The notes below the pieces were generated by a model. It saw only the letters and a list, made by a program, of their open reading frames with translations. It did not search any database and was not told the origin of the DNA. Source: Agathobacter sp. (GTDB lineage Bacteria; Bacillota; Clostridia; Lachnospirales; Lachnospiraceae). Taken from it: a stretch of DNA of 64,000 nucleotides. Each line of letters begins with the position of its first letter. Position 1 is the first letter of the stretch. Shown here piece by piece: positions 1 to 64,000 of the stretch. The position numbers and the translations under genes are program-made. The stretch covers positions 62,001 through 126,000 of the forward strand of contig JAFQRZ010000016.1 in NCBI GenBank assembly GCA_017409825.1. Direction: 5' to 3'.

Positions 1-240
1 TGGTCTTGGTCTTGCAAAAATATTCTTCAAAATCAAGTTTCCCAAAATAAAGGTACACAGCATGGATAACAATAACTGTAATCCCATTTTGCGGTGTTTC
101 TTGAAACAAAGGCAAATCACACCAATCGCAATCCAAAACCAGCCATCATCTCCCAAAGATGTAATAAACAACATAATAGCATCCAACACTGGATTATGTA
201 TTTCCTGCAACGCATACAGGATTGAAAATTCCCATTGCAT
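1..240 (-). CDS. PAP2-family phosphatase, partial (cut by left edge)
   Basis: Reading from the ATG at 240 gives 80 open codons to the window edge. A hydrophobic stretch follows the N-terminal helix, and the visible end carries K-N-I-F-A-R-P-R-P, which fits the KX6RP phosphate-binding motif of the PAP2/undecaprenyl-pyrophosphate phosphatase superfamily. The start at 240 has AGAGGAA about 8 nt upstream; an in-frame ATG at 246 sits directly on that site and is less likely. The family is membrane-embedded and dephosphorylates lipid phosphates. The substrate cannot be told, and the remaining motifs lie outside the window. It follows the prsA-like gene by 12 nt, so it is probably its operon partner. 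Confidence 0.75.
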   Translation of the reverse strand, partial: MQWEFSILYALQEIHNPVLDAIMLFITSLGDDGWFWIAIGVICLCFKKHRKMGLQLLLSMLCTFILGNLILKNIFARPRP

Positions 241-252
241 AATCATTTCCTC

Positions 253-1254
253 TTATTCTCTAAAGTATTTTTCATACGTTTCAAAAAAGCTATTCGTTTT
301 GATTTTTCCAGATGTGTCCACCTTAATCTCTTCCCATACCTTTTCGTTTACTTCGAACTGCGAATTTTCGATAAATTCAATAAATTTGTCATCGAACTGT
401 TCCTTACGTCTTTTGGCGATAATATTTGCTTTGTTTTCTTCGGTCAGTTCTTTCTCAAACTTACTTAAGCATTTGATGAAATAATATCCCTCATCCGTCG
501 TAATCATAGCAGAAGTTTCTCCGTTATCCAAATGGAATACGACATCATCTACCGCTTCTGGATACTCACCACGAGCCAAATCTCGTTCAATACTATCCGC
601 CTCATTATAGGTAGTGGCAAGACTCTCAAATTTCTCTTTATTCGCAAGTTTCTTCTGCACCAATTTTGCTTTTTCTTCACTCTTTACAAAGATTTGCTGG
701 ATGCGCATCACACGTGCTTCATCATCGCTTACTTCCTCATTGATGCCCTGTGTCAGCTTATTATATAACTTCTGTGCAATGGCATACTTTTCATAAAATC
801 GTTTCATTTTATTTTTGTCTATGCCAATATAGGAAGTCTCCTCTTTGCTTAAAGACTCATAATATTCTTCTGCCGCCTTTGCCGCCTTATCCTTTTCTTC
901 CTGTGTAAGCGTAACTTCCTGCTGCTCTGCCAACTGCTTCATACACATAATATTCGCCAGTTCAGTCAAAGTGATATCTTTCACATACGCTTCTAATTTT
1001 CCATCTTCTGTAAGCTTTTTATCATCGTACTCCCACAAATTTATACCATACGCATACCCATAAATATTTTGGTAATTGCATAAATATAAACGTGCTTCCT
1101 CTTTGGTGCATTTCTCTCCATTAATCGAAAACACATGATTACGTCCTACGGAATTCATATTTAGGACGATTTCTGTATCGCCAATCGTACATCCGGTGAA
1201 AGCACTGGATAATAACGCTACAGCCAGACATAACGTTACTATTTTTCTTTTCAT
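253..1254 (-). CDS. PrsA/SurA-like peptidyl-prolyl isomerase lipoprotein
   Basis: A 333-residue exported protein. It starts with a Lys/Arg-rich n-region, a hydrophobic core and a lipobox ending at Cys22 (AFTGC), so it should be lipid-anchored on the outer face of the membrane. A long helical SurA_N-like region follows, and residues about 184-275 (starting RIQQIFVKSEEKA) resemble a parvulin/PpiC rotamase module, with the typical glycine-rich end before YYFIKCL. PrsA-type foldases assist folding of secreted proteins after Sec export. The gene lies between an 87-residue protein gene and a PAP2 phosphatase, all on the minus strand and closely spaced. The rotamase part is diverged and catalytic activity is uncertain. 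Confidence 0.8.
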   Translation of the reverse strand: MKRKIVTLCLAVALLSSAFTGCTIGDTEIVLNMNSVGRNHVFSINGEKCTKEEARLYLCNYQNIYGYAYGINLWEYDDKKLTEDGKLEAYVKDITLTELANIMCMKQLAEQQEVTLTQEEKDKAAKAAEEYYESLSKEETSYIGIDKNKMKRFYEKYAIAQKLYNKLTQGINEEVSDDEARVMRIQQIFVKSEEKAKLVQKKLANKEKFESLATTYNEADSIERDLARGEYPEAVDDVVFHLDNGETSAMITTDEGYYFIKCLSKFEKELTEENKANIIAKRRKEQFDDKFIEFIENSQFEVNEKVWEEIKVDTSGKIKTNSFFETYEKYFRE

Positions 1255-1257
1255 ATC

Positions 1258-1521
1258 TTATCCTTCTACAATCAAAAATCTACCGCTTGGAAGCGCAAAT
1301 ACTTCACTCGCCTCCAAAATATCCTCGTCGGACATACCTGAAATATCTGTGCCCGCTTCATCAAAATATTCTTTTACTTCTCTTAGATTTTTGCAGACAA
1401 CTGCCATACAGTCATCTAAGAATTCTTCCGCTTCCTCTGGAGTTTCAGCCACATTTTCTGGAAAAAGCTGTCCCTGATTCTCAAGAAATACCTCTAATAC
1501 TTCATCATCGTAATTATACAT
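1258..1521 (-). CDS. small acidic protein of unknown function
   Basis: An 87-residue, strongly acidic soluble protein with no signal peptide or membrane segment. It is mostly predicted helix (EVLEVFLENQ; EEAEEFLDDC) and ends with a short strand-like FALPSGRFLIVEG. The start has AGGAGG 9 nt upstream. It is 3 nt from the prsA-like gene and downstream of maf, so it is probably translated from the same message. No known domain was recognised and no function is proposed. Confidence 0.7.
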   Translation of the reverse strand: MYNYDDEVLEVFLENQGQLFPENVAETPEEAEEFLDDCMAVVCKNLREVKEYFDEAGTDISGMSDEDILEASEVFALPSGRFLIVEG

Positions 1522-1557
1522 AGAAAACCCTCCTAATATAATTGTGTTATGGCTAGT

Positions 1558-2184
1558 TTACCATAAATGGATATCAATTCCAATCTTTTTTAATTCCTGA
1601 TAAATTCTTGCAATCGGAAGTCCAACCACATTATTGTAGTCTCCATCAATTTTTTCAATGTAAATCGCACATTTTCCTTGAATGCCATAGCTTCCCGCTT
1701 TGTCCATCGGCTCCCCGGTAGCAATGTAGCGATCAATCTCTGCCTCACTCATTGGGTGCATTTTCACATTCGTTTTTTCATAAAAAACGAGTTCCCCGGC
1801 ACGACCACTCTTGTCAATAAGCACGAGTGTCACCCCTGTAAATACGCTATGCGTGTTTCCCGAAAGCATCGTCAGCATTCGCTTTGCATCTGCTTCATCC
1901 ACTGGTTTTCCGAGGATTTTGCCATCATAGGCTACCACCGTATCTGCACCAATCACCAAAATATCAGATGGAGTTGTTATATCTTTATGCTCTTCTCCAA
2001 AAGATGATACCATAGAAGCAACTTCCTCCGCTTTTTGCTTGGAAAGCTCCATCACCACTTCCTCCGGAATCGTCTTCGTAATGACTTCTTCTCCCTTGGC
2101 TGGGCAGATTTCAAATTCCAATCCCATCTGCTCGAGAAGCTCTTTTCTTCGAGGGGATTGGGATGCAAGTATGATTTGACTCAT
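1558..2184 (-). CDS. maf: Maf-family nucleotide pyrophosphatase
   Basis: A 208-residue protein with the Maf signature at the N-terminus (SQSPRRKELLEQMG, residues 8-21) and the downstream block DILVIGADTVVAYDG. Maf proteins hydrolyse non-canonical or excess nucleoside triphosphates (dTTP/UTP or methylated forms) to monophosphates and are linked to septum control in Bacillus. The length matches the family, with a C-terminus slightly longer than usual. Its ATG overlaps the stop codon of addA by 4 nt (ATGA), so translation is coupled and it is the third gene of the addBA run. Confidence 0.9.
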   Translation of the reverse strand: MSQIILASQSPRRKELLEQMGLEFEICPAKGEEVITKTIPEEVVMELSKQKAEEVASMVSSFGEEHKDITTPSDILVIGADTVVAYDGKILGKPVDEADAKRMLTMLSGNTHSVFTGVTLVLIDKSGRAGELVFYEKTNVKMHPMSEAEIDRYIATGEPMDKAGSYGIQGKCAIYIEKIDGDYNNVVGLPIARIYQELKKIGIDIHLW

Positions 2185-5100
2185 AATGTTTCTCCTTTTA
2201 ATTCAATTTCTTTATTAAAACAGAACGAATAAATAAGATTTTCTGTGCTGTCTATTTTGCGCTCTTTCGTAGAAAAAATGCGGCATAGCGCCTCTGCATA
2301 CAATTCCAACTGTTTCTGATATCGTTGCTTCAATTCGTCTTCCGTCTGTACACGATCTGTCTTATAGTCGAGCAACACAATTTGGTCTTCCTCCAACCAG
2401 AAGACGTCAATAATTCCCTGCAAAAGAACACCCTCGTAATCCATAACGAATGGTTTTTCACGGAACAAATCGCCTCGTCTATCTGCCTCTGCCATACGAC
2501 GTGCAATTGGGGACTCAAAGAAACGAAGCAGCTTGTTCATATCCACAAGCACATACTGCTCCTTGGTTAAAAGCTCTGGCACCATACGGTCCAGTTCCTT
2601 TGTAATAAAATCCATAACCGCATTTTGATTTTTCTGGTCTACTTCTAGGAATGCGGCAAAATTCATACACTCCATCACTCGGTGCACTGCAGTTCCTCGA
2701 AGTGCACCACGATTCACTCCCGCTGGCAGAATAATGTCCGCTGCTACATCATCTTTCTCATAATCTACAGTTTCCTCCATCCTTGGACGAGCAAACTCTG
2801 GTATATATGACTGGCGTTCTTCCAGCAAAAACTCTGGAACCCCCACTTCCCCTTCCATGCGGTCATAATTTTCCACCATGGAATCATGCTTTAGTTCTGA
2901 AACCGAATACTTACTCTTTCGGGCCATATCCTGCATATACGGATATTTGTACGCAAACCTCTTTCTATAGGTTTCTACAAGCACTTCATCGGCTCGATAA
3001 ATTTGTTCTAGCAACACTTCCTTTGCGATGGTCTTTTCTGCCATATCTTTCACACTTGCTAACACCAAATCCTCTGCATTCACAAATGTAAATCTATATT
3101 TTTCTGGATAAGATAATACCGCTGGAGCAATCCAGTCAATATATCCTTTTGCCTGCGTTCTTTGGCTAAAGGAAAGCGGCACACCCGGAAGCAGATTTCC
3201 CATATAAGAATCATATAATTTTTCCTGATTTTTCACCGTTCCAGTAAGAATCAGTTTTTCTTTGGCACGCGTCAGTGCAACATATAAAACTCTCAGTTCC
3301 TCTCCAAGATTATCTCGACGAATCCGTTCTGCAATCTCACTACGGATGAGACATTTTCTTTTTACTCTCGGTGAAATCTGCACTTCATCCAGTCCTAAGC
3401 CCATATCTGGATGAATGGCCAGCTTTTCCTTGGAATCCCTTTCATTGAACTGCTTCGAAATCCCCGACACAAACACCACAGGAAATTCCAAGCCCTTGCT
3501 CTTATGTATCGTCATCAGACGTACCACATCTTCATTCTCACCGATAACGTCTGCTTCTCCAAAATCCACCTCGTATTTTTGGAGCTGGTCAATATATCTT
3601 ATAAAATGAAACAAGCCCTTATAACTAGTCTTTTCGTAGGCAATGGCCTTTTCCACCAGCATATCGAGATTCGCCTTTCTCTGCGCACCTGCTGGCAATG
3701 CCTTGACATAATCACCATAGCCCGTTTCCTCCAGCACCATATCAATCATCTGATGAATTGGTGTATCCATCACCTTCGCTCGCAGCCTCTGGTACAACTG
3801 CTGAAAATGATACAGTTTTCCTTCGCTCGCAGCCTCCATCTTCATAAGTGCTGCCTCCGCAAAGCTTGTTGCACCTTCTGCCAATGATACTTCCGCCAAT
3901 TCCTCGTTATCTAATCCTACAATTGCTGATTTTAGCACAGCCGCCATTGGAATATCCTGATATGGATTATCCAATATTTTCAAGAAACTCAGCACCGTTT
4001 GTACCTCTACCGCAGAAAAATATCCCGTTGAAGTCGATACGTGTGCTGGAATTCCGCAATCCTCCAGCACCGAGGCAAATTCATTACCCCATCCACTTAG
4101 ACTACGCAGCAAAATAACAATGTCACTATTTCGAAGAGGACGAAGCTGTCCTGTCGCTTTGTCCGTTACCTGGAGTGTTTCCTTCAATTCTAAAATACGC
4201 TGGGCAACCATACGTGCCTCTAGCTGACGTTTCCCTAGACCATCTGCATCGTCCCCCTGAGAAAAACTGCCCGATTCTTCCACCACAGCATCTGTTTCGT
4301 ACAAAAGCACTTCCGCATTCATATCTTGTGCTTCTTCATACCCCGCACCATAATACAATGCTGCCTCTGCATCATACGCTACATTTCCCAGATCCGGTGC
4401 CATAATTTTGTAGAACATGTCATTGGTAAAATCGAGCACCTCCTGACGGCTTCGGAAATTTTTATGCAAATCAATACGCTGCTTCTTGCTTTCCTCTAAA
4501 TCGTAGCTGGCAAACTTCTCCATAAACAATTCTGGGCGAGCCAAACGGAAACGATAAATACTCTGCTTCACGTCTCCAACCATAAACATGTTATATTCCC
4601 CTAAGGATTCACGGGAAATCGCACGCATAATCTCTTCCTGCACCTGATTACTATCCTGATACTCGTCAATCATGATTTCTTCGAACTGCTGCTGAAACTC
4701 CAGCGAACATGAACGGTGTTCTTTTTTCTCTTCATCTACCAAAATACGCAATGCCGCATGCTCAATGTCCGAAAAATCCATGAGATGTTTCTCTTGCTTC
4801 TTTTTTTCCAATGCCTCCATATACAGCAGCGTCAAGCGAACAAGCTCTTCTGCAATACCTCTCATACGCCCTAGCTGTTCCACAAGCTCCTCCAGGGACA
4901 TGGAAAAATATCTCTCGTATATCCCTTTGATTTCTTTTTTCACGCCGTTTCTACCATTTGAAACAGCTTCTTTCTTTTCTACGTTTCCTTCAAATCCACG
5001 AATGGCCGTAAGATTCCCCATAGAAGTGCATAGGTTTTGACAGAATACACCCAATTCTTCAAAATCTTCTACCGCTTCTAATCCAGCGAAAGCTTCCAGG

Positions 5101-5882
5101 TCCTTCTCGATATTCAACGCATATTTCTCAAGCCCCGGCTCCGAAAGCGCCATTTCACGAAAAGCCTCCAATTGTGCCGGCATATCGAGAAGAATCGTTT
5201 TTACGTAGGAATAAATCCCCTGCATCAAATCCGTTTCCAATAATTCTTCTTTGGATGCTACCATATATGGTTGTATTAAGGATTGCACCCATTCCTTTGG
5301 CCAAGGATTGCTGGCAGATTGTGTATATATTTTGGACACCATGTCTTTGACAGCCTTATTGCTTCGTTTGTCGGAATAAGCATCTACCAACTGCAAAAAA
5401 GAATCGTCGCACTGCTCTGCCTCCAAAGTGTTAGCGTGTCTTTGATACTCTTGCTCAAACACCTCATTTAGCACATCCATTTCCAAAAGCTTGATTTCTC
5501 CTGGATCTGCGATACGAAAATTCGGCTCTAAACCGATTTCCTCAAAATGATTTCGCACTACAAACAAACAGAAACTATCGATAGTCGTAATCTGTGCATT
5601 ATGGAGCAAGGTCTGCTGCCTTCTCAAATTTTCATTCTCTGGCTGTTCTTCCAAAAGCTTCTCAATGGCATTTCCAATTCGCTCACGCATTTCTGCGGCT
5701 GCCGCCTTAGTAAAGGTCACCACCAAAAGCCTGTCAATATCGACAGGCTGTGTTTCGTCTGTAATTTTCTGAATAATTCGTTCTACCAAAACTGCCGTTT
5801 TTCCTGAGCCTGCTGCTGCAGATACTAGTATGTTTCGGTTGCGAAACTCAATTACATTTTGCTGTTCCTTGGTCCACTTCAT
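2181..5882 (-). CDS. addA: AddA helicase-nuclease subunit
   Basis: A 1233-residue UvrD/RecB-like protein. The Walker A motif SAAAGSGKT is at residues 21-29, motif II is IDEYQDSNQVQ in the middle, and a RecB-type nuclease domain lies at the C-terminus with G-I-I-D at about 1156 and L-D-Y-K-T at about 1171. It is the ATP-driven 3'-5' helicase and one of two nucleases of the AddAB complex, which resects double-strand breaks until it meets Chi and then loads RecA. The length is normal for Firmicutes AddA. It begins 15 nt after addB and overlaps maf at its end, so addB-addA-maf are probably one transcript. Confidence 0.96.
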   Translation of the reverse strand: MKWTKEQQNVIEFRNRNILVSAAAGSGKTAVLVERIIQKITDETQPVDIDRLLVVTFTKAAAAEMRERIGNAIEKLLEEQPENENLRRQQTLLHNAQITTIDSFCLFVVRNHFEEIGLEPNFRIADPGEIKLLEMDVLNEVFEQEYQRHANTLEAEQCDDSFLQLVDAYSDKRSNKAVKDMVSKIYTQSASNPWPKEWVQSLIQPYMVASKEELLETDLMQGIYSYVKTILLDMPAQLEAFREMALSEPGLEKYALNIEKDLEAFAGLEAVEDFEELGVFCQNLCTSMGNLTAIRGFEGNVEKKEAVSNGRNGVKKEIKGIYERYFSMSLEELVEQLGRMRGIAEELVRLTLLYMEALEKKKQEKHLMDFSDIEHAALRILVDEEKKEHRSCSLEFQQQFEEIMIDEYQDSNQVQEEIMRAISRESLGEYNMFMVGDVKQSIYRFRLARPELFMEKFASYDLEESKKQRIDLHKNFRSRQEVLDFTNDMFYKIMAPDLGNVAYDAEAALYYGAGYEEAQDMNAEVLLYETDAVVEESGSFSQGDDADGLGKRQLEARMVAQRILELKETLQVTDKATGQLRPLRNSDIVILLRSLSGWGNEFASVLEDCGIPAHVSTSTGYFSAVEVQTVLSFLKILDNPYQDIPMAAVLKSAIVGLDNEELAEVSLAEGATSFAEAALMKMEAASEGKLYHFQQLYQRLRAKVMDTPIHQMIDMVLEETGYGDYVKALPAGAQRKANLDMLVEKAIAYEKTSYKGLFHFIRYIDQLQKYEVDFGEADVIGENEDVVRLMTIHKSKGLEFPVVFVSGISKQFNERDSKEKLAIHPDMGLGLDEVQISPRVKRKCLIRSEIAERIRRDNLGEELRVLYVALTRAKEKLILTGTVKNQEKLYDSYMGNLLPGVPLSFSQRTQAKGYIDWIAPAVLSYPEKYRFTFVNAEDLVLASVKDMAEKTIAKEVLLEQIYRADEVLVETYRKRFAYKYPYMQDMARKSKYSVSELKHDSMVENYDRMEGEVGVPEFLLEERQSYIPEFARPRMEETVDYEKDDVAADIILPAGVNRGALRGTAVHRVMECMNFAAFLEVDQKNQNAVMDFITKELDRMVPELLTKEQYVLVDMNKLLRFFESPIARRMAEADRRGDLFREKPFVMDYEGVLLQGIIDVFWLEEDQIVLLDYKTDRVQTEDELKQRYQKQLELYAEALCRIFSTKERKIDSTENLIYSFCFNKEIELKGETL

Positions 5883-5897
5883 CGTTTCTCATTTCCT

Positions 5898-8800
5898 TTA
5901 ATTCTTTGCTCGGCTGATTGCATTTTCCGTCGCCATTCGCTCAAAAATATCTTTTTTCTCTATCTTACTAACTTTTCTCTCTTCAAAGCCTTGAATCTTT
6001 GTATCAAATCCACATACCGCTTTGTATGGGCAATACTCACAGCTAGACATCTGCCCCTCTACGAAAGGCGCCACCTGTACATTTCCCTTGTAAATATCAT
6101 TTCCCGTTTTCACAATACTGTGGTTTACGTATTCACTAAGGATAGCAAACTCGTCTGAACTTGCCACAGAAGAACGTGCCGACAATTCCCCTGATTTTTT
6201 CAATTCAACTGGAATCACATCTGATTTCTGCTCAAATACATCATCCATTGCACGATATACTGCCTCTTCCTGATTCACCAGTCCGTCTGGCTTTAGCTCT
6301 TTGAGAATCGCATCACGTATCTCTGCCTCACTGACCTCACCCGTTACTTCCACTACCGGATCATCAATGTGGTAATAGAACAGTCCTCCTGGCACGATTT
6401 CTTTTGTAGCCTGCTTTTTCTTTTCCAACTCCATGGCGGCATTCATATATACAACCAACTGAAGCTGCATGCCGTGATACAGTTTCAACAAATCAAACTT
6501 GGTATTGCCTGACTTGTAATCAATTACCTTTACATAAAGACGATTTTCGTCGATACAGGTATCCAGTCGGTCGATGCGACCACGCAACTGAATACGATTG
6601 CTATCTTCTAAGTCAAATTCCAATGCATCCAAATGGTCCGCTTTGGAGAAGGACACCTCGAAATCATTTGGAATAAATCTGCCTTTTCGCACCTGTGTCG
6701 TAAGTGCCCATACCGTCTGCTTAAATATATGATTCATTCGGCCTGCCATGTGCGCATTTTCTGCGGTAGCATAAATACTTAAATTTGGATATGCTAAAAT
6801 GGCTTCTTCCATTGCCGTCTGAGCATACATATCCCTCGTCTCATCCGGCACCGTAAACCAATCATACTCTGACGCAGCCAGCTTCTTGCTATATATTTCT
6901 ACTGCTGTATGGTAGAGATTTCCCATATCCACACTTTCAAAACCACTTTCCTCGCGTTCCCGTAGTTTCAAGCCATAGGATAAATAGTGCGAATATGCAC
7001 ACCTTGCAAAATTCTCTAGCCGTGTCACGCTTCCCTCAATATTCTTACCATAAATCGCTTCCGCTACCGCATGGCTGATTGGGTCATGACGATACTGATA
7101 ATAAAAAGCATCCAAAATCGACTTACTATTCGCACGCACCTGCTCCTCTTCACTTTCCATAAAACATTTCGCCAAGGCGTACCATTCTGGACTTCTTTCT
7201 CCCGCAAGAAAATACTCTCTTGCCGCCATAATCGTCGAGGCATCCAACTGCTGCTCCAGCTCCCCGATTTCCTGCACCTTCATATCTGGAAACATCCGCA
7301 ATATCGTACGAATGAGATACGATGGGCGCAATGCTTTCCCTTCACGGTCCACTCTGCTATAGGTTAAGCATAACTGATGCGAAGGCTTAGTCATATTCAA
7401 ATACAAATAAAACTTCTGGATAAATGCCTGTTCTCTTGCTCCCGGCGCCAAAATAATCTCAGCAGCCTCCATAGCATCTCGTTCATACTGGGAAATAATT
7501 CCACCCTGATTTACCGATTTTGGCACGATTCCTTCATTTACGCCTAAGAAAAGCAACACTTTTACATGATTCAAACGTGTTCTCTCAATATCGCCAATCG
7601 TGACACTGTCATAGCCCGGAGGAATTACAGCCACCTTCGCTGCTTCAAACCCTGCATCCAAAATCTCACTCAGTTCCTGAATCGATAGTCGTTCCTGTCC
7701 AAGCACCTGAATACATTTCTCAAACAAATCCATTACTACACGATAAATTTGTCCATACTCCTTGGACTTCGTTTGCTCACCAGCCTGCAATAATTCTTTT
7801 TCTTTTTCGAAAAGCTGCTGTTCTACATCCAATGCAACCATATAGGCATAGATAGCCTGTATCATCTCCGCAACTGTAGGTGTAAAAAGAGCTGTTTTTG
7901 CATGCTCGCCTAATGTCTTATTTCTTTGTTGCTTTGAAAAAGTCAGTAACACAGGCTCTAAGTTCGTCATGAATTTCTGTCGAATCGCTTCCAAGCATTC
8001 CAAATCATACGCTTTTTCATTTTTCGGTAAACGAAGCCAGCGTTTGCTCCACAGCTTCTGTCCTCGAATTCCTGTCGCCAGTAAGTAATTTTCTAATATA
8101 TCAATTTCTCTCTGCTCCAGCTGACAATACCCAGTTCGTAACAAACGCATGACTGCATGGTAAGAGAAATCACTGCTGATAACCTCCAGTACACCACGAA
8201 CAAACTCGATAAATGGATGAAACAATACTTCCTTTGTCGTATCTAGGAAATATGGAATCTGGTATTTTCCGCAAACCTGTTCCACATAATTTCCATAGGT
8301 TTCTACATCACCCGACACCACCGCAATATCACGATACCTATATCCCTGATTCTGCACTAAATCATTGATTTTTCTGGCAGCCCAGGTCAACTCTTCCTTT
8401 GGATTTTTCAAAGAAAGAATCTGGATTTCCTCTGTTTCACCAACTTTACGCTGATATGTGCTGCGGAACAAATTCTGTTCCATAAAATAAAGGGCTGGTG
8501 CATCCTTAAACCGCTTTTTCTCTCCACCCGTAATTACAACAGGCTCTTCGACTTCCGTATGCGTCTGTTGTGCCAAATCTACAAGAGTACGGATGGTTTT
8601 TTTCGGCATATCAAATAATTCCTGCATCCCTTTACTGTGGAAAAAGTTTTCCTTCGCATCAATCGTAAGCGATACCCAAATCTCGCTGCAAATAACCATC
8701 AACTTACGAAGTAATTCCACCTGAACTGGAGTAAAACCCGTGAATTCATCCAAAACAAGAACACTGTCTTTTAGTATTTCGGAGTCCTCTGCCACTCGAA

Positions 8801-9353
8801 TCAGCACATGTAAAAGTTCCTCTTGTGTGATATAGTTCCCCTCCAAATACTCTGCAAATCCCTGATACATCACAGAAACATCCTGCAATTTCGCAGCTAA
8901 ACTCTTCGAAAATTTCCCCTCTTGAATGCACGATTCTAATTGACTTGGAGAAATATTGTATTGCATCAGCTCTGAAATAAAGGACTTCACTTCTCCGATA
9001 TATCCCATGCGATGCATATTGTTTTTTAACACACTAAGCTGTGCTTCTTTTTCCTGCGCAATTTTGCGAAGCACCAGATTCTTCCCAGTTTCCTCTAAGA
9101 TTTTGATATCCGTCTTTCCCAATTCGTCAAAAATGCGGTATGCCAATCGTTGGAAACTTAGGACATCAATATTCATAATCGCATGATTCGTAGACAAATC
9201 TACCAATTTACGCTGCGTCTGCATCGTGAACTGCTCTGGCACGACAACAAGGTAGCTCTGCTTCGGATTGGTTTCCGCCGCTTTCACTACCTGCTCATAC
9301 ATATATTCTGTTTTTCCACCACCAGAATTCCCTAGGATAAGTTTCAGTGCCAT
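5898..9353 (-). CDS. addB: AddB helicase-nuclease subunit
   Basis: An 1151-residue partner of AddA. It carries a Walker A motif (GNSGGGKT, residues 8-15), an inactivated helicase-like body, and a C-terminal RecB-family nuclease region with VKVIDYKSG. Cysteines consistent with the AddB iron-sulfur cluster occur as FARCAYSHY near residue 800 and CEYCPYKAVCGFD at about 1105-1117. AddB supplies the second nuclease and Chi recognition. The ATG follows GGAG by about 10 nt. It is the first gene of the run; a minus-strand promoter should lie at about 9360-9430, but no convincing -35/-10 pair was found. Confidence 0.95.
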   Translation of the reverse strand: MALKLILGNSGGGKTEYMYEQVVKAAETNPKQSYLVVVPEQFTMQTQRKLVDLSTNHAIMNIDVLSFQRLAYRIFDELGKTDIKILEETGKNLVLRKIAQEKEAQLSVLKNNMHRMGYIGEVKSFISELMQYNISPSQLESCIQEGKFSKSLAAKLQDVSVMYQGFAEYLEGNYITQEELLHVLIRVAEDSEILKDSVLVLDEFTGFTPVQVELLRKLMVICSEIWVSLTIDAKENFFHSKGMQELFDMPKKTIRTLVDLAQQTHTEVEEPVVITGGEKKRFKDAPALYFMEQNLFRSTYQRKVGETEEIQILSLKNPKEELTWAARKINDLVQNQGYRYRDIAVVSGDVETYGNYVEQVCGKYQIPYFLDTTKEVLFHPFIEFVRGVLEVISSDFSYHAVMRLLRTGYCQLEQREIDILENYLLATGIRGQKLWSKRWLRLPKNEKAYDLECLEAIRQKFMTNLEPVLLTFSKQQRNKTLGEHAKTALFTPTVAEMIQAIYAYMVALDVEQQLFEKEKELLQAGEQTKSKEYGQIYRVVMDLFEKCIQVLGQERLSIQELSEILDAGFEAAKVAVIPPGYDSVTIGDIERTRLNHVKVLLFLGVNEGIVPKSVNQGGIISQYERDAMEAAEIILAPGAREQAFIQKFYLYLNMTKPSHQLCLTYSRVDREGKALRPSYLIRTILRMFPDMKVQEIGELEQQLDASTIMAAREYFLAGERSPEWYALAKCFMESEEEQVRANSKSILDAFYYQYRHDPISHAVAEAIYGKNIEGSVTRLENFARCAYSHYLSYGLKLREREESGFESVDMGNLYHTAVEIYSKKLAASEYDWFTVPDETRDMYAQTAMEEAILAYPNLSIYATAENAHMAGRMNHIFKQTVWALTTQVRKGRFIPNDFEVSFSKADHLDALEFDLEDSNRIQLRGRIDRLDTCIDENRLYVKVIDYKSGNTKFDLLKLYHGMQLQLVVYMNAAMELEKKKQATKEIVPGGLFYYHIDDPVVEVTGEVSEAEIRDAILKELKPDGLVNQEEAVYRAMDDVFEQKSDVIPVELKKSGELSARSSVASSDEFAILSEYVNHSIVKTGNDIYKGNVQVAPFVEGQMSSCEYCPYKAVCGFDTKIQGFEERKVSKIEKKDIFERMATENAISRAKN

Positions 9354-9470
9354 ATCATTTACGCTCCACTTATACTTTTATATAAAATTGAAAGTTTCTA
9401 TCTCATTTTCACTTATTATATCATAATTAGATGTCCTAAAAAATGCCCTTTTTACTTACACGCAAAAAAA

Positions 9471-9506
9471 CTGCCACACAACTGGCTTTCGCCAATCATG
9501 TAGCAG
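9471..9506 (-). terminator. intrinsic terminator
   Basis: A 16-bp stem with a 4-nt loop (GAAA on the minus strand; every position pairs if G-T wobbles are allowed) is followed on the minus strand by TTTTTTT at 9464-9470. It lies just downstream of the 62-residue membrane protein gene. The other strand also has a T-rich tail interrupted by C, so weak bidirectional use is possible. Confidence 0.85.
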
Positions 9507-9521
9507 CTCTTTTCTTCTTTT

Positions 9522-9710
9522 TTAAGATTTTCGAACTCTTATATGCCCCACGATATGTATCATAGCACTTACAAAAAGCACTACACCGGATACTGCATGG
9601 GCGATTCCCATCCACATACTTGGGAATGGTTTCACCAAAATCCCCGATACAAATACTACGATAAGTGAAATCATCATCGTCCAGTTCAAAATCTGTCTTT
9701 TTTTGTTCAT
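9522..9710 (-). CDS. DUF4405-like small membrane protein
   Basis: A 62-residue protein with two hydrophobic helices (about residues 9-25 and 38-54) separated by a short Pro/Trp loop. The second helix has the H-A-V-S-G and M-I-H-I-V-G-H pattern seen in DUF4405 membrane proteins, where histidines resemble haem-binding cytochrome b helices. The family resemblance is by eye only. GAGG lies about 6 nt before the ATG. Upstream is a perfect 32-bp palindrome (9746-9777) that would overlap the -35 region, so the gene is probably under a dedicated repressor. Confidence 0.65.
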   Translation of the reverse strand: MNKKRQILNWTMMISLIVVFVSGILVKPFPSMWMGIAHAVSGVVLFVSAMIHIVGHIRVRKS

Positions 9711-9745
9711 AATATACCTCTTTTCCTACTATTATGCATACAATA

Positions 9746-9777
9746 AGCACTCGGTTAGTTTAAACTAACCGAGTGCT
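9746..9777. promoter_or_regulatory. perfect 32-bp palindrome, probable operator
   Basis: Positions 9746-9761 and 9762-9777 are exact reverse complements with no spacer (core GGTTAGTTTAAACTAACC). It ends 36 nt before the start of the small membrane protein at 9710. A candidate -10 (CATAAT) lies just downstream on the minus strand, so the palindrome covers the -35 region. Neither strand has a U-tract after it, which argues against a terminator. The half-site GGTTAG resembles DtxR/IdeR-type sites, but this is only a resemblance. Confidence 0.6.
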
Positions 9778-9790
9778 CGTTGTCAATTAT

Positions 9791-10015
9791 TCAAAAAATG
9801 GAAATATATACAACATATCCAACCACTAAAATAATAGGAATCGAACAAATAATACTCAAGGTCAAACATATTTTTCCTACTAATTGTTTCCTTTTATCAT
9901 TTTGTATTTTTCCTCTTTTTATTATAATAATTGCAGCTATCAGAAAAACCGTCATGAATACAAAGATTAATATCTCCCAAAACCAAAACAAAATAATAGT
10001 AGGTGCATTTTCCAT
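9791..10015 (-). CDS. small two-helix membrane protein, unknown
   Basis: A 74-residue hydrophobic protein with two transmembrane segments (about residues 7-32 and 47-72) joined by a short basic loop (KRGKIQNDKRKQ). GAGGGAC lies about 5 nt before the ATG. It is 14 nt downstream of the metallophosphoesterase gene on the same strand and is probably its last operon partner. No family was recognised. Confidence 0.6.
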   Translation of the reverse strand: MENAPTIILFWFWEILIFVFMTVFLIAAIIIIKRGKIQNDKRKQLVGKICLTLSIICSIPIILVVGYVVYISIF

Positions 10016-10029
10016 AAAAAGTCCCTCCT

Positions 10030-10884
10030 CTATCTACGCAACTCTACCACAACTACCTCTGGTCGATTATTGAATCGTAGTGGAAAAAGACTATTTCCGA
10101 TTCCTCGACTTACTATCATATTCGTAGTGTCTTCGGTAAACAAGCCTGCATCATATTTTGGGAAAAATCCCTGATTCGGTGCAATCATACCTCCGATAAA
10201 AGGAAAGCGAAACTGTCCTCCATGCGCATGACCAGACAATACTAAGTCCACCTCTGCTTCTACATAGTTTTTGAAAAGCTCTGGACGATGCGACAACAAA
10301 ACATGATAGCCGTCCTCTGAATACAGCTCCATAATGTGATTGGATAAATTACTATATCGGATTCCACTATGGTTCGATGCATACGACGGGTCATCCATTC
10401 CCGCTATAGAAATATGCTCTCCTTCTCGTTCTATCAAAACCTCAGCGTTATGAAGTACTATTACCCCATTTTCTTCCATTTCTTTTTCAAATTTCGAATA
10501 TGCTTCCTCGGATAATCTCGCCTCATGATTCCCTGTAACATAATAGCAAGGAGCGATTTTCACCGCCTGTTCCGCAAAATGCGTTGCTACTTCAATATCC
10601 GTGCGTCTCGAATCTATCATATCGCCAGTGATAACAATGATATCTGGTGCCGCCTTTTGGAGCATATCCAATAACTTCTCATTGTCCTCACCGATTTGTT
10701 CGTTGTGCAAATCGGAAATCTGGGCAATTCGAAAGCCCTCAAAGCATTCTGGGAGATGTTCGCTTTTTATCTCATACTCATTTATTTCAAGCGCTGTATT
10801 GCCCCAGGCTACCCAGATTGCAAATACTATAACTGCAGCCAATAAAATCCAACCTATGTTCCTACCCTTTTTCATTTCTCTCAC
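10030..10884 (-). CDS. membrane-anchored metallophosphoesterase (YkuE-like)
   Basis: A 284-residue protein with one N-terminal membrane helix (about 10-27) followed by a calcineurin-like phosphoesterase domain. All metal-binding blocks are present: QISDLHNE, ITGDMIDS, VTGNHEA, LSHRPE and LSGHAHGGQ. YkuE-like enzymes of this class are manganese-dependent and act at the membrane; the substrate here is unknown. The start is a GTG at 10884 overlapping the stop of the upstream lipoprotein gene, with AGGG 8 nt before it; an ATG at 10875 is an alternative. The overlap suggests coupled translation. Confidence 0.88.
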   Translation of the reverse strand: MREMKKGRNIGWILLAAVIVFAIWVAWGNTALEINEYEIKSEHLPECFEGFRIAQISDLHNEQIGEDNEKLLDMLQKAAPDIIVITGDMIDSRRTDIEVATHFAEQAVKIAPCYYVTGNHEARLSEEAYSKFEKEMEENGVIVLHNAEVLIEREGEHISIAGMDDPSYASNHSGIRYSNLSNHIMELYSEDGYHVLLSHRPELFKNYVEAEVDLVLSGHAHGGQFRFPFIGGMIAPNQGFFPKYDAGLFTEDTTNMIVSRGIGNSLFPLRFNNRPEVVVVELRR

Positions 10885-11318
10885 TTGCTTTTCCCTACAA
10901 CAATTGATGCAACAAAACCGTCTTCATAATCTCCTGTGATTCTGATTTCGCAAGTTGCCCCTGTCTCAATTTCAATCCCAATTCGTGAAGCACATGGATA
11001 TTCTTTACCAGACTTATTTACCACACTAAGCTCGATTTCTACGTTCTCTGTATCTTCCAAATAGGACTGGCCATCCAATGAAAATAAGTCACCAATTTTT
11101 ATCGCAGAATTATCTGCATAACAAGCACCACCACTTGACTGTAAATCTCCATTTACATACCAAGCATATCCTATACCGTAAACCTCTTCGGATGTTGCAT
11201 TTTCTACAGTTATTTGAGCCATACTATCTTTTTCATTTTTCTGCCAAGCACTGCTACCACATGCACTAAGCGTACAAATCATAGACACGCATAATAAGAG
11301 TATATTAATTTTTTTCAT
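10881..11318 (-). CDS. small lipoprotein, unknown function
   Basis: A 145-residue protein with a lipoprotein signal ending in LSAC (Cys20), so it is probably tethered outside the membrane. The mature part looks like one beta-sandwich domain with no recognised catalytic motif. The start at 11318 was chosen because GGGAGG lies 8 nt upstream and the signal peptide begins exactly there; the open frame extends further upstream but without a site. It sits between a second lipoprotein gene (25 nt upstream) and the phosphoesterase gene (4-nt overlap). Confidence 0.75.
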   Translation of the reverse strand: MKKINILLLCVSMICTLSACGSSAWQKNEKDSMAQITVENATSEEVYGIGYAWYVNGDLQSSGGACYADNSAIKIGDLFSLDGQSYLEDTENVEIELSVVNKSGKEYPCASRIGIEIETGATCEIRITGDYEDGFVASIVVGKSK

Positions 11319-11343
11319 TATTTCTACCTCCCATTTTCTCTCG

Positions 11344-12072
11344 TTATGTATCAAACTCGAAATAGTACATCTTACCAGTGTCACTATCGTAAATAGCGAT
11401 TATGAAATTAAAGGATGCCCTGTTTAATACATTCGTATCATCATTGGCATCTGAGCTTTGCGAGTGTCTGTCACAAAAATAATAATAACCATTCGTAATC
11501 TCTGGGATTTTCGCCACCTCTGCTAGGTTATAACCATACGCACCACTCTCATCACCATACATCATCAGTTGCAAATTTGAGGATAACGGAAGCTCCTTCC
11601 ATCCTTTTACATTTTCCAAAGCTTTCTCTTTATTTTCTGAGCAATCCAGTATCAAATAATATGAACCATCTCCATGAAAACCGCCGTGACTATCAGCTTC
11701 ATCCACAACGATAAAATCCTCTTTCGAAAATCTAAAATATGTTTCTTCTACTGTAACTTTCGTAGCTACAAGCAGGTTGGTTTCTCTTTCTATCGCACTC
11801 TCAATCGTAACTGTGTCACCTATCTGTGCATTACTGCTATGGTTCTTCTTCATCCAAAAACATATCTCTGTGCCATCCGCAGTAGAAATGATGATATATG
11901 GACGCCCTGTTCGGTCCCCTTCCTTTACAACACTCATTGCACAATCTGTAACTACACCTGAATACGTTTTTTCTGAACCTTCGACAGTTTTGTTACTACC
12001 ACAACCCGACATAGTCAATGCACATAATATTGCTAAAATCAGCCAAATATGTCCCATTCTCTGTTTTTTCAT
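11344..12072 (-). CDS. lipoprotein with OB-like N-terminal half
   Basis: A 242-residue protein with a lipoprotein signal ending in MSGC (Cys24). Residues about 35-110 look like a small beta-barrel (YSGVVTDCAM, IIISTADGTEICFW, GDTVTIESAI). The rest is a separate alpha/beta region with an aromatic-rich C-terminus. No family was assigned. The ATG at 12072 is preferred because GGAGG lies 7 nt upstream; the ATG at 12078 sits almost on top of that site. It begins 11 nt after the HTH regulator gene and is probably co-transcribed with it. Confidence 0.72.
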   Translation of the reverse strand: MKKQRMGHIWLILAILCALTMSGCGSNKTVEGSEKTYSGVVTDCAMSVVKEGDRTGRPYIIISTADGTEICFWMKKNHSSNAQIGDTVTIESAIERETNLLVATKVTVEETYFRFSKEDFIVVDEADSHGGFHGDGSYYLILDCSENKEKALENVKGWKELPLSSNLQLMMYGDESGAYGYNLAEVAKIPEITNGYYYFCDRHSQSSDANDDTNVLNRASFNFIIAIYDSDTGKMYYFEFDT

Positions 12073-12083
12073 CCGCATACCTC

Positions 12084-12305
12084 CTATTCTACTGTTTCTT
12101 CTTCCTCCACATACTCTAGGATATCCCCTGGCTGGCACTGAAGTGCTTTGCAAATCGCATTCAAAGTCTCAAGACGCACCGCCTTTGCCTTACCATTTTT
12201 CAAAATTGATAGATTCGCCAAGGTAATATCTACTTCCTTTGCCAGCTCCGTCAAACCTTTTTTCCTTTTTGCCATCATCACGTCTAAATTAATTCGAATC
12301 GCCAT
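12084..12305 (-). CDS. YozG-type helix-turn-helix regulator
   Basis: A 73-residue protein that is almost entirely one Cro/C1-type HTH (GLTELAKEVDITLANLSILK, recognition helix about residues 28-40) with an acidic tail. Short regulators of this type are regularly paired with DUF2975 membrane proteins, and one lies immediately upstream here. The usual inference is that the membrane partner controls the regulator. TAGGAG lies about 9 nt before the ATG. The pair is probably autoregulated from the promoter at 12894-12922. Confidence 0.85.
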   Translation of the reverse strand: MAIRINLDVMMAKRKKGLTELAKEVDITLANLSILKNGKAKAVRLETLNAICKALQCQPGDILEYVEEEETVE

Positions 12306-12322
12306 ATCAACACGCTCCTAAC

Positions 12323-12379
12323 CCCCAAGCAAAGCTTGGGGCTGCATTTCGCCGCTCGTTGTGTGAAGGCTTTGCCTTC
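12323..12379 (-). repeat. two intercistronic hairpins, REP-like
   Basis: Between the DUF2975 gene and the HTH gene lie CCCCAAGC-aaa-GCTTGGGG (12323-12341) and GAAGGC-ttt-GCCTTC (12365-12379). The surrounding sequence (AGCGAAAGCGAGC on the minus strand) is G+C-richer than its neighbours. There is no U-tract, so these are probably RNA-stability or repeat-element hairpins and not terminators. They lie inside what is otherwise one transcription unit. Confidence 0.5.
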
Positions 12380-12398
12380 CCAAGCTCGCTTTCGCTCA

Positions 12399-12848
12399 TT
12401 AAATAGTAAAGTCATTTTCTTCTTTGTAGCCTACTGCTTCTTCAAACACGAAGCTTAATACCTTGCTAAACAGCCCTGCGATCATAAACACCAAAATTAC
12501 AACCAGCATTGCGACCGTCACATATACGAAATTACGCACGATAGCCATAGCTACAATAAAAAAGCTCCATTTACACATCTTGTCGAGACTGACTACATTT
12601 TCTCTCACAAAGCAGTTCTTATTTACCACAGTTTTAAAAATCTTTCGAAGCTCACGTAAAATCACTACCGCTGCAATTCCTAATGCAAAATAAATAACCA
12701 CGGATTCGCCATAATGTATATGTATTTTCTCCGAAAAGGCACCCAGCATCTTTATCGTAATTGGAAGAGTTGCCGTTACCAGAATTCCTCCGAAGAACAT
12801 AAAATCTAATAAATATTTTGTCAGTTTAATTAATGTATCTTTTTTCAT
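12399..12848 (-). CDS. DUF2975 membrane protein
   Basis: A 149-residue protein with four hydrophobic segments (about residues 13-33, 48-62, 93-112 and 113-133). The N-terminal LIKLTKYLLDFMFFGGI and the conserved basic loop after helix 2 (LRELRKIFKTV) fit DUF2975. These proteins occur next to YozG-type regulators and are thought to be their membrane partners. It is the first gene of a likely operon running to the metallophosphoesterase. A strong promoter, TTGACA-17-TATTAT, lies at 12894-12922. Confidence 0.8.
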   Translation of the reverse strand: MKKDTLIKLTKYLLDFMFFGGILVTATLPITIKMLGAFSEKIHIHYGESVVIYFALGIAAVVILRELRKIFKTVVNKNCFVRENVVSLDKMCKWSFFIVAMAIVRNFVYVTVAMLVVILVFMIAGLFSKVLSFVFEEAVGYKEENDFTI

Positions 12849-12893
12849 ATTCTCGTTTCCTTTCCAAGAGCAGTTTTCTGTCTCTCTAACTGG

Positions 12894-12922
12894 ATAATAC
12901 TACCGAGTAAATCGAATGTCAA
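12894..12922 (-). promoter_or_regulatory. promoter of DUF2975/HTH operon with nearby palindrome
   Basis: On the minus strand TTGACA (12917-12922) and TATTAT (12894-12899) are separated by 17 nt. Just upstream of the -35 box is TTATCG-ttttt-CGATAA (12930-12946), a plausible site for the YozG-type regulator encoded downstream. The promoter boxes are read directly; the operator role is inferred. Confidence 0.7.
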
Positions 12923-13000
12923 TATATTTTTATCGTTTTTCGATAAATTCATTCCCTTTTGCGATAAAAAAACAAAAAATGAAAAAAATCTAAAGTAATG

Positions 13001-13027
13001 TGTAACGAAATGCTTTATAATCGGATA
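13001..13027 (+). promoter_or_regulatory. possible ECF-type promoter of sigma/anti-sigma operon
   Basis: TGTAAC (13001-13006) and CGGATA (13022-13027) are 15 nt apart and lie 23 nt before the sigma factor start. The AAC core of the -35 is typical of ECF promoters, so autoregulation is plausible. A TATAAT-like sequence also lies between the boxes, so a vegetative promoter cannot be excluded. Confidence 0.35.
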
Positions 13028-13049
13028 TATAGACAGAAAGGAGGTTTCC

Positions 13050-13523
13050 ATGGAAGAGCTCTTTCACGAAAATGCAAAACTACTATACAATTACCTACGC
13101 TCACTTTGCCATGATGAGTCTCTTGCTGAGGAACTGACGCAGGAAACCTTCTACAAAGCTTGCCTGTCCATTGACCGTTATGACGAAAGCTGCAAGTTTT
13201 CCACCTGGCTATGTCAGATTGGGAAGCACACGTATTACCAGTATCTTGAGAAAAACAAACACGTATCACCAACTGAAATTACAGCGGAACTGTCTGTAAC
13301 AGAAATCTCTGCGGAACGGCAAGCACTGTCCCGTATCGAACTTTTGGAGACATTGAAACATTTACATACACTTCCAGAAGATATGCGCGAAGTAATTTAC
13401 CTAAGAAGCTTTGGAGATTTATCATTCCGGGAAATCGGAGATATCATGGGGAAAAGTGAAAATTGGGCGAGGGTAACTTATTTTAGAGGAAAGGAAAAAC
13501 TATATGCCAAGAATCAATTGTAA
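13050..13523 (+). CDS. ECF-type RNA polymerase sigma factor
   Basis: A 157-residue protein with sigma region 2 (LYNYLRSLCHDESLAEELTQ, with the DxxAEDLTQETF-like core) and region 4 (LPEDMREVIYLRSFGDLSFR, with an HTH up to the end). There is no extracellular domain, as usual for ECF sigma factors. AAAGGAGG lies 5 nt upstream of the ATG. The anti-sigma factor gene overlaps its last 20 nt, which is the standard arrangement for a membrane-stress sigma pair. What signal it answers is not visible. Confidence 0.93.
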   Translation: MEELFHENAKLLYNYLRSLCHDESLAEELTQETFYKACLSIDRYDESCKFSTWLCQIGKHTYYQYLEKNKHVSPTEITAELSVTEISAERQALSRIELLETLKHLHTLPEDMREVIYLRSFGDLSFREIGDIMGKSENWARVTYFRGKEKLYAKNQL

Positions 13524-14322
13524 TATTATCAAGGATTTACTACCATCCTACATAGATGAACTCTGTTCAACTGAGAGCAAACAGCTCATAGAGGAACATT
13601 TTGAAGAATGTACAGACTGTAAAAAGCTCTATGAGAAAGCGTCTTTAGAACAGCTTTACTGCAAACACGCCAAAGCAAATGCCGCAAAGGAAATTGACTA
13701 CTTCAAAACCATCCAAATTAATGTAAACAAAAAGAACAAAACCCTGCTTATTGTGACAGGAATTCTGTTCTTTCTCCAGCTTTACTTTAATATAGATCCG
13801 AACCCTTTCGGGTATAGTGTCTTTATTTCCTATGTAAACTATATTTTTCCAGTACTCATTGCCGTGGCACTTTTTGCTGTCCTACCTGATTTTTCAGAGC
13901 ACCCAGTTCCAAACAAAGTCAGGTTTTCGGTATTAGGAATTGAATTTGCAGCTATGACGTATGTCTTTGCAATAACCACTTACACAGGAGGCCATTTATT
14001 GCAGGAAAAACTGCCTTTTGGTATGCAAGCAGCGGAAATCGGACCATTCCTTGCAATACAGCTCCTTGCATTCACGATTTTCTTTATCCTTGCATTTATC
14101 GTAACACTCGTAATAAGTCTTCGAAAAAAAACAATCTCTCCATCCCTTTGTTTTGTTCCATTAGGTGGATTATCTTTGATGTTTGAGTATGACCATCTAT
14201 TGCACGAATTTACTACACGTTTTTGCTTAGAATTATTCATTCATCCTTGTGTCATCCTTGTATGTGAAGTGATTGTATTAGTGGGAATCTATATGTTGAT
14301 GAATCGAAAGAAAGTAAACTAG
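13504..14322 (+). CDS. zinc-finger anti-sigma factor, multi-pass membrane protein
   Basis: A 272-residue protein. The N-terminal cytoplasmic part has the anti-sigma zinc motif: H-F-E-E-C-T-D-C at about residues 35-42, that is HxxxCxxC. Six hydrophobic segments follow (first about 80-100, last about 248-266). Zinc-binding anti-sigma domains hold an ECF sigma at the membrane until released. The gene overlaps its sigma factor by 20 nt, so the two are translationally coupled. The long multi-pass membrane part is less common than a single-pass anchor and may itself be the sensor. Confidence 0.85.
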   Translation: MPRINCNIIKDLLPSYIDELCSTESKQLIEEHFEECTDCKKLYEKASLEQLYCKHAKANAAKEIDYFKTIQINVNKKNKTLLIVTGILFFLQLYFNIDPNPFGYSVFISYVNYIFPVLIAVALFAVLPDFSEHPVPNKVRFSVLGIEFAAMTYVFAITTYTGGHLLQEKLPFGMQAAEIGPFLAIQLLAFTIFFILAFIVTLVISLRKKTISPSLCFVPLGGLSLMFEYDHLLHEFTTRFCLELFIHPCVILVCEVIVLVGIYMLMNRKKVN

Positions 14323-14329
14323 AATCGAA

Positions 14330-14360
14330 AAGCAGTTCAAAATCCACATTTGAACTGCTT
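14330..14360. terminator. bidirectional intrinsic terminator
   Basis: AAGCAGTTCAAA and TTTGAACTGCTT pair as a 12-bp stem around a 7-nt loop. The site lies between the convergent anti-sigma gene and the toxin-like gene. Short T-rich tracts flank it on both sides, so it probably ends transcription from both. Confidence 0.8.
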
Positions 14361-14362
14361 TC

Positions 14363-14722
14363 TTACATAAAATTTGCAAATATATCCTCGAAAATCTTAT
14401 CTCCGTATTTTTGATATACCTTTGTGGCTAATTCATAACAATAATTATCATCTCTTTCTGAAATAATTACAATATTCATAACAGATTCTTGCAATACCAA
14501 AGTATAAATAACACGGATTCCAATTCCCTTATATTTAATTTTGAAAAATCCCGTTAAATCATTTCCATTTTTATTTCCTAGTGGCTTTCCATAGCCATGT
14601 GGACTTGGTAAAGGTGCTTTTGATACTTTTAAAATACCTGCTAGTACCTGTTTCTTTAGACTACCATCAAGCTTGAGATACTCTTTTTTTGCTTCTGCAT
14701 CAATCTTAACTTTCCAAGACAT
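14363..14722 (-). CDS. RelE/ParE-superfamily toxin-like protein
   Basis: A 119-residue basic protein beginning MSWKVKIDAEAKKEYLKLDG, the usual RelE/ParE N-terminal strand and helix. It continues with GYGKPLGNKNGNDLTGFFKI and then a beta-hairpin RVIYTL...VMNIVIISERDD. Toxins of this fold cleave mRNA on the ribosome or poison gyrase; which applies here cannot be told. Its start overlaps the stop of the antitoxin gene by 1 nt, as expected for a type II pair. It has about 30 residues more at the C-terminus than the shortest family members. Confidence 0.82.
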   Translation of the reverse strand: MSWKVKIDAEAKKEYLKLDGSLKKQVLAGILKVSKAPLPSPHGYGKPLGNKNGNDLTGFFKIKYKGIGIRVIYTLVLQESVMNIVIISERDDNYCYELATKVYQKYGDKIFEDIFANFM

Positions 14723-15072
14723 TATTCAAATTCTACACTCTCTGATAACTTCTCTAACTCTTCCATTGAAAATCCTTCCTCTGCCACAAGATCTTCAAAA
14801 TCAATATAACTATTACCGTTTCTGCTTTCAGCAATTTTAAGTAACCGAATATTTTCCATCATGTCTAATATCCTTTCTAATTGGGCAACTTTTCTCTGTG
14901 TCTCTTTATATTGTGCAACAGACAAAACTACTGCAGTTGGCTGATTATTTTTTAAAACAATATATTCTGTATTATTTTCATATACATCTGAAAAAATCTT
15001 TCCCGCCTTTCCTTGACTAAAATCAGAAATAGGCACAAGCTTTTCTGTAAACTCTGCTAATGCTAAACTCAT
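14722..15072 (-). CDS. Phd/YefM-type antitoxin
   Basis: A 116-residue protein. The N-terminal half has the Phd/YefM pattern: LVPISDFSQGKAGKIFSDV, then EYIVLKNNQPTAVVLSVAQY, the DNA-binding and dimer core. The C-terminal acidic helix (DLVAEEGFSMEELEKLSESV) is the likely toxin-neutralising tail. The gene precedes the RelE-type gene with a 1-nt overlap. GAGAGGG lies about 8 nt before the ATG. Antitoxins of this class usually repress their own promoter, here TTGCAT-17-TATAAT at 15100-15128. Confidence 0.85.
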   Translation of the reverse strand: MSLALAEFTEKLVPISDFSQGKAGKIFSDVYENNTEYIVLKNNQPTAVVLSVAQYKETQRKVAQLERILDMMENIRLLKIAESRNGNSYIDFEDLVAEEGFSMEELEKLSESVEFE

Positions 15073-15099
15073 AATCTGAATCCCTCTCTTTCTATATTC

Positions 15100-15128
15100 A
15101 TTATAATTCTACTAAATATTATATGCAA
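15100..15128 (-). promoter_or_regulatory. promoter of toxin-antitoxin operon
   Basis: On the minus strand TTGCAT (15123-15128) and TATAAT (15100-15105) have a 17-nt spacer and lie 28 nt before the antitoxin start. No obvious palindrome was seen within the promoter. Confidence 0.7.
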
Positions 15129-15173
15129 GATTTTAATTAAAATTTAACACATCTTTATGTTTTTTATACAAAA

Positions 15174-15200
15174 TGACCCTGTCCATTTTGGACAGGGTCA
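15174..15200 (-). terminator. intrinsic terminator, copy 1 of a shared family
   Basis: TGACCCTGTCC and GGACAGGGTCA form an 11-bp stem, with TTTTGT following on the minus strand. It ends the purine gene at 15224. The flanks (ACAAAATG before, CACTA after) recur at the terminators at 17322 and 24480. Confidence 0.85.
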
Positions 15201-15223
15201 CTAGATATTCTTTTAGTTTTTAA

Positions 15224-16402
15224 TTAGTGATGGAATAAACGAATTCCAGTAAAGCTCATTACCATATCATATTTGTTGCATGTCATAATAACATGATCAT
15301 CACGAACAGAGCCACCTGGCTGAGCTACGTATTTCACACCGCTCTTCTTTGCTCTTTCGATGTTGTCACCAAATGGGAAGAATGCGTCAGAACCAAGTGC
15401 TACGTCTGTGTTCTTGTCTAACCAAGCACGTTTTTCTTCTGCTGTAAATACCGCTGGTTTTACTTTGAAGATGTTTTCCCAAGCACCATCTGCAAGTACA
15501 TCCATGTAATCTTCACCCATGTAAAGGTCGATTGCGTTGTCACGGTCTGCACGTTTGATTCCGTCTACGAACTGAAGTCCGAGCACCTGTGGAGACTGAC
15601 GCAACCACCAGTTGTCAGCCTTGCTGCCTGCAAGACGTGTACAATGGATACGAGACTGCTGTCCAGCACCGATACCGATTGCCTGTCCGCCTTTTACATA
15701 ACATACAGAGTTAGACTGTGTATATTTCAAAGTAATCATAGCGATTGCAAGGTCAATCTTAGCCTGTTCTGTGAGTTCTTTGTTTTCTGTAACGATATTG
15801 TTGAAGAATTCGTCATCAATAACGAGTTCATTTCTACCCTGTTCAAAAGTTACACCAAATACGTCTTTGGTTTCGATTGGTGCTGGTTCGTAATCTGGGT
15901 CAATCTGGATTACACAGTAGTTGCCGTTTTTCTTTGCTTTTAAGATTTCAAGTGCTTCTTCTGTGTAGCCAGGAGCGATAACACCGTCAGAAACTTCTCT
16001 CTTGATTACCAATGCTGTAGATTTGTCACAAACATCAGAAAGAGAAATGAAGTCACCGAAAGATGACATTCTATCTGCGCCTCTCGCACGGATATAAGCA
16101 TTCGCAATTGGTGTGAATTCGATATCTAAATCATCTACCCAGTAGATTTTCTTTTCTACGTCTGTAAGAGGAAGACCTACTGCCGCACCTGCTGGTGAAA
16201 CGTGTTTGAAAGATGTAGCTGCTGGAAGACCAGTTGCTTTCTTTAATTCTTTTACTAACTGCCAACCATTGAATGCGTCAAGAAGGTTGATATATCCAGC
16301 ACGACCATTTACTACTGTAATTGGAAGCTCGCCGTCTTTCATGTAGATTTTTGATGGTTTCTGATTTGGATTACATCCATATTTTAATTCGTATTCTCTC
16401 AT
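15224..16402 (-). CDS. purH: AICAR transformylase (PurH transformylase domain only)
   Basis: A 392-residue protein matching only the formyltransferase half of bifunctional PurH. It catalyses 10-formyl-THF-dependent formylation of AICAR to FAICAR, the penultimate step of IMP synthesis. The catalytic Lys-His pair is seen in TSFKHVSPAGAA (K66, H67), and the C-terminus DHVIMTCNKYDMVMSFTGIR is the usual PurH ending. The N-terminal IMP cyclohydrolase (MGS-like) domain is absent. That activity is supplied by the adjacent PurO-type gene 61 nt upstream, in the same direction, so the two form a purine operon. Confidence 0.92.
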   Translation of the reverse strand: MREYELKYGCNPNQKPSKIYMKDGELPITVVNGRAGYINLLDAFNGWQLVKELKKATGLPAATSFKHVSPAGAAVGLPLTDVEKKIYWVDDLDIEFTPIANAYIRARGADRMSSFGDFISLSDVCDKSTALVIKREVSDGVIAPGYTEEALEILKAKKNGNYCVIQIDPDYEPAPIETKDVFGVTFEQGRNELVIDDEFFNNIVTENKELTEQAKIDLAIAMITLKYTQSNSVCYVKGGQAIGIGAGQQSRIHCTRLAGSKADNWWLRQSPQVLGLQFVDGIKRADRDNAIDLYMGEDYMDVLADGAWENIFKVKPAVFTAEEKRAWLDKNTDVALGSDAFFPFGDNIERAKKSGVKYVAQPGGSVRDDHVIMTCNKYDMVMSFTGIRLFHH

Positions 16403-16463
16403 GATTTTCTCTCCTAAGTTTTAAATATATTTAGCCTTACAGGCTCGACACCTCGTGTCCTTC

Positions 16464-17180
16464 TTACTGGTTCTTGTTTACAATTCTTGTTTCGTATTTA
16501 CCAGTCTCGATATCAATATATCTTACGAAAAGTGAAACCTTGTTGTCTTCGTTTAAGTTTTCCCAAACCATGTTTGTGAATGTGTCGATATCTTCATCGC
16601 CGATACCGATCCATTTTGGTTCGCCTTCAAAGCTTGGAAGTGGATTGATGTCCTGTGCATAGGTGTGAATGAAACGACCTTCACCTGGAGTTGGGTTGTC
16701 ATAAGTATATGTATAACGGTTATTGCAATCTGGATTGCCGTTGTTGCTCTTTAAGATTGACATAGCAAAGTCATAGTTGCCATTTTCGATATTCATAATA
16801 CCAGAAATACGAGGTGTGTAGTTTGGACCATCTGGTTCATACTGACGGATACGAAGAGACTGTTCAAAAGTCTTTCCTGCTGCCATACCATCGTAGATTG
16901 TATCTGTCTGGTCACCGTTTGTAACGATTGTTGTGTTGCCAAGTACGCGAACTGGTGCGTAAATAATTAAACTTGGGTCAACTAATTTAGAAGGATCAAA
17001 TGCTTCTGTACGAATGCCTTCGCCTTCTGTTACGAATACACGGTTACGGCTATTTTCACTACGTCCCATGATGAAGTAAGCAGTTACGGCTGTCTTACCA
17101 TCTTTGGAACGACCAATTACAATTCCTCTACCTGGATATGTATTTCCAGCTAATTCTTCTCTTAAAGATAACATGTTCAT
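16464..17180 (-). CDS. purO: IMP cyclohydrolase, PurO-like
   Basis: A 238-residue protein beginning SLREELAGNTYPGRGIVIGR, followed by a tyrosine/glycine-rich alpha-beta-beta-alpha fold typical of PurO-type IMP cyclohydrolases. It would close FAICAR to IMP, the last step of de novo purine synthesis. PurO was first described in archaea and replaces the N-terminal domain of PurH. Here it is upstream of a transformylase-only PurH, so together they rebuild the bifunctional activity. The family call is by eye. AAGAGG lies 8 nt before the ATG. Its promoter is at 17230-17258. Confidence 0.85.
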   Translation of the reverse strand: MNMLSLREELAGNTYPGRGIVIGRSKDGKTAVTAYFIMGRSENSRNRVFVTEGEGIRTEAFDPSKLVDPSLIIYAPVRVLGNTTIVTNGDQTDTIYDGMAAGKTFEQSLRIRQYEPDGPNYTPRISGIMNIENGNYDFAMSILKSNNGNPDCNNRYTYTYDNPTPGEGRFIHTYAQDINPLPSFEGEPKWIGIGDEDIDTFTNMVWENLNEDNKVSLFVRYIDIETGKYETRIVNKNQ

Positions 17181-17229
17181 TTTGCATACCTCTTTCTTTA
17201 TAAAAAGTAAAAAACAATAAGTCGAGTAT

Positions 17230-17258
17230 ATTCTAGCACGAGTGGTTTATTTTTACAA
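17230..17258 (-). promoter_or_regulatory. promoter of purO-purH operon
   Basis: On the minus strand TTGTAA (17253-17258) and TAGAAT (17230-17235) have a 17-nt spacer, 49 nt before the purO start. No purine riboswitch or ZTP riboswitch structure was recognised in the short leader. Confidence 0.7.
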
Positions 17259-17321
17259 TAATGTTTATTATTAGGGACATTAAATTAACTACTTTTTATT
17301 ATAAGATTCTCTAATACAAAA

Positions 17322-17348
17322 TGACACCGCCCAAATTGGACGGTGTCA
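17322..17348 (-). terminator. intrinsic terminator, copy 2 of a shared family
   Basis: TGACACCGCCC pairs with the sequence ending CGGTGTCA (one mismatch), with TTTTGT after it on the minus strand. It closes the zinc-ribbon/SPFH gene cluster. Its flanks match those of the terminators at 15174 and 24480. Confidence 0.85.
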
Positions 17349-17355
17349 CTAAATA

Positions 17356-17652
17356 CTATCTATTCAATTTGTTTCCACAGTTCTGACAAAATTGATCTCC
17401 TTGCTGAATTTTAGAACCGCAATTCGTACAGAAGTTTTGTGTTGACGTCGTGGTTTTACTACTATAATTTACATTTGTATTTACATTCTGTGCATTATCT
17501 TTTTTGCTAAAATATTTCTTTTTGATAAATAACCACGCAGCCCCAACACCCACCAAAATCAAGGCTGTAAAAAAATCCTCCTCCGCAACAAGCACATAGA
17601 TACCACCCAATATAAACATATATGGCAACCACTTCACTGGATAAACAACCAT
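17356..17652 (-). CDS. two-helix membrane protein with C-terminal zinc ribbon
   Basis: A 98-residue protein. Two hydrophobic segments (about residues 7-23 and 28-44) are followed by a Lys-rich stretch, an Asn/Thr/Ser-rich linker and a zinc ribbon (FCTNCGSKIQQGDQFCQNCG, residues 73-92). The ribbon should face the cytoplasm. It is the last gene of an eight-gene minus-strand cluster in which six members carry zinc ribbons. The same design occurs in the 82-residue protein at 20042, so these may be membrane anchors for the SPFH-like proteins. The function is unknown. Confidence 0.75.
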   Translation of the reverse strand: MVVYPVKWLPYMFILGGIYVLVAEEDFFTALILVGVGAAWLFIKKKYFSKKDNAQNVNTNVNYSSKTTTSTQNFCTNCGSKIQQGDQFCQNCGNKLNR

Positions 17653-17672
17653 ACTATTTCCTCCTCTTAACT

Positions 17673-18098
17673 TTATTCAGAAAAACCATTACATGTCAAT
17701 GCACCATCAACATACGCAATATTGTATACTCGAGTCTCTGTAATTTCATCCTCGCTGTTCAAGCTCTTCATTTTAATCAAAATCTGACCTTCTGTCTCAT
17801 CCATGCAGTTAAAAATAAATACACGATACGAATCAGATACCCCAGCTTGAAGAGAAAAGCTATCATCATCCACAGACTTATCCTCTAACAGCTCAATATC
17901 AGTACCAGATATCTCATACTCCCAACGATATGGCAAAGCCTGATTTTCATATAAAACAATCGTTACCAGACTACCTTCTATCGTAATCTCATCCATTTGC
18001 TCATAATGAATATAATCTAACTGCTCTTTGGAACATCCCACAAGGAAGAATAGCACAAGAAATATCATTAATAGTAATCTGCAGTTTATGTACTTCAT
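17673..18098 (-). CDS. lipoprotein with chagasin-like (inhibitor I42) features
   Basis: A 141-residue protein with a lipoprotein signal ending LVGC (Cys22). The mature domain is a single beta-sandwich. Its order of features (ALPYRWEYEISG, then VDDDSFSLQAG, then YRVFIFNCMDETEGQILIKM) resembles chagasin-type cysteine-protease inhibitors, although the usual NPTTG loop is replaced by NQALP. The resemblance is weak and no inhibitory role is claimed. The start at 18098 has GGGGG about 8 nt upstream; an earlier ATG at 18113 lacks a site. It is the only exported member of the cluster apart from membrane anchors. Confidence 0.6.
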   Translation of the reverse strand: MKYINCRLLLMIFLVLFFLVGCSKEQLDYIHYEQMDEITIEGSLVTIVLYENQALPYRWEYEISGTDIELLEDKSVDDDSFSLQAGVSDSYRVFIFNCMDETEGQILIKMKSLNSEDEITETRVYNIAYVDGALTCNGFSE

Positions 18099-18117
18099 AC
18101 ATATTCCCCCCATGACA

Positions 18118-18420
18118 CTATTTCACAACACGTTTTTCCAACAACGTTCCATTCTCACCATCTAATAAAAAACGTATCCCTCGAAACGCATATACCGATA
18201 AATGTCCATCCACAACATTCATGTCTGGATACCATTCATCCTTTTCCTTACCGAGTACAGAATCCAGAATTTCTTTTATATTCCACAACTTCACACCATC
18301 GTAGGAATATGCCTCAATATTGTTTAAAATAGGCTTACCATCTGCACCTTTGTACAAAACAGCCACATAACCTGCTAATTCCACTTGTAATGCACACTCT
18401 CTATTTTCCTCTATCATCAA
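18118..18420 (-). CDS. hypothetical protein in SPFH/zinc-ribbon cluster
   Basis: A 100-residue soluble protein, mainly beta-strands (VAVLYKGADGKPILNNIEAY, DGHLSVYAFRGIRFLLDGEN), ending VVK. No cysteine pairs or membrane segment are present. Its start overlaps the stop of the large SPFH-like gene by 4 nt, so the two are translationally coupled and probably act together. The repeated strand-turn pattern could be one or two blades of a propeller-like fold. No family was recognised. Confidence 0.6.
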   Translation of the reverse strand: MMIEENRECALQVELAGYVAVLYKGADGKPILNNIEAYSYDGVKLWNIKEILDSVLGKEKDEWYPDMNVVDGHLSVYAFRGIRFLLDGENGTLLEKRVVK

Positions 18421-20024
18421 AACACATCCCCTAAAATTCGATTTACTACATTATTTGCCTCGGTCAAACTAGCACCCGTTTTATTCATATAATATCGCGC
18501 TAATTCAGGCTTAGAAAGCTCATCTTTCATCAAATATATATAACTTTCTGCAGAATTTGTTGGTAAGTTCACTGGCTGAGGATATGTACCATTTTGTGCA
18601 CGGATAATCGCTGTAACCCATTCACCTGGATTATCACATACAAATCCATATCCCCCAAATAAAGAAGGATAATTAATATGCAATAAATCCTCGCGTGCTA
18701 CTTTTGGATTTTGAATTTTTCCTAGTTCACATTTAAGCTCCTTTTGGGCTCCTTCAAAAACAAGTAGACCTTGTTTTAAGCACAATCGGCCTGGTTTATC
18801 TGCAAATTTGGCTTTACTTACCTTGTATATTTTATCCTCTCTTAACATACAATTCTCGTTTTCAGGAAAGACGTTCTCCATCCCAGCTCTTGCACCACCA
18901 TTAATTTCTCTGCCACACTGTGGACAAAACTTTAAATCCGCGGCTCTATCTGAAACATCTAATCCACACTTTGGACAGAATCGTTTTACATTTGTCGCCG
19001 CATTCCGTGACAGTGTCACAGGACTTACCGGCTTTTGAGAACCACATTTTGGGCAGAACTTCGCTGTATTTGTATTCGTTCTGCCACAATTACAAATCCA
19101 ATAAAGACCTGAGCGCTCCTCCCTAATACGAGAGTCACGTGTTGTATTCGTCGCATTCTCCATAGCAACTTTTAAATTCTCTTCTCTACTGGCTTGCTCT
19201 GCTTGACGCATCTCTTCTGCCCTACGAGCCTCTGCTGCCTTACGTTCTGCTTCAGCGGCTAGCTCCTGCAATTCCCTTGCACGTTGTTCTGCTTCTGCCT
19301 TTGTTTTCTTTGCCTGAATAATCTTTTGGAAGCCTTCCTCATCTGGCATAACGCTAGAGAAAGCTATCTCTTTTACTTCTACACCAAGCTGCTTTTTCCA
19401 GTGTTCTTTTAACAATGCATTGACTGGAGAAACCATGCGCTCCGATGCATAAGCCAGTTGGTCATAGCGAATGCCAACCTCTCCTAACTCTCCTATTACT
19501 GTGACCAAAGCTTTTACAAATTCCTCTTCCATCGGTATCGGATCATCCTGCTTCTTCGATTTCAGATAGTATACGAGAGGTTCTCCCATACCTATGGTAA
19601 ATGTTCCTGATCCTTGCAATGTAATATCAATATTATATTCTGCATCATGGAAAGCCACATCATTAAAGGTAAAGCTATGCTTTGTTCCCTGTTCAAAACT
19701 CAAAATCTGTGCTGTCACAGTTTCTACCGCTTCGACTGCAAATTCATCTGGAAACTCCTCGCGAATTCCTGCAATTCTTTCTGCTGTTTCTAGCGATAGC
19801 ATATTTGCCTCTACCGCATCGTGATAAATATAGCCTCCTGGTATTACTGCACAATCAACGATTTTTCCATCACTTAGTAACAAAAGTGTCTGATTTTCTG
19901 CAAGCACGATACGTGTTCCATTTTCCAGATTTCCACTTGGAAGATTATTGCAAAATATATAATTCTCCCATATTTCCTCTATCATACCACAAGCTTTTTC
20001 TGGTATCGCATAAATCAATCCCAT
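18417..20024 (-). CDS. SPFH-like 'virion core' protein with coiled coil, zinc ribbons and C-terminal PH/GRAM-like region
   Basis: A 535-residue protein. Residues 1-230 match the SPFH-like domain of YdjI-type 'virion core' proteins (MGLIYAIPEKACGMIEEIWE at the start, then NGTRIVLAENQTLLLLSDG). A charged Glu/Ala/Arg coiled coil follows at about 235-290. Zinc ribbons lie at about 310-330 (CNCG...FCPKCG) and 346-371 (FCPKCG...FCPQCG). Residues about 390-500 look like a PH/GRAM-type beta domain, and the last 35 residues form a helical hairpin. In Bacillus, YdjI belongs to a membrane-stress operon with PspA. AGGAG lies about 7 nt before the ATG. The function here is unknown. Confidence 0.78.
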   Translation of the reverse strand: MGLIYAIPEKACGMIEEIWENYIFCNNLPSGNLENGTRIVLAENQTLLLLSDGKIVDCAVIPGGYIYHDAVEANMLSLETAERIAGIREEFPDEFAVEAVETVTAQILSFEQGTKHSFTFNDVAFHDAEYNIDITLQGSGTFTIGMGEPLVYYLKSKKQDDPIPMEEEFVKALVTVIGELGEVGIRYDQLAYASERMVSPVNALLKEHWKKQLGVEVKEIAFSSVMPDEEGFQKIIQAKKTKAEAEQRARELQELAAEAERKAAEARRAEEMRQAEQASREENLKVAMENATNTTRDSRIREERSGLYWICNCGRTNTNTAKFCPKCGSQKPVSPVTLSRNAATNVKRFCPKCGLDVSDRAADLKFCPQCGREINGGARAGMENVFPENENCMLREDKIYKVSKAKFADKPGRLCLKQGLLVFEGAQKELKCELGKIQNPKVAREDLLHINYPSLFGGYGFVCDNPGEWVTAIIRAQNGTYPQPVNLPTNSAESYIYLMKDELSKPELARYYMNKTGASLTEANNVVNRILGDVF

Positions 20025-20041
20025 AACATTTCTCCTAAATC

Positions 20042-20290
20042 TTAACCGATTTTATTTCCACAACCTGCACAGAACTTATCTCCGGATGTTAGTTTGCTGC
20101 CACAATTTGGACAGAAATTTGGAGTCGCACCCATGGCGGTATTCTGTGTAAAATGCTGCGACTGAGACTGCTGATAATTCTGTGCTCCTTGATTTGCATT
20201 GTTATTTTCATTTTTCTTTTTTCTTGTAAAAAACCATGCCACAAGACCTACAACTAATATTATTAACCAATAACCTCCACCTGTTTCCAT
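20042..20290 (-). CDS. single-pass membrane protein with zinc ribbon
   Basis: An 82-residue protein with an N-terminal helix (YWLIILVVGLVAWFFT, residues 7-22), a basic stop-transfer (RKKK), a Gln/Asn-rich linker and a C-terminal zinc ribbon (NFCPNCGSKLTSGDKFCAGC, residues 58-77). It lies between the two SPFH-like genes. The layout suggests a membrane tether whose ribbon contacts the SPFH-like partners, which is an inference from context. Confidence 0.7.
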   Translation of the reverse strand: METGGGYWLIILVVGLVAWFFTRKKKNENNNANQGAQNYQQSQSQHFTQNTAMGATPNFCPNCGSKLTSGDKFCAGCGNKIG

Positions 20291-20317
20291 AACCTTCTCC
20301 TTTATAATAGTCTTATT

Positions 20318-21502
20318 TTATATCTGCTGTCCACAATTTGGACAGAACTTAAAGTTCGCCATTTCTGCTGGAATTTTAAATCCACATGCCTTGCATTCCT
20401 TTTGTTCTGGGCATTTGGAACCACACTGTGGGCAAAATGTCATGTGATTTACCATACCACAGCTACAAGTCCATGTGTTTGCATCCGAAGCTGCAGGCTT
20501 TGGTTGTGCTTGTGGTTCCTCACGCATCAGTTCTGCCACATTTACATTTGCAGATTGCTGTGCCATGTTCATTCCCATAAATCCGTTTACAGCACCGAAG
20601 GTGTTTTCTGCCGCAGCCTCCATTGCATTTGCCTGTGCCGCACCTACTCTCGCTCCCAACATGGATTTGTTTCCAGAGTAAACTCTCGACTCCTGTAAAT
20701 CACGAATCTTATCAATGCTTTCTTCGTCTGGCAAGATATTGCTAAATGCAACCGTCTGCACCTCAATACCACGTTCTTTTCTCCACGACTCACTAAGCTG
20801 TCCACGTAAAATACGAACTAATTCTTCTGTCTTTAAAGACATCTGGTCATAGTGAACCCCCTCATTTGCGAGCTGTCCCAATACTGGAAGCATTGCATTC
20901 TGCATCTCTGCCTTTAACTGCGTCTCGATCTGCTGTTTCATAAATACCTCTGTCACGTTTCCGCACACATTGGCATAAAAAAGCAAAGGGTCTGCAATCT
21001 TATAACTATATACACCAAAGCCTTTCAGCAGAATAGTCATATTAAATTCCGCATCACGATACGGCACATTTCCAAAACCAAATCGGTTGTTCATAATCTC
21101 CTTTGTATTTACGAAATATACTCTCTGGTCATTGGTTGCCTGACCTCCAAATGCAAATCTCGCCTTTAAGCCCTCAAAGGTAACCTTTAAATTCTCACCA
21201 AATTCCCCACAGAACAACGATGGTTCCGTCTGACTATGATATTCATAACCACCCTGCTCCGCTGTAAAATCAATGATTCTTCCATTCTCTACAACGATTA
21301 TCATCTGCCCTGCGTTAACCGCAATACGGCTTCCCTCTGTAATTACATTATCATTTGGATTCTTCCCTGCACCGCCCGATGAACGAGCATGTCCTTTTTT
21401 TACTAAAGTGTTTGCATCCAAAGCATCACAATATATGTAATCTTCCCATAAATCGCTGATATATGAAAAATATGTATCAGCTACTGATCTTATTAATCCC
21501 AT
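20318..21502 (-). CDS. SPFH-like 'virion core' protein with C-terminal zinc ribbons
   Basis: A 394-residue paralogue-like partner of the 535-residue protein. The N-terminus (MGLIRSVADTYFSYISDLWE...GSRIAVNAGQMIIVVENGRI) and the middle (VPYRDAEFNMTILLKGFGVY) fit the YdjI/SPFH-like fold up to about residue 260. A short helix, then Ala/Met-rich and Gln/Pro-rich linkers, lead to double zinc ribbons at about 343-392 (CSCG, FCPQCG, CKACG, FCPNCG). SPFH proteins form membrane-associated oligomeric assemblies. Two such proteins in one operon suggest a hetero-oligomer. Confidence 0.8.
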   Translation of the reverse strand: MGLIRSVADTYFSYISDLWEDYIYCDALDANTLVKKGHARSSGGAGKNPNDNVITEGSRIAVNAGQMIIVVENGRIIDFTAEQGGYEYHSQTEPSLFCGEFGENLKVTFEGLKARFAFGGQATNDQRVYFVNTKEIMNNRFGFGNVPYRDAEFNMTILLKGFGVYSYKIADPLLFYANVCGNVTEVFMKQQIETQLKAEMQNAMLPVLGQLANEGVHYDQMSLKTEELVRILRGQLSESWRKERGIEVQTVAFSNILPDEESIDKIRDLQESRVYSGNKSMLGARVGAAQANAMEAAAENTFGAVNGFMGMNMAQQSANVNVAELMREEPQAQPKPAASDANTWTCSCGMVNHMTFCPQCGSKCPEQKECKACGFKIPAEMANFKFCPNCGQQI

Positions 21503-21540
21503 TTTGCTCCTCCTGCTATTATTCTATCTTCCGAATCATT

Positions 21541-22512
21541 CTATTTCCAAAAAACACAACAATGACTAGCATCTGACTTGGTATTCGTTCTGAGGCATGT
21601 TTTAGATGGTCGACTATAATAACCACAAGTCCAACATTCTTGCGTTGTTGAATTACATGACCAGTCTACATGTTTGCTATAAAACAAATCTCCCATAGCC
21701 TGATTTTTCTCTTGGTTAATCTTTCGTAATTTTTCCTGACGCTCACGCTCAATCTGCATATTGCGTTCATGATATTCTTGCTGCTGTTTTGAGTATTCTT
21801 CTAGTCTTCGTCTCTGTTCCTCTAACTTCTCCATATTTTCAGATTGAATACTACCATCTATCAAACCACAAATATACACCGATAATCGTAGATTATGTTT
21901 TTTCGCACCATTCGCAATCTGCTCTGGTGTCAATTTCATCATGTTGTCAATTTTACCAGTAAAACTATTTGTCACACCTTGTAAAATTCCAGGTACTTTA
22001 TCTTTCCAAACACTTTGTCTGTTAGTGTTCGCAATATTCCAAAATGTATAATATGCATTATAAACTTCTGCTGCCTTTGTAACTAGAATCTGAGTTTGCT
22101 CCTGCTTTGACTGTGGAATATCAAATCCAATTCCATCAGAAGGATATGGCGTATCACAGTAAGGACACACTTTCTCCCCCTTTTCGTATGGAGCACCGCA
22201 TAAATAACATTCTGTTATTTTCTTTGCTTGTGAGGCCTGTGGATTTTCAAACGCATCTTCTATCCTTTCCAATTCGAGCAACAATTGCTCATACCTGTTT
22301 TGCTGTTGTAAACAGATTTCACAATTTTGACCTATCGGACAGAGTCTTTCACAGTACTTTCCTGGTTTAGGCTGTGACTCCTTTTCTTCCTGTATCTTCT
22401 TCGCATCATTTAAAAACATGTTCCCCAAGATTCCATACTGCGACAAACCTACAATTCCTGTATCAACTTTTGATAAATCAACATTTGATGCAATAAAATC
22501 CTTTAATCCCAT
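21541..22512 (-). CDS. cysteine-rich coiled-coil zinc-ribbon protein, unknown
   Basis: A 323-residue soluble protein. Three cysteine clusters are seen: CERLCPIGQNCEIC near residue 55, a zinc ribbon CYLCGAPYEKGEKVCPYC near 100, and a C-terminal cluster (CNSTTQECWTCGYYS...CCVF). Between them is a long Glu/Arg/Gln coiled coil at about 225-270. The start at 22512 (MGLKDFIAS) has AGGAGAAGG just upstream, whereas the earlier ATG at 22536 has none. No family was recognised. It sits between the first cluster gene and the SPFH-like gene. Confidence 0.65.
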   Translation of the reverse strand: MGLKDFIASNVDLSKVDTGIVGLSQYGILGNMFLNDAKKIQEEKESQPKPGKYCERLCPIGQNCEICLQQQNRYEQLLLELERIEDAFENPQASQAKKITECYLCGAPYEKGEKVCPYCDTPYPSDGIGFDIPQSKQEQTQILVTKAAEVYNAYYTFWNIANTNRQSVWKDKVPGILQGVTNSFTGKIDNMMKLTPEQIANGAKKHNLRLSVYICGLIDGSIQSENMEKLEEQRRRLEEYSKQQQEYHERNMQIERERQEKLRKINQEKNQAMGDLFYSKHVDWSCNSTTQECWTCGYYSRPSKTCLRTNTKSDASHCCVFWK

Positions 22513-22526
22513 AACCTTCTCCTCTA

Positions 22527-22985
22527 TCAATGACATTGTTCACAAGCATAATAACCTTCTTGTATTGCTGCATTTATATTGTAAACAATGATTGACCAAC
22601 TACCATCTTCTGCTTTCCACAGGCTACAATCATAGGTATGATAAACCTTTGCATTGCTCTTACCATCTATGATAACTACATAATCATTCATAAACTCAAC
22701 CTGTTCTTCATATCTAGACGCCTTTCGTTCTAGAGTCTGATTTTTTCTCAATTGATACTCATATAAGTTATTCATATCTTCATATTCAGTGACCTTTGCA
22801 CCATATAGAACTCCTAACAAAATACAAACGACCAATAACACACCGCTTGCTATTTTCCATATCTTATTGGAATCAGCATTCGTATCTTTTTTCTCCGATT
22901 TCTCAGTTATAACCTTCCCACCACATGAAGCGCAAAACAAATCATTATCATTTAATTCGAACCCGCAATTATTACATTTCCTCAT
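22527..22985 (-). CDS. zinc ribbon - membrane helix - extracytoplasmic domain protein
   Basis: A 152-residue protein. It has an N-terminal zinc ribbon (CNNCGFELNDNDLFCASCGG, residues 4-23), a membrane helix (about 42-64), a short coiled coil (RKNQTLERKASRYEEQ) and a compact C-terminal domain holding YHTYDCSLWK and a final CEQC. It is the first gene of the cluster and could link an outside domain to the cytoplasmic ribbons. AAGGAGG lies about 8 nt before the ATG. Only 20 nt upstream lies a terminator-like hairpin (23006-23058). Confidence 0.68.
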   Translation of the reverse strand: MRKCNNCGFELNDNDLFCASCGGKVITEKSEKKDTNADSNKIWKIASGVLLVVCILLGVLYGAKVTEYEDMNNLYEYQLRKNQTLERKASRYEEQVEFMNDYVVIIDGKSNAKVYHTYDCSLWKAEDGSWSIIVYNINAAIQEGYYACEQCH

Positions 22986-23005
22986 AACATATTCCTCCTT
23001 ATAAC

Positions 23006-23058
23006 AAAAAACACATAGAATTTAACTGGACTAATCCAGCTAAATTCTATGTGTTTTA
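23006..23058 (-). terminator. terminator-like hairpin in the leader of the zinc-ribbon cluster
   Basis: Arms at 23011-23030 and 23035-23054 pair over 20 bp with one G-T position and a 4-nt loop, and a T-run follows on the minus strand. A candidate -10 (TATAAA) lies immediately upstream on the minus strand, so the hairpin would begin near the transcript start and precede the first gene by about 20 nt. It could be an attenuator, or simply the terminator of transcription arriving from either side. Confidence 0.7.
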
Positions 23059-23078
23059 TACTTTGACATTAAAATAAA

Positions 23079-23095
23079 AGCAGATACTATCTGCT
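23079..23095. promoter_or_regulatory. 17-nt palindrome near the cluster promoter
   Basis: AGCAGATA-C-TATCTGCT is a perfect palindrome upstream of the candidate -10 of the zinc-ribbon cluster. It may be an operator or a short hairpin. No matching regulator is seen nearby. Confidence 0.4.
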
Positions 23096-23117
23096 GTGCT
23101 GTGCTGTGCTATGCTGT
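23093..23117. repeat. pentanucleotide repeat (GCTGT)5
   Basis: Five tandem units read GCTGT, GCTGT, GCTGT, GCTAT, GCTGT. The tract is upstream of the cluster's candidate promoter and not in a gene. Copy number could vary by slippage. Confidence 0.75.
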
Positions 23118-23212
23118 TAGCAATTATCCTTTCTTTCATTTCTCCTGTCAACTCCTTATTTAGTAAGAAAAATATAACATATTTTATATTATATTACAAG
23201 TTTTGCCACTTA

Positions 23213-23247
23213 AAAAGCAATTCCGCATACATCGCAGAATTGCTTTT
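23213..23247 (-). terminator. intrinsic terminator of nuclease/transposase gene
   Basis: AAAGCAATTC pairs with GAATTGCTTT around an inner GC pair, with TTTTTAAG following on the minus strand. It lies 15 nt after the stop at 23262. The stem sequence is almost the same as that at 26352-26389. Confidence 0.8.
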
Positions 23248-23261
23248 CTTGTTTCACCTAT

Positions 23262-24128
23262 TTACAAATATTTCTTTGCCTCTTCTATATCTAAGTTATA
23301 TTCTTCTGTAATTAAAGATAAAATCTCTTCATCTGTTTTTTCAAGTTTACGAAGCATATTAACAGAGGAGTATATCCCTTCTTGTCGTCCCTCTTCTATT
23401 CCTTCCTCTTTTCCTTGATTAAACAATCTATCCGCCACTTCACACATCGTTTTCACCTCTTTCTTTTTATGATACAATACCCTCTCATATTTATGATCGC
23501 CTGACATAACCGCCAACAGTTTCAATACTGCATCTACATGCTCTATTTCACGTTCATCATTGGGGATATAATTCTTATTCTTCCTTTTCTGCACAAAGAA
23601 ATTCGCCACAATCCCAAAGTCGCTCTTAAACATCGCTAATTGTTCATCTGTAAGCCATGCTACTTCAATAATATGAACCTTATAGTCATTTATATACTCA
23701 TCAAGCCCCTCTGGAATCGTTATACATTCTTTAATGGACTTATATTCATTCCATCTTCTATCTACACCAAAGTATAACACAAGAGAAACTACTGGTACAA
23801 TGTTTTTTCTTTTATCTAGTAGCTGTCCTCGATACGATGCACCATCATAGCCCATGATACGAAATGGCATATTCTTATCAATCTTAACTTGATTTTCAAT
23901 TCCATACATCGCGATTGCAATATTTTCTTTCTTCCAGTATTTTGCGACATCACGTTCTTCTTCATGCAATTTTCCATCCTCTGCTTTATACTGTGCATGT
24001 ACCAACGCATTATCTAAATCATCTGGTTTAACTACCTCCTCTCCATCATACACACATACATTCACGATGTCTGCGAATACATCATTGTAATCTACTAAGA
24101 TTTTTTCTGATATATCCTTTTGTCCCAT
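23262..24128 (-). CDS. Rpn/PD-(D/E)XK nuclease-family transposase-like protein
   Basis: A 288-residue protein resembling the Rpn/PDDEXK_2 family of recombination-promoting nucleases. It starts with VDYNDVFADIVNVCVYDG, has the catalytic-region strand YGIENQVKID with Glu and Gln, then the Lys-rich RGQLLDKRKN and VVSLVLYFG, and ends with a helical acidic tail (GKEEGIEEGRQEGI) typical of the group. Members are often annotated as transposases without terminal repeats and promote recombination in E. coli. The start at 24128 has GAAAGGAAGG just upstream. It is a single gene with its own terminator; no inverted terminal repeats were seen. Confidence 0.78.
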   Translation of the reverse strand: MGQKDISEKILVDYNDVFADIVNVCVYDGEEVVKPDDLDNALVHAQYKAEDGKLHEEERDVAKYWKKENIAIAMYGIENQVKIDKNMPFRIMGYDGASYRGQLLDKRKNIVPVVSLVLYFGVDRRWNEYKSIKECITIPEGLDEYINDYKVHIIEVAWLTDEQLAMFKSDFGIVANFFVQKRKNKNYIPNDEREIEHVDAVLKLLAVMSGDHKYERVLYHKKKEVKTMCEVADRLFNQGKEEGIEEGRQEGIYSSVNMLRKLEKTDEEILSLITEEYNLDIEEAKKYL

Positions 24129-24479
24129 AAACCTTCCTTTCTCTTGCAAGGTTCTTCTGTAAGAATTATATATCTTATATTCAACAAATAACTTTATACT
24201 CTAATTCCTAATCTTGGATAATTCTCTGAAATGAAAATGATATCTAAACACATCAATATGCTTTTAGATACTGATAACTTGATATCTAACAAAACATTTT
24301 TGTCAGACATGGATGCTTCCTGCATCCGAACTATTAAAATAACTTTAAGCTCTCTACACAATTCCCACAGATATTCTCTCACAAGGAGTTATCTGTTGAT
24401 ATACGCATTATAATTATATATTTTATCAAATGCAAGTTTATCACTATTTTATCCAAAATCTTGTGAACCCTATACAAAA
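24129..24479. other. gene-free stretch
   Basis: About 350 nt upstream of the Rpn-like gene with no ORF having both a ribosome site and plausible codon use. A small hairpin GGATGC-ttcct-GCATCC lies at 24311-24327. Composition is A+T-rich. Nothing else was recognised. Confidence 0.5.
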
Positions 24480-24506
24480 TGGCACCGCCCAATTTGGGCG
24501 ATGCCA
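24480..24506 (-). terminator. intrinsic terminator, copy 3 of a shared family
   Basis: TGGCACCGCCC pairs with GGGCGATGCCA (one mismatch), with TTTTGTATA following on the minus strand. It ends the SPFH operon. The flanks match the terminators at 15174 and 17322. Confidence 0.85.
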
Positions 24507-24521
24507 CTAAATTTTGAAAAA

Positions 24522-25043
24522 TTATTCACGGAACAAACGATAAAATACTTCATACAGGAAAAACTCAATCAATAGCAGAATGACTGCTACGACAAGATAA
24601 AAGCCTGCTAATATCGCCATTCCCTGATTCGAACCGAGCAAAATACTTATTGCACTTGTCTTCTCTATAAAGGAACCATTCTCGGAGAGTGAGCGGTCGT
24701 ATGATTTGTCAAATTTAGCTCTTTCGATGATTCTTACTGGAAACTTCTCTAATCGCGCCACTCGACGTTCGCCATCTTCATTCTGATAGGTAACATAATA
24801 GTCCCTATATTCTTCTACCGATAAAATTTCACAGTTTTCAAAATATGCTTGTTTCTGCAATCCTTCCTTAGAAACATCCGTAATGTTATAAATTAAGGTG
24901 TTTTGTACCAAAACAACCGCAACAATATTCAAGATAAAAACTATTGTCCACATGATAATCATCAGCGGTGACTTTAATTGTTTCGGAAACATTCTGCGAA
25001 GAATTGCCCCAGGATTGGTAGCTAAATATAATCCATTAGACAT
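24522..25043 (-). CDS. two-helix membrane protein of SPFH operon
   Basis: A 173-residue protein with membrane helices at about 28-49 and 146-166, and a soluble beta-rich domain between them (YFENCEILSVEEYRDYYVTY...GERRVARLEKFPVRIIERAK). The start at 25043 was chosen because AAGGAG lies about 9 nt upstream; ATGs at 25052 and 25064 are too close to it or lack a site. It follows the ribbon-helix-helix gene with 1 nt between stop and start. No family was recognised; context suggests a membrane partner of the SPFH protein. Confidence 0.68.
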   Translation of the reverse strand: MSNGLYLATNPGAILRRMFPKQLKSPLMIIMWTIVFILNIVAVVLVQNTLIYNITDVSKEGLQKQAYFENCEILSVEEYRDYYVTYQNEDGERRVARLEKFPVRIIERAKFDKSYDRSLSENGSFIEKTSAISILLGSNQGMAILAGFYLVVAVILLLIEFFLYEVFYRLFRE

Positions 25044-25044
25044 C

Positions 25045-25266
25045 CTACTCATCTCCTTCCGCATTCAAAAAATCCAAATCAAACGTTTTATCCAATTCCG
25101 TCGACACATATCCGCCATTTTTCTTTCGTTGTTTCACACATTCGGTCAACAGGTATTCTATCTGCCCGTTTACCGAGCGAAAGTCATCCTCTGCCCAAGC
25201 TGCGATGGCATTATATAACTTAGCAGAAAGACGAAGCGGAACCTGTTTTTTCTGATTATCTGCCAT
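25045..25266 (-). CDS. ribbon-helix-helix (Arc-like) DNA-binding protein
   Basis: A 73-residue protein. The strand QVPLRLSAKLYNAIAAWAED followed by two helices (FRSVNGQIEYLLTECVKQRK) is a standard Arc/MetJ ribbon-helix-helix core. Such dimers bind tandem palindromic half-sites. Exactly such a tandem site overlaps the operon promoter at 26297-26315, so autoregulation is likely. It is 3 nt from the SPFH gene. Confidence 0.85.
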   Translation of the reverse strand: MADNQKKQVPLRLSAKLYNAIAAWAEDDFRSVNGQIEYLLTECVKQRKKNGGYVSTELDKTFDLDFLNAEGDE

Positions 25267-25269
25267 ACA

Positions 25270-26262
25270 CTAGTACAAACTTCCTGAATTTACAATTGGC
25301 TGAGCCTCTTTGTTGCCACAGAGCACAACCAAAAGGTTAGAAACCATCGCTGCTTTTCTTTCCTCATCCAATTCTACTGTATTTTTCTCACTCAGTCGTT
25401 CCAATGCCATCTCTACCATGCCTACTGCACCATCTACGATTAACTTTCTCGCATCTACAACTGCTGCTGCCTGCTGGCGCTGAAGCATTGCTGCTGCGAT
25501 TTCTGGAGCATAAGCTAAGTAGGTAATGCGTGCATCTACGATTTCAAGACCAGCTTCCTGCACGCGAGCCTGAATCTCTTCTTTGATCCGGTTTGCAACC
25601 ACATCACTAGAACCTCTAAGACTTCCATCATCTGCAAGTCCATCACCCGTTGTATCTACATCTGGAGCTGCATCATAAGGGTAAATACGAACAATGTTTC
25701 GAAGTGCACTATCACACTGTAAAGACAAGAATTCTTTGTAATTATCTACGTTAAATGCTGCTTTTGCCGTATCTACCACACGCCACATAACCGCAATACC
25801 GATTTCCACAGGGTTACCTAGGCAGTCATTGATTTTCTGCTTATTATTGCTAAGTGTCATAATCTTAAGACTCATACGATTTCCAGTTTCTACAGCAACT
25901 ACCTTTTCGCTCGTACTTACGTCTCCACTCTGCTTCAAAGATGTATGTGCCGCAGGATTTACTGCTGCACAAAGCGGATTTACAAAATAAAATCCTTCCC
26001 CTTTTAAAGTACCATAATATTCACCGAACAACGTGAGTACCAATGCTTCCTGTGGTTTTAGCACCTTGAGCCCTGCAAAGCAAACACAAATGAAAATAAT
26101 CACGGCAATTGACAGCAGTATTGCCGCAACGCCAACTACACCACCTGCTGTTTCTGACAGGATGATACCTCCAACAAATCCTACTACTGCTAAAATTAAT
26201 CCAACGATTAATATGAGCATCATTGCTAAACCATTCTTTTTATTTGTTAAAACTTTTTCCAT
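25270..26262 (-). CDS. SPFH/prohibitin-domain membrane protein
   Basis: A 330-residue protein with two N-terminal hydrophobic segments (about 12-34 and 40-64). A stomatin/prohibitin (PHB) domain follows: LKVLKPQEALVLTLFGEYYG at about 64-83, then VEIGIAVMWRV, and a helical region ending QRQQAAAVVDARKLIVDGAV. SPFH proteins make ring-like assemblies in membrane microdomains. The gene heads an operon with an Arc-like regulator and a two-helix membrane protein. AAGGAGG lies about 8 nt before the ATG. It is not closely similar to the YdjI-like SPFH proteins at 18-21 kb. Confidence 0.88.
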   Translation of the reverse strand: MEKVLTNKKNGLAMMLILIVGLILAVVGFVGGIILSETAGGVVGVAAILLSIAVIIFICVCFAGLKVLKPQEALVLTLFGEYYGTLKGEGFYFVNPLCAAVNPAAHTSLKQSGDVSTSEKVVAVETGNRMSLKIMTLSNNKQKINDCLGNPVEIGIAVMWRVVDTAKAAFNVDNYKEFLSLQCDSALRNIVRIYPYDAAPDVDTTGDGLADDGSLRGSSDVVANRIKEEIQARVQEAGLEIVDARITYLAYAPEIAAAMLQRQQAAAVVDARKLIVDGAVGMVEMALERLSEKNTVELDEERKAAMVSNLLVVLCGNKEAQPIVNSGSLY

Positions 26263-26295
26263 AAACGATACCTCCTTACTTCTTTTGGTATATTT

Positions 26296-26324
26296 ATGAT
26301 ATCATTTTGATATCAATTCGTCAA
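26296..26324 (-). promoter_or_regulatory. promoter with tandem TGATATCA operator
   Basis: On the minus strand TTGACG (26319-26324) and TATCAT (26296-26301) have a 17-nt spacer. Two copies of the palindrome TGATATCA lie at 26297-26304 and 26308-26315. Their centres are 11 nt apart, one helical turn, and they cover the spacer and -10. This matches how ribbon-helix-helix repressors bind, and one is encoded in the operon. Confidence 0.75.
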
Positions 26325-26351
26325 CTACAAGATATGACTTGTTTGCATACA

Positions 26352-26389
26352 AAAAAGCAATTCCACATCTATATGCAGAATTGCTTTTT
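26352..26389 (-). terminator. intrinsic terminator of GH13 gene
   Basis: AAAAAGCAATTC and GAATTGCTTTTT pair as a 12-bp stem, with a T-run after it on the minus strand. It lies between the amylase gene and the SPFH promoter. Confidence 0.8.
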
Positions 26390-26429
26390 GAATATACGTA
26401 TTTCTTTTACAGTCAGATATAAATACCTA

Positions 26430-28181
26430 TTAATTAAAACTTCTCACCCAGTTCATCAGCGAGCCGTGATGCACATTAATATCTACCGTTCGCTTCATCT
26501 CTTCGGTTACTGGACCATTTTTCGCCATTTTTGCAAGGATACATGCCTGAAGCTCTTCGATAGACATTTCTTCATAAGGCTTATTTAAATCGAGAACCTT
26601 TGGTTCTTTCGCAGTTTCCTCTACTTCTGGAAGTTTCTCTTCCTGCGCCTGTGCAGCTTCTGTCACTTCGTCGAGAACTGATTTCTCTGTAGTTTCTGGT
26701 TCAGACACCTCTTCCACCACAGCTTCTACCGCTGGCTCTGCTTCCTTCATCGGTTCCGCTACAGTCTCAACCACTGGCACTTCCACTTTCGCAGGTGCTT
26801 CTTCTACCACTGTCTCAACCGTTTCAAATTTCCCTTCTACTACATCTGGCACCCAGATTTCACCGGAATTGCCAGCGATTTCTGCCGAGAAGCCACCACC
26901 AGAAACTGTGATTGTCTTGCCAGATAGTACACCTGTATAGGTGCCGTCTGGAACACCTCCATGCATCGTACATGCGTTATCATCGTTATTTACCATTACG
27001 ACTACAGTTGACCCTTCATAGCTTCTAGAGAAGGTATACTGTCTCGTGGTTAGATTCTGCTCTTTGTAATCTCCAAAACTTAAAGCCTTTACCTGCTGAC
27101 GCATATTGCCCAATGCTGTGATAAACTTCAAGTATGCGTTCTCTTCCATCGCAGAAGTCCAATCCTCGTAAATCATCTCTGGACGAAGCGGAGCATCTGC
27201 ATCGGCACCACGACCTTTTTTACCTTCGATACCAAACTCAGAACCATAATAAATGGAAGGCACACCAGGTAAGGTATATAATAAAATATGCACTGGAACA
27301 AAGCCCTTAGGTGTGGAAAGCTTTGACATGATACGCTCTACATCGTGATTATCTACGAAATTGTAAAGCTTGAATACTCCGCCACACATATCATTGAGTC
27401 GCTTTACCGTATGTGCAATTTCAAAGAAATTGTGGTCGTTATATCCAGAGTAAAGTGCTTTATGAAGGTGATAATTCGTTACAGAATGTAAGGTATCTGC
27501 ATTTGCCCAGCGAATGTAATCACCATGGATTACTTCACCCATGAGCCAGAAATCTGGCTTTACTTCATTTGCGGTACGACGAAGTGCTTTCATGAAATCA
27601 AAATCCAATACATCTGCCGCATCCAAACGGATACCGTCCACATCAAATTCGTCTACCCAGAAACGAATTACATCACAGATATAATTGATAACTTCTGGAT
27701 TCTTCTGATTTAGTTTTACGAGCAAGTCGTATCCGCCCCAGTTTTCATATCCGAAACCATCGTTATAGGAATTATTTCCCCAGAAATTCACATTGCAGTA
27801 CCAATCTTTATATCTAGAGTTTTCTCTATTTTCTTTTAAATCTTTAAATGCAAAGAAATCACGACCTGTATGGTTAAATACACCATCAAAGATTACTTTC
27901 ACACCCTGTTTGTGGCACTCTGCCACGAAGTTTTTCAAAGTCTCATTTGTTCCGAGACGGCTATCCAATTTCTTATAATCGGTCGTCTCATACCCATGTC
28001 CTACTGATTCGAACAATGGTCCAATATAAATCGCATTACATCCGATATTTTTAATATGCGAAATCCAAGGTAAGATTTGATTCAATCTCTCCACTGGTTC
28101 TCCGTATTCATTCTGTTTTGGTGCCCCCGTCATTCCAAGGGGATAAATATGATAAAATATTGCCTCATCATACCACGCCAT
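26430..28181 (-). CDS. GH13 alpha-amylase-family enzyme with acidic C-terminal extension
   Basis: A 583-residue cytoplasmic enzyme (no signal peptide). Residues 1-440 form the (beta/alpha)8 GH13 barrel. VIFDGVFNHTG, DGIRLDAADVL (nucleophile Asp), LMGEVIHGD (acid/base Glu) and FVDNHDVERI (third Asp) are all intact, so it should cleave or transfer alpha-glucosidic bonds. After a short beta domain there is a Val/Glu/Pro-rich low-complexity linker (about 450-530), then a 50-residue helical tail (MSIEELQACILAKMAKNGPV). The ATG at 28181 has AGGAGG 8 nt upstream. The neighbour is the branching enzyme, suggesting glycogen turnover. Confidence 0.88.
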   Translation of the reverse strand: MAWYDEAIFYHIYPLGMTGAPKQNEYGEPVERLNQILPWISHIKNIGCNAIYIGPLFESVGHGYETTDYKKLDSRLGTNETLKNFVAECHKQGVKVIFDGVFNHTGRDFFAFKDLKENRENSRYKDWYCNVNFWGNNSYNDGFGYENWGGYDLLVKLNQKNPEVINYICDVIRFWVDEFDVDGIRLDAADVLDFDFMKALRRTANEVKPDFWLMGEVIHGDYIRWANADTLHSVTNYHLHKALYSGYNDHNFFEIAHTVKRLNDMCGGVFKLYNFVDNHDVERIMSKLSTPKGFVPVHILLYTLPGVPSIYYGSEFGIEGKKGRGADADAPLRPEMIYEDWTSAMEENAYLKFITALGNMRQQVKALSFGDYKEQNLTTRQYTFSRSYEGSTVVVMVNNDDNACTMHGGVPDGTYTGVLSGKTITVSGGGFSAEIAGNSGEIWVPDVVEGKFETVETVVEEAPAKVEVPVVETVAEPMKEAEPAVEAVVEEVSEPETTEKSVLDEVTEAAQAQEEKLPEVEETAKEPKVLDLNKPYEEMSIEELQACILAKMAKNGPVTEEMKRTVDINVHHGSLMNWVRSFN

Positions 28182-28249
28182 TTTCAAGTCCTCCTAGTTG
28201 CTGTAATTGAGCATTTTTATAAACACTTCCTATAAAAATACACTTGTAT

Positions 28250-28278
28250 ATCATACACGAAATCCACATGAAAGACAA
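28250..28278 (-). promoter_or_regulatory. promoter of GH13 gene
   Basis: On the minus strand TTGTCT (28273-28278) and TATGAT (28250-28255) have a 17-nt spacer, about 70 nt before the start codon. Confidence 0.6.
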
Positions 28279-28310
28279 CTTGTATTTGCCCATTTTTCCA
28301 AATCACAGTC

Positions 28311-30101
28311 TTACTCTCTTACCAAAAGGTATTCTGCAGAATATGGAGCTAAATGTATCGTAAATACAGGCTCATCTTCATCTAGTACAAGCAATTTTTG
28401 CCCCTCTTTTTCATCGAAATTCTCTTGGCTGCTACTGAAAATTCGTTCCAGTTTCTTTGCATCCTTGACTTCAAATGCATAATCTTCCACCTCTTTGTCT
28501 GAAAAATTGAATATCGCAACGATTCGTTCTTTCAAAGAGGTTCGTTCAAATGCATATACACACTTTTCCTCCTGGTGGCAATCAATCCACTGAAAGCCTG
28601 CCTGCTCATAATCTTTTTGCCACAATGCAGAATGTTCTAGATACAAATGATTTAGTGCCTTCATATAATCATGGAACTCATCGTGGATTGGATACTGCAA
28701 AATATCCCAATCCTGCTCTCGTTTTTCATCCCATTCACGCAACTGACCGATTTCATTTCCCATGAAATTGAGTTTCTTCCCGGGATGGGCATACATATAC
28801 ATATAAAAGGCTCTTGCCTGTGGAAACTTTTCCTCGTATTCTCCACTCATTTTCTGCATAATGGTCGCTTTGCCATGCACCACTTCATCATGTGACAATG
28901 GCAGCAAAAATCTGTCATCATAATAATACATCATAGAAAAGGTCAGCTTATGATAATTCTCGCTACGATATTTTGCATTGATGCGACAATAATCCAATGT
29001 ATCGTTCATCCATCCCATATCCCATTTATAATCAAAGCCCAAACCACCTTCTGCTACAGATTTCGTCACTTTAGGAAATGAAGTCGAATCCTCAGCCGCC
29101 AAAAGAATCGTTGGGTGCATCGCTTTTAAGCCCTGATTCATATAACGCAAAAATTCTACCGCATTTTGATTGACTCCACGTGCTGGATCTCCCTGCCAGT
29201 AAATCGCTCGACTGATGGCATCCATACGTAAACCATCCATATGGAATTCTTCTATCCAATAATTCGCCACTGACTGCAGAAAGCTACGCACTTCTCCGCG
29301 CGAATGCATGAAATTGCAGCTCCCCCATTCACTGACACCTACTGCACTATGTGGATACTCAAACAATGCCGAGCCATCATAATTTGCCAAGCCATAATCA
29401 TCCACGGCAAAGTGCACAGGAACGAAATCCATGATGACACCGATTCCATTTTGGTGACATTTATCTACAAAATACTTAAGCTGTTCCGCCGTTCCATATC
29501 TTGATGTAGGACTAAAGAAGCCTGTGCTTTGATATCCCCAGGATTCATCACATGGGTACTCATTGAGTGGCATAATCTCCAAATAGTTGTAGCCCATTTC
29601 CTTCAAATATGGAATCAAAATATCTGCCATTTCCGCATAGCTATACCATGCATCACTTTCCTCCGATGGCTTACGGAACGAACCGAAATGTACCTCATAA
29701 ATATTAAGTGGCTTATCTTTGCAGTCACTTCGTTTTGCCATCCATGCATCATCGGAAAATACATATCGCATTTCTCGTATGATAGAGGCATTGTTTGGAC
29801 GAAGCTCCATTCCAAACCCATACGGATCACAATGATCCAAACAGCGACCGTCCCGCCCATAAATACGATACTTGTACATCATCCCTGCTTTTGCCTCTGC
29901 AACCTTAATTTCCCAGAAATTCCCATCATGAACTCTGTTCATCTTCTGTTCCTGCCATCCGTTGAATTCTCCAATCAAAGAAATCCCTACCGCATTTGGG
30001 GCAAAAGTACGAAATACGACTCCTCCATCTGGCTCCACATGTGCTCCAAGATATTTGTGTGCATCAAATATTTTTCCCGTATAAAATCCGTAAAAATCCA
30101 T
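28311..30101 (-). CDS. glgB: 1,4-alpha-glucan branching enzyme
   Basis: A 596-residue GH13 enzyme with an N-terminal CBM48-like domain (FRTFAPNAVGISLIGEFNGW). The catalytic barrel has MDGLRMDAISRA (nucleophile Asp), LAAEDSTSFP (acid/base Glu) and LPLSHDEVVHGK (third Asp), which is the branching-enzyme signature. It makes alpha-1,6 branches in glycogen. The length is normal for short GlgB forms. The start at 30101 is preferred because GGAGG lies inside the extended reading frame, 5 nt upstream of this ATG. Confidence 0.93.
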   Translation of the reverse strand: MDFYGFYTGKIFDAHKYLGAHVEPDGGVVFRTFAPNAVGISLIGEFNGWQEQKMNRVHDGNFWEIKVAEAKAGMMYKYRIYGRDGRCLDHCDPYGFGMELRPNNASIIREMRYVFSDDAWMAKRSDCKDKPLNIYEVHFGSFRKPSEESDAWYSYAEMADILIPYLKEMGYNYLEIMPLNEYPCDESWGYQSTGFFSPTSRYGTAEQLKYFVDKCHQNGIGVIMDFVPVHFAVDDYGLANYDGSALFEYPHSAVGVSEWGSCNFMHSRGEVRSFLQSVANYWIEEFHMDGLRMDAISRAIYWQGDPARGVNQNAVEFLRYMNQGLKAMHPTILLAAEDSTSFPKVTKSVAEGGLGFDYKWDMGWMNDTLDYCRINAKYRSENYHKLTFSMMYYYDDRFLLPLSHDEVVHGKATIMQKMSGEYEEKFPQARAFYMYMYAHPGKKLNFMGNEIGQLREWDEKREQDWDILQYPIHDEFHDYMKALNHLYLEHSALWQKDYEQAGFQWIDCHQEEKCVYAFERTSLKERIVAIFNFSDKEVEDYAFEVKDAKKLERIFSSSQENFDEKEGQKLLVLDEDEPVFTIHLAPYSAEYLLVRE

Positions 30102-30182
30102 TTCTTCCTCCAAAATAATAGACATTAGTTGTTTTTCTCGTTATACTATATGTAACAAATTTATCACGAAATATCCACCAAC

Positions 30183-30230
30183 GATTTCCGACAAAAGACG
30201 GATAACCAACGATAGTTGGAAATCGTCGGT
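30183..30230. repeat. nested inverted repeats upstream of the TetR-like remnant
   Basis: ACGATTTCC and GGAAATCGT are 9-bp inverted arms enclosing the smaller inverted repeat CCAAC-gata-GTTGG. They lie just before the TetR-like start on the plus strand and could be the remains of its operator. No promoter was identified. Confidence 0.45.
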
Positions 30231-30245
30231 TTCTGAGGTAAACAC

Positions 30246-30392
30246 ATGGACATCCGAATCGAGAAAACACAAAAAGCAATCAAAAATGCCTTCATGGAGC
30301 CCATTATGCATATATCAATAACCCACACATTCCACCAGAACGACTGATTTCTATTATCGAAAATATCGTAAGGACCTTGCAACCGCTCTACT
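30246..30392 (+). pseudogene. degraded TetR-family regulator
   Basis: The ATG at 30246 opens MDIRIEKTQKAIKNAFME, the typical first helix of a TetR regulator. The rest of the HTH is missing. A shifted frame from about 30306 then reads AYINNPHIPPERLISIIENI and stops, resembling the C-terminal half of such proteins. It is therefore probably a regulator with an internal deletion and frameshift. Identification rests on these two short pieces, so another origin is possible. Confidence 0.45.
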
Positions 30393-30394
30393 AA

Positions 30395-30420
30395 AAAGCG
30401 GGGACAAAAGTCCCCGCTTT
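30395..30420 (-). terminator. intrinsic terminator of nad operon
   Basis: AAAGCGGGGAC and GTCCCCGCTTT form a perfect 11-bp stem with a 4-nt loop and a T-run on the minus strand. It lies 4 nt after the niaR stop. Confidence 0.9.
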
Positions 30421-30423
30421 CTT

Positions 30424-30969
30424 TTAGCTCCAGAAATCCACTGGCTCATAATCCTGTAACTTTGCCAAAAAACCTTTTTCCTCCAGTTCCTTTTGTATCA
30501 TATCTAGAACCTGTTCATCCTCTGCCACAATGGTATGATAATGATAATTTGAAGTTAGATTCATGAGATTCGTTGATTTTCCAGTTGAAATATCTTCCAT
30601 ATATTTGCGTACATCTCTACGTGATTTGATATTCATTTCTGCTTTGATAACACCATAAACCTTATGATATACAAATACATCCTCTACTTTTGCACCATAA
30701 TCAACATAAAGATTGAGTTCTTCTTCCACCTGCTCATTCGTATGAATTACCTTAAACACACGACTCGCTTTTGAGGCTTCTTGCATAACATATCCACGAT
30801 TCGTTGCAATAATGTCGAATCCATTTGCACGAAGTAATGCAATATCCTGCACCACCACCTGTCTGCTCACCTCAAACTTCTTTGCTAAGTCTGTTCCGGC
30901 TACAGGAGTTGTACTTTCGTTCAAAATATTTCGAATCTGTTCTCTTCTTTCCTGTCCACTAAGTGCCAT
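30424..30969 (-). CDS. niaR: NAD biosynthesis repressor NiaR
   Basis: A 181-residue protein with an N-terminal winged HTH (RREQIRNILNESTTPVAGTD, then KKFEVSRQVVVQDIALLRAN) and a C-terminal 3H domain with conserved histidines (VFVYHKVYG; TSNYHYHTIV). NiaR binds nicotinic acid and represses NAD synthesis and niacin uptake genes. It is the last gene of nadA-nadB-nadC-niaR, 15 nt after nadC. It probably binds the promoter at 34111-34139, giving feedback control of its own operon. Confidence 0.92.
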   Translation of the reverse strand: MALSGQERREQIRNILNESTTPVAGTDLAKKFEVSRQVVVQDIALLRANGFDIIATNRGYVMQEASKASRVFKVIHTNEQVEEELNLYVDYGAKVEDVFVYHKVYGVIKAEMNIKSRRDVRKYMEDISTGKSTNLMNLTSNYHYHTIVAEDEQVLDMIQKELEEKGFLAKLQDYEPVDFWS

Positions 30970-30984
30970 TTCGAGATACCTTTC

Positions 30985-31839
30985 TTATACTGCGTGTAAA
31001 TTTTTTAGTGAAATATCCATAATTGGTGCAGAATGTGTCAATGCACCACTTGATATATAGTCTACACCAAGATCCGTAAGTTTTGCAATATTTTCTCGTG
31101 TAACATTTCCAGAAACCTCAACTTCTGCTCTTCCAGCGATAAACTCCAGTGCCTCCTTCAACTGTTCATGGTTCATGTTATCTAACATGATAATGTCTGC
31201 ACCTGCCTCTACCGCTTCCTTCACCATTTCAAGTGACTCTACTTCTACTTCAATCTTTCGTACAAATGGTGCATATTCCTTTGCCATTCTAATCGCTTCT
31301 TTCACACCTCCTGCTGCTCCAATGTGATTATCCTTTAGCAACACCCCATCGGACAGATTATATCTGTGGTTATTTCCACCACCTGTTCTTACCGCATATT
31401 TTTCGAAAATACGATTGTTTGGTGTTGTCTTTCTTGTGTCCAACAATTTTGTATTCGAACCATTCAAAAGTTCAGCTACCTGATGTGTATATGTAGCGAT
31501 TCCACTCATTCTCTGCAGGTAATTCAGTGCAGTACGTTCACCACATAAAAGTACGCGAATATCCCCACGCAATTTTCCCATAAGCTGCCCTGCTTTTACT
31601 TCTTCACCATCCTCAACATAAAATTCTGCCGTTGTTGCATCATCCAGCAATGTGAATACTCTCTCAAACACCTGTAATCCACAAACAACCCCATCCTGTT
31701 TACAAATCAAGTCCACCTCACCTAACTGCTGTTTTTTCATTACGCAATTAGAAGATACATCCTCACTTGAAATATCTTCTTTTAAAGCACTTAAAATCAG
31801 CGGGTCCACATTTAATCTTAAAGTTACCTGGTCGAACAT
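30985..31839 (-). CDS. nadC: nicotinate-nucleotide pyrophosphorylase (carboxylating)
   Basis: A 284-residue protein of usual length. The family blocks ALNYLQRMSGIATYTHQVAE, LLDTRKTTPNNRIFEKYAVR, GGGNNHRYNLSDGVLLKDNH and VEVESLEMVKEAVEAGADII are all present. It converts quinolinate and PRPP to nicotinate mononucleotide. It is 41 nt after nadB and 15 nt before niaR in the same operon. Confidence 0.95.
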   Translation of the reverse strand: MFDQVTLRLNVDPLILSALKEDISSEDVSSNCVMKKQQLGEVDLICKQDGVVCGLQVFERVFTLLDDATTAEFYVEDGEEVKAGQLMGKLRGDIRVLLCGERTALNYLQRMSGIATYTHQVAELLNGSNTKLLDTRKTTPNNRIFEKYAVRTGGGNNHRYNLSDGVLLKDNHIGAAGGVKEAIRMAKEYAPFVRKIEVEVESLEMVKEAVEAGADIIMLDNMNHEQLKEALEFIAGRAEVEVSGNVTRENIAKLTDLGVDYISSGALTHSAPIMDISLKNLHAV

Positions 31840-31880
31840 ATTTATCTCCTCTTTTCTATTATATTATTTTTAGCTATTTC

Positions 31881-33170
31881 TTAATCCTTAGTTGTATGTA
31901 ACACTTGTTCTAAAACCAATTTTCGGTATTCTTGCTGCAATGCTTCGACATTCTTATAGTGGTCCAAATCTACTGTGTCCCAAGCCTTTTCGTTCTTCGG
32001 TACTATAACATCATCCATCTGCTCCGCAATATGAAGTGCTGCACGTTTTGCAAACACCAGGCTTTCTAGCAATGAATTACTCGCCAAACGATTTTTCCCA
32101 TGCACACCATTGCATGCAGCTTCGCCAATGGCATATAGCTGTTGCATGCTTGTCTTGCTATCATGATCCACCTGAATGCCCCCCATAAAATAATGTTGAG
32201 CTGGAACAACCGGAATACATTCTTTTGTCACATCATACCCCATTTTCCTACAATACTCAACAATGTTTGGGAAGTGTTCCTCTAATTCCTGTTTTGGGAT
32301 TGGCCGTAAATCCTCCCAAACATATTCTGTTTTATCCTTTTCCATTTGCTTCCATATCTCCTTTGTAAGCAAATCTCTTGGAAGCAACTCGTCAACAAAG
32401 CGGTTTCCAGCTTTATCTCGGAGTACAGCGCCCTCTCCGCGTACCGATTCCGAAATCAGAAAACTTCTATCATCTTTTGCGTAAAAGGTAGTTGGATGAA
32501 TTTGCACATACTCCATATCTTTTAATGAAATCCCATGCTTGATGGCGATTGCATGTGCATCTCCCGTTATATGTTTAAAATTTGTAGAATGGGCATATAG
32601 TCCGCCAATTCCCCCCGTAGCCATTACGGTAACCTGTGCTTCAATCACAGCAATGCTACCGTCTTCTTTTTGAACCACAGCTCCATAGCAAACATTATCT
32701 TCTTCCACAATATCGAGCATAGTTGTATGCTCTAAAATCACAATATTTTTTTGTTGTCTCACTTTGGCAAGCAAGGTACTTGTAATCTCCTTCCCCGTTG
32801 TATCTTCGTGATACAAAATTCTCTTTTGGGAATGCGCACCTTCTTTGGTAAAAGCGAGTTCTCCATTTTTTTCTCTTTGAAAATTTGCCCCATACGAAAT
32901 CAAATCATCTACGACATCCCTTGATGAACGAATCATGATTTCTACCGTAGACTTATCATTTTCATAATGCCCTGCCTTTAATGTATCATCAAAGAAGGCA
33001 GCAAAATCGGACTCATCTCTTAGCATACAGATTCCACCCTGTGCCAAAAATGAGTCACTTTGTTCTATCTCTGATTTTGTAATGATTAAAATCTGCTTAT
33101 CTTTTGGAAGATGTAATGCACAATACAGTCCTGCACAGCCACTCCCTACAATCAATATATCTGTTTTCAT
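31881..33170 (-). CDS. nadB: L-aspartate oxidase, short form
   Basis: A 429-residue flavoprotein. The FAD-binding Rossmann motif is at the N-terminus (IVGSGCAGLYCALHL), with FLAQGGICM, the active-site region HPTTFYAKDDRSFLISESVR and GGIQVDHDSKTSM further on. It oxidises aspartate to iminoaspartate for quinolinate synthesis, usually with fumarate as acceptor in anaerobes. Most NadB proteins are about 510-540 residues; this one lacks the C-terminal helical domain. It follows nadA by 4 nt. Confidence 0.92.
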   Translation of the reverse strand: MKTDILIVGSGCAGLYCALHLPKDKQILIITKSEIEQSDSFLAQGGICMLRDESDFAAFFDDTLKAGHYENDKSTVEIMIRSSRDVVDDLISYGANFQREKNGELAFTKEGAHSQKRILYHEDTTGKEITSTLLAKVRQQKNIVILEHTTMLDIVEEDNVCYGAVVQKEDGSIAVIEAQVTVMATGGIGGLYAHSTNFKHITGDAHAIAIKHGISLKDMEYVQIHPTTFYAKDDRSFLISESVRGEGAVLRDKAGNRFVDELLPRDLLTKEIWKQMEKDKTEYVWEDLRPIPKQELEEHFPNIVEYCRKMGYDVTKECIPVVPAQHYFMGGIQVDHDSKTSMQQLYAIGEAACNGVHGKNRLASNSLLESLVFAKRAALHIAEQMDDVIVPKNEKAWDTVDLDHYKNVEALQQEYRKLVLEQVLHTTKD

Positions 33171-33174
33171 TTTC

Positions 33175-34074
33175 CTACTTCGCCAGCTCTAACATCCGTT
33201 CCAACGGACGTAATGCACTCTTTCTCATTTTATCTGGAACTTTTACGACATTAGTTTCGTGCTCTAATACATCTAGTACTTTTTCCAATGTTATCATTTT
33301 CATATCTGCACAAATCGGTGGTTGTCGCAAGGTATAAAAGGATTTTTCTGGATTTTGTTTTTTCAATTCATAACACACACCGATTTCTGTCCCAATGATA
33401 TATTCATTTCCGTCATCCTTTGAAACGTAATCTATAATACCTGAGGTACTTCCTATGTAATCTGCTTCGGCAAGCACCTCTTTTTTACATTCTGGATGCA
33501 CTAAAAACTTTGCCTTTGGATATTTTTGCTTTGCATCTAAAACTTCCTGCTTCGTCATCGCAGCATGAATTGGACAATACCCCTCATTCAAAATCACATT
33601 TTTCTCTGGAACCTGTTCCTTTACATAGCTTCCTAAATTTCCATCTGGAATAAAATAAATGTTTTGGTTTGGAAGGGCTTTTACAACCTTTATTGCATTT
33701 GCAGAAGTAACACAAACATCTGCGCATGCTTTCACTTCTGCAGTGGAATTAATATAACAGACCACCGCTATATCATCATATTCAGCACGAAGCTTGTCTA
33801 TTTTTTGATAATCAACCATGTGTGCCATCGCACAGTCCGCCGCTTTATCCGGCATTAAGACTTTTTTCTCTGGATTCATAATCGCTGCACTTTCTCCCAT
33901 AAAGGCCACGCCGCAAAAAACAATGATTTTTGCATCCGTATCTTTCGCTATCTTGCTCAAATAGAAAGAATCTCCCACATAATCCGCAATCTCCTGTACG
34001 TCGTCCGGGACATAGTAATGGGCCAAAATAACAGCATTCTTCTCTTTCTTTAACCAGTTAATCTTATCCATCAT
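33175..34074 (-). CDS. nadA: quinolinate synthase
   Basis: A 299-residue protein with the NadA blocks VILAHYYVPDDVQEIADYVG, FCGVAFMGESA, CYINSTAEVKACADVCVTSA and VHPECKKEV. The cysteines needed for the [4Fe-4S] cluster are in FCGV, near CVTS, and in the C-terminal QPPICADMK. It condenses iminoaspartate with dihydroxyacetone phosphate. It heads the nad operon; the promoter and NiaR-like site are 37 nt upstream. Confidence 0.95.
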   Translation of the reverse strand: MMDKINWLKKEKNAVILAHYYVPDDVQEIADYVGDSFYLSKIAKDTDAKIIVFCGVAFMGESAAIMNPEKKVLMPDKAADCAMAHMVDYQKIDKLRAEYDDIAVVCYINSTAEVKACADVCVTSANAIKVVKALPNQNIYFIPDGNLGSYVKEQVPEKNVILNEGYCPIHAAMTKQEVLDAKQKYPKAKFLVHPECKKEVLAEADYIGSTSGIIDYVSKDDGNEYIIGTEIGVCYELKKQNPEKSFYTLRQPPICADMKMITLEKVLDVLEHETNVVKVPDKMRKSALRPLERMLELAK

Positions 34075-34110
34075 CTACCTTGTATCCTCCATCTAATATC
34101 GACAACAGGC

Positions 34111-34145
34111 ATTATAGCACCTTTGTTTACATGTGACAAGACAGT
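34111..34145 (-). promoter_or_regulatory. nadA promoter with NiaR-like operator
   Basis: On the minus strand TTGTCA (34134-34139) and TATAAT (34111-34116) are 17 nt apart. The sequence TGTCTTGTCACATGTAAACA, covering the -35 and part of the spacer, resembles NiaR/YrxA sites upstream of Bacillus nad genes. NiaR is encoded at the end of this operon. Confidence 0.7.
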
Positions 34146-34175
34146 TGCTCTATTTTTTGTAAAGTTTAGTGTAAA

Positions 34176-34205
34176 AAAAGACCTGAGTAAATACTCAGGT
34201 CTTTT
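34176..34205 (-). terminator. intrinsic terminator after UPF0210 gene
   Basis: AAAGACCTGAGT and ACTCAGGTCTTT pair over 12 bp, followed by a T-run on the minus strand. It ends the polA-to-UPF0210 run. Confidence 0.9.
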
Positions 34206-34232
34206 GCATCCCGTTCATTTATAGCTAACACT

Positions 34233-35597
34233 TTAATTCTTAAACGAATGTACTGGTGCAGGAATTCTGCCCTTTCTATTTACGAAATCATCACAAGAGA
34301 ACTGATTTACCGGCATAACTGGTGCATAACCCAGCAAGCCACCAAACTCAACCACTTCTCCAACACCCTTTCCGATAACCGGAATCACACGAACGGCAGT
34401 CGTCTTTTGGTTAATCATACCAATTGCCATTTCATCTGCGATGATACCAGAAATCGTGGTCGCCTTGGTATCTCCAGGAATCGCAATCATATCCAAACCT
34501 ACGGAACATACACAGGTCATCGCTTCTAATTTCTCGAGAGTGAGTGCACCTGCTACAACTGCATCAATCATTCCCTGATCTTCACTGACTGGAATGAACG
34601 CACCACTAAGTCCGCCGACATAAGAAGAGGCCATGATGCCGCCCTTCTTTACCTGGTCATTCAGGAGCGCAAGTGCGGCTGTCGTACCTGGAGCCCCAGC
34701 GTATTCCAAACCGATTTCACAAAGGATATCTGCTACACTATCGCCCACTGCTGGAGTAGGAGCCAAAGAAAGATCGATAATGCCAAATGGAATACCAAGT
34801 TTCGCAGAAGCTTCTTTCGCTACAAGCTGTCCTACACGAGTTACCTTAAATGCGGTCTTCTTAATCGTTTCACAAAGCACTTCAAAGCTTTCACCACGTA
34901 CTTTTTCCAATGCTGTCTTTACTACACCCGGTCCTGAAACGCCGACATTGATAATCGCATCCGCTTCTGTCACACCATGGAATGCTCCCGCCATAAATGG
35001 GTTGTCATCTGGCGCATTACAAAATACAACGAATTTTGCACAGCCCAAAGAATCATTTTCCTTGGTAAGCTCTGCGGTCTCTTTAATCATTTCCCCAATG
35101 AGGCGAACTGCATCCATATTGATACCAGTTTTGGTTGATCCTACATTTACAGAACTACATACGAGCTCCGTAGAAGCAAGTGCCTGTGGAATCGAACGAA
35201 TCAGATTCTCTTCTGCAGGAGTCATACCTTTTGACACCAATGCGGAATATCCACCGATAAAGTTGATACCTACTGTGTGTGCAGCTCTGTCCAATGTTTT
35301 CGCGATTGTCACGAAGTCTTCTGGTGTTTTACAAGCTGCACCACCAACCAATGCAATTGGGGTAACAGAAATACGCTTATTTACGATTGGAATACAGTAA
35401 TCTCTCTCGATTTCCTGTCCCACCTTCACCAAGTCCTTGGCTACTGTTGTAATTTTGTTATAAATATTTTCGTTTAATTTATCCAAATCAGAATCGATAC
35501 AATCCAAAAGGCTGATACCGATGGTAATCGTACGCACATCGAGGTTTTCCTTTTCAATCATATGATTGGTTTCGATTACTTCCCAGTTACTAATCAT
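34233..35597 (-). CDS. UPF0210/PFL-family protein
   Basis: A 454-residue protein of the UPF0210 (DUF711) family. It has the family opening ([20 protein letters not shown]) and long Gly/Ala-rich stretches ([40 protein letters not shown]). The structure of the family resembles glycyl-radical enzymes but no activity is established. It almost always follows an ACT-domain gene, as it does here (10 nt). Confidence 0.9.
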
Positions 35598-35607
35598 GTC
35601 ATTTCTC

Positions 35608-35886
35608 CTAAATTCTGTGCATCATTTCAAAGATTTCTTCACGCTGGCATTTTACAGAAACACCAATGTCCTGTCCCACATTTTCCAAATCGCTAGAAAG
35701 GTCGGCAAATTCCTTCTCTGAGTTTGATAAATCAACAATCATCATCATGTTAAAATATCCAGATACAATTGTCTGAGAAATATCTAAAATATTGATTCCA
35801 TTCTCCGCAAGATAGGTACATACCTTCGCAATAATACCTACGGTATCTTTACCTAATACTGTGATAATTACTTTCTTGTTTTCCAT
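35608..35886 (-). CDS. ACT-domain protein (UPF0237)
   Basis: A 92-residue single ACT domain ([20 protein letters not shown], then [20 protein letters not shown]). ACT domains bind small ligands, often amino acids. The pairing with UPF0210 is conserved in Firmicutes, so it may regulate its neighbour. AGGAGAACG lies upstream of the ATG and the gene follows walJ by 12 nt. Confidence 0.92.
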
Positions 35887-35898
35887 CGTCGTTCTCCT

Positions 35899-36699
35899 TT
35901 ACACTCGAATCATTGGTGAAATACTATCTCGCTTCGCAACATACATTGGAAAATCATCCGCTTTATAAGGATTCTCGCCCATCGTGACTTCCAATCGTAC
36001 GGCTTCATACGCCAATTCTTCATAATTATTTTCTTTACTCAAATGCCCTAATACAACGGTCCCAAACTTATCGTGGAGTAGCTCACAAAGAAGCTGTCCA
36101 CTCCTTTCATTGGATAAATGTCCTCGGTCACCCAAAATACGCTGCTTGAGGGGATATGGATAAATCCCTGTCTGGAGCATTTTCACATCATGGTTCGCTT
36201 CCAACAATAAAGCATCCAGCCCCTGCAATTCATCCACAATCGCCTGATTATAATTCCCAAGGTCAGTCACTACTGCCATGCTCTTGTCCTCATGCACCAC
36301 CTTATAGGCAACTGGATCCGCCGCATCATGGGAAATCGAAATTGGATGAAACAGTAATTCTCCAATTGAAAAACGTTTCCCTGGCTTAATCACCTGAAAT
36401 AAATCCGCATCTATTTTCCCAACGGATTTGGTGTTTAAAATAGCGTTCACGGTTTTTTCTGTGGCAAAAATCGGAATTCCATAGCGTCTTGCCAAAACTC
36501 CCAGCCCTGCAATATGGTCGATATGCTCATGCGTCACTAAAATTCCCTGCATTTCGCTGGTTTTCAGGTCAATCTCATTCAAACCACTTTCAATTCGCTT
36601 GCCACTGACACCCGCATCAATCAGCACGTGGGTATTGTCACTGCCTACACAAATACAATTCCCACTGCTACCACTGGCAATCGCACATAATTCTAACAT
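35899..36699 (-). CDS. walJ: MBL-fold hydrolase WalJ/YycJ-like
   Basis: A 266-residue metallo-beta-lactamase-fold protein. The metal motif is VTHEHIDHIAG (residues 55-65), followed by ISISHDAADPVAYKV, LLEANHDV and the C-terminal VVLGHLSKENN. The family (YycJ/WalJ) is a cytoplasmic 5'-exonuclease in some species, linked to cell-wall homeostasis or mismatch repair in Bacillus. It sits between the coaE-ftsA fusion (6 nt) and the ACT gene. Confidence 0.88.
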   Translation of the reverse strand: MLELCAIASGSSGNCICVGSDNTHVLIDAGVSGKRIESGLNEIDLKTSEMQGILVTHEHIDHIAGLGVLARRYGIPIFATEKTVNAILNTKSVGKIDADLFQVIKPGKRFSIGELLFHPISISHDAADPVAYKVVHEDKSMAVVTDLGNYNQAIVDELQGLDALLLEANHDVKMLQTGIYPYPLKQRILGDRGHLSNERSGQLLCELLHDKFGTVVLGHLSKENNYEELAYEAVRLEVTMGENPYKADDFPMYVAKRDSISPMIRV

Positions 36700-36705
36700 A
36701 ATCTA

Positions 36706-39519
36706 CTAATTCTCTTTCCAATACAGATCCACCTGATCACCATCATGAAGCGCCTCAGAAAATGCTGCATCCTTGCCATTGACAAGAGTTGCAATCGCAC
36801 GTCCGCCTCCCGCAGTTAAATCAAATGTGATTCTGTCAAAAATATCTACAAAAATATAATCCTTTTTGCCAGTCATTCTTACTGGTTCCCCATTCACATA
36901 AACGGTAATTCCATCCTCTACTAACTTTGGTTCTGGTGCAGCACCAAACATCTGAGCCGCAGCATTTTTAAGTGCATCGATGTCGCCCTCTTCTGCAAAA
37001 TCTTCCACTGGATCGTAGCTTGCCTGTTCTGGATTATACTCACTTACATTCGCATTTTCATTGGACAGGTTCGCAACACCTTCTGGCAAATGCATCACTG
37101 GCTTTTCATAAGGTTCATCTGCTACACCGAAGGAAAGTACTGTCCATTCGATGGAGAAGTTCTCATATACCAATGTGCCAAAATCTGCTTCTCTATTATT
37201 TACCAAAATATCATGGTCTGTGTCAACTTCTACATCCATAAATTCAGCCACCTGACCTACGGTATAGAAGTTTCTTGTTTCGATGACATCTCCATCCTGA
37301 ATCTCATAAGAGCCTGGTTCTAAGCTGCCATTTACCTGCACGAATTTTGGACAGGTAATCATTTTACCATTTACTACGAAGCCAACCGTGTCATTGTTAA
37401 ACTCTTCCAAATCTGCCACTGTATAAACAGCATCTGCACCGGAAGTAGATGGTTCAATATAAATCTCGCAGTTTGGTTCCAAAGGAGTATTAATGTTGGC
37501 TGGTCTGCCATTAATCGTAACCACTGCAGACTCCCCTGCTTCACCTCTCGCAATACGAGATGCACCATTTACCGTAAAGTTAATGGCTTTTCCACGTTTT
37601 GGGAAAATCTGCTCATTTGGAAACTCTGCTGCCATAGCAGCATCTACAACGGTCAAATGATTGTTATCATAAAGCTTCAACAATTCGCCATTGAAACGAA
37701 CCATAATGAAGTTGTTTCTCTGCTCATAATAATTCATGCAAATACCAATTGGAGTAACCAAAAGTGGGTCCTTCTTGATATCTTCCTGCTCGAAAATCAC
37801 TTCCCTCAAAACTTCTTCGCCACGGAGAGCTACACGCTCTTTTACGATGCCAAGGTATTCTGCTAATTTTTCGGTAAAACCGTGGATTTTGCCACCGCCA
37901 CCAACAACAAAGCAGGCACTTACTGATTTGTCGCCATTCAAATGACGAATCTTTTCTGAAATTTCCTTGGTAATCTTATCTACCGTAGGAGCAACCACTT
38001 CCCACAGCTCTTCCGCTGGAATAGTATGTGGAATACTCATAATATCCTCGTATGTAATCTCGTCCGCCTCGGTAGACTGCAGCTTCATAGACTCTGCCAT
38101 CTTAAAGTCTACCAGATAGTGCTGCACGATAACCTCGGTTAGCTCATCTCCAGCATGAGGAATCATGCCGTATGCGATAATACTTCCATCTTTCGTAATC
38201 GAAATATCGGATGTACCAGCACCAACGTCCACAAGGGCAATGTTCAACATACGGAAGTTTTCTGGAATAGCTACGTTAATCGCAGCGATAGGCTCGAGTG
38301 TCATATTCGCAACACTAAGTTCTGCCTGACCAACTGCAGAGTACAAACCGTCGACAACGTCTTCTGGCAAGAATGTTACGATAATATCACAACCGATGAA
38401 GTCTGCCTTGTGTCCTTCCAAGCTAATGAAGATTTCGTCATTCAAATAATATTTTACTACAGAATAACCTACACAATAAAATTTGTACTTCGTATCATTT
38501 TTCTGCTTTAATTCTTCCTGTGCTTTGTCCACACCAAGCAGATGCAAGGTATGAATATCTTCTCCCTGCACAATCGTTTCTTCCGGATATTCCAACTCTA
38601 CATGAGTGGTAACCGTTTTAAGCACACGACCAGCGGCAGCGATACACACTTCGGAAAGTGGTGCCTCCATCTGCCGCTCTAATTCTTCTTTTACCGCCTT
38701 TACCGTACGAGCCACACGACCAATGTCATGAATCTGTCCGTCCAGCATCGCTCTGGTTTCATGCTGTTTGATATACTGTGCAACTACGGTAAAATTTTCA
38801 TCCTCTGTACGATATCCTACGGTACCTACAACGTTTCTCGTACCGATATCAAGACCAAATACATGTTCCATCTGCTTACTCCTTAAAGCTTTTTCTATCT
38901 GTTGGTAGGTTTCCTCCAAATCGCCATTGTTGTCAATGGTAACCGAAGTTGCCGACCGAAATTCCGTTTCACTCAACTGACTTGCGAAAATATGATCGAT
39001 TTTCTCGTCGGAATACCCTCTGGATTCCTTTAAACGAGCACGACGATTTTCCTCACTGGTATAAATATACCAAAGTTCGTCACAAATTTCATCATATTTC
39101 TCTTCAATTAATAAAGCTGCTTCCAAAACCAGAAGCTCAAGCTGCCCCTTCTCACATTCCTCCTGATATGCCAAGCGTACATATTCCTTTACGGCAGGAT
39201 GCACAATGGCATTCAGTTTCTCACGTTTTTCTTCATCTGAGAAAATCACCTGTGCCAGCTTACCGCGATGAAATGGCGGATTTTCATTATATTCCTTGAA
39301 GCTGACGCCCGCCGTCCCTCGGAAGTTTCCTATCTCTTCATAAATATCCTCGCCTGCAAAAGCCTCCACAATCTGATTATAGCAGTCTGTGCCTGGCTCC
39401 ATAAGCTCATGTGCGATTTCATCTGCCAGCATAACTTTGGTTTTCGGTTTATTCGCCAGGTAAGATAGGATGGCAGATTTTCCGGCTCCTACCCCACCTG
39501 TAATTCCTATAAATTTCAT
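36706..39519 (-). CDS. dephospho-CoA kinase fused to FtsA-like ATPase
   Basis: One 937-codon frame. Residues 1-212 are a complete CoaE (P-loop GGVGAGKS at 8-15, ADEIAHELM, IVHPAVKEYV), the last step of CoA synthesis. Residues 217-700 are an FtsA/Hsp70-type actin-fold protein (FGLDIGTRNVVG; ALVDVGAGTSDISI; FVVGGGGKIHGF). Small beta-rich domains follow, with repeated 'D-G-D-x-V/I' endings that look ubiquitin-like. CoaE and this FtsA-like protein are normally separate. At the junction (ATG at 38871, Met217) an AAGGAG lies 8 nt upstream inside the frame, so the FtsA-like part may also be made alone. Confidence 0.88.
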   Translation of the reverse strand: MKFIGITGGVGAGKSAILSYLANKPKTKVMLADEIAHELMEPGTDCYNQIVEAFAGEDIYEEIGNFRGTAGVSFKEYNENPPFHRGKLAQVIFSDEEKREKLNAIVHPAVKEYVRLAYQEECEKGQLELLVLEAALLIEEKYDEICDELWYIYTSEENRRARLKESRGYSDEKIDHIFASQLSETEFRSATSVTIDNNGDLEETYQQIEKALRSKQMEHVFGLDIGTRNVVGTVGYRTEDENFTVVAQYIKQHETRAMLDGQIHDIGRVARTVKAVKEELERQMEAPLSEVCIAAAGRVLKTVTTHVELEYPEETIVQGEDIHTLHLLGVDKAQEELKQKNDTKYKFYCVGYSVVKYYLNDEIFISLEGHKADFIGCDIIVTFLPEDVVDGLYSAVGQAELSVANMTLEPIAAINVAIPENFRMLNIALVDVGAGTSDISITKDGSIIAYGMIPHAGDELTEVIVQHYLVDFKMAESMKLQSTEADEITYEDIMSIPHTIPAEELWEVVAPTVDKITKEISEKIRHLNGDKSVSACFVVGGGGKIHGFTEKLAEYLGIVKERVALRGEEVLREVIFEQEDIKKDPLLVTPIGICMNYYEQRNNFIMVRFNGELLKLYDNNHLTVVDAAMAAEFPNEQIFPKRGKAINFTVNGASRIARGEAGESAVVTINGRPANINTPLEPNCEIYIEPSTSGADAVYTVADLEEFNNDTVGFVVNGKMITCPKFVQVNGSLEPGSYEIQDGDVIETRNFYTVGQVAEFMDVEVDTDHDILVNNREADFGTLVYENFSIEWTVLSFGVADEPYEKPVMHLPEGVANLSNENANVSEYNPEQASYDPVEDFAEEGDIDALKNAAAQMFGAAPEPKLVEDGITVYVNGEPVRMTGKKDYIFVDIFDRITFDLTAGGGRAIATLVNGKDAAFSEALHDGDQVDLYWKEN

Positions 39520-39554
39520 ATAGCTCCTGTCTTGGGTCTAACCCATAACATCAT

Positions 39555-42269
39555 TTAATGTGCATCATACCAGTTACTCCCCCACGCAGTTCCCACTTCT
39601 AATGGAACCGAAAGGCTTGCGACCTGATGCATTTCCTCTTCCAATAATGCAATCACTGCATCTTTTTCTGCTCCCTTGGTTTCGATGAGAAGTTCATCGT
39701 GCACCTGCAAAATCAACCGTGATTCGTAGCCCTCTTTGATAAGTCTGTCATGTACACGAATCATCGCAATCTTAATAATATCTGCGGCAGTTCCCTGAAT
39801 CGGAGCATTCATCGCCACACGCTCCCCAAACTGACGCTGCATGAAGTTGCTAGACGAAAGCTCTGGAATCGGTCTAATACGTCCATAAATGGTCGTCGTC
39901 TTACCTGTTTCCTTTGCATCTGCAACTGTCTGATCGATAAATTCCTTAATCTTTGGATAGGTTTCAAAATAACGGTCGATATATTCCTGTGCTTCTTTTC
40001 TACTGATATCCAAATCCTGACTCAGTCCAAACGCACTGATGCCATATACGATACCGAAATTTACTGCCTTCGCATTGCGTCGAAGCAATGGAGTTACCTC
40101 TTCAAATGGCACATGGAATACCTGCGAAGCTGTAGTACTGTGAATATCCTGTCCGCTATTATATGCCTCAATCAGTTTTTCGTCCCCTGACATATGTGCC
40201 AGAATACGCAGCTCAATCTGCGAATAATCTGAGTCAACAAACACATTGCCTGACATTGGGTGGAAAACCTTACGAATCAGTCTTCCGAGTTCAATACGAA
40301 TCGGAATATTCTGCAGGTTAGGCTCAGTACTACTTAAACGTCCTGTTGCTGTAATCGTCTGGTTAAAGCTGGTATGGATTTTGCCATCTGCTTCTACAAA
40401 GTTCTGCAGCCCGTCTGCGTAGGTCGATTTCAGCTTGCTTAAGGTTCTATATTCTAAAATATCGGAAACGATTGGATATTCCCCTGCAAGTTTTTCTAAC
40501 ACATCTGCCGATGTGGAATATCCCGTCTTGGTTTTCTTTCCATTCGGAAGTCCTAACTTCTCAAAAAGAATCACACCTAATTGTTTTGGCGAATTGATAT
40601 TGAACTCCTCGCCTGCTGCCTCGTGAATTTTTTGTTCCAATTCCACGATTGAGCCTTCAAGCTTCGCACCATATTCCTTTAATGCAGCGGCATCCATACA
40701 GATACCCTCTTTTTCCATATCATAAAGCACGAATACCAATGGCATTTCCACATCATAGAAAAGCTCATCCATGCCTTGCTCTTTCAAGCTTTCTGCAATA
40801 ATAGGCATCGCCTTCCATGCGATATATGCTTTGTAACACGCCAGCTTGCATTCGTCTTCCTTCAAATCCTTTTCCGTAGGTACCATAAGCCCTACATAAT
40901 CCTTGGCAATATCATCATGTGGATACTCACCCTTCAACGGATTCAAAAGATATGCTCCGATAGTCACGTCAAAATAGTGCTTTCTATCTGCAATATAGGC
41001 ATCCCACTGGTTTACAAAATCAAAGTCTTTTCCATACTCTATCAATGCCAACTGGGTTTTTAAATCCATGGCAATCCAGGTCTTAACATCTGCCTGTTTC
41101 ATTTTTTCCAACAGATAGCTACTACTTACGTCGCGCCCTGTGGAAATATAATAAATATCCTCTTCTCCATACGCTAATGCTAACGCAGAAAAGGTATTGG
41201 TCTCTGTCATTGCAAATAAACTAATCTGTCCATCTGCCTCGATATTTTCACCTGCGTGCTCGGAAGGCACGATAGTAAATGCCACATCTTTGCCTTTGAT
41301 TGCTGCAAAAATACGGTCTACTTCTTTGGTATTACGAACCGATGCAAAATGCTCCTCTGCATTGTTCTTTGGGGCATCTACTGCAAATCTGCCAAGCAGA
41401 TTCTTAAATTCCAATTCCTTACAAAGAAGATATGCATCCTCCGTATAAAGAGATTCGATACTTTCCAAACGCGCCTTTTCAAAGGTAAAGGATACCGGTT
41501 CTTCTGTAACTGGTGCATTGGTAATGATGGTTGCAAGTTCCTTGCTCATCACCGCCTGCTCCCAGTATTCTACAATATTGTTTGCTGCACGAGGTGGCTT
41601 TACCTCAGCCGCATGTGCATGTACTTCTTCGATGGATTTGTATTTTTCGATGAGGGCAGATGCTGTCTTTTCGCCGATTCCCGGAACCCCTGGAATATTA
41701 TCCGAGGTATCGCCCATCAATGCTTTCACATCGATAAATTCCTTCGGTGTCACAAGGTATCGTTCTACGACATCCTTGGCATAGTAATTCTCGATTTCAG
41801 TTCCCGTTTTCTTGGTCTTTGGAATACGAATCTGTACATGGTCAGTCGCAAGCTGTAGCAAATCTCTATCCCCAGAAACGATGGATACCTCCATGCCCTG
41901 TGCCTCACCCATTACAGAAATGGTTCCCAACAAATCATCCGCTTCATATCCTGGCAATTCCACGATTGGTACACCCATTTTGGTAAGCATATCCTTCATC
42001 ACTGGAACCTGCTGGCGAAGCTCATCCGCCATCGGCTTACGCGTTCCCTTGTAGCCGTCAAACATATTGTGGCGGAAGGTTGGTGCTTTTACGTCGAAAG
42101 CTACTGCCAAATAATTCGGTTTTTCCTCTTCCAAAATCTTAAACAAAATATTCAAGAAACCATATACCGCATTGGTGTGCAGCCCTTGCGCATTCGTCAG
42201 GTCTGGCAAACCAAAAAATGCTCGGTTCAAAATACTATGTCCATCAATCAATACAAGCTTTTCACTCAT
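39555..42269 (-). CDS. polA: DNA polymerase I
   Basis: A 904-residue protein. The N-terminal 5' nuclease (LVLIDGHSILNRAFFGLPDL; GYEADDLLGT; SGDRDLLQLA) and the C-terminal polymerase (motif A DSDYSQIELRILAHMSG; RRNAKAVNFGIVYGISAFGL; motif C LQVHDELLIE) are intact. The middle 3'-5' exonuclease domain lacks its acidic residues: VAFTIVPSEH stands where DxE is expected. It therefore probably lacks proofreading, as in several Firmicutes. It fills gaps in repair and Okazaki processing. It precedes the coaE fusion by 35 nt. Confidence 0.96.
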   Translation of the reverse strand: MSEKLVLIDGHSILNRAFFGLPDLTNAQGLHTNAVYGFLNILFKILEEEKPNYLAVAFDVKAPTFRHNMFDGYKGTRKPMADELRQQVPVMKDMLTKMGVPIVELPGYEADDLLGTISVMGEAQGMEVSIVSGDRDLLQLATDHVQIRIPKTKKTGTEIENYYAKDVVERYLVTPKEFIDVKALMGDTSDNIPGVPGIGEKTASALIEKYKSIEEVHAHAAEVKPPRAANNIVEYWEQAVMSKELATIITNAPVTEEPVSFTFEKARLESIESLYTEDAYLLCKELEFKNLLGRFAVDAPKNNAEEHFASVRNTKEVDRIFAAIKGKDVAFTIVPSEHAGENIEADGQISLFAMTETNTFSALALAYGEEDIYYISTGRDVSSSYLLEKMKQADVKTWIAMDLKTQLALIEYGKDFDFVNQWDAYIADRKHYFDVTIGAYLLNPLKGEYPHDDIAKDYVGLMVPTEKDLKEDECKLACYKAYIAWKAMPIIAESLKEQGMDELFYDVEMPLVFVLYDMEKEGICMDAAALKEYGAKLEGSIVELEQKIHEAAGEEFNINSPKQLGVILFEKLGLPNGKKTKTGYSTSADVLEKLAGEYPIVSDILEYRTLSKLKSTYADGLQNFVEADGKIHTSFNQTITATGRLSSTEPNLQNIPIRIELGRLIRKVFHPMSGNVFVDSDYSQIELRILAHMSGDEKLIEAYNSGQDIHSTTASQVFHVPFEEVTPLLRRNAKAVNFGIVYGISAFGLSQDLDISRKEAQEYIDRYFETYPKIKEFIDQTVADAKETGKTTTIYGRIRPIPELSSSNFMQRQFGERVAMNAPIQGTAADIIKIAMIRVHDRLIKEGYESRLILQVHDELLIETKGAEKDAVIALLEEEMHQVASLSVPLEVGTAWGSNWYDAH

Positions 42270-42305
42270 AATTCGTTCCCTTTCTTTGGGGACTTCCCCA
42301 CACCA

Positions 42306-44084
42306 TTAAATTGCTCTGGTGTATTCCTTCAACCATGCTGCCTCTTCTGCAGTCAAATATGGTGAAATCTTTTCAAATACCGCTTTGTGGTATTCATTCA
42401 AATATCTCTTTTCCGTTTCATTCATCTGGCTTGCATCTACTGCGTCCAAATCAAATGGTACAAAGGTCAGATTTTCAAAATACATAAACTGACCATATTC
42501 GTTCTTTTCTCCCTTGCGACAAACCAGTTCATTTTCCAAGCGGATTCCATACGCACCCTCGATATAGATACCCGGTTCATCCGTTGTAATCATGCCTTCT
42601 TCCAATGTAGCCGCATAACCTTTGCGACCCCAGTGGAAACCATTTGGTCCTTCATGTACATTCAGCACATGACCCACTCCATGCCCTGTACCATGCTTAT
42701 AATCTAAGTTTGCTTCCCAAAGTGGCTGACGAGCCAGCACATCCAAATTCATGCCGCTACATCCATACAGGAATCTAGCATTTGCAAGATTTAAATTCGA
42801 ACGAAGCACGCGAGTAAAATCGCTCTTCATTTCCTGTGTCACAGGTCCTACGGCAAAGGTTCTGGTAATGTCCGTGGTTCCTTCCAAATACTGTCCACCC
42901 GAATCCACAAGAAGCAAGCCTTCTGGCTGGATTTCGACATCCGTTTCCGGTGTCGCACCATAGTGAATAATTGCACCATGCTCTGCATATCCACAAATCG
43001 TATCGAAGCTTAGCTCAAAGGCTCCCTGCTCTTTTCGCAGTGTTTCCAAATAATCCGAAGCAGAGATTTCTGTCATTGCAGTCTTACCTACATTGGTCTT
43101 CAACCAATACATAAACTTACACATCGCAACTGCATCTTTGATATGTGCAGTTCTTGTATTTTCCAGCTCTACTTCATTCTTCTGCGCTTTCATAAGAGTA
43201 GATGGGTTTGCTTCATCAATTACCGTTACTCCCTCTGGAATACTATTGCAGATGCGGTAATTTACCACTGATTTATTCATAAGAACCGTACTTTCTGCAC
43301 GAATCTCTTTTACATAGTCATAAAAACTATCGTATGGTCTGGTAGTAATATTATTTGCTTTTAAATATGCAGATAATTCATCGGTAATAACCTCTTCCTG
43401 CACAAACCAGATACATTCGTCCTTCGTAAGCGCAAGGTAAGATAACACCACTGGCACACAGTGAATGTCATTTCCACGTACATTCAAAATCCACGCAATA
43501 TCATAAAGGGATGTCAAAAGATGTACATCTGCCCCCTTTTCTTCCATCACCTTGCGAATATCTGCCAGCTTCGTAACGGTACCTTTTCCTGTATAGGTAA
43601 TGTCCAACATACGAACTGGTTCTGCAGAAAGCTCTGGTCTATCTGTCCAAATGATATCCACCAAGTCTTCTTCGACTGCAAGTGTTCCGTTTTTCTTCGC
43701 TACGAGTTCTTCTAATTTTTTACCCCAGGCACTATTTACCACGCGGCCATCAAAACCAAGTGTCTGTCCCTCTGCCAAAGTCTTTTCGATATATTCATCT
43801 ACTGTCGGAACGCCTTCTTCTCCCATCTTGTAAAGTGTTACGGTAGAATCCTGAAGCTGATTGACAGCCTGAATAAAATATCTGGCATCCGTCCAAAGCC
43901 CCGCTTCTTTCATTGTAATCACAGCAACCCCAGCAGAGCCAGTGAATCCTGTCATATATTTTCTGGCAGTGAAATATTCTCCCACATACTCTGATTCATG
44001 GAAATCAGCGGTAGGTACAATATAAATCGCGATATTTCTTTTTGCCATCTCATTTCTTAATGCTTGTAATCTTGTTGGAATCAT
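42306..44084 (-). CDS. Xaa-Pro aminopeptidase (M24B)
   Basis: A 592-residue enzyme with two creatinase-N-like domains and a C-terminal pita-bread domain. Dinuclear metal ligands are seen in LLVDSGGQYLEGTTDITRTF (two Asp), GTGHGVGHVLNVHEGP (His), and TTDEPGIYIEGAYGIRLENE (two Glu). It removes N-terminal residues next to proline. The frame opens upstream at 44198, but the ATG at 44084 with AAGGAG 7 nt before it and the family start (IPTRLQALRNEMAKRNI) is the likely start. It is cytoplasmic. Confidence 0.93.
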   Translation of the reverse strand: MIPTRLQALRNEMAKRNIAIYIVPTADFHESEYVGEYFTARKYMTGFTGSAGVAVITMKEAGLWTDARYFIQAVNQLQDSTVTLYKMGEEGVPTVDEYIEKTLAEGQTLGFDGRVVNSAWGKKLEELVAKKNGTLAVEEDLVDIIWTDRPELSAEPVRMLDITYTGKGTVTKLADIRKVMEEKGADVHLLTSLYDIAWILNVRGNDIHCVPVVLSYLALTKDECIWFVQEEVITDELSAYLKANNITTRPYDSFYDYVKEIRAESTVLMNKSVVNYRICNSIPEGVTVIDEANPSTLMKAQKNEVELENTRTAHIKDAVAMCKFMYWLKTNVGKTAMTEISASDYLETLRKEQGAFELSFDTICGYAEHGAIIHYGATPETDVEIQPEGLLLVDSGGQYLEGTTDITRTFAVGPVTQEMKSDFTRVLRSNLNLANARFLYGCSGMNLDVLARQPLWEANLDYKHGTGHGVGHVLNVHEGPNGFHWGRKGYAATLEEGMITTDEPGIYIEGAYGIRLENELVCRKGEKNEYGQFMYFENLTFVPFDLDAVDASQMNETEKRYLNEYHKAVFEKISPYLTAEEAAWLKEYTRAI

Positions 44085-44153
44085 ACTCAATCTCCTTAAA
44101 CTTTCGTTTCGCCTGCGTAACTTTCGCCTGCGAGCGATGTGGCTAAACAAATA

Positions 44154-44195
44154 AAAATAGCCATCTTGTATTATCTCACAAAAGATGGCTATTTT
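44154..44195 (-). terminator. intrinsic terminator
   Basis: AAAATAGCCATCTT and AAGATGGCTATTTT form a 14-bp stem. It lies between the 97-residue protein gene (ends 44239) and the aminopeptidase, and ends in a T-run on the minus strand. Confidence 0.85.
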
Positions 44196-44238
44196 CAATA
44201 AATCCCGTTGGATTTTCTATGTTCTTTTTCAAAAAGAT

Positions 44239-44532
44239 TTATTCGTCAATCTGCTGGTAACGTTTCCAAATTTTGTCTGCACCACATACATGCTTGGTTC
44301 CGTCTTCATCAATAACGATGTAATCGTTTACACCGATAAATTCTCTACCTCGACGATTCAAAATAAATGGACATACCACATAGCCGTCTTCACGATTAAT
44401 CTTAAGTAGCGAATCCGTCACAATCCATTCTCTGGTAACAATTTCAGAAAAGAGTTCAAAACCATCTTCTAAACCTTTTCCAACTTCGTACTTCTGCACA
44501 TCAGCCTTAAGCTCTACTCTTTTACACTTCAT
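44239..44532 (-). CDS. hypothetical protein with beta-rich core
   Basis: A 97-residue soluble protein starting MKCKRVELKADVQKYEVGKG. It has several short strands (GYVVCPFILNRRGREFIGVN; DYIVIDEDGTKHVCGADKIW). The start at 44532 has GGAGGG about 7 nt upstream; the ATG at 44547 does not. The N-terminal 'P/K-Y-E-V-G-x-G-L-E-D-G' pattern recalls small mobile-element proteins, but no family was assigned. It has its own terminator. Confidence 0.6.
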   Translation of the reverse strand: MKCKRVELKADVQKYEVGKGLEDGFELFSEIVTREWIVTDSLLKINREDGYVVCPFILNRRGREFIGVNDYIVIDEDGTKHVCGADKIWKRYQQIDE

Positions 44533-44631
44533 AGTTTCACCCTCCATATCTTATAATCCCATAAACCTAATTGCTTGGATTTATTATAACACATTTGCGG
44601 GCTTCTGACAATTTATCTTGCCATTTTAAAA

Positions 44632-44724
44632 CTCATCTTGCTGGAATTTCGATTTGCCCTCGCCTTTTCCAAGGATTCGAAATAAATATTAGGCGAGGAC
44701 GAATCGAAATTCCAGCAAGATGAG
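44632..44724. repeat. large hairpin with 33-bp arms
   Basis: Arms at 44632-44664 and 44692-44724 are reverse complements with two differences (one can be a G-T pair), around a 27-nt loop. On the minus strand it directly follows the 38-residue ORF and is followed by TTTTAAAA. It could serve as a very large terminator, but the stem is about three times longer than its neighbours' terminators. Confidence 0.85.
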
Positions 44725-44726
44725 CT

Positions 44727-44843
44727 TTACGAATTGAAATCTATTTCCTCAAAAGTTTCTCTATAATCCTGCTCATCTGCAAACAAAAGATATTCTCCAT
44801 CTACAAATCCCATATATCCACTATCAATTACATATCCTTTCAT
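44727..44843 (-). CDS. 38-residue small protein
   Basis: The frame reads MKGYVIDSGYMGFVDGEYLL, continuing acidic to ...EIDFNS. GGAGG lies 7 nt before the ATG. The G-Y-M-G-x-V-D-G-x-Y-x-L-F pattern recalls very small conserved proteins seen in mobile elements of Firmicutes, recognised by eye only. It stands alone upstream of a large hairpin and downstream of the Toast_rack module. The function is unknown. Confidence 0.6.
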   Translation of the reverse strand: MKGYVIDSGYMGFVDGEYLLFADEQDYRETFEEIDFNS

Positions 44844-44917
44844 GTTGCGTCCTCCTATCATCAATTCCTGTATTTCCTTCTGACAATAGGATTATCCGAT
44901 ATATGGTGGACAATAAA

Positions 44918-44940
44918 AAGGACACCTTTACGGTGCCCTT
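44918..44940 (-). terminator. intrinsic terminator of PadR module
   Basis: AAGGACACC pairs with GGTGCCCTT (one G-T), with TTTTTATTG after it on the minus strand. The stem overlaps the last codon of the Toast_rack gene. Confidence 0.75.
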
Positions 44941-45808
44941 ACTCCTGAAATTTAATTCTTACTTCACCAATACCACACTCAACATTGATTTCCTTGGATG
45001 CTCCATCGTTCTTTACATTCTGTTCTGCACCGAGGCCACCATAAGAAGCTTTTCCGACTACTACATTGCCAATTCCACATTCCACATTGTAGTTATAGTC
45101 TTCTTGAACACCGTTCAAGGCTATATTTACCTGACCAATTCCAGCTTCCACGTCCAGTTTCTCTATTTCAAGCTGTACTGCGGTTGCCTGACCTGCTCCT
45201 ACCTCCAACTCCAATTTCTTCGCTGTAATCTTGGAAATATCCGCCTGGCCAGCCCCTACCGTGATGTTTAACTTATCTGCAAGGAGGTCTTTTATATCTG
45301 CCTTGCTTGCACCGATTTCCAGCTCAACATCCTCAAACTGCATCTCTTGTGGGATCAAAATCGTTAGACTCCTATCCTCCACATCATCCAAATCCACATG
45401 AATATCGGTTTCATCTCGAATCACAAGTGTACCATTCTTTACTCGAACCTTCAATTTTGGAATATTCTTCTGTGTTACCTGAATATACTCTACATCATCG
45501 TAACGAATCTCCAAGATACCTGCAGCAAATTCGATATCCATGCTAGAGACACTCTCTTTAATTTCACCAGCAGATGTCTCGCCATCCACTTCTTCTGTGC
45601 TTAAAATATCACTTCCCAACTCATCTTTCCAATCATCCTCAAATGAAATATGCAAATCCCCCTCGTCAAAAGAAAAATGTCCATCTTGTATCAACTTTAC
45701 AAAATGCTCCGTCGTAAGTCCCATACCAAAGGCTACGACCACACAAATCAATCCAATTGACGCCAGCACACCGGCAATAATCAACATAACTTTCGTGAAT
45801 TTTTTCAT
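44939..45808 (-). CDS. DUF4097/Toast_rack beta-repeat membrane protein
   Basis: A 289-residue protein with an N-terminal membrane helix (about 8-30) and a long domain of repeated beta-strands (LEIGASKADIKDLLADKLNI, VGAGQADISKITAKKLELEV, VEAGIGQVNIALNGVQ). This spacing is typical of DUF4097/Toast_rack. Such domains are linked to phage-shock-type envelope stress systems. Its start overlaps the DUF1700 gene by 4 nt and it is the last gene of PadR-DUF1700-DUF4097. Confidence 0.87.
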   Translation of the reverse strand: MKKFTKVMLIIAGVLASIGLICVVVAFGMGLTTEHFVKLIQDGHFSFDEGDLHISFEDDWKDELGSDILSTEEVDGETSAGEIKESVSSMDIEFAAGILEIRYDDVEYIQVTQKNIPKLKVRVKNGTLVIRDETDIHVDLDDVEDRSLTILIPQEMQFEDVELEIGASKADIKDLLADKLNITVGAGQADISKITAKKLELEVGAGQATAVQLEIEKLDVEAGIGQVNIALNGVQEDYNYNVECGIGNVVVGKASYGGLGAEQNVKNDGASKEINVECGIGEVRIKFQE

Positions 45809-46521
45809 ATTTCATTCCCTCCTTCGTTACGATGGAATAAACCCTTGATCCAAGCAACCAAGGCCTTGATTGCTTTTGGAATCCAAATGCCAACACCCCA
45901 GATACATGGCAGAGCCAGCAAAATACCAATCGCTGCTAAAATTGCACCAACGCCAATACTTACCAAACCATCCACTGGACTTACCATAAGACACGCAATG
46001 CCACCAATTACACAAGCAATGCCACCTACCACAAGTCCGATTGCAGCTCCAATCAAACCTACGATAATACCAAACAATGCTCCAATGCAACCGACCAGTC
46101 CACCGAACAAACCAGCCACGATTCCAATCCAAAGTGGGAATGTAAGGATTAATACAATGATAAGCAAGACCTTCGTGGATGTAGGCATCCCTTGCTTTTC
46201 AGTAGTCGTGGTCTGTGAAGTATAGGTGTTTGTATGCTGTTGTTCGTAGTTTTTCTTCTCCTCTTTATGTCCCTCATTGCATTCCGCCTCTGGACTCGAA
46301 TAATCCTGTCTCACACTCTGACTAGCCTCTCTCTGCACATCCTCAAGTATCGTCTGTGCTACCTGTTCTGGACTGCCGAGTTCCTGAATCACCTGATATT
46401 CATTCTCCACACCAGCCTCATCAAAATAATCGTTATAATATGCTAACGCATCTGCTCTTTCATTTTCTGGAATGCCACGCAATAGATATTCCAGTTTTTC
46501 CATAAATTCCTGTCGATTCAT
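45805..46521 (-). CDS. DUF1700 (HAAS) membrane protein
   Basis: A 238-residue protein. The first about 70 residues are the HAAS helical domain (MNRQEFMEKLEYLLRGIPEN, then ALAYYNDYFDEAG). A Gln/Thr-rich linker follows, then four or more membrane helices (about 115-215). HAAS domains always pair with PadR regulators and probably bind them at the membrane. It is 2 nt from the PadR gene and overlaps the Toast_rack gene by 4 nt. Confidence 0.88.
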   Translation of the reverse strand: MNRQEFMEKLEYLLRGIPENERADALAYYNDYFDEAGVENEYQVIQELGSPEQVAQTILEDVQREASQSVRQDYSSPEAECNEGHKEEKKNYEQQHTNTYTSQTTTTEKQGMPTSTKVLLIIVLILTFPLWIGIVAGLFGGLVGCIGALFGIIVGLIGAAIGLVVGGIACVIGGIACLMVSPVDGLVSIGVGAILAAIGILLALPCIWGVGIWIPKAIKALVAWIKGLFHRNEGGNEI

Positions 46522-46523
46522 AA

Positions 46524-46841
46524 CTAATTTCCTCCTTCGAACAATGTATTAATTTTCGAAGTATAATTCTTCCACTCAATTTTGTAGAGATGAAGCTGTG
46601 CTTCTCCCTTTTCCGTCAACTTATAATATCTGCGATTTCGCCCCGCATACTCCATATCGTAAACCTCTAGGCATTCATCCTTCTGCAGTCTTCGAAGCAC
46701 TGGATACAAGGTAGACTCTGACACTTCCAAAATCTGCCGCACATCCTGGGTAATCTTATACCCGTATGTCCCCTGCTCCTCCTGAGAAACCACCGCAAGT
46801 ACAATCGCATCCAAAAGTGCTGCACCTGTGTTAAAAACCAT
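46524..46841 (-). CDS. PadR-family transcriptional regulator
   Basis: A 105-residue protein with the PadR winged HTH (LDAIVLAVVSQEEQGTYGYK, then VSESTLYPVLRRLQKDECLE and the wing YAGRNRRYYKLTEKG). It heads the operon. Two perfect palindromes lie in its promoter, one exactly between -35 and -10, so it most likely represses itself and the two membrane genes. Confidence 0.92.
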   Translation of the reverse strand: MVFNTGAALLDAIVLAVVSQEEQGTYGYKITQDVRQILEVSESTLYPVLRRLQKDECLEVYDMEYAGRNRRYYKLTEKGEAQLHLYKIEWKNYTSKINTLFEGGN

Positions 46842-46887
46842 ATTCTCTCTCCTGTTTCTTCTATCAAAACCATACTATATTTTTCTC

Positions 46888-46947
46888 AATATTATACACT
46901 GTATAATATTATATTAATACTATATGACATATAATATTATATGTCAA
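46888..46947 (-). promoter_or_regulatory. PadR promoter with two palindromic operators
   Basis: On the minus strand TTGACA (46942-46947) and TATAGT (46919-46924) have a 17-nt spacer. A perfect 22-bp palindrome (half TGACATATAAT) at 46925-46946 fills the spacer and -35. A second, AATATTATAC-act-GTATAATATT, is at 46888-46910 downstream of the -10. Both have the ATAATATTAT core, as expected for PadR sites. Confidence 0.8.
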
Positions 46948-46989
46948 CCCCTTTGTAAAACTTCGTTACGCTTATTTTGACACAAAAAA

Positions 46990-47013
46990 CCGGCAGTCCT
47001 TTCAAACCGCCGG
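46990..47013 (-). terminator. intrinsic terminator of OLD-like gene
   Basis: CCGGCAGTCC and AAACCGCCGG pair fully on the minus strand if G-T pairs are allowed, with a 4-nt loop and TTTTTT after. It is 12 nt past the stop at 47026. Confidence 0.85.
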
Positions 47014-47025
47014 CTACTAAGTCTC

Positions 47026-48882
47026 TTATATGTGTTTTTTTCTACTATCAAAGTACACGAATTTATCTACCGCATCCAAGATATCCGCAAAATCCTCTCG
47101 CGGTGCAAGTTCTAAATACTTCTCCAAAACCTCCGCTTCCTGCTCTTTCCATGGGCCATAGAAAATGTCATAGAGATTATGACCTCGCATATGTATCTTA
47201 AATAGTTCGAAATTTTCTTTCAAATCCTCGATCGATGCTATCTCTTTTCCGACAGCTTCTGCAAAACATTTGCCACTCTTGATACGATGAAGATACTGTT
47301 TCCATTTCGCCCACAACGTCTGCCAAAAAGCCTCTTCACTTTCTACCACACCAATCTGTGCCATAACCGCAGGATTTAAGAAGTAATTTTCAAACGAATA
47401 ATACTTCAAAATCAATACATTTTCACGCTTAACACGAGGAAGCTTATCGATATCCTGGGTATTTCTCTCGCTATAATATTTGCACAACTGCCCCGCTAGT
47501 TCTTCCGGGTCCTTACCATCGCCATCTCGAATCATCAAAAACTGCTCACGTAAATAAAGCTGATTCATATACTTCAAATTCGCATAGGTCTTGATATTCG
47601 TACAGCTATTGGTGGTAATAATAGAAATACGAGACAAGTTCCCATCTTCGTCCTGCACCTCAGAATAATACTTATTCAAAAGCAATGGCAATCTGGACTT
47701 ATCCTGCTTGCCTTCCACGATGAACACGAAATCTACATTCAAGAAATCATTCGCACTATATCCCAAATCATTTAAAACATCATCAATATCTGCATTTTGT
47801 CTTGCAACAGAATATCCCTCTTTGTCCATCACCATCTGGCAAATCTGACCTCGCGTAAAGTTCGCTACCATATTTGGTGAATGGGTCGTAAAAATCACCT
47901 GATTTTTCTTCGATAGCTTGTACAAAATTTCTGCCGCTGCCTTCTGCAACGAAGGATGCAAAAACAGTTCTGGATACTCCACCACAATAATACTTGGCAT
48001 GCAGGTTTGGTCCTCAATATAGGTTTCCAAAAGAGAGAGCATATAAATGCTCTTCATACCATTTCCCAACTGTTCCACTGGACTCAAATGCTTCGAGCGT
48101 TCGTGCCATGCCTCCACATCCACATGGAACATTTCATCCACATCACAGGATAAGTGGTACGAGATATCCTCTACGCCACCATTCTTGTGATAGTTCGCAT
48201 TCACCTTCTGCGAAAAATCACTCATATTAATCTGATACATCTTGTATTCCAAAAGACGTGCCGTCTCATGCAGTGCCAGTTCTTCGGGACGTTTCTTGTT
48301 AATTAAACCGATACAATTAAAGCAATGATTGCACGTTCTCGCCGCATCAAACATACAGGAGTTGTTCTTCATCTGAATCAAATCCTCAGACTTCTGGAAC
48401 AAAAGTAAATCATCCTGGAAAGAAGCCAAATTTCGCGTCGTATCAATAAAATGCAACTTTGGAAGCACATCTTTGATATAACGATTGTTCTTGTGTGTTC
48501 CATCCTCGTAACGTACCTTGCCATTGTGATTAAAGGAGCAAACAAAACTCAACTCCCCATCCACATAAGACGGCAGCTTTTCGCAAAACTCCTTCTTCCA
48601 CAGCTCAAATCGCTTGTACTGGCTGACAATTCCACGGTCATGGAACATCTGCAAATCTTCTTCCGAAATCGAAAGCACCATCGCAATCTCGATATTCTGC
48701 TTCTTCTCGTTAAAGTGCTTTTCTCCTACGAGAAAATCTCCAGTCACCGCACGAATGGCATCCAACACTACAGTTTTACCTGTGTTGTTCTTCCCGACAA
48801 GAATTAAAGCACTTTCCATATCATGGATTTCCAGCTCACGTATTGACTTAAAATTTTTAATTCCCAAATACTTTATCTGCAT
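47026..48882 (-). CDS. OLD-family ATPase with TOPRIM nuclease domain
   Basis: A 618-residue protein. An ABC-type ATPase head comes first: YLGIKNFKSIRELEIHDMES, Walker A GKNNTGKTV, signature region LGNGMKSIYMLSLL, Walker B IIVVEYPELFLHPSLQ, H-motif IFTTHSPNM. A TOPRIM domain follows at about 385-500 with the metal Glu in FIVEGKQDK and DxD in RDGDG. OLD proteins are ATP-linked endonucleases; relatives act in phage defence (OLD of P2, GajA of Gabija, PARIS, retron partners). The next gene upstream, 8 nt away, is unknown and not a UvrD helicase, so this is not Gabija. Confidence 0.88.
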   Translation of the reverse strand: MQIKYLGIKNFKSIRELEIHDMESALILVGKNNTGKTVVLDAIRAVTGDFLVGEKHFNEKKQNIEIAMVLSISEEDLQMFHDRGIVSQYKRFELWKKEFCEKLPSYVDGELSFVCSFNHNGKVRYEDGTHKNNRYIKDVLPKLHFIDTTRNLASFQDDLLLFQKSEDLIQMKNNSCMFDAARTCNHCFNCIGLINKKRPEELALHETARLLEYKMYQINMSDFSQKVNANYHKNGGVEDISYHLSCDVDEMFHVDVEAWHERSKHLSPVEQLGNGMKSIYMLSLLETYIEDQTCMPSIIVVEYPELFLHPSLQKAAAEILYKLSKKNQVIFTTHSPNMVANFTRGQICQMVMDKEGYSVARQNADIDDVLNDLGYSANDFLNVDFVFIVEGKQDKSRLPLLLNKYYSEVQDEDGNLSRISIITTNSCTNIKTYANLKYMNQLYLREQFLMIRDGDGKDPEELAGQLCKYYSERNTQDIDKLPRVKRENVLILKYYSFENYFLNPAVMAQIGVVESEEAFWQTLWAKWKQYLHRIKSGKCFAEAVGKEIASIEDLKENFELFKIHMRGHNLYDIFYGPWKEQEAEVLEKYLELAPREDFADILDAVDKFVYFDSRKKHI

Positions 48883-48890
48883 AATCTTCT

Positions 48891-49541
48891 TTATTTCAAT
48901 CCAAATAATACTTCATTTGCTAGCTTCGCAGTCACTGCATCACCATAATTTGCAATAAAAATCTCTACGATTGCGATACCGCTCTTCTCACAAAGTTCCT
49001 TTACAAACGCATTTACCTTTTTCTTCTTCTCTAACGGCTTACATTCTGGTGCTTTCTCAAGCATATCCATATATGCGCAGAAATGCTCCCAAATCATTGG
49101 AGAAAGGTCTTCTTTTCGTTTCTTCTCTACTTTTTTCACAGCACACACAGGAAGCTTATATCCATCATACCAGCGCTCATTCTGTGGCTCATCTGGTAAA
49201 CTACTATACTTTTCTACGACCTCTGCCATAGGTGCTGCATCGATTGGATGAAACTGTGTGTCAAACACTTCCACACGATAAATATAATGTCCTTTTTCAC
49301 GATGACGATTGTAATAATAAATCGGCATATCCTTTTCAAATGGAGTAATAATCAGACTCTGCATGTCCCATCCACCAAGCAAGCGCTTCATCTCAACTGT
49401 AGCAACACGTCCTAAGCCCTTCATATTATATGCACTCATGCGAAAGGTAGCCCCATCGATTACTACCTTTTCAAACACGCCAATATCCTGCGTCTTACAT
49501 GCATATTTCGATTTAATTTCTTCTACCATTCTCTGAATCAT
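48891..49541 (-). CDS. unknown protein paired with OLD-family ATPase
   Basis: A 216-residue soluble protein with a mixed alpha/beta N-terminal part (FRMSAYNMKGLGRVATVEMK, then LIITPFEKDMPIYYYNRHRE and HYIYRVEVFDTQ) and a helical C-terminus. No cysteine cluster, signal peptide or membrane segment is seen. The central strand order is faintly like ferredoxin-dependent bilin reductases, which is not enough to assign. Its ribosome site is weak. It is 8 nt before the OLD-like gene, so both are probably made from one message. Confidence 0.7.
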   Translation of the reverse strand: MIQRMVEEIKSKYACKTQDIGVFEKVVIDGATFRMSAYNMKGLGRVATVEMKRLLGGWDMQSLIITPFEKDMPIYYYNRHREKGHYIYRVEVFDTQFHPIDAAPMAEVVEKYSSLPDEPQNERWYDGYKLPVCAVKKVEKKRKEDLSPMIWEHFCAYMDMLEKAPECKPLEKKKKVNAFVKELCEKSGIAIVEIFIANYGDAVTAKLANEVLFGLK

Positions 49542-49556
49542 TGTACTACCTCAAAA

Positions 49557-49700
49557 CTAATTATTTCTTTTTTTCACAAACATGGACATAAACATAATCA
49601 GTCCACATACAAATGCGGTTGAAATATCTTTAAAAATAAAATATCCTAAAACGCCAAACACAACACCTAATAACAAGCCTTTAACAATTTTCTCTACCAC
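49557..49700 (-). CDS. 47-residue membrane protein
   Basis: A GTG start at 49700 with GGAGG 7 nt upstream opens 47 codons: a basic N-terminus (VEKIVKG), a helix LLLGVVFGVLGYFIF and a second helix TAFVCGLIMFMSMFV ending KKRNN. It lies 15 nt upstream of the unknown/OLD-like pair on the same strand, so it may be a third member of that operon. No family was recognised. Confidence 0.6.
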   Translation of the reverse strand: MVEKIVKGLLLGVVFGVLGYFIFKDISTAFVCGLIMFMSMFVKKRNN

Positions 49701-49795
49701 GATTTTTCCTCCATATTTTATACAATCTTATAGAATACTATACCACATTTCTTACGATATATCTACCGCATTCCCTTGAATTTCCGCATAAAAAT

Positions 49796-49823
49796 AAGAG
49801 AGACTGCCGAAGCAATCTCTCTT
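49796..49823 (-). terminator. intrinsic terminator of sugar symporter gene
   Basis: AAGAGAGACTGC and GCAATCTCTCTT pair around a 4-nt loop (TTCG on the minus strand), followed by ATTTTTAT. Confidence 0.9.
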
Positions 49824-49858
49824 ATCTATGTAATCTTTAAAAATGAACTTTTCAAAAA

Positions 49859-51274
49859 TTAGTTATTTGCATGACGAGCTTCAAGTTCTTCGTTCATCTT
49901 AGCAAGAGATTTCTTGTCTAAGTTGTAGATTAAGCCTAAGCCTACGAACTGAAGTACTGCTGATACTAAGTAAGCAACAGCAACGAAGTATCTGATGTTT
50001 GTAGCAACTTCCATAGTCTGGTCAGCTTTTAATGTGTTATCGTAACCGATGAATGGTAAAGCCATGATTACGAGACAGATAGAAGGACCAGCACCCTGTG
50101 CTAACTTACGGAAGAATGAATGTAATGAGTATACAGTACCTTCTTCACGTTTACCGAATTTCCATTCAGCATAGTCGATAGCATCACCCATCATAGACCA
50201 TGATACTGTTGAGTAGATACCCATACCTAAGCTGTTTACTAACTGACATGCTACATAGATAATCATACCAGTTCCATTTGGTCCGATTGGAAGTACACAT
50301 AATCCAACACAAGCGATGATAGATACGATAGAACCAACTGTTGCAAGCTCTTTCTTACCAAATTTAGCAACCATCTTACGAGCAAGTGGTGTAAATAAAA
50401 TAATTGGTAACATAGCGAACATTGATACAAGACCCTGGATAGATGCGTTCTGGAAGTAAGCCTGGAACATTACCTGTACACCAGTTGCAGCACCCTGCAT
50501 ACCAAGGAACATACCCATAGCTGCTACTGTAGCACCTACAGCTGGACGGTTCTTCATGAAGTTGCCCATAGCCTGAACTACATTGAATTTTTCCTGTTCT
50601 TCGTTGCACTGTACATATTCATCACAACGGATAACTGTTGTACGAATCATGAACTGGAATGCAACAAAACCTGCTAAACCAAGAGCTAAAGCTGCCCAGA
50701 ATACTACTTCACCTTTGATGTTGTCGTTTTCATCATAGATGAGCATTGGGATAATAGCCATACAAAGCATGTTACCAACCATAGATCCTACTGAACGCCA
50801 AGCTGATAATGAAGCACGATCGCCTGGGTCTTTAGAGATAAGTGATAACAATGAACCATAAGGAACGTTTGCAATTGTGTAGAATGCATCCCAAAGAATA
50901 TATCCTACGATGAAGAGAACGTTCTTAAGCATTGCAGGAGCCTGTGGGAATGGTAAGAAGCAGAATGCACCTGCGAATAAAAGTCCGATAGAACCTACCC
51001 AGATGTATGTTAAGAATTTGCCTCTCTTGTACTGACGTTTGTCAGCGTCAACGATAGAACCAATCAATGGATCGTTGATAGCATCCCAAACCTGTACGAT
51101 TAAAAGTAAGATTGCATATGTGTTTGTATCGATGCCCATGAACTGGTTCCAGAAAAGAGCCAAGTAACCTTTGAGCGCGAATGACATATTACAACCAAAG
51201 TCACCAGCAGCGTATGATAAGCTGTCAAGCATACCAAATTTACGATACTGTTTTGTTTCAGTGTTGTTACTCAT
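49859..51274 (-). CDS. GPH-family sugar:cation symporter
   Basis: A 471-residue protein with twelve hydrophobic segments. It has the glycoside-pentoside-hexuronide signature: YAAGDFGCNMSFALKGYLAL near the N-terminus, WDAINDPLIGSIVDADKRQY after helix 2 (cation/sugar site Asp), and SMMGDAIDYAEWKFGKREEG in the second half. The family imports glycosides or uronides with H+ or Na+. The substrate is not evident because no glycosidase is adjacent. It is divergent from an AraC regulator, 185 nt away, which probably controls it. AGGAGG lies about 8 nt before the ATG. Confidence 0.92.
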   Translation of the reverse strand: MSNNTETKQYRKFGMLDSLSYAAGDFGCNMSFALKGYLALFWNQFMGIDTNTYAILLLIVQVWDAINDPLIGSIVDADKRQYKRGKFLTYIWVGSIGLLFAGAFCFLPFPQAPAMLKNVLFIVGYILWDAFYTIANVPYGSLLSLISKDPGDRASLSAWRSVGSMVGNMLCMAIIPMLIYDENDNIKGEVVFWAALALGLAGFVAFQFMIRTTVIRCDEYVQCNEEQEKFNVVQAMGNFMKNRPAVGATVAAMGMFLGMQGAATGVQVMFQAYFQNASIQGLVSMFAMLPIILFTPLARKMVAKFGKKELATVGSIVSIIACVGLCVLPIGPNGTGMIIYVACQLVNSLGMGIYSTVSWSMMGDAIDYAEWKFGKREEGTVYSLHSFFRKLAQGAGPSICLVIMALPFIGYDNTLKADQTMEVATNIRYFVAVAYLVSAVLQFVGLGLIYNLDKKSLAKMNEELEARHANN

Positions 51275-51459
51275 CGATATTTACCTCCTTAGCATATTTT
51301 TTAAAGTCGATGTACACTTTGAATAAATAATACCATAACAAGCCGAAAGGCAATAGTATTTTTTTTATGATTATCGTATTTTTTTTAGGTTTTATGTATA
51401 CTAGCTAAAAAAAATATGATATAATTCTAAAAAAAACATAAACAGAAAGTTGGACAAAG

Positions 51460-52737
51460 ATGGACCGTAACACTCACTACCAATCCGAATTTTCATTTGT
51501 AAAAAAATGCCTGGATTATCACAGAATCACATATCATACCTATTCTCTTACAGAACAGGCCGTACATATCGAAGATTTAGGAATACGACATGCGCTTGGG
51601 TTCACACTTCAAAACCTAGACAATGTGAAAGATTTATTTTTGAAGAGCATACATCCGAATACCCTCAGCTATTTGACAGACGAGCTATCCTGTCACTATA
51701 TCGTACTGCCTTTGCCCGGCGAGACATTAGATAAAATATTTGTCGTGGGACCTTATATTACTGCTGACGAAAAGGACAACATTTATACTTTTATGAACCA
51801 GCCCAACATCGCAGCACCATGGATACCGATTTTGAAAAACTACTATTTCCAAATCTGTAGTCTGACAACGGAGGAAGCCATTGATGCCTTGATTCATACA
51901 TTGGCAGATTATATCTGGGGTGCTGGAAACTATTCCAAAAATTACTATGAAAACGGACTTCCCGAAAACATCACAACGCTTTCCATGCCACAGGATCCGC
52001 AACGCCGTTTGGATCTTTTTACCAATATTGAACTGATTGAGACACTGTATTCCAGCGAAAACGAATTGGCCAATGCAATTTCTCACGGACAAATTACCAA
52101 AGCAAGGGCAATCTTTAGCAATCTGCCTTTGAGTGGATTCAAATACGAAGCAGAACCTTTGCGAAACCTAAAAAACTTCTCGATTATCAGTAATACGATT
52201 TTTCGAAAAGCCGCAGAACAGGGAGGTGTGCATCCATTGTACGTAGACCAACTTTCCACTACATTTATGGCACGTATTGAAGAACTGACCCGTTCCGACA
52301 ACGTGTTTGATCTGTGGACCGAAATGCTCCAACGCTACTGTTCCCTCGTAAACAACCACAATACGCGAAGCTATTCCCTGCCGATACAGAAGGTCATTAC
52401 CCGAATCAATTTCGACATCACTGCTGATTTAAGTCTGAAAACCACTGCTGAATATTTAAAGATTAATGCCAGTTATTTATCTAATTTATTCAAAAAAGAA
52501 ACGGGTTACACATTGACAAACTATGTAAATAAGAAGAGAATGGAACATGCAGCCTTCCTTTTGTCGACGACTGCACTCTCCGTCTCCACCATTGCACAGC
52601 AATGTGGAGTTCTGGATGATAATTATTTTATCAAGCTTTTCAAACGACAATATCAACTGACGCCTTCTCAATATCGAGAAACTATCAGTCATGAGGTGCA
52701 TAAGAATGATTATATTACCGAAAAAAGAACACTTTAA
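51460..52737 (+). CDS. AraC-family transcriptional regulator
   Basis: A 425-residue protein. The last about 100 residues hold the double HTH (FDITADLSLKTTAEYLKINA, SYLSNLFKKETGYTLTNYVN, AQQCGVLDDNYFIKLFKRQY). The long N-terminal part has no membrane segment and resembles the ligand-binding half of clostridial AraC regulators. A TATAAT lies upstream at about 51418. It probably regulates the divergent symporter and the MATE exporter gene, which overlaps its 3' end by 32 nt. Confidence 0.9.
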   Translation: MDRNTHYQSEFSFVKKCLDYHRITYHTYSLTEQAVHIEDLGIRHALGFTLQNLDNVKDLFLKSIHPNTLSYLTDELSCHYIVLPLPGETLDKIFVVGPYITADEKDNIYTFMNQPNIAAPWIPILKNYYFQICSLTTEEAIDALIHTLADYIWGAGNYSKNYYENGLPENITTLSMPQDPQRRLDLFTNIELIETLYSSENELANAISHGQITKARAIFSNLPLSGFKYEAEPLRNLKNFSIISNTIFRKAAEQGGVHPLYVDQLSTTFMARIEELTRSDNVFDLWTEMLQRYCSLVNNHNTRSYSLPIQKVITRINFDITADLSLKTTAEYLKINASYLSNLFKKETGYTLTNYVNKKRMEHAAFLLSTTALSVSTIAQQCGVLDDNYFIKLFKRQYQLTPSQYRETISHEVHKNDYITEKRTL

Positions 52738-54058
52738 AACCTGTTTTACGATGGCATGGCCTTCTATCCTGGAATCCTTTTTCATGGCATTTGCCGGACT
52801 TCTAGATTCCCTTATGGTTAGCTCCCTAGGACCATCCGCAGTAGCTGCAATCGGACTTACGGCTCAGCCAAAATTCATCGCGCTATCTATATTTATTGCA
52901 TTGAACGTATCAATTTCCGCGTTGGTTGCACGTAGACGTGGCGAAGGACGCCGCGAAGATGCGAATCAGATCGTCATGACTGCTCTTTTATTCGCCTTGA
53001 TTACCGTTGGCGTGATTAGCACTATTTTTCTGACGAATATTGATGCTATCTTAACCCTTTGCGGAACCAATGCTGACACCCACGAAGATGCCGTTACCTA
53101 CTTGTCTATCATTATGGGCGGTATCGTTTTCAACGTCATTCAGATGTCCATCAACTCCGCACAGCGTGGTTCTGGCAATACCAAAATCACGATGCGCACT
53201 AATATGGTTTCCAATGCCATCAATGTCTTCGGCAACTGGGTGCTTATCGGCGGTCATCTCGGCTTCCCAGCGTTAGGAGTACGTGGTGCAGCGCTTGCTA
53301 CCGTATTTGGCTCTCTGGTTGCGAGTGTGATGAGTATCATTTCTATTTTAGGAAAAGACACTTTTATCAGTATTCCATTTATGATTCGCGAACGCATCCG
53401 ACCAGCATGGGCAGCATTTAAAAACATTCTTCATGTTGGTTACAGCATTTTCTTCGAACAATTACTGATGCGTATCGGGTTTATGGCAACAGCCCTTATG
53501 GCTGCCAACCAAGGCACCGATGCTATGGCAGCACATCAGGTTTCCATGAACCTTATGTCACTCGCCTTCTCTTTTGGCGATGGCTTACAAGCCGCTGCTG
53601 TTGCCCTTATCGGACACAGTCTCGGGGCTCAAAAGCCAGACCTTGCAAAAGAATACGGCTCCACCTGCCGATTCATGGGACTTAGCATTTCCATCATCCT
53701 CGGCTTCGTATATATGCTCGGCGGCCGAACTCTGTTTGGTCTCTTTTTCCCAAAAGAACCGGATATCGTCGATATATGTGTACATATCTCCTATGTCATC
53801 ATTGTGACGATTCTCTTCCAGATTTCCCAGGTTATCTACATGGGATGCCTGCGAGGTGCTGGCGATACGAAATACACGGCTATGTGCTCCATGCTGAGTG
53901 TAACGGTTATCCGAACCGTATTCTCTTATGTATGCTGTTATATCTTCCATTGGGGAATCATCGGAATTTGGATGGGAATCTTAGCTGACCAGGTTTCCAG
54001 ATATATTTGTGCAAGCACCCGCTTCAAGCAAGGCAAGTGGGTCAACATAAAAATATAA
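52706..54058 (+). CDS. MATE-family efflux transporter
   Basis: A 450-residue protein with twelve membrane helices and MATE features: AWPSILESFFMAFAGLLDSL in helix 1, SLGPSAVAAIGLTAQPKF, and VGYSIFFEQLLMRIGFMATA starting the second half. MATE pumps export cationic or organic compounds using Na+ or H+. The start at 52706 has GAGGTG 8 nt upstream; an earlier ATG at 52691 lacks a site. It overlaps the AraC gene, so translation is coupled. Confidence 0.92.
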   Translation: MIILPKKEHFKTCFTMAWPSILESFFMAFAGLLDSLMVSSLGPSAVAAIGLTAQPKFIALSIFIALNVSISALVARRRGEGRREDANQIVMTALLFALITVGVISTIFLTNIDAILTLCGTNADTHEDAVTYLSIIMGGIVFNVIQMSINSAQRGSGNTKITMRTNMVSNAINVFGNWVLIGGHLGFPALGVRGAALATVFGSLVASVMSIISILGKDTFISIPFMIRERIRPAWAAFKNILHVGYSIFFEQLLMRIGFMATALMAANQGTDAMAAHQVSMNLMSLAFSFGDGLQAAAVALIGHSLGAQKPDLAKEYGSTCRFMGLSISIILGFVYMLGGRTLFGLFFPKEPDIVDICVHISYVIIVTILFQISQVIYMGCLRGAGDTKYTAMCSMLSVTVIRTVFSYVCCYIFHWGIIGIWMGILADQVSRYICASTRFKQGKWVNIKI

Positions 54059-54062
54059 AAAT

Positions 54063-54097
54063 AAGACCGCTGCAAATATCAATTTGCGGCGGTCCTT
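54063..54097 (+). terminator. intrinsic terminator of MATE gene
   Basis: AAGACCGCTGCAAAT pairs with ATTTGCGGCGGTCCTT with a one-base bulge, followed by TTGTTTTA. The loop-closing GCAAATAT...ATTTGC recurs at 57386, 57905 and 60138. Confidence 0.85.
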
Positions 54098-54100
54098 GTT

Positions 54101-54262
54101 TTATTCATCTATTTCGGTATCACTTACCATTTCCGTATTTGGTTTTTCGGTATTATTTTCTGGTGCATAACGCACAAAACCATCAATAATTGTAAATAAT
54201 AACACACCTAATAAAAGTGCTCCAGTCGCAATCAATCTATTGCGATATTCCTTTGGCATCAT
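54101..54262 (-). CDS. 53-residue single-pass membrane protein
   Basis: The frame begins MMPKEYRNRLIATGALLLGV, has one helix (about 10-27), then an acidic Asn/Glu/Thr tail ending SDTEIDE. GAAGGAT lies before the first of two adjacent ATGs (54262 and 54259). Its stop is next to the MATE terminator. No family was recognised. Confidence 0.55.
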   Translation of the reverse strand: MMPKEYRNRLIATGALLLGVLLFTIIDGFVRYAPENNTEKPNTEMVSDTEIDE

Positions 54263-54357
54263 ATCCTTCTTTTCCTTTCAATTACTACACGAAGTTTCTA
54301 TAAATTACGTAATGATTATTATATCACACTTGCTAGTTTCTGTAAACATCCGCAGAA

Positions 54358-54675
54358 TTATTCCTCTGCTATCTTTTCTCCTGACAGCTCATAGATATCT
54401 TCAAATGCAATCTTGGTATTTACCACCTTAAGCACTCGCGCATCTGCATCCAATCGCGAAACCATTCCTTCCAGCTTGATATACTCATCTTTACAAAAAT
54501 AAACGACGGTGATGATATCATTTCTCTGAATCTGATGTAATTTAAAATCCAGCTCTGCTTTTTTCTCTTCTGATAATTCGATTTTCTCAACAACAATTTT
54601 CTCTTTCGCGCGCAGTGCTTCCTCGTAGCCTTTGACCGCTGCAAAAGGCACGAATTGTTTCGCTCTGTTATCCAT
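54358..54675 (-). CDS. YolD-like protein
   Basis: A 105-residue protein with the YolD opening (MDNRAKQFVPFAAVKGYEEA) and a small beta-barrel (DIITVVYFCKDEYIKLEGMV). YolD-like proteins are encoded next to UvrX/YqjW-type Y-family polymerases in Bacillus and are thought to form a UmuD-like partner. GGAGG lies 6 nt before the ATG at 54675, which overlaps the end of the polymerase gene by 8 nt. Confidence 0.88.
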   Translation of the reverse strand: MDNRAKQFVPFAAVKGYEEALRAKEKIVVEKIELSEEKKAELDFKLHQIQRNDIITVVYFCKDEYIKLEGMVSRLDADARVLKVVNTKIAFEDIYELSGEKIAEE

Positions 54676-55981
54676 TGGAACCTCCATTTACATATACCGT
54701 CTTTTCCACAACTGTACCACCGGATTTGTGTCCGCCAGTTTGCTGGTTTCGTTCCATCGTGGTAGCCCCCTCTTCCAAATTCATACCCTTTAGAATCGCA
54801 TTCTTACCAAATTTCTTCTTAATATCAATCATAGCACGCTGCATTTTTCGTTCCCTCTCCAGCTCTGCCGGATCAATAAACAAATCATACTGCTGATATG
54901 CCTCATCAATAACATTGTTAAACGAAAGGTTCACGCGGCGAATCCCCATATTTTTCGGAATGATACGCTCATATAACTGCTCCACATAAGGTATCATCGT
55001 CTTCGCAGAGCTGGTCGTAATCGGAAGTGTCGTGGTTCCTCGTGCCATCGGAAGCTCCAACCGATTTTCAAACCCAATTTGCAAAGAAATCGAATCCGTT
55101 ACCAAGCCCTTGTCCACCAAATCCAGACAAAGCAAATCCGTCATCTCTTTTACAATTAAACACCCTTCCTCATGCGTACTTTCACATCCAAGCACCTGTC
55201 CACTCGTAAGACTATTGTGTTTCGGTTTGTATGCCTTAATCTCTGCTATCGTCGTAGGTTCCTTGCCCCATGCATGGTCAATAAGGAGCTCTGCATCCAC
55301 GCCAATCAAGCTGTATAAAACCGCTTCCTTCGCCATCGCAATATCTTTCATCGTATAAATGCCATGCCGTTCCAATCGCTTCGCAATCCCTGCTCCCACG
55401 CGCCAAAAATCCGTAATCGGCTTGTGGTTCCACAAGGTCTTTTTATATAATTCTTCATTTAAGAACGCAGTATTCCCCTTGATATGCTTGGCAGAAATGT
55501 CCAAAGCCACCTTCGCCAGGTACATATTCGTACCAATCCCACACGTGGCAGTAATCCCTGTACTTTTCAGCACATCCTCCATAATAAGTGCGGCAAGCTC
55601 TGCTGCACTCATCTGATACATGCCGAGGTAATCCGTCACATCCATAAATACCTCATCGATGGAATAGACATGAATATCCTCTTTCGCAATATATTTTAAA
55701 TAAATGGCATAAATATCCGCCGACACATCAATATATCTCTGCATACGCGGTGGTGCCATGATGTATTCTAAATTCTCTGGGATTTCAAAAACACGACAGC
55801 GGTTTTTAATTCCCAGCTTTTTCATAGCAGGAGAAATCGCTAGACATATCGTTTTCTGTGTACGTTCCGGATCTGCCACCACAAGCTTCGTCGTCAGTGG
55901 GTCCAAATTGCGATCTGCACATTCTACGGATGCATAAAAGGATTTTAAATCAATACAGATATACATGCGTTCTTTTTCCAT
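54668..55981 (-). CDS. Y-family DNA polymerase (UvrX/UmuC-like)
   Basis: A 437-residue translesion polymerase. The catalytic acids are in CIDLKSFYASVECADRNLDP and VYSIDEVFMDVTDY, with the HhH/thumb region and a little finger domain after. The C-terminus (SGGTVVEKTVYVNGGSNG) is basic and Gly-rich. It belongs to the group paired with YolD. The start at 55981 has AAAGGAGG 8-10 nt upstream. It is divergent from dinB, and a perfect LexA box lies in its promoter spacer, so it is almost certainly SOS-induced. Confidence 0.92.
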   Translation of the reverse strand: MEKERMYICIDLKSFYASVECADRNLDPLTTKLVVADPERTQKTICLAISPAMKKLGIKNRCRVFEIPENLEYIMAPPRMQRYIDVSADIYAIYLKYIAKEDIHVYSIDEVFMDVTDYLGMYQMSAAELAALIMEDVLKSTGITATCGIGTNMYLAKVALDISAKHIKGNTAFLNEELYKKTLWNHKPITDFWRVGAGIAKRLERHGIYTMKDIAMAKEAVLYSLIGVDAELLIDHAWGKEPTTIAEIKAYKPKHNSLTSGQVLGCESTHEEGCLIVKEMTDLLCLDLVDKGLVTDSISLQIGFENRLELPMARGTTTLPITTSSAKTMIPYVEQLYERIIPKNMGIRRVNLSFNNVIDEAYQQYDLFIDPAELERERKMQRAMIDIKKKFGKNAILKGMNLEEGATTMERNQQTGGHKSGGTVVEKTVYVNGGSNG

Positions 55982-55995
55982 TTTACACATCCTCC

Positions 55996-56024
55996 TTTAC
56001 AATTATCTACAGATTTGATATACT
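55996..56024 (+). promoter_or_regulatory. dinB promoter
   Basis: TTTACA (55996-56001) and TATACT (56019-56024) have a 17-nt spacer. The LexA box follows the -10 and would block transcription. Confidence 0.7.
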
Positions 56025-56025
56025 T

Positions 56026-56054
56026 ATTATATATTATCGAACAGACGTTCGCAA
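56026..56054 (-). promoter_or_regulatory. promoter of UvrX-like polymerase gene
   Basis: On the minus strand TTGCGA (56049-56054) and TATAAT (56026-56031) are 17 nt apart. The LexA box lies within the spacer. Confidence 0.65.
56038..56051. promoter_or_regulatory. LexA (DinR) box between two Y-family polymerase genes
   Basis: CGAACAGACGTTCG is a perfect CGAAC-N4-GTTCG site as known for Gram-positive LexA. It is placed so that one repressor dimer covers both divergent promoters. Confidence 0.92.
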
Positions 56055-56064
56055 GAGGTTATTT

Positions 56065-57339
56065 ATGGAACGAGTCATTTTTCACATTGATGTAAATAGT
56101 GCTTTCCTTTCCTGGGAAGCGACATATCGTATGCGTGAATTAGGGGAAACAGAAGATTTGCGTCTGCTTCCATGCGTAGTTGGCGGCTCCGAGGAATCCC
56201 GTCACGGCATTGTATTGGCCAAATCCGAATCTGCCAAGAAATACGGCGTTACCACTGGCGAGCCCCTTGTCGATGCTCGTCGCAAATGTCCTGGGCTTCG
56301 TACCGTTCCTGCGAACTTTCCTATCTATGTTAAATATTCCAATGCCATGATGAAAATATTAGAGGATTACTCCCCGGATATCGAACAATATTCCATTGAC
56401 GAATCCTTCATTGATATGACAGGCACTCAGAATTTATTTGGCCCACCGCTCGAAATCGCACACAAGATTAAAGACCGCATCTACGAAGAGCTGGGGTTTA
56501 CCGTAAATGTCGGTATTTCTACCAACAAATTACTGGCCAAGATGGCTTCTGACTTTAAAAAACCGAACCTCGTACATACGCTTTTCCCAGAAGAGGTTCC
56601 TACCAAAATGTGGCCGCTTCCCGTTTCAGAGCTATTTTTCGTCGGCCGTCAGACCACCAAGCGCCTACACGCACTTGGCATCTTCACGATTGGCGATTTA
56701 GCCCAAACAGATAAGAAGGTTATCGTCGATAACCTAAAAGGTCATGGAGAAGTTATCTGGGAATTTGCCAATGGAATCGGTGACAGCATGGATGATGTTG
56801 CAAACAAGAATCGCAAGCCTGCCAACAAAGGCTATAGCAACGAAACCACCATCGCGTTTGATGTTACCGATGCCGCACTTGCCAAGGAAATCCTGCTCTC
56901 GCTTACGGAAACTGTGGCTACCCGTGTGCGCGCAGACAAGTCCTATATCTCGGTTGTCTCGGTATATTTCGTGGATAATGAATTCCACCACACCTCACGA
57001 CAAATGACCTTGGATTCTGCGACCAATGTAACGAACGAAATCTATCATCACGTCTGCACCCTTTTCGACCAGCTTTGGAATGGCAGACCAATTCGCCTTT
57101 TAGGCGTCCAAACAAGCAAAGCCACTTCGGAAAGCAACCGCCAGTTTTCACTATTTGAAAAACAAAATGTAGAGAAACTATCGAAACTAGATGCTGCCAT
57201 AGACCAGATTCGCAACAAATACGGTGAAGACTCTGTGATGCGTGCATCCTTTGTCAAAACCGAAGAACATAAAGAAGGCCCCCGTCATATGACTGGAGGC
57301 CTAAATAAAGCAAAACGCGATTCCGCTCTTTTACAGTGA
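56065..57339 (+). CDS. dinB: DNA polymerase IV
   Basis: A 424-residue Y-family polymerase. FHIDVNSAFLSWEATYRM and YSIDESFIDMTG hold the catalytic acids; VNVGISTNKLLAKMASDF and the HhH (LHALGIFTIGDLAQTDKKVI) follow, and QFSLFEKQN is a clamp-binding-like motif near the C-terminus. It copies past damaged bases at low fidelity. The frame is open upstream to 55858, but the ATG at 56065 with AGAGG 6-8 nt before it and the family N-terminus marks the start. Its stop codon lies inside the left end of the giant inverted repeat. Confidence 0.94.
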   Translation: MERVIFHIDVNSAFLSWEATYRMRELGETEDLRLLPCVVGGSEESRHGIVLAKSESAKKYGVTTGEPLVDARRKCPGLRTVPANFPIYVKYSNAMMKILEDYSPDIEQYSIDESFIDMTGTQNLFGPPLEIAHKIKDRIYEELGFTVNVGISTNKLLAKMASDFKKPNLVHTLFPEEVPTKMWPLPVSELFFVGRQTTKRLHALGIFTIGDLAQTDKKVIVDNLKGHGEVIWEFANGIGDSMDDVANKNRKPANKGYSNETTIAFDVTDAALAKEILLSLTETVATRVRADKSYISVVSVYFVDNEFHHTSRQMTLDSATNVTNEIYHHVCTLFDQLWNGRPIRLLGVQTSKATSESNRQFSLFEKQNVEKLSKLDAAIDQIRNKYGEDSVMRASFVKTEEHKEGPRHMTGGLNKAKRDSALLQ

Positions 57340-57978
57340 TGATTTAGTGAAGAATTGCTCTTTTCCACAATATAAGAAAAGGGGCTGTTGCAAATATTTA
57401 TTTGTCGACCCCTTATTTTTATATTTCGATATATATATGTCTCTATTTTACAGATGCACTTCCTCTCAGTTAAGAAAAACGCTAATTTCTAAGAAACACA
57501 CTTCCTGCTTCTATGATTTATTCTGTCTGTCAAAAGTTTTACACTCTGCACCACTTTGTGCGTGTGCAAAAGGACACCCTTGCGAGGATTTCGTCGTTTC
57601 TCTTATGTGGGCAGGATTATAAAATGTCATGAGCCATGCAAACTGTTCGACGCACCGTTCTTGTGCGGAGTTTTTGCATGGCTCATGTAATATCACCTTT
57701 ATAAGACTGCCCACATTAGAGAAACAGAAATTTGAGAACGGTGTCTGTTGCACATCGTACAAAGTGGTGCAGAGTGTAAAAGCTATGACAGACACAAAAC
57801 TTAAGCAGGAAGTGTGTTTTAAGAAATTTAAGCGTTTTCCTTAAAGGTTCGAAAATGCATCTGTAAAATAGAGACATATATATTTCAAGACATGAAGAAA
57901 GGGCGTCGACAAATAAATATTTGCAACAGCCCCTTTTCGTAGTATATAGAAAAACTCAATTCTTCACTAGATCATCAC
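57336..57978. repeat. giant imperfect inverted repeat (about 640 bp hairpin)
   Basis: The two halves are reverse complements around a centre near 57657. Exact blocks include 57345-57357 with 57957-57969 (13 nt), 57376-57409 with 57905-57938 (34 nt), 57431-57458 with 57856-57883 (28 nt), 57537-57559 with 57759-57781 (23 nt) and 57628-57642 with 57673-57687 (15 nt). The tip is CGCAC-cgttctt-GTGCG. The ends run into the stop codon of dinB and the last codons of the MraY-like gene. No conserved coding frame was found inside. A single transcript of either strand would fold into one rod-like hairpin. Confidence 0.92.
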
Positions 57979-58929
57979 CGCATAAATCGCAGCTACCGAT
58001 ACGATAATCTGAATAATCGCAAAGCGGAATACCACCTGTGCATTGGACCAATCTTTATTCTTACGAACATGGTCGTGAAGAGGTGTTCTGGTATTCTTTA
58101 AGATATGTATCTTAAGGAATCGTAATAATGCCACTTTCACGAGTCCCAAACCACCATCTAAGATAAATACGATGGCAAAGAGCAGGTACATCAAAGGACT
58201 ACCTGATTTTAATGCTACGATAGCAAGGAAAATACCCATTGCGCGGGAACCTGCATCACCCATCAAAAGCTTGCTTGGTGTTGCATTGTACCAAAGGTAT
58301 CCCAAAAGTGATACTGCAAATAATAAAATCAAGAAGTTAAAGTCATCTTCCACGCCCATAATTGTATTCAGTGCGAAGAAAGATACCATACTGATAATCG
58401 CAAGTGTTCCCGACAAACCATCAACACCATCCGTACAGTTGGTTACGTTGATTGCAGCCCAAACCAGAATAACGGTAAGAATTGCAAACAGTACTGGTGG
58501 AATCGTAACAGTAATTCCCAATAAAGCGATTACGATTGTAGAAGTGTTATAATGAAGATATACCAGTGCAACTACAACTGCTACTGCTAAATCCAAAAAT
58601 CCTTTTAAATATTCACCCCATGGCTTTTCTGCCGCATCATCGAAATATCCAGTCAGCATTTCCACAATAATAAGCACCAGATAAATTGCGATTTCCATGT
58701 TCATCTGCGCAAACAAAACTGCTGCGATAGCAAACGTAAATACAAAGATAAGACCCGCACCTCTTGGTTTTCCTGCAGAAAGCTTTCCATCGTGTGCAAA
58801 ATCACGCCCCATATCCCTTGGCAGGAACTTTTCAAATTTGGCAATCGCAACACAAGTCAATGCAAAAGCAAACAATATACCAATAAATGCTACCACTGAA
58901 AAATCAATTCCATTGATTAAGTTAATCAT
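57967..58929 (-). CDS. MraY-like phospho-sugar transferase
   Basis: A 320-residue protein with about ten membrane helices. Catalytic loops of the MraY/WecA family are present: GYFDDAAEKPWGEYLKGFLD, NCTDGVDGLSGTLAI and LLMGDAGSRAMG. MraY makes lipid I for peptidoglycan; WecA/TagO relatives start teichoic or other polymers. The sequence NCTDGVDGL favours MraY, but it lies outside the usual cell-division cluster, so a second copy with another substrate is possible. Its last four codons lie within the giant inverted repeat. Confidence 0.85.
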   Translation of the reverse strand: MINLINGIDFSVVAFIGILFAFALTCVAIAKFEKFLPRDMGRDFAHDGKLSAGKPRGAGLIFVFTFAIAAVLFAQMNMEIAIYLVLIIVEMLTGYFDDAAEKPWGEYLKGFLDLAVAVVVALVYLHYNTSTIVIALLGITVTIPPVLFAILTVILVWAAINVTNCTDGVDGLSGTLAIISMVSFFALNTIMGVEDDFNFLILLFAVSLLGYLWYNATPSKLLMGDAGSRAMGIFLAIVALKSGSPLMYLLFAIVFILDGGLGLVKVALLRFLKIHILKNTRTPLHDHVRKNKDWSNAQVVFRFAIIQIIVSVAAIYAVMI

Positions 58930-59065
58930 ATTTTGTTCTCCTTTATGTATACTACCTTTATTATAGTTATCCCAAGAAAAAAAGTAAAGTTATACTTGCT
59001 TTTTTCCTATTTTGTGGTAATATCATATTAACGCTTTAACGCACGAAAGTGAGGTATGTAAAATC

Positions 59066-60037
59066 ATGGCGCAAAAAGGTAATTTAATGACCGCCCGTCC
59101 AGACATTCGCGTACTGGATGCCACCCTTCGCGATGGAGGTTTGGTAAATAATTTTTATTTTTCAGATGAATTCGTTAGTGCTCTTTACCGTGCAAACGTA
59201 AAGGCCGGCGTTGACTATATGGAATTTGGATATAAGGCTTCTAAGGAGCTTTTCGATGCAAACAAATTTGGCAAATGGAAATTCTGTGACGAAGCAGATA
59301 TCCGTGCCATCGTAGGTGACAACAAATCCGATATGAAAATTGCTGTTATGGCGGATGTCGGACGTTGCGACTATAAAAATGATATTCTTCCTAAGTCAGA
59401 AAGTGTCATTGATATGATTCGTGTTGCGACTTATGTGCACCAAATGCCTGCCGCTATCGATATGATTGAAGACTGCAAGGCCAAAGGCTACGAAGTAGTC
59501 TGCAACATTATGGCGATTTCCAATGCCAAAGAAGCGGATTTGGAACAGGCACTTGAAATGGTGGCCAGCAGTAGTGCTGACGGTATCTACATCGTCGATA
59601 GCTACGGCTCGCTCTATCCAGAACAGATTCGTGACATCGCTGACAAATACACCGAAATCGCGGAAAAACATGGAAAATATGTCGGTATGCACGCTCACAA
59701 CAACCAGCAGCTTGCCTTCGCAAACACAATCGAGGCGACAGCTCGTGGTGTCAGCTACTTGGATGCTACCATGATGTCCATTGGACGTGGTGCTGGTAAC
59801 TGTGCAATGGAACTGCTCATCAGTTTCCTGAAAAATCCGAAATATAACATTTTCCCTGTGATGAAATTCATCGAGGAATATATGATTCCACTCAAGGAAT
59901 CTGGCCTTGTATGGGGCTATGACATCCCATACCTGTTAACCGGAAGATTGAATCAGCATCCTTCTTCTGCCATTGATTACATGAAAGAAGAACGTACTGA
60001 TTACACAAACTTCTATACCGATTTATTAGATAAGTAA
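59066..60037 (+). CDS. HMGL-like aldolase catalytic-domain protein
   Basis: A 323-residue TIM-barrel protein of the DRE-TIM (HMG-CoA lyase/isopropylmalate synthase) superfamily. The metal-binding LDATLRDGG is at residues 17-25 and GMHAHNNQQLAFANTIEA gives the HxH ligands. The nearest functional group appears to be 4-hydroxy-2-oxovalerate aldolase-like, without the partner dehydrogenase. The ATG at 59066 has GTGAGG 12 nt upstream, a loose spacing; the ATG at 59087 (AAAGG, 7 nt) is an alternative. It stands alone with a terminator; its substrate is unknown. Confidence 0.82.
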   Translation: MAQKGNLMTARPDIRVLDATLRDGGLVNNFYFSDEFVSALYRANVKAGVDYMEFGYKASKELFDANKFGKWKFCDEADIRAIVGDNKSDMKIAVMADVGRCDYKNDILPKSESVIDMIRVATYVHQMPAAIDMIEDCKAKGYEVVCNIMAISNAKEADLEQALEMVASSSADGIYIVDSYGSLYPEQIRDIADKYTEIAEKHGKYVGMHAHNNQQLAFANTIEATARGVSYLDATMMSIGRGAGNCAMELLISFLKNPKYNIFPVMKFIEEYMIPLKESGLVWGYDIPYLLTGRLNQHPSSAIDYMKEERTDYTNFYTDLLDK

Positions 60038-60075
60038 AAGTAAACAACTTTTCATTTATATGTACTCCTTTATAC

Positions 60076-60114
60076 AAGAAAAGCTGGTGGGCGTTATGCC
60101 TATCAGCTTTTCTT
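60076..60114 (+). terminator. intrinsic terminator of aldolase gene
   Basis: AAGAAAAGCTG and CAGCTTTTCTT pair as an 11-bp stem with further inner pairing (GGC/GCC). Further T residues follow. Confidence 0.75.
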
Positions 60115-60126
60115 CATTATATAATT

Positions 60127-60167
60127 ACGAGGGTGGTCGCAAATATCTATTTGCCGACCACCCTCGT
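60127..60167 (-). terminator. intrinsic terminator of nrdG
   Basis: ACGAGGGTGGTC and GACCACCCTCGT pair over 12 bp, closed at the top by GCAAATA/TTTGC. The sequence resembles the sub-hairpins in the giant inverted repeat. The U-tract is weak (TAATTAT). Confidence 0.75.
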
Positions 60168-60179
60168 GATTTCCATATT

Positions 60180-60701
60180 CTAATCCATATACAAGACTAC
60201 TTCACCGGTCTTTCGTGTCTCTTTCATATCCATCACTCTCTGGTTACGGCTTCCACGGAATTTCAAAGTCAAATCCTTCTGCTCTGCGATAAATGGTCCA
60301 TCCACCAAAACATCCAGCATGGAAAGAAGTTCATCTGTCGCTTCACAATACTTCCTGCCACCTGGAATTAAATCTTGGTCATAAATATATCCTGTAAATG
60401 CCCAGATATCCTTGTTGGGATACTGCGCTTTTACTTTTCGTACAAACTTCACCAGCTCCACCTGATTTTCGGGTTCAAATGGCTCTCCTCCAAGAAGTGT
60501 CAGCCCCTGCACATAAGCTGGCGCAAGAGAATCTAAAATCTCCTGCTGCACCTTTTCATCAAAAGCTTCTCCATAATTAAAATCCCAGGTATGTGGCTGA
60601 AAGCAATCCTTACAATGATTGCGGCAGCCAGATACAAACAAAACTGTTCTGCATCCTAGTCCATTCGCAATATCCGTATATTTTATTCCTGCGTAATTCA
60701 T
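60180..60701 (-). CDS. nrdG: anaerobic ribonucleotide reductase activase
   Basis: A 173-residue radical-SAM protein with the CxxxCxxC cluster motif CRNHCKDC (Cys26, 30, 33) and the SAM-binding GGEPF. NrdG makes the glycyl radical on NrdD. The length and motifs are standard for the family. It is downstream of nrdD on the same strand, separated by 273 nt that hold a structured element (60803-60954). Confidence 0.95.
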   Translation of the reverse strand: MNYAGIKYTDIANGLGCRTVLFVSGCRNHCKDCFQPHTWDFNYGEAFDEKVQQEILDSLAPAYVQGLTLLGGEPFEPENQVELVKFVRKVKAQYPNKDIWAFTGYIYDQDLIPGGRKYCEATDELLSMLDVLVDGPFIAEQKDLTLKFRGSRNQRVMDMKETRKTGEVVLYMD

Positions 60702-60802
60702 ATTATCTTCCTCATTTCATCCATTTTAGGTATCTCATAATATATAGACGTTATATAAAATTACAGAAAGTATTTTTCTCTGTAGTTTATTTCACAGAGT
60801 AA

Positions 60803-60954
60803 GAGACGGGCTATATTATATATTAGATGAACACTGTTAGCGGCCGTCGTTACTTAATGAGCGGCGATGCAAATCGTCGCGAATTTAGTAACGCAACGAG
60901 TCCGCTTTCAAGCGCAAGTCGTGTGTGAAGCTAATATATAATATAGCCCGTCTC
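60803..60954. repeat. 152-bp structured element with perfect 24-bp arms
   Basis: 60803-60826 and 60931-60954 are exact reverse complements. The 104 nt between them fold further: AGCGG with CCGCT, CGTTACT with AGTAACG, and CGGCGAT-gcaa-ATCGTCG at the tip. The inner G-T pair is a wobble only if the plus strand is the RNA; the minus strand would have A-C. No ORF is present. It lies between nrdD and nrdG and is G+C-richer in its centre than the flanks. Confidence 0.88.
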
Positions 60955-60974
60955 GTAGTATTTAGAAATACAAA

Positions 60975-63161
60975 TTACAGATGCAATACTCTTTCTTTAA
61001 TTTCCTGTGTACGTCCCTGATTCCAGAACTGTGTTCCAATATATCCACAAGTACGACGAGCTACACTCATCTGATCCTGGTCTCGGTTACCGCAGTTTGG
61101 ACATTCCCAAACGAGTTTTCCTGAGCCTTCTTCGGAAACGATCTGGATTTCTCCGTCAAAACCACATTTCTGGCAGTAGTCACTCTTGGTATTAAGTTCT
61201 GCGTACATGATGTTGTCATAGATGTACTGCATTACGGAAAGTACAGCTTCGATGTTGTTCTGCATATTTGGAACTTCTACATAACTGATAGCTCCACCTG
61301 GAGACAATTCCTGGAACTGAGCTTCGAATTTGAGCTTGTCAAACGCATTCATTTCTTCTGTTACATGAACATGATAGCTGTTTGTAATGTAGTTACGGTC
61401 TGTAACACCTTCGATAACGCCGAAACGTTTCTGTAAGCATTTTGCAAATTTGTAGGTGGTAGATTCCAATGGAGTTCCGTATAAACTGAAGTCCATATTG
61501 TTTTCTGCTTTCCATTTTTTACATGCTTCATTGAGCTTTCTCATAACAGCAAGACCAAATGGAGTACCTACTTCTGGATCTGTGTGAGATACACCTTTCA
61601 TATAGCGTACACATTCATTTAAGCCTGCATAGCCAAGTGAAATGGTTGAGTATCCACCGAATAATAATTTATCAAGCTTTTCGCCTTTTTCCAAACGTGC
61701 CAATGCACCATTCTGCCAAAGGATTGGAGCTACGTCAGATGGTGTGCCAAGGAGACGTTTGTGTCTGCACATAAGGGCACGGTAGCAAAGCTCAAGTCTT
61801 TCATCCATGATTTCCCAGAATTTCTTTTCATCACCTTCGGATGAACAAGCAACGTCAACAAGGTTAAGTGTTACAACACCCTGATTGAAACGACCATAGT
61901 ATTTTGGCTGGTTGGTTTCTGGATCAACATAAGGTGTTAAGAAGCTACGGCATCCCATACAGGTATAGCAATGACCTTCGCCATTTTTGTCCACCTTAAG
62001 TTCTAACATTTTCTTTTCAGAAATATAGTCTGGAACCATACGCTTTGCTGTACATTTTGCAGCAAGCTTGGTAAGTTCCCAATATTTTGTGCCTTCACGA
62101 ATGTTATCTTCTTCTAATACATAGATGAGTTTAGGGAATGCAGGTGTAATGTAAACACCTTTTTCATTCTTAACACCCTGAATTCTCTGATGAAGCATTT
62201 CTTCAATAATTGCAGCAAGGTCCGCCTTGGTCTGTTCATCTTTGGCTTCATTTAAATACATGAATACAGTAATGAATGGTGCCTGTCCATTTGTAGTCAT
62301 AAGTGTAATGACCTGATACTGAATCATCTGTACACCACGATTGATTTCTTCTTTTACACGGAGCTCAGCAACATCGTTTACCATTTGTTCTGTATATTCA
62401 ATACCAATTGCTTCGAATTCCGCTTTTACTGACTGACGGAATTTTTCACGGCTAACCTGTACAAAAGGTGCAAGATGCGTAAGTGAAATACTCTGTCCAC
62501 CATACTGTGAGCTGGCAATCTGTGCAATCGCCTGTGTAGCAATGTTACAAGCTGTAGAAAAGCTCTTTGGTGGGTCAATCATGGTTTCACTGATAACAGT
62601 GCCATTCTGAAGCATATCTTCTAAGTTTACTAAACAGCAGTTGTGCATGTGCTGTGCAAAATAATCTGCATCATGGAAATGAATCAAACCTTTTTCATGT
62701 GCTTCTACTACATCTTCTGGAAGTAAGAAACGTTTGGTAATATCCTTACTTACTTCACCTGCCATATAGTCACGCTGAACACTGTTCACCGTAGGATTCT
62801 TGTTGGAATTTTCCTGTTTTACTTCTTCGTTATTGCACTCTAACAAGCTAAGAATCTGTTCATCGGTAGAGTTTGATTTACGAACCAATGCTCTTTTATA
62901 ACGATATGTAATGTAGTTACGAGCCACATTAAATGCGCGGTGATTCATCAACTGGTTTTCTACCATATCCTGAATTTCTTCTACGCTAGGAGAACGTTTC
63001 ATGTTTTCACATGCATTTTCTACGTTTCTTGCAATTTCTTCAATGGTCTTATCTGATAGTTTTTCATAATCCAATACGGATTCGTTTGCTTTGATGATAG
63101 CAGCTACGATTTTCTCTACGTCAAATACTACTTCGCTACCACTTCTTTTAATAATCTTCAT
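60975..63161 (-). CDS. nrdD: anaerobic ribonucleoside-triphosphate reductase
   Basis: A 728-residue class III reductase. It has an N-terminal ATP-cone (KIIKRSGSEVVFDVEKIVAA), the core with the active-site block CYTCMGCRSF, a C-terminal zinc site (CQKCG...CPNCG), and the glycyl-radical site RRTCGYIGTQFW (Gly706). It makes dNTPs without oxygen. The start at 63161 has GGAGGAGAG about 6 nt upstream; the open frame continues to 63290 without a site. The promoter at 63256-63283 contains an NrdR-like box. An anaerobic lifestyle is implied. Confidence 0.95.
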   Translation of the reverse strand: MKIIKRSGSEVVFDVEKIVAAIIKANESVLDYEKLSDKTIEEIARNVENACENMKRSPSVEEIQDMVENQLMNHRAFNVARNYITYRYKRALVRKSNSTDEQILSLLECNNEEVKQENSNKNPTVNSVQRDYMAGEVSKDITKRFLLPEDVVEAHEKGLIHFHDADYFAQHMHNCCLVNLEDMLQNGTVISETMIDPPKSFSTACNIATQAIAQIASSQYGGQSISLTHLAPFVQVSREKFRQSVKAEFEAIGIEYTEQMVNDVAELRVKEEINRGVQMIQYQVITLMTTNGQAPFITVFMYLNEAKDEQTKADLAAIIEEMLHQRIQGVKNEKGVYITPAFPKLIYVLEEDNIREGTKYWELTKLAAKCTAKRMVPDYISEKKMLELKVDKNGEGHCYTCMGCRSFLTPYVDPETNQPKYYGRFNQGVVTLNLVDVACSSEGDEKKFWEIMDERLELCYRALMCRHKRLLGTPSDVAPILWQNGALARLEKGEKLDKLLFGGYSTISLGYAGLNECVRYMKGVSHTDPEVGTPFGLAVMRKLNEACKKWKAENNMDFSLYGTPLESTTYKFAKCLQKRFGVIEGVTDRNYITNSYHVHVTEEMNAFDKLKFEAQFQELSPGGAISYVEVPNMQNNIEAVLSVMQYIYDNIMYAELNTKSDYCQKCGFDGEIQIVSEEGSGKLVWECPNCGNRDQDQMSVARRTCGYIGTQFWNQGRTQEIKERVLHL

Positions 63162-63255
63162 TCGTTTCTCTCCTCCACTAATTTTGTATCCCCAAGCAAA
63201 GATTGCTGGAACTTCGGTTTCTTCGGCAACCTCCGCCATTGTTATCGTGCTTTTT

Positions 63256-63283
63256 ATTATACAAGATATAGTGGTTTTGTCAA
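63256..63283 (-). promoter_or_regulatory. nrdD promoter with NrdR-like box
   Basis: On the minus strand TTGACA (63278-63283) and TATAAT (63256-63261) are 16 nt apart. The spacer sequence ACCACTATATCTTGTA resembles the NrdR box consensus ACACWATATMTWGTGT. Only one box was found; NrdR sites usually come in pairs. The leader to the start codon is about 95 nt with no riboswitch recognised. Confidence 0.7.
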
Positions 63284-63408
63284 CTTCCAAAAACTAGGAC
63301 TTGTGGTTCGCTTTAGTCTGCGAAAGCATGAAAAAACGCCGAAAAATCAAGGTTTTCGGCGTCTCTTCATCAATATGAACAAATTTTAATGGAAAAATTT
63401 GTATAGTT

Positions 63409-63873
63409 TTATTTGGTGTTTTCTTCTACTAAATCTACTATATTTTGTGTCAATCGGTCCAGGTACTCACGAAATCTAGTGATTTCCTCTTCTGTGAAGC
63501 CTTTTGTCATACCTTCTTCCAATCGCACCACATTGGCACGTGCCACATCATTAAATTGAATGCCTTTTTCTGTCATCTGCAATTTCTTGAGTCTTGCATC
63601 CTTTTCCATCGGAATACGGCAAATCAATCCATCCTTTTCCATCACCTTTAAAATATTGGTCGCGGTCGCACCGGAGATTGCAAATGCTGCTTCTAAATCC
63701 TTCTGAAACACATCCTCTCCTTCATGTGCACGCAAATAGTGAAGTGTCGCACACTGCATTCGAGTAGGCTCAACTCCTGCCTTTTCCCATGAGGTGTGAA
63801 AATATTTATCAATATTGTTGTGAACAATACGAACCTTGTGTCCAAGATTCTGACTCATTTCCTTATTCTGCAT
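63409..63873 (-). CDS. MarR-family transcriptional regulator
   Basis: A 154-residue protein with the MarR winged HTH (QKDLEAAFAISGATATNILK, then the wing MEKDGLICRIPMEKDARLKK) and helices for dimerisation at both ends. It lies directly downstream of, and overlaps, an ABC exporter gene on the same strand, which it may regulate. The start is uncertain: GTG 63882, ATG 63873 or ATG 63858 (AAGGAA immediately before). Confidence 0.88.
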   Translation of the reverse strand: MQNKEMSQNLGHKVRIVHNNIDKYFHTSWEKAGVEPTRMQCATLHYLRAHEGEDVFQKDLEAAFAISGATATNILKVMEKDGLICRIPMEKDARLKKLQMTEKGIQFNDVARANVVRLEEGMTKGFTEEEITRFREYLDRLTQNIVDLVEENTK

Positions 63874-64000
63874 TCTGGTCACCAGCTTTCATACCTGTGT
63901 AGAGCTGATAATACTTGCCCTGCTCTGTGATAAGTTCCTCGTGGCTGCCACGCTCAATGATACGTCCCTGTTCCAAAACCATGATACAGTCACTGTTTCG
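63865..64000 (-). CDS. ABC exporter ATP-binding/permease protein, C-terminal end
   Basis: The frame from the right edge reads DCIMVLEQGRIIERGSHEEL, continuing TEQGKYYQLYTG to a stop at 63865. This is the classic end of an ABC-type export ATPase (D-loop/H-loop region and 'G-x-I-x-E-x-G-T/S-H-x-E-L'). The membrane domain and Walker motifs are outside the window. Its last 3-18 nt overlap the MarR gene. Confidence 0.9.

Follow-up and report, generated by a model that had tools for sequence, protein, structure and literature searches.

Inverted repeat between dinB and mraY

The inverted repeat studied here lies in a 64-kb stretch of Agathobacter DNA (hereafter the window) and reaches the ends of two genes, dinB and a gene of an MraY-like protein (mraY). 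These names are supported by models of DNA polymerase IV and by mraY TIGR00445, in both cases below the curated cut-offs. Positions 54668–57339 of the window hold two neighbouring divergent genes of Y-family polymerases; both match DNA polymerase IV models, again below the curated cut-offs.

The giant inverted repeat that an earlier note had described was confirmed. Its co-centred arms extend from 57329–57483 and 57831–57985 (155 nt, 81% match) inward to 57628–57642 and 57673–57687, the innermost pair being 15 nt long with 100% match. Folding of each strand gave a single hairpin of ~640 nt, with energies of −353.5 kcal/mol (z −39.0) and −360.3 kcal/mol (z −33.8) against means of about −145 kcal/mol in 20 shuffles per strand. 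Mismatches between the arms are indeed clustered as internal loops, and the loop positions are equal in other copies. The outer 22 nt (57336–57357 and 57957–57978) are inverted copies of each other with one difference. In the 64-kb window a degenerate pattern with up to two mismatches allowed returned only these two sites, none being expected (100 shuffles). As had been noticed, the arms end inside two genes, overlapping the stop codon of dinB (57337–57339) and, on the other side, the MraY-like gene in its last codons and stop (gene end at 57967).

The features of the window are given below, together with the data on which they are based. Here and further on G000 is the own genome of the window, G007 is Agathobacter sp. 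RGIG4703 (JAFUPI01), G063 is Lachnospiraceae SIG322 (SVFC01) and G013 is Agathobacter sp. SUG88 (JALEKN01).

57404–57910, plus strand (oriented by conserved loops): core of the long-hairpin element, 507 nt, aligned with 20 other copies of 499–511 nt; 161 consensus pairs
57381–57412, no strand: left A-type end, terminator-like hairpin GGGGCTGTTGCAAATATTTATTTGTCGACCCC (sequence; similar ends in other copies)
57900–57933, no strand: right A-type end, inverted counterpart of the left one (sequence; similar ends in other copies)
57336–57357, no strand: outermost part of the left arm, which covers the stop codon of dinB and is an inverted match of the 3′ end of mraY (present also in L027, the orthologue in G007)
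57957–57978, no strand: outermost right arm, comprising the end of the MraY-like gene (last codons and stop) and the bases directly after it (sequence; mraY ends of relatives)
57460–57475, plus strand: left side of a conserved asymmetric loop, CTCTCRGTTAAG in most copies (copy alignment, consensus structure)
57838–57853, plus strand: right side of the same conserved asymmetric loop, CTTAAAGGTTCGAAA (copy alignment, consensus structure)
57620–57706, plus strand: apical domain with the cross-species motif AAAATGT, CTGTYTGA...GAGTTT, TAATATCA (copy alignment, recurrence of the motif in other species)
60038–60179, no strand: site orthologous to that of the G007 insertion L030 but lacking the element, flanked by an aldolase-like gene and nrdG (orthologous-site comparison)
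60129–60165, no strand: solo hairpin resembling an A-type end, inside the element-less L030 site (sequence of that site)

Family of dispersed hairpins

The 640-base repeat belongs to a family of long hairpins that are dispersed between genes in some gut bacteria. The earlier note had tied its reading to the existence of copies elsewhere; searched for in related genomes, they proved to be many and dispersed. By Blast the repeat had 67 matches in G000 and 79 in G007 (both strands and halves at contig ends counted), these two being the only genomes with matches among the 60 compared, own genome included. R1, a covariance model built on 148 apical columns, found a match in 7 of 62 genomes of the genus. 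After merging its rows of both strands we counted 26 element places in G000, 32 in G007, 17 in G063 and 14 in G013; a copy split between contig ends may have entered these counts as two. The broader model R2, which has only 15 base pairs, matched in 15 of the 62 (G021 and G028 just at E 6e-4 to 7e-4) and in 6 of 397 family genomes including the own one, adding four further Lachnospiraceae genera with 1 to at least 8 matches each among the best 8 candidates per genome. Both models miss members, for instance L158 in G035, which was recognised by eye. It is a long family member with very different arms, located directly after dinB in this distant species. No match was found in phages, plasmids and viral contigs. 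A pattern scan of named genomes gave 59 hits, of which 49 fell in four Lachnospiraceae assemblies; the other 10 came from ten unrelated records, one each, and were taken as chance.

The closely studied carriers are draft assemblies, some of them incomplete (G007, 71%). Since palindromes break assemblies, copy numbers of the element are approximate. The hairpins themselves help to explain such fragmentation: 12 of the 20 first-listed Blast loci of the own genome are within 2 nt of a contig end.

Covarying arms and conserved loops

An alignment (A1) of 21 copies was made over a core of 499–511 nt (L022 and L026 are cut by contig ends), with L034, L035 and L068 excluded as partial. The consensus is a single hairpin of 161 pairs in 12 helices, with conserved asymmetric loops between them. 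Helix sequence varies between copies yet pairs within each copy: 97.2% of cells pair, and at 80 of the 161 pairs one or more copies have both partners replaced. Covariation, which had been suggested as a check, turned out to be massive, with 285 double-change cells versus 72.5 in shuffles and 23–49 in slid versions of the alignment. Species with little helix similarity nevertheless share the motif of the apex, AAAATGT – stem – CTGTTTGAG – hairpin – CGAGTTTT – stem – TAATATCAACTTTG. A search for it found none in L150, L109, L114 and L158; L137 and L151 had the motif and were omitted from alignment A3.

Two or more kinds of ends occur in the element: A is a terminator-like hairpin and B is an end with AATTCCGATTT. 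By a crude ORF test none of the 21 copies is inside a gene. The 17 copies with both neighbours visible are found between convergent (7), divergent (3) or co-directional (7) genes, and all ten A-type copies among them lie beside at least one gene 3′ end, seven of them beside two. A shortened copy of ~254 nt was also observed in G063 (L141), its arms running directly into a terminator-like stem (GTTGCACACT/AGTGTGCAAC and then T).

Mismatch spectrum of the arms

When folding of an RNA is selected, G·U pairs are tolerated and A·C are not. The ratio of G·T to A·C cells was 46/37 in G000 and G007 (21 copies), 32/33 in G063 (11 copies) and 40/47 in G013 (11 copies), giving in sum 118 G·U versus 117 A·C cells and, thus, no wobble preference, even though the pairs were picked by a program favouring G·U. 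In contrast, 17 RNase P RNAs from the genus, which Rfam assigns to class A and which served as a control, had 40 G·U versus 8 A·C cells (Fisher P 2e-5 for cells). Cells are not independent, so column events are safer; they were 84/97 for the element and 20/6 for RNase P (Fisher P 0.006). This control is limited in that paralogues (the element) are set against orthologues (RNase P), which evolve differently. With G·U-free structures the contrast was weaker (62/78 versus 10/3, Fisher P 0.039). Lack of the G·U preference, unlike RNase P, suggests that complementarity of the arms is kept mainly at the DNA level.

In the 64-kb window no Rfam family reached its gathering score. The best weak match at the locus was MIR8565 (E 0.0003; 34.6 bits versus a cut-off of 136). 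RNA families of introns were likewise absent at gathering score from the window and at E up to 10 from the locus, and promoter-like sites in the element showed no excess over shuffles. The element is probably not a functional RNA.

Insertion sites

Comparison of orthologous sites indicates that the element is mobile: 8 of 9 tested copies are missing at the orthologous site in a related species. The G007 copy L030, located between the aldolase-like gene and nrdG, is missing from the window itself at 60038–60179. Element-less orthologous sites were found in G000 for L025, L028, L031 and L036, in G007 for L002 and L010, and in G024 for L019; L010 is element-less also in G024 and G011. For the ninth copy, L023, the two flanks are separated in G000: the right one borders, at a contig end, on an element from a different subfamily, while the left one is found elsewhere with a solo A-type hairpin after it. 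Gain and loss at these sites were not formally separated, but absence of L010 from three relatives favours gain there. The dinB–mraY copy is common to G000 and G007 and is, therefore, older.

Filled A-type sites (L025, L028, L019) consist of a hairpin, the element and a hairpin, their place being taken in the element-less allele by a single ordinary terminator hairpin. At B-type sites the element looks like a plain insertion with unequal candidate duplications. Candidate direct repeats are TTCAA (L036), AATATTT (L031) and AAAAGCCTT (L010), i.e. 5, 7 and 9 nt, so that target duplication is not constant; none was clear at the other tested sites, and AAAAGCCTT does not fit the element-less alleles of L010. 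No fixed ends were found among the copies. A search of the own genome with one end-sequence pattern, made for a transposon sharing the termini, returned only the dinB–mraY copy. The domain Y1_Tnp (PF01797) was absent from six of eight carriers (G000, G007, G063, G010, G078 and G073) and present in G013 (1) and G035 (7), as well as in three of eight genomes without a model-detected element. Of the readings proposed in the earlier note, the MITE-like element has the best support, given the many dispersed intergenic copies and polymorphic insertions, although these limited searches revealed no transposase, and neither fixed ends nor a constant target duplication were found.

Solo A-type hairpins without an adjoining element were observed in L326 (G000:C14:48200–49100) and at 60129–60165 of the window. 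The latter was first read as a relic of an excised element; with another such hairpin in G000, it may also be simply a kind of terminator. Both solo hairpins may have been left behind by elements since lost, or this species may commonly use terminators of such a type.

The flank match at G000:C6, followed for an autonomous partner, holds other hairpins. Within L061:1–500 (G000:C6:5600–6100) there are two other long inverted repeats (arms 18–71/161–214 and 298–341/445–488) with different inner sequences. One of them shares ~50 nt with the right outer flank of the dinB–mraY copy, and further hairpin families may possibly exist in G000.

Copying and inversion of the arms

The phase of the outermost loop relative to the inner loops was clear in 16 of the 21 copies (L023, L025, L029, L063 and L016 were set aside), and both kinds were registered, in 10 and 6 copies. 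At the orthologous dinB–mraY locus of the two species the outer ~120 nt match best in gene orientation, while the inner part matches best when flipped. In eight recent copies of G063 the inner 264 nt are 97% identical, versus 74% in the next 120 nt outward; in these outer 120 nt, loops included, the left and right arms agree by 74% within a copy and by 64% across copies. L145 has an inverted inner part and L140 hybrid arms. Complementarity between left and right flanks exceeds that of cross-copy pairs in 16 of 18 copies (fraction 0.046 or less), the exceptions being L023 (0.25) and L016, whose core boundary is uncertain.

The arms, therefore, seem to stay matched through recopying of one from the other. 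Both the lack of G·U preference and the inner inversion fit arm copying at the DNA level, i.e. template switching, which, according to PMC8604942, homogenises arms of inverted repeats and inverts spacers, and which PMC8794818 reports to maintain hairpins.

Ends inside two genes may have the same origin. In many relatives mraY terminates in frame with GTGATGATTTAG or its close variant (L081, L085, L087 and L088, for instance), but in G024, G063 and G011, the closest relatives examined, the end of mraY differs (L075–L077), and dinB of G011 and G063 also has a different end. On the simplest reading, GTGATGATTTAG would belong to mraY and the dinB side would have received its inverted copy, a direction and a mechanism that we infer; this copy would now supply the stop region of dinB in both G000 and G007. 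Arm copying may have placed the inverted mraY 3′ end beside dinB, which would explain ends inside two genes. An element-less dinB–mraY junction was looked for, and among the listed mraY neighbours no other relative had dinB there, so that a clean empty site is lacking for this junction. Inverted duplication of a 3′ flank, also proposed earlier, is plausible for the outermost ~22 nt and only for them; as a lone event it was rejected, since a whole family of copies exists. In G013 a shorter hairpin directly after mraY (L080) keeps the loop motif TTTATTATGTCTTC...AAGACACAA without the apical domain and is perhaps a decayed member.

Nature of the element

Based on these data we consider it fairly probable that the repeat belongs to a family of mobile long-hairpin DNA elements that encode no protein, have a core of about 0.5 kb and are intergenic in Agathobacter and some other Lachnospiraceae, and that their arms are kept complementary by arm copying. 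Complementarity would be held at the DNA level, mainly by template switching in replication or by strand copying between the arms of an extruded hairpin. The same process would invert the inner part and spread outward into the flanks, as it may have done in bringing the inverted mraY end to the dinB stop codon. A weak point is that the conserved asymmetric loops must be protected from this copying by a selection that we assume; the loops may be recognised on folded DNA by mobilising machinery, for which no candidate was found. Absence of a mobilising enzyme, fixed ends and constant target duplication among our findings counts against this explanation, as does the modest agreement of the G063 outer arms; L140, with its hybrid arms, and L023 and L016, with no excess of flank complementarity, fit it poorly.

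The same data can be read otherwise. Dispersed intergenic copies, insertion polymorphism and the candidate direct repeats of L036, L031 and L010 agree with a MITE that is ordinary in all but its great size. It would have arisen by deletion from a classical transposon with long terminal inverted repeats and would be mobilised in trans by a DDE transposase, its complete hairpin being incidental. We hold this unlikely, since the candidate repeats are unequal in length and that of L010 misfits the element-less alleles, there are at least two end types, the end-sequence search led back to the dinB–mraY copy, and a plain MITE predicts neither covarying helices nor the inner flip. It is quite unlikely that the palindrome has no transposase and propagates itself. 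In this case hairpins would switch templates with each other in replication, by which the arms are repaired and the element is copied into resident terminator hairpins, and the machinery would be nothing but the fold and the conserved loops steering host enzymes of replication or repair.

Still less expected is a large structured RNA with a fold under selection, multiplied to many copies. Its favourable signs, very strong covariation with conserved loops and stable folds of both strands, are opposed by the absence of G·U preference in three sets as compared with the clear one in RNase P and by the outer and inner loops occurring in both relative orientations, and neither an Rfam family at gathering score nor promoter-like sites commoner than in shuffles point to an RNA; the structured RNA suggested in the earlier note is, therefore, not favoured. 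As to a large two-way terminator or insulator selected for termination between genes, the terminator-like A-type ends, their constant vicinity to gene 3′ ends and the ordinary terminator carried at the same place by element-less alleles L288, L289 and L293 speak for it. It is nevertheless highly improbable, because the neighbouring genes are divergent at three copies and co-directional at others, the model finds no element in 47 of 62 genus genomes, and the length is far beyond the needs of termination. For its divergent and co-directional sites, patchy presence and excess length, the element as a large terminator only was rejected.

Long palindromes are normally regarded as unstable in bacteria, but the genomes compared here keep dozens of hairpins half a kilobase long, which move and evolve in concert. 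As a set of natural replicates, the family can be used to study copying, inversion and spread of DNA hairpins. It is also a warning that strong covariation alone is no proof of a functional RNA, and the count of G·U versus A·C with RNase P as a yardstick is a simple check.

Comparison with known systems

In the open-access literature searched no description of this hairpin family was found, and no paper at all on palindromes or hairpins in Agathobacter. Integron attC sites resemble the element in being recognised as folded single-stranded DNA with sequence-variable arms, but they are much shorter and are tied to an integrase and cassette arrays. As in MITEs, the family is non-coding, with many dispersed copies and polymorphic insertions. 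Stem-loop MITEs of bacteria (Correia/NEMIS, ERIC/RU-1, RUP, YAPL/RU-2) are likewise non-coding, intergenic and multicopy, with a stable stem-loop over the whole element. They are, however, about 100–200 bp long as given in PMC2229807, while our element has about 500–650 nt, conserved asymmetric loops, copy-specific covarying arms and an inner inversion. REP, BIME and REPIN sequences, mobilised by Y1 transposases (RAYT/IS200-type), are also extragenic multicopy palindromes, but REPs measure 20–40 bp according to PMC3733652, and Y1_Tnp is missing in most of the element carriers. Group IIC introns, described in PMC10190682 as inserting at DNA stem-loops, differ from the element, which consists of one long hairpin and has no open frame common to its copies; no intron family reached gathering score in the window. 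Homogenisation of quasipalindromes by template switching (PMC8604942, PMC8794818) shares with the element both the matching of arms and the inversion of the spacer. It is a mutation process known for short repeats rather than a mobile family, whereas here it would act on half-kilobase elements and reach the flanking genes. We place the family among mobile hairpin repeats as a variant and assign it to no named family.
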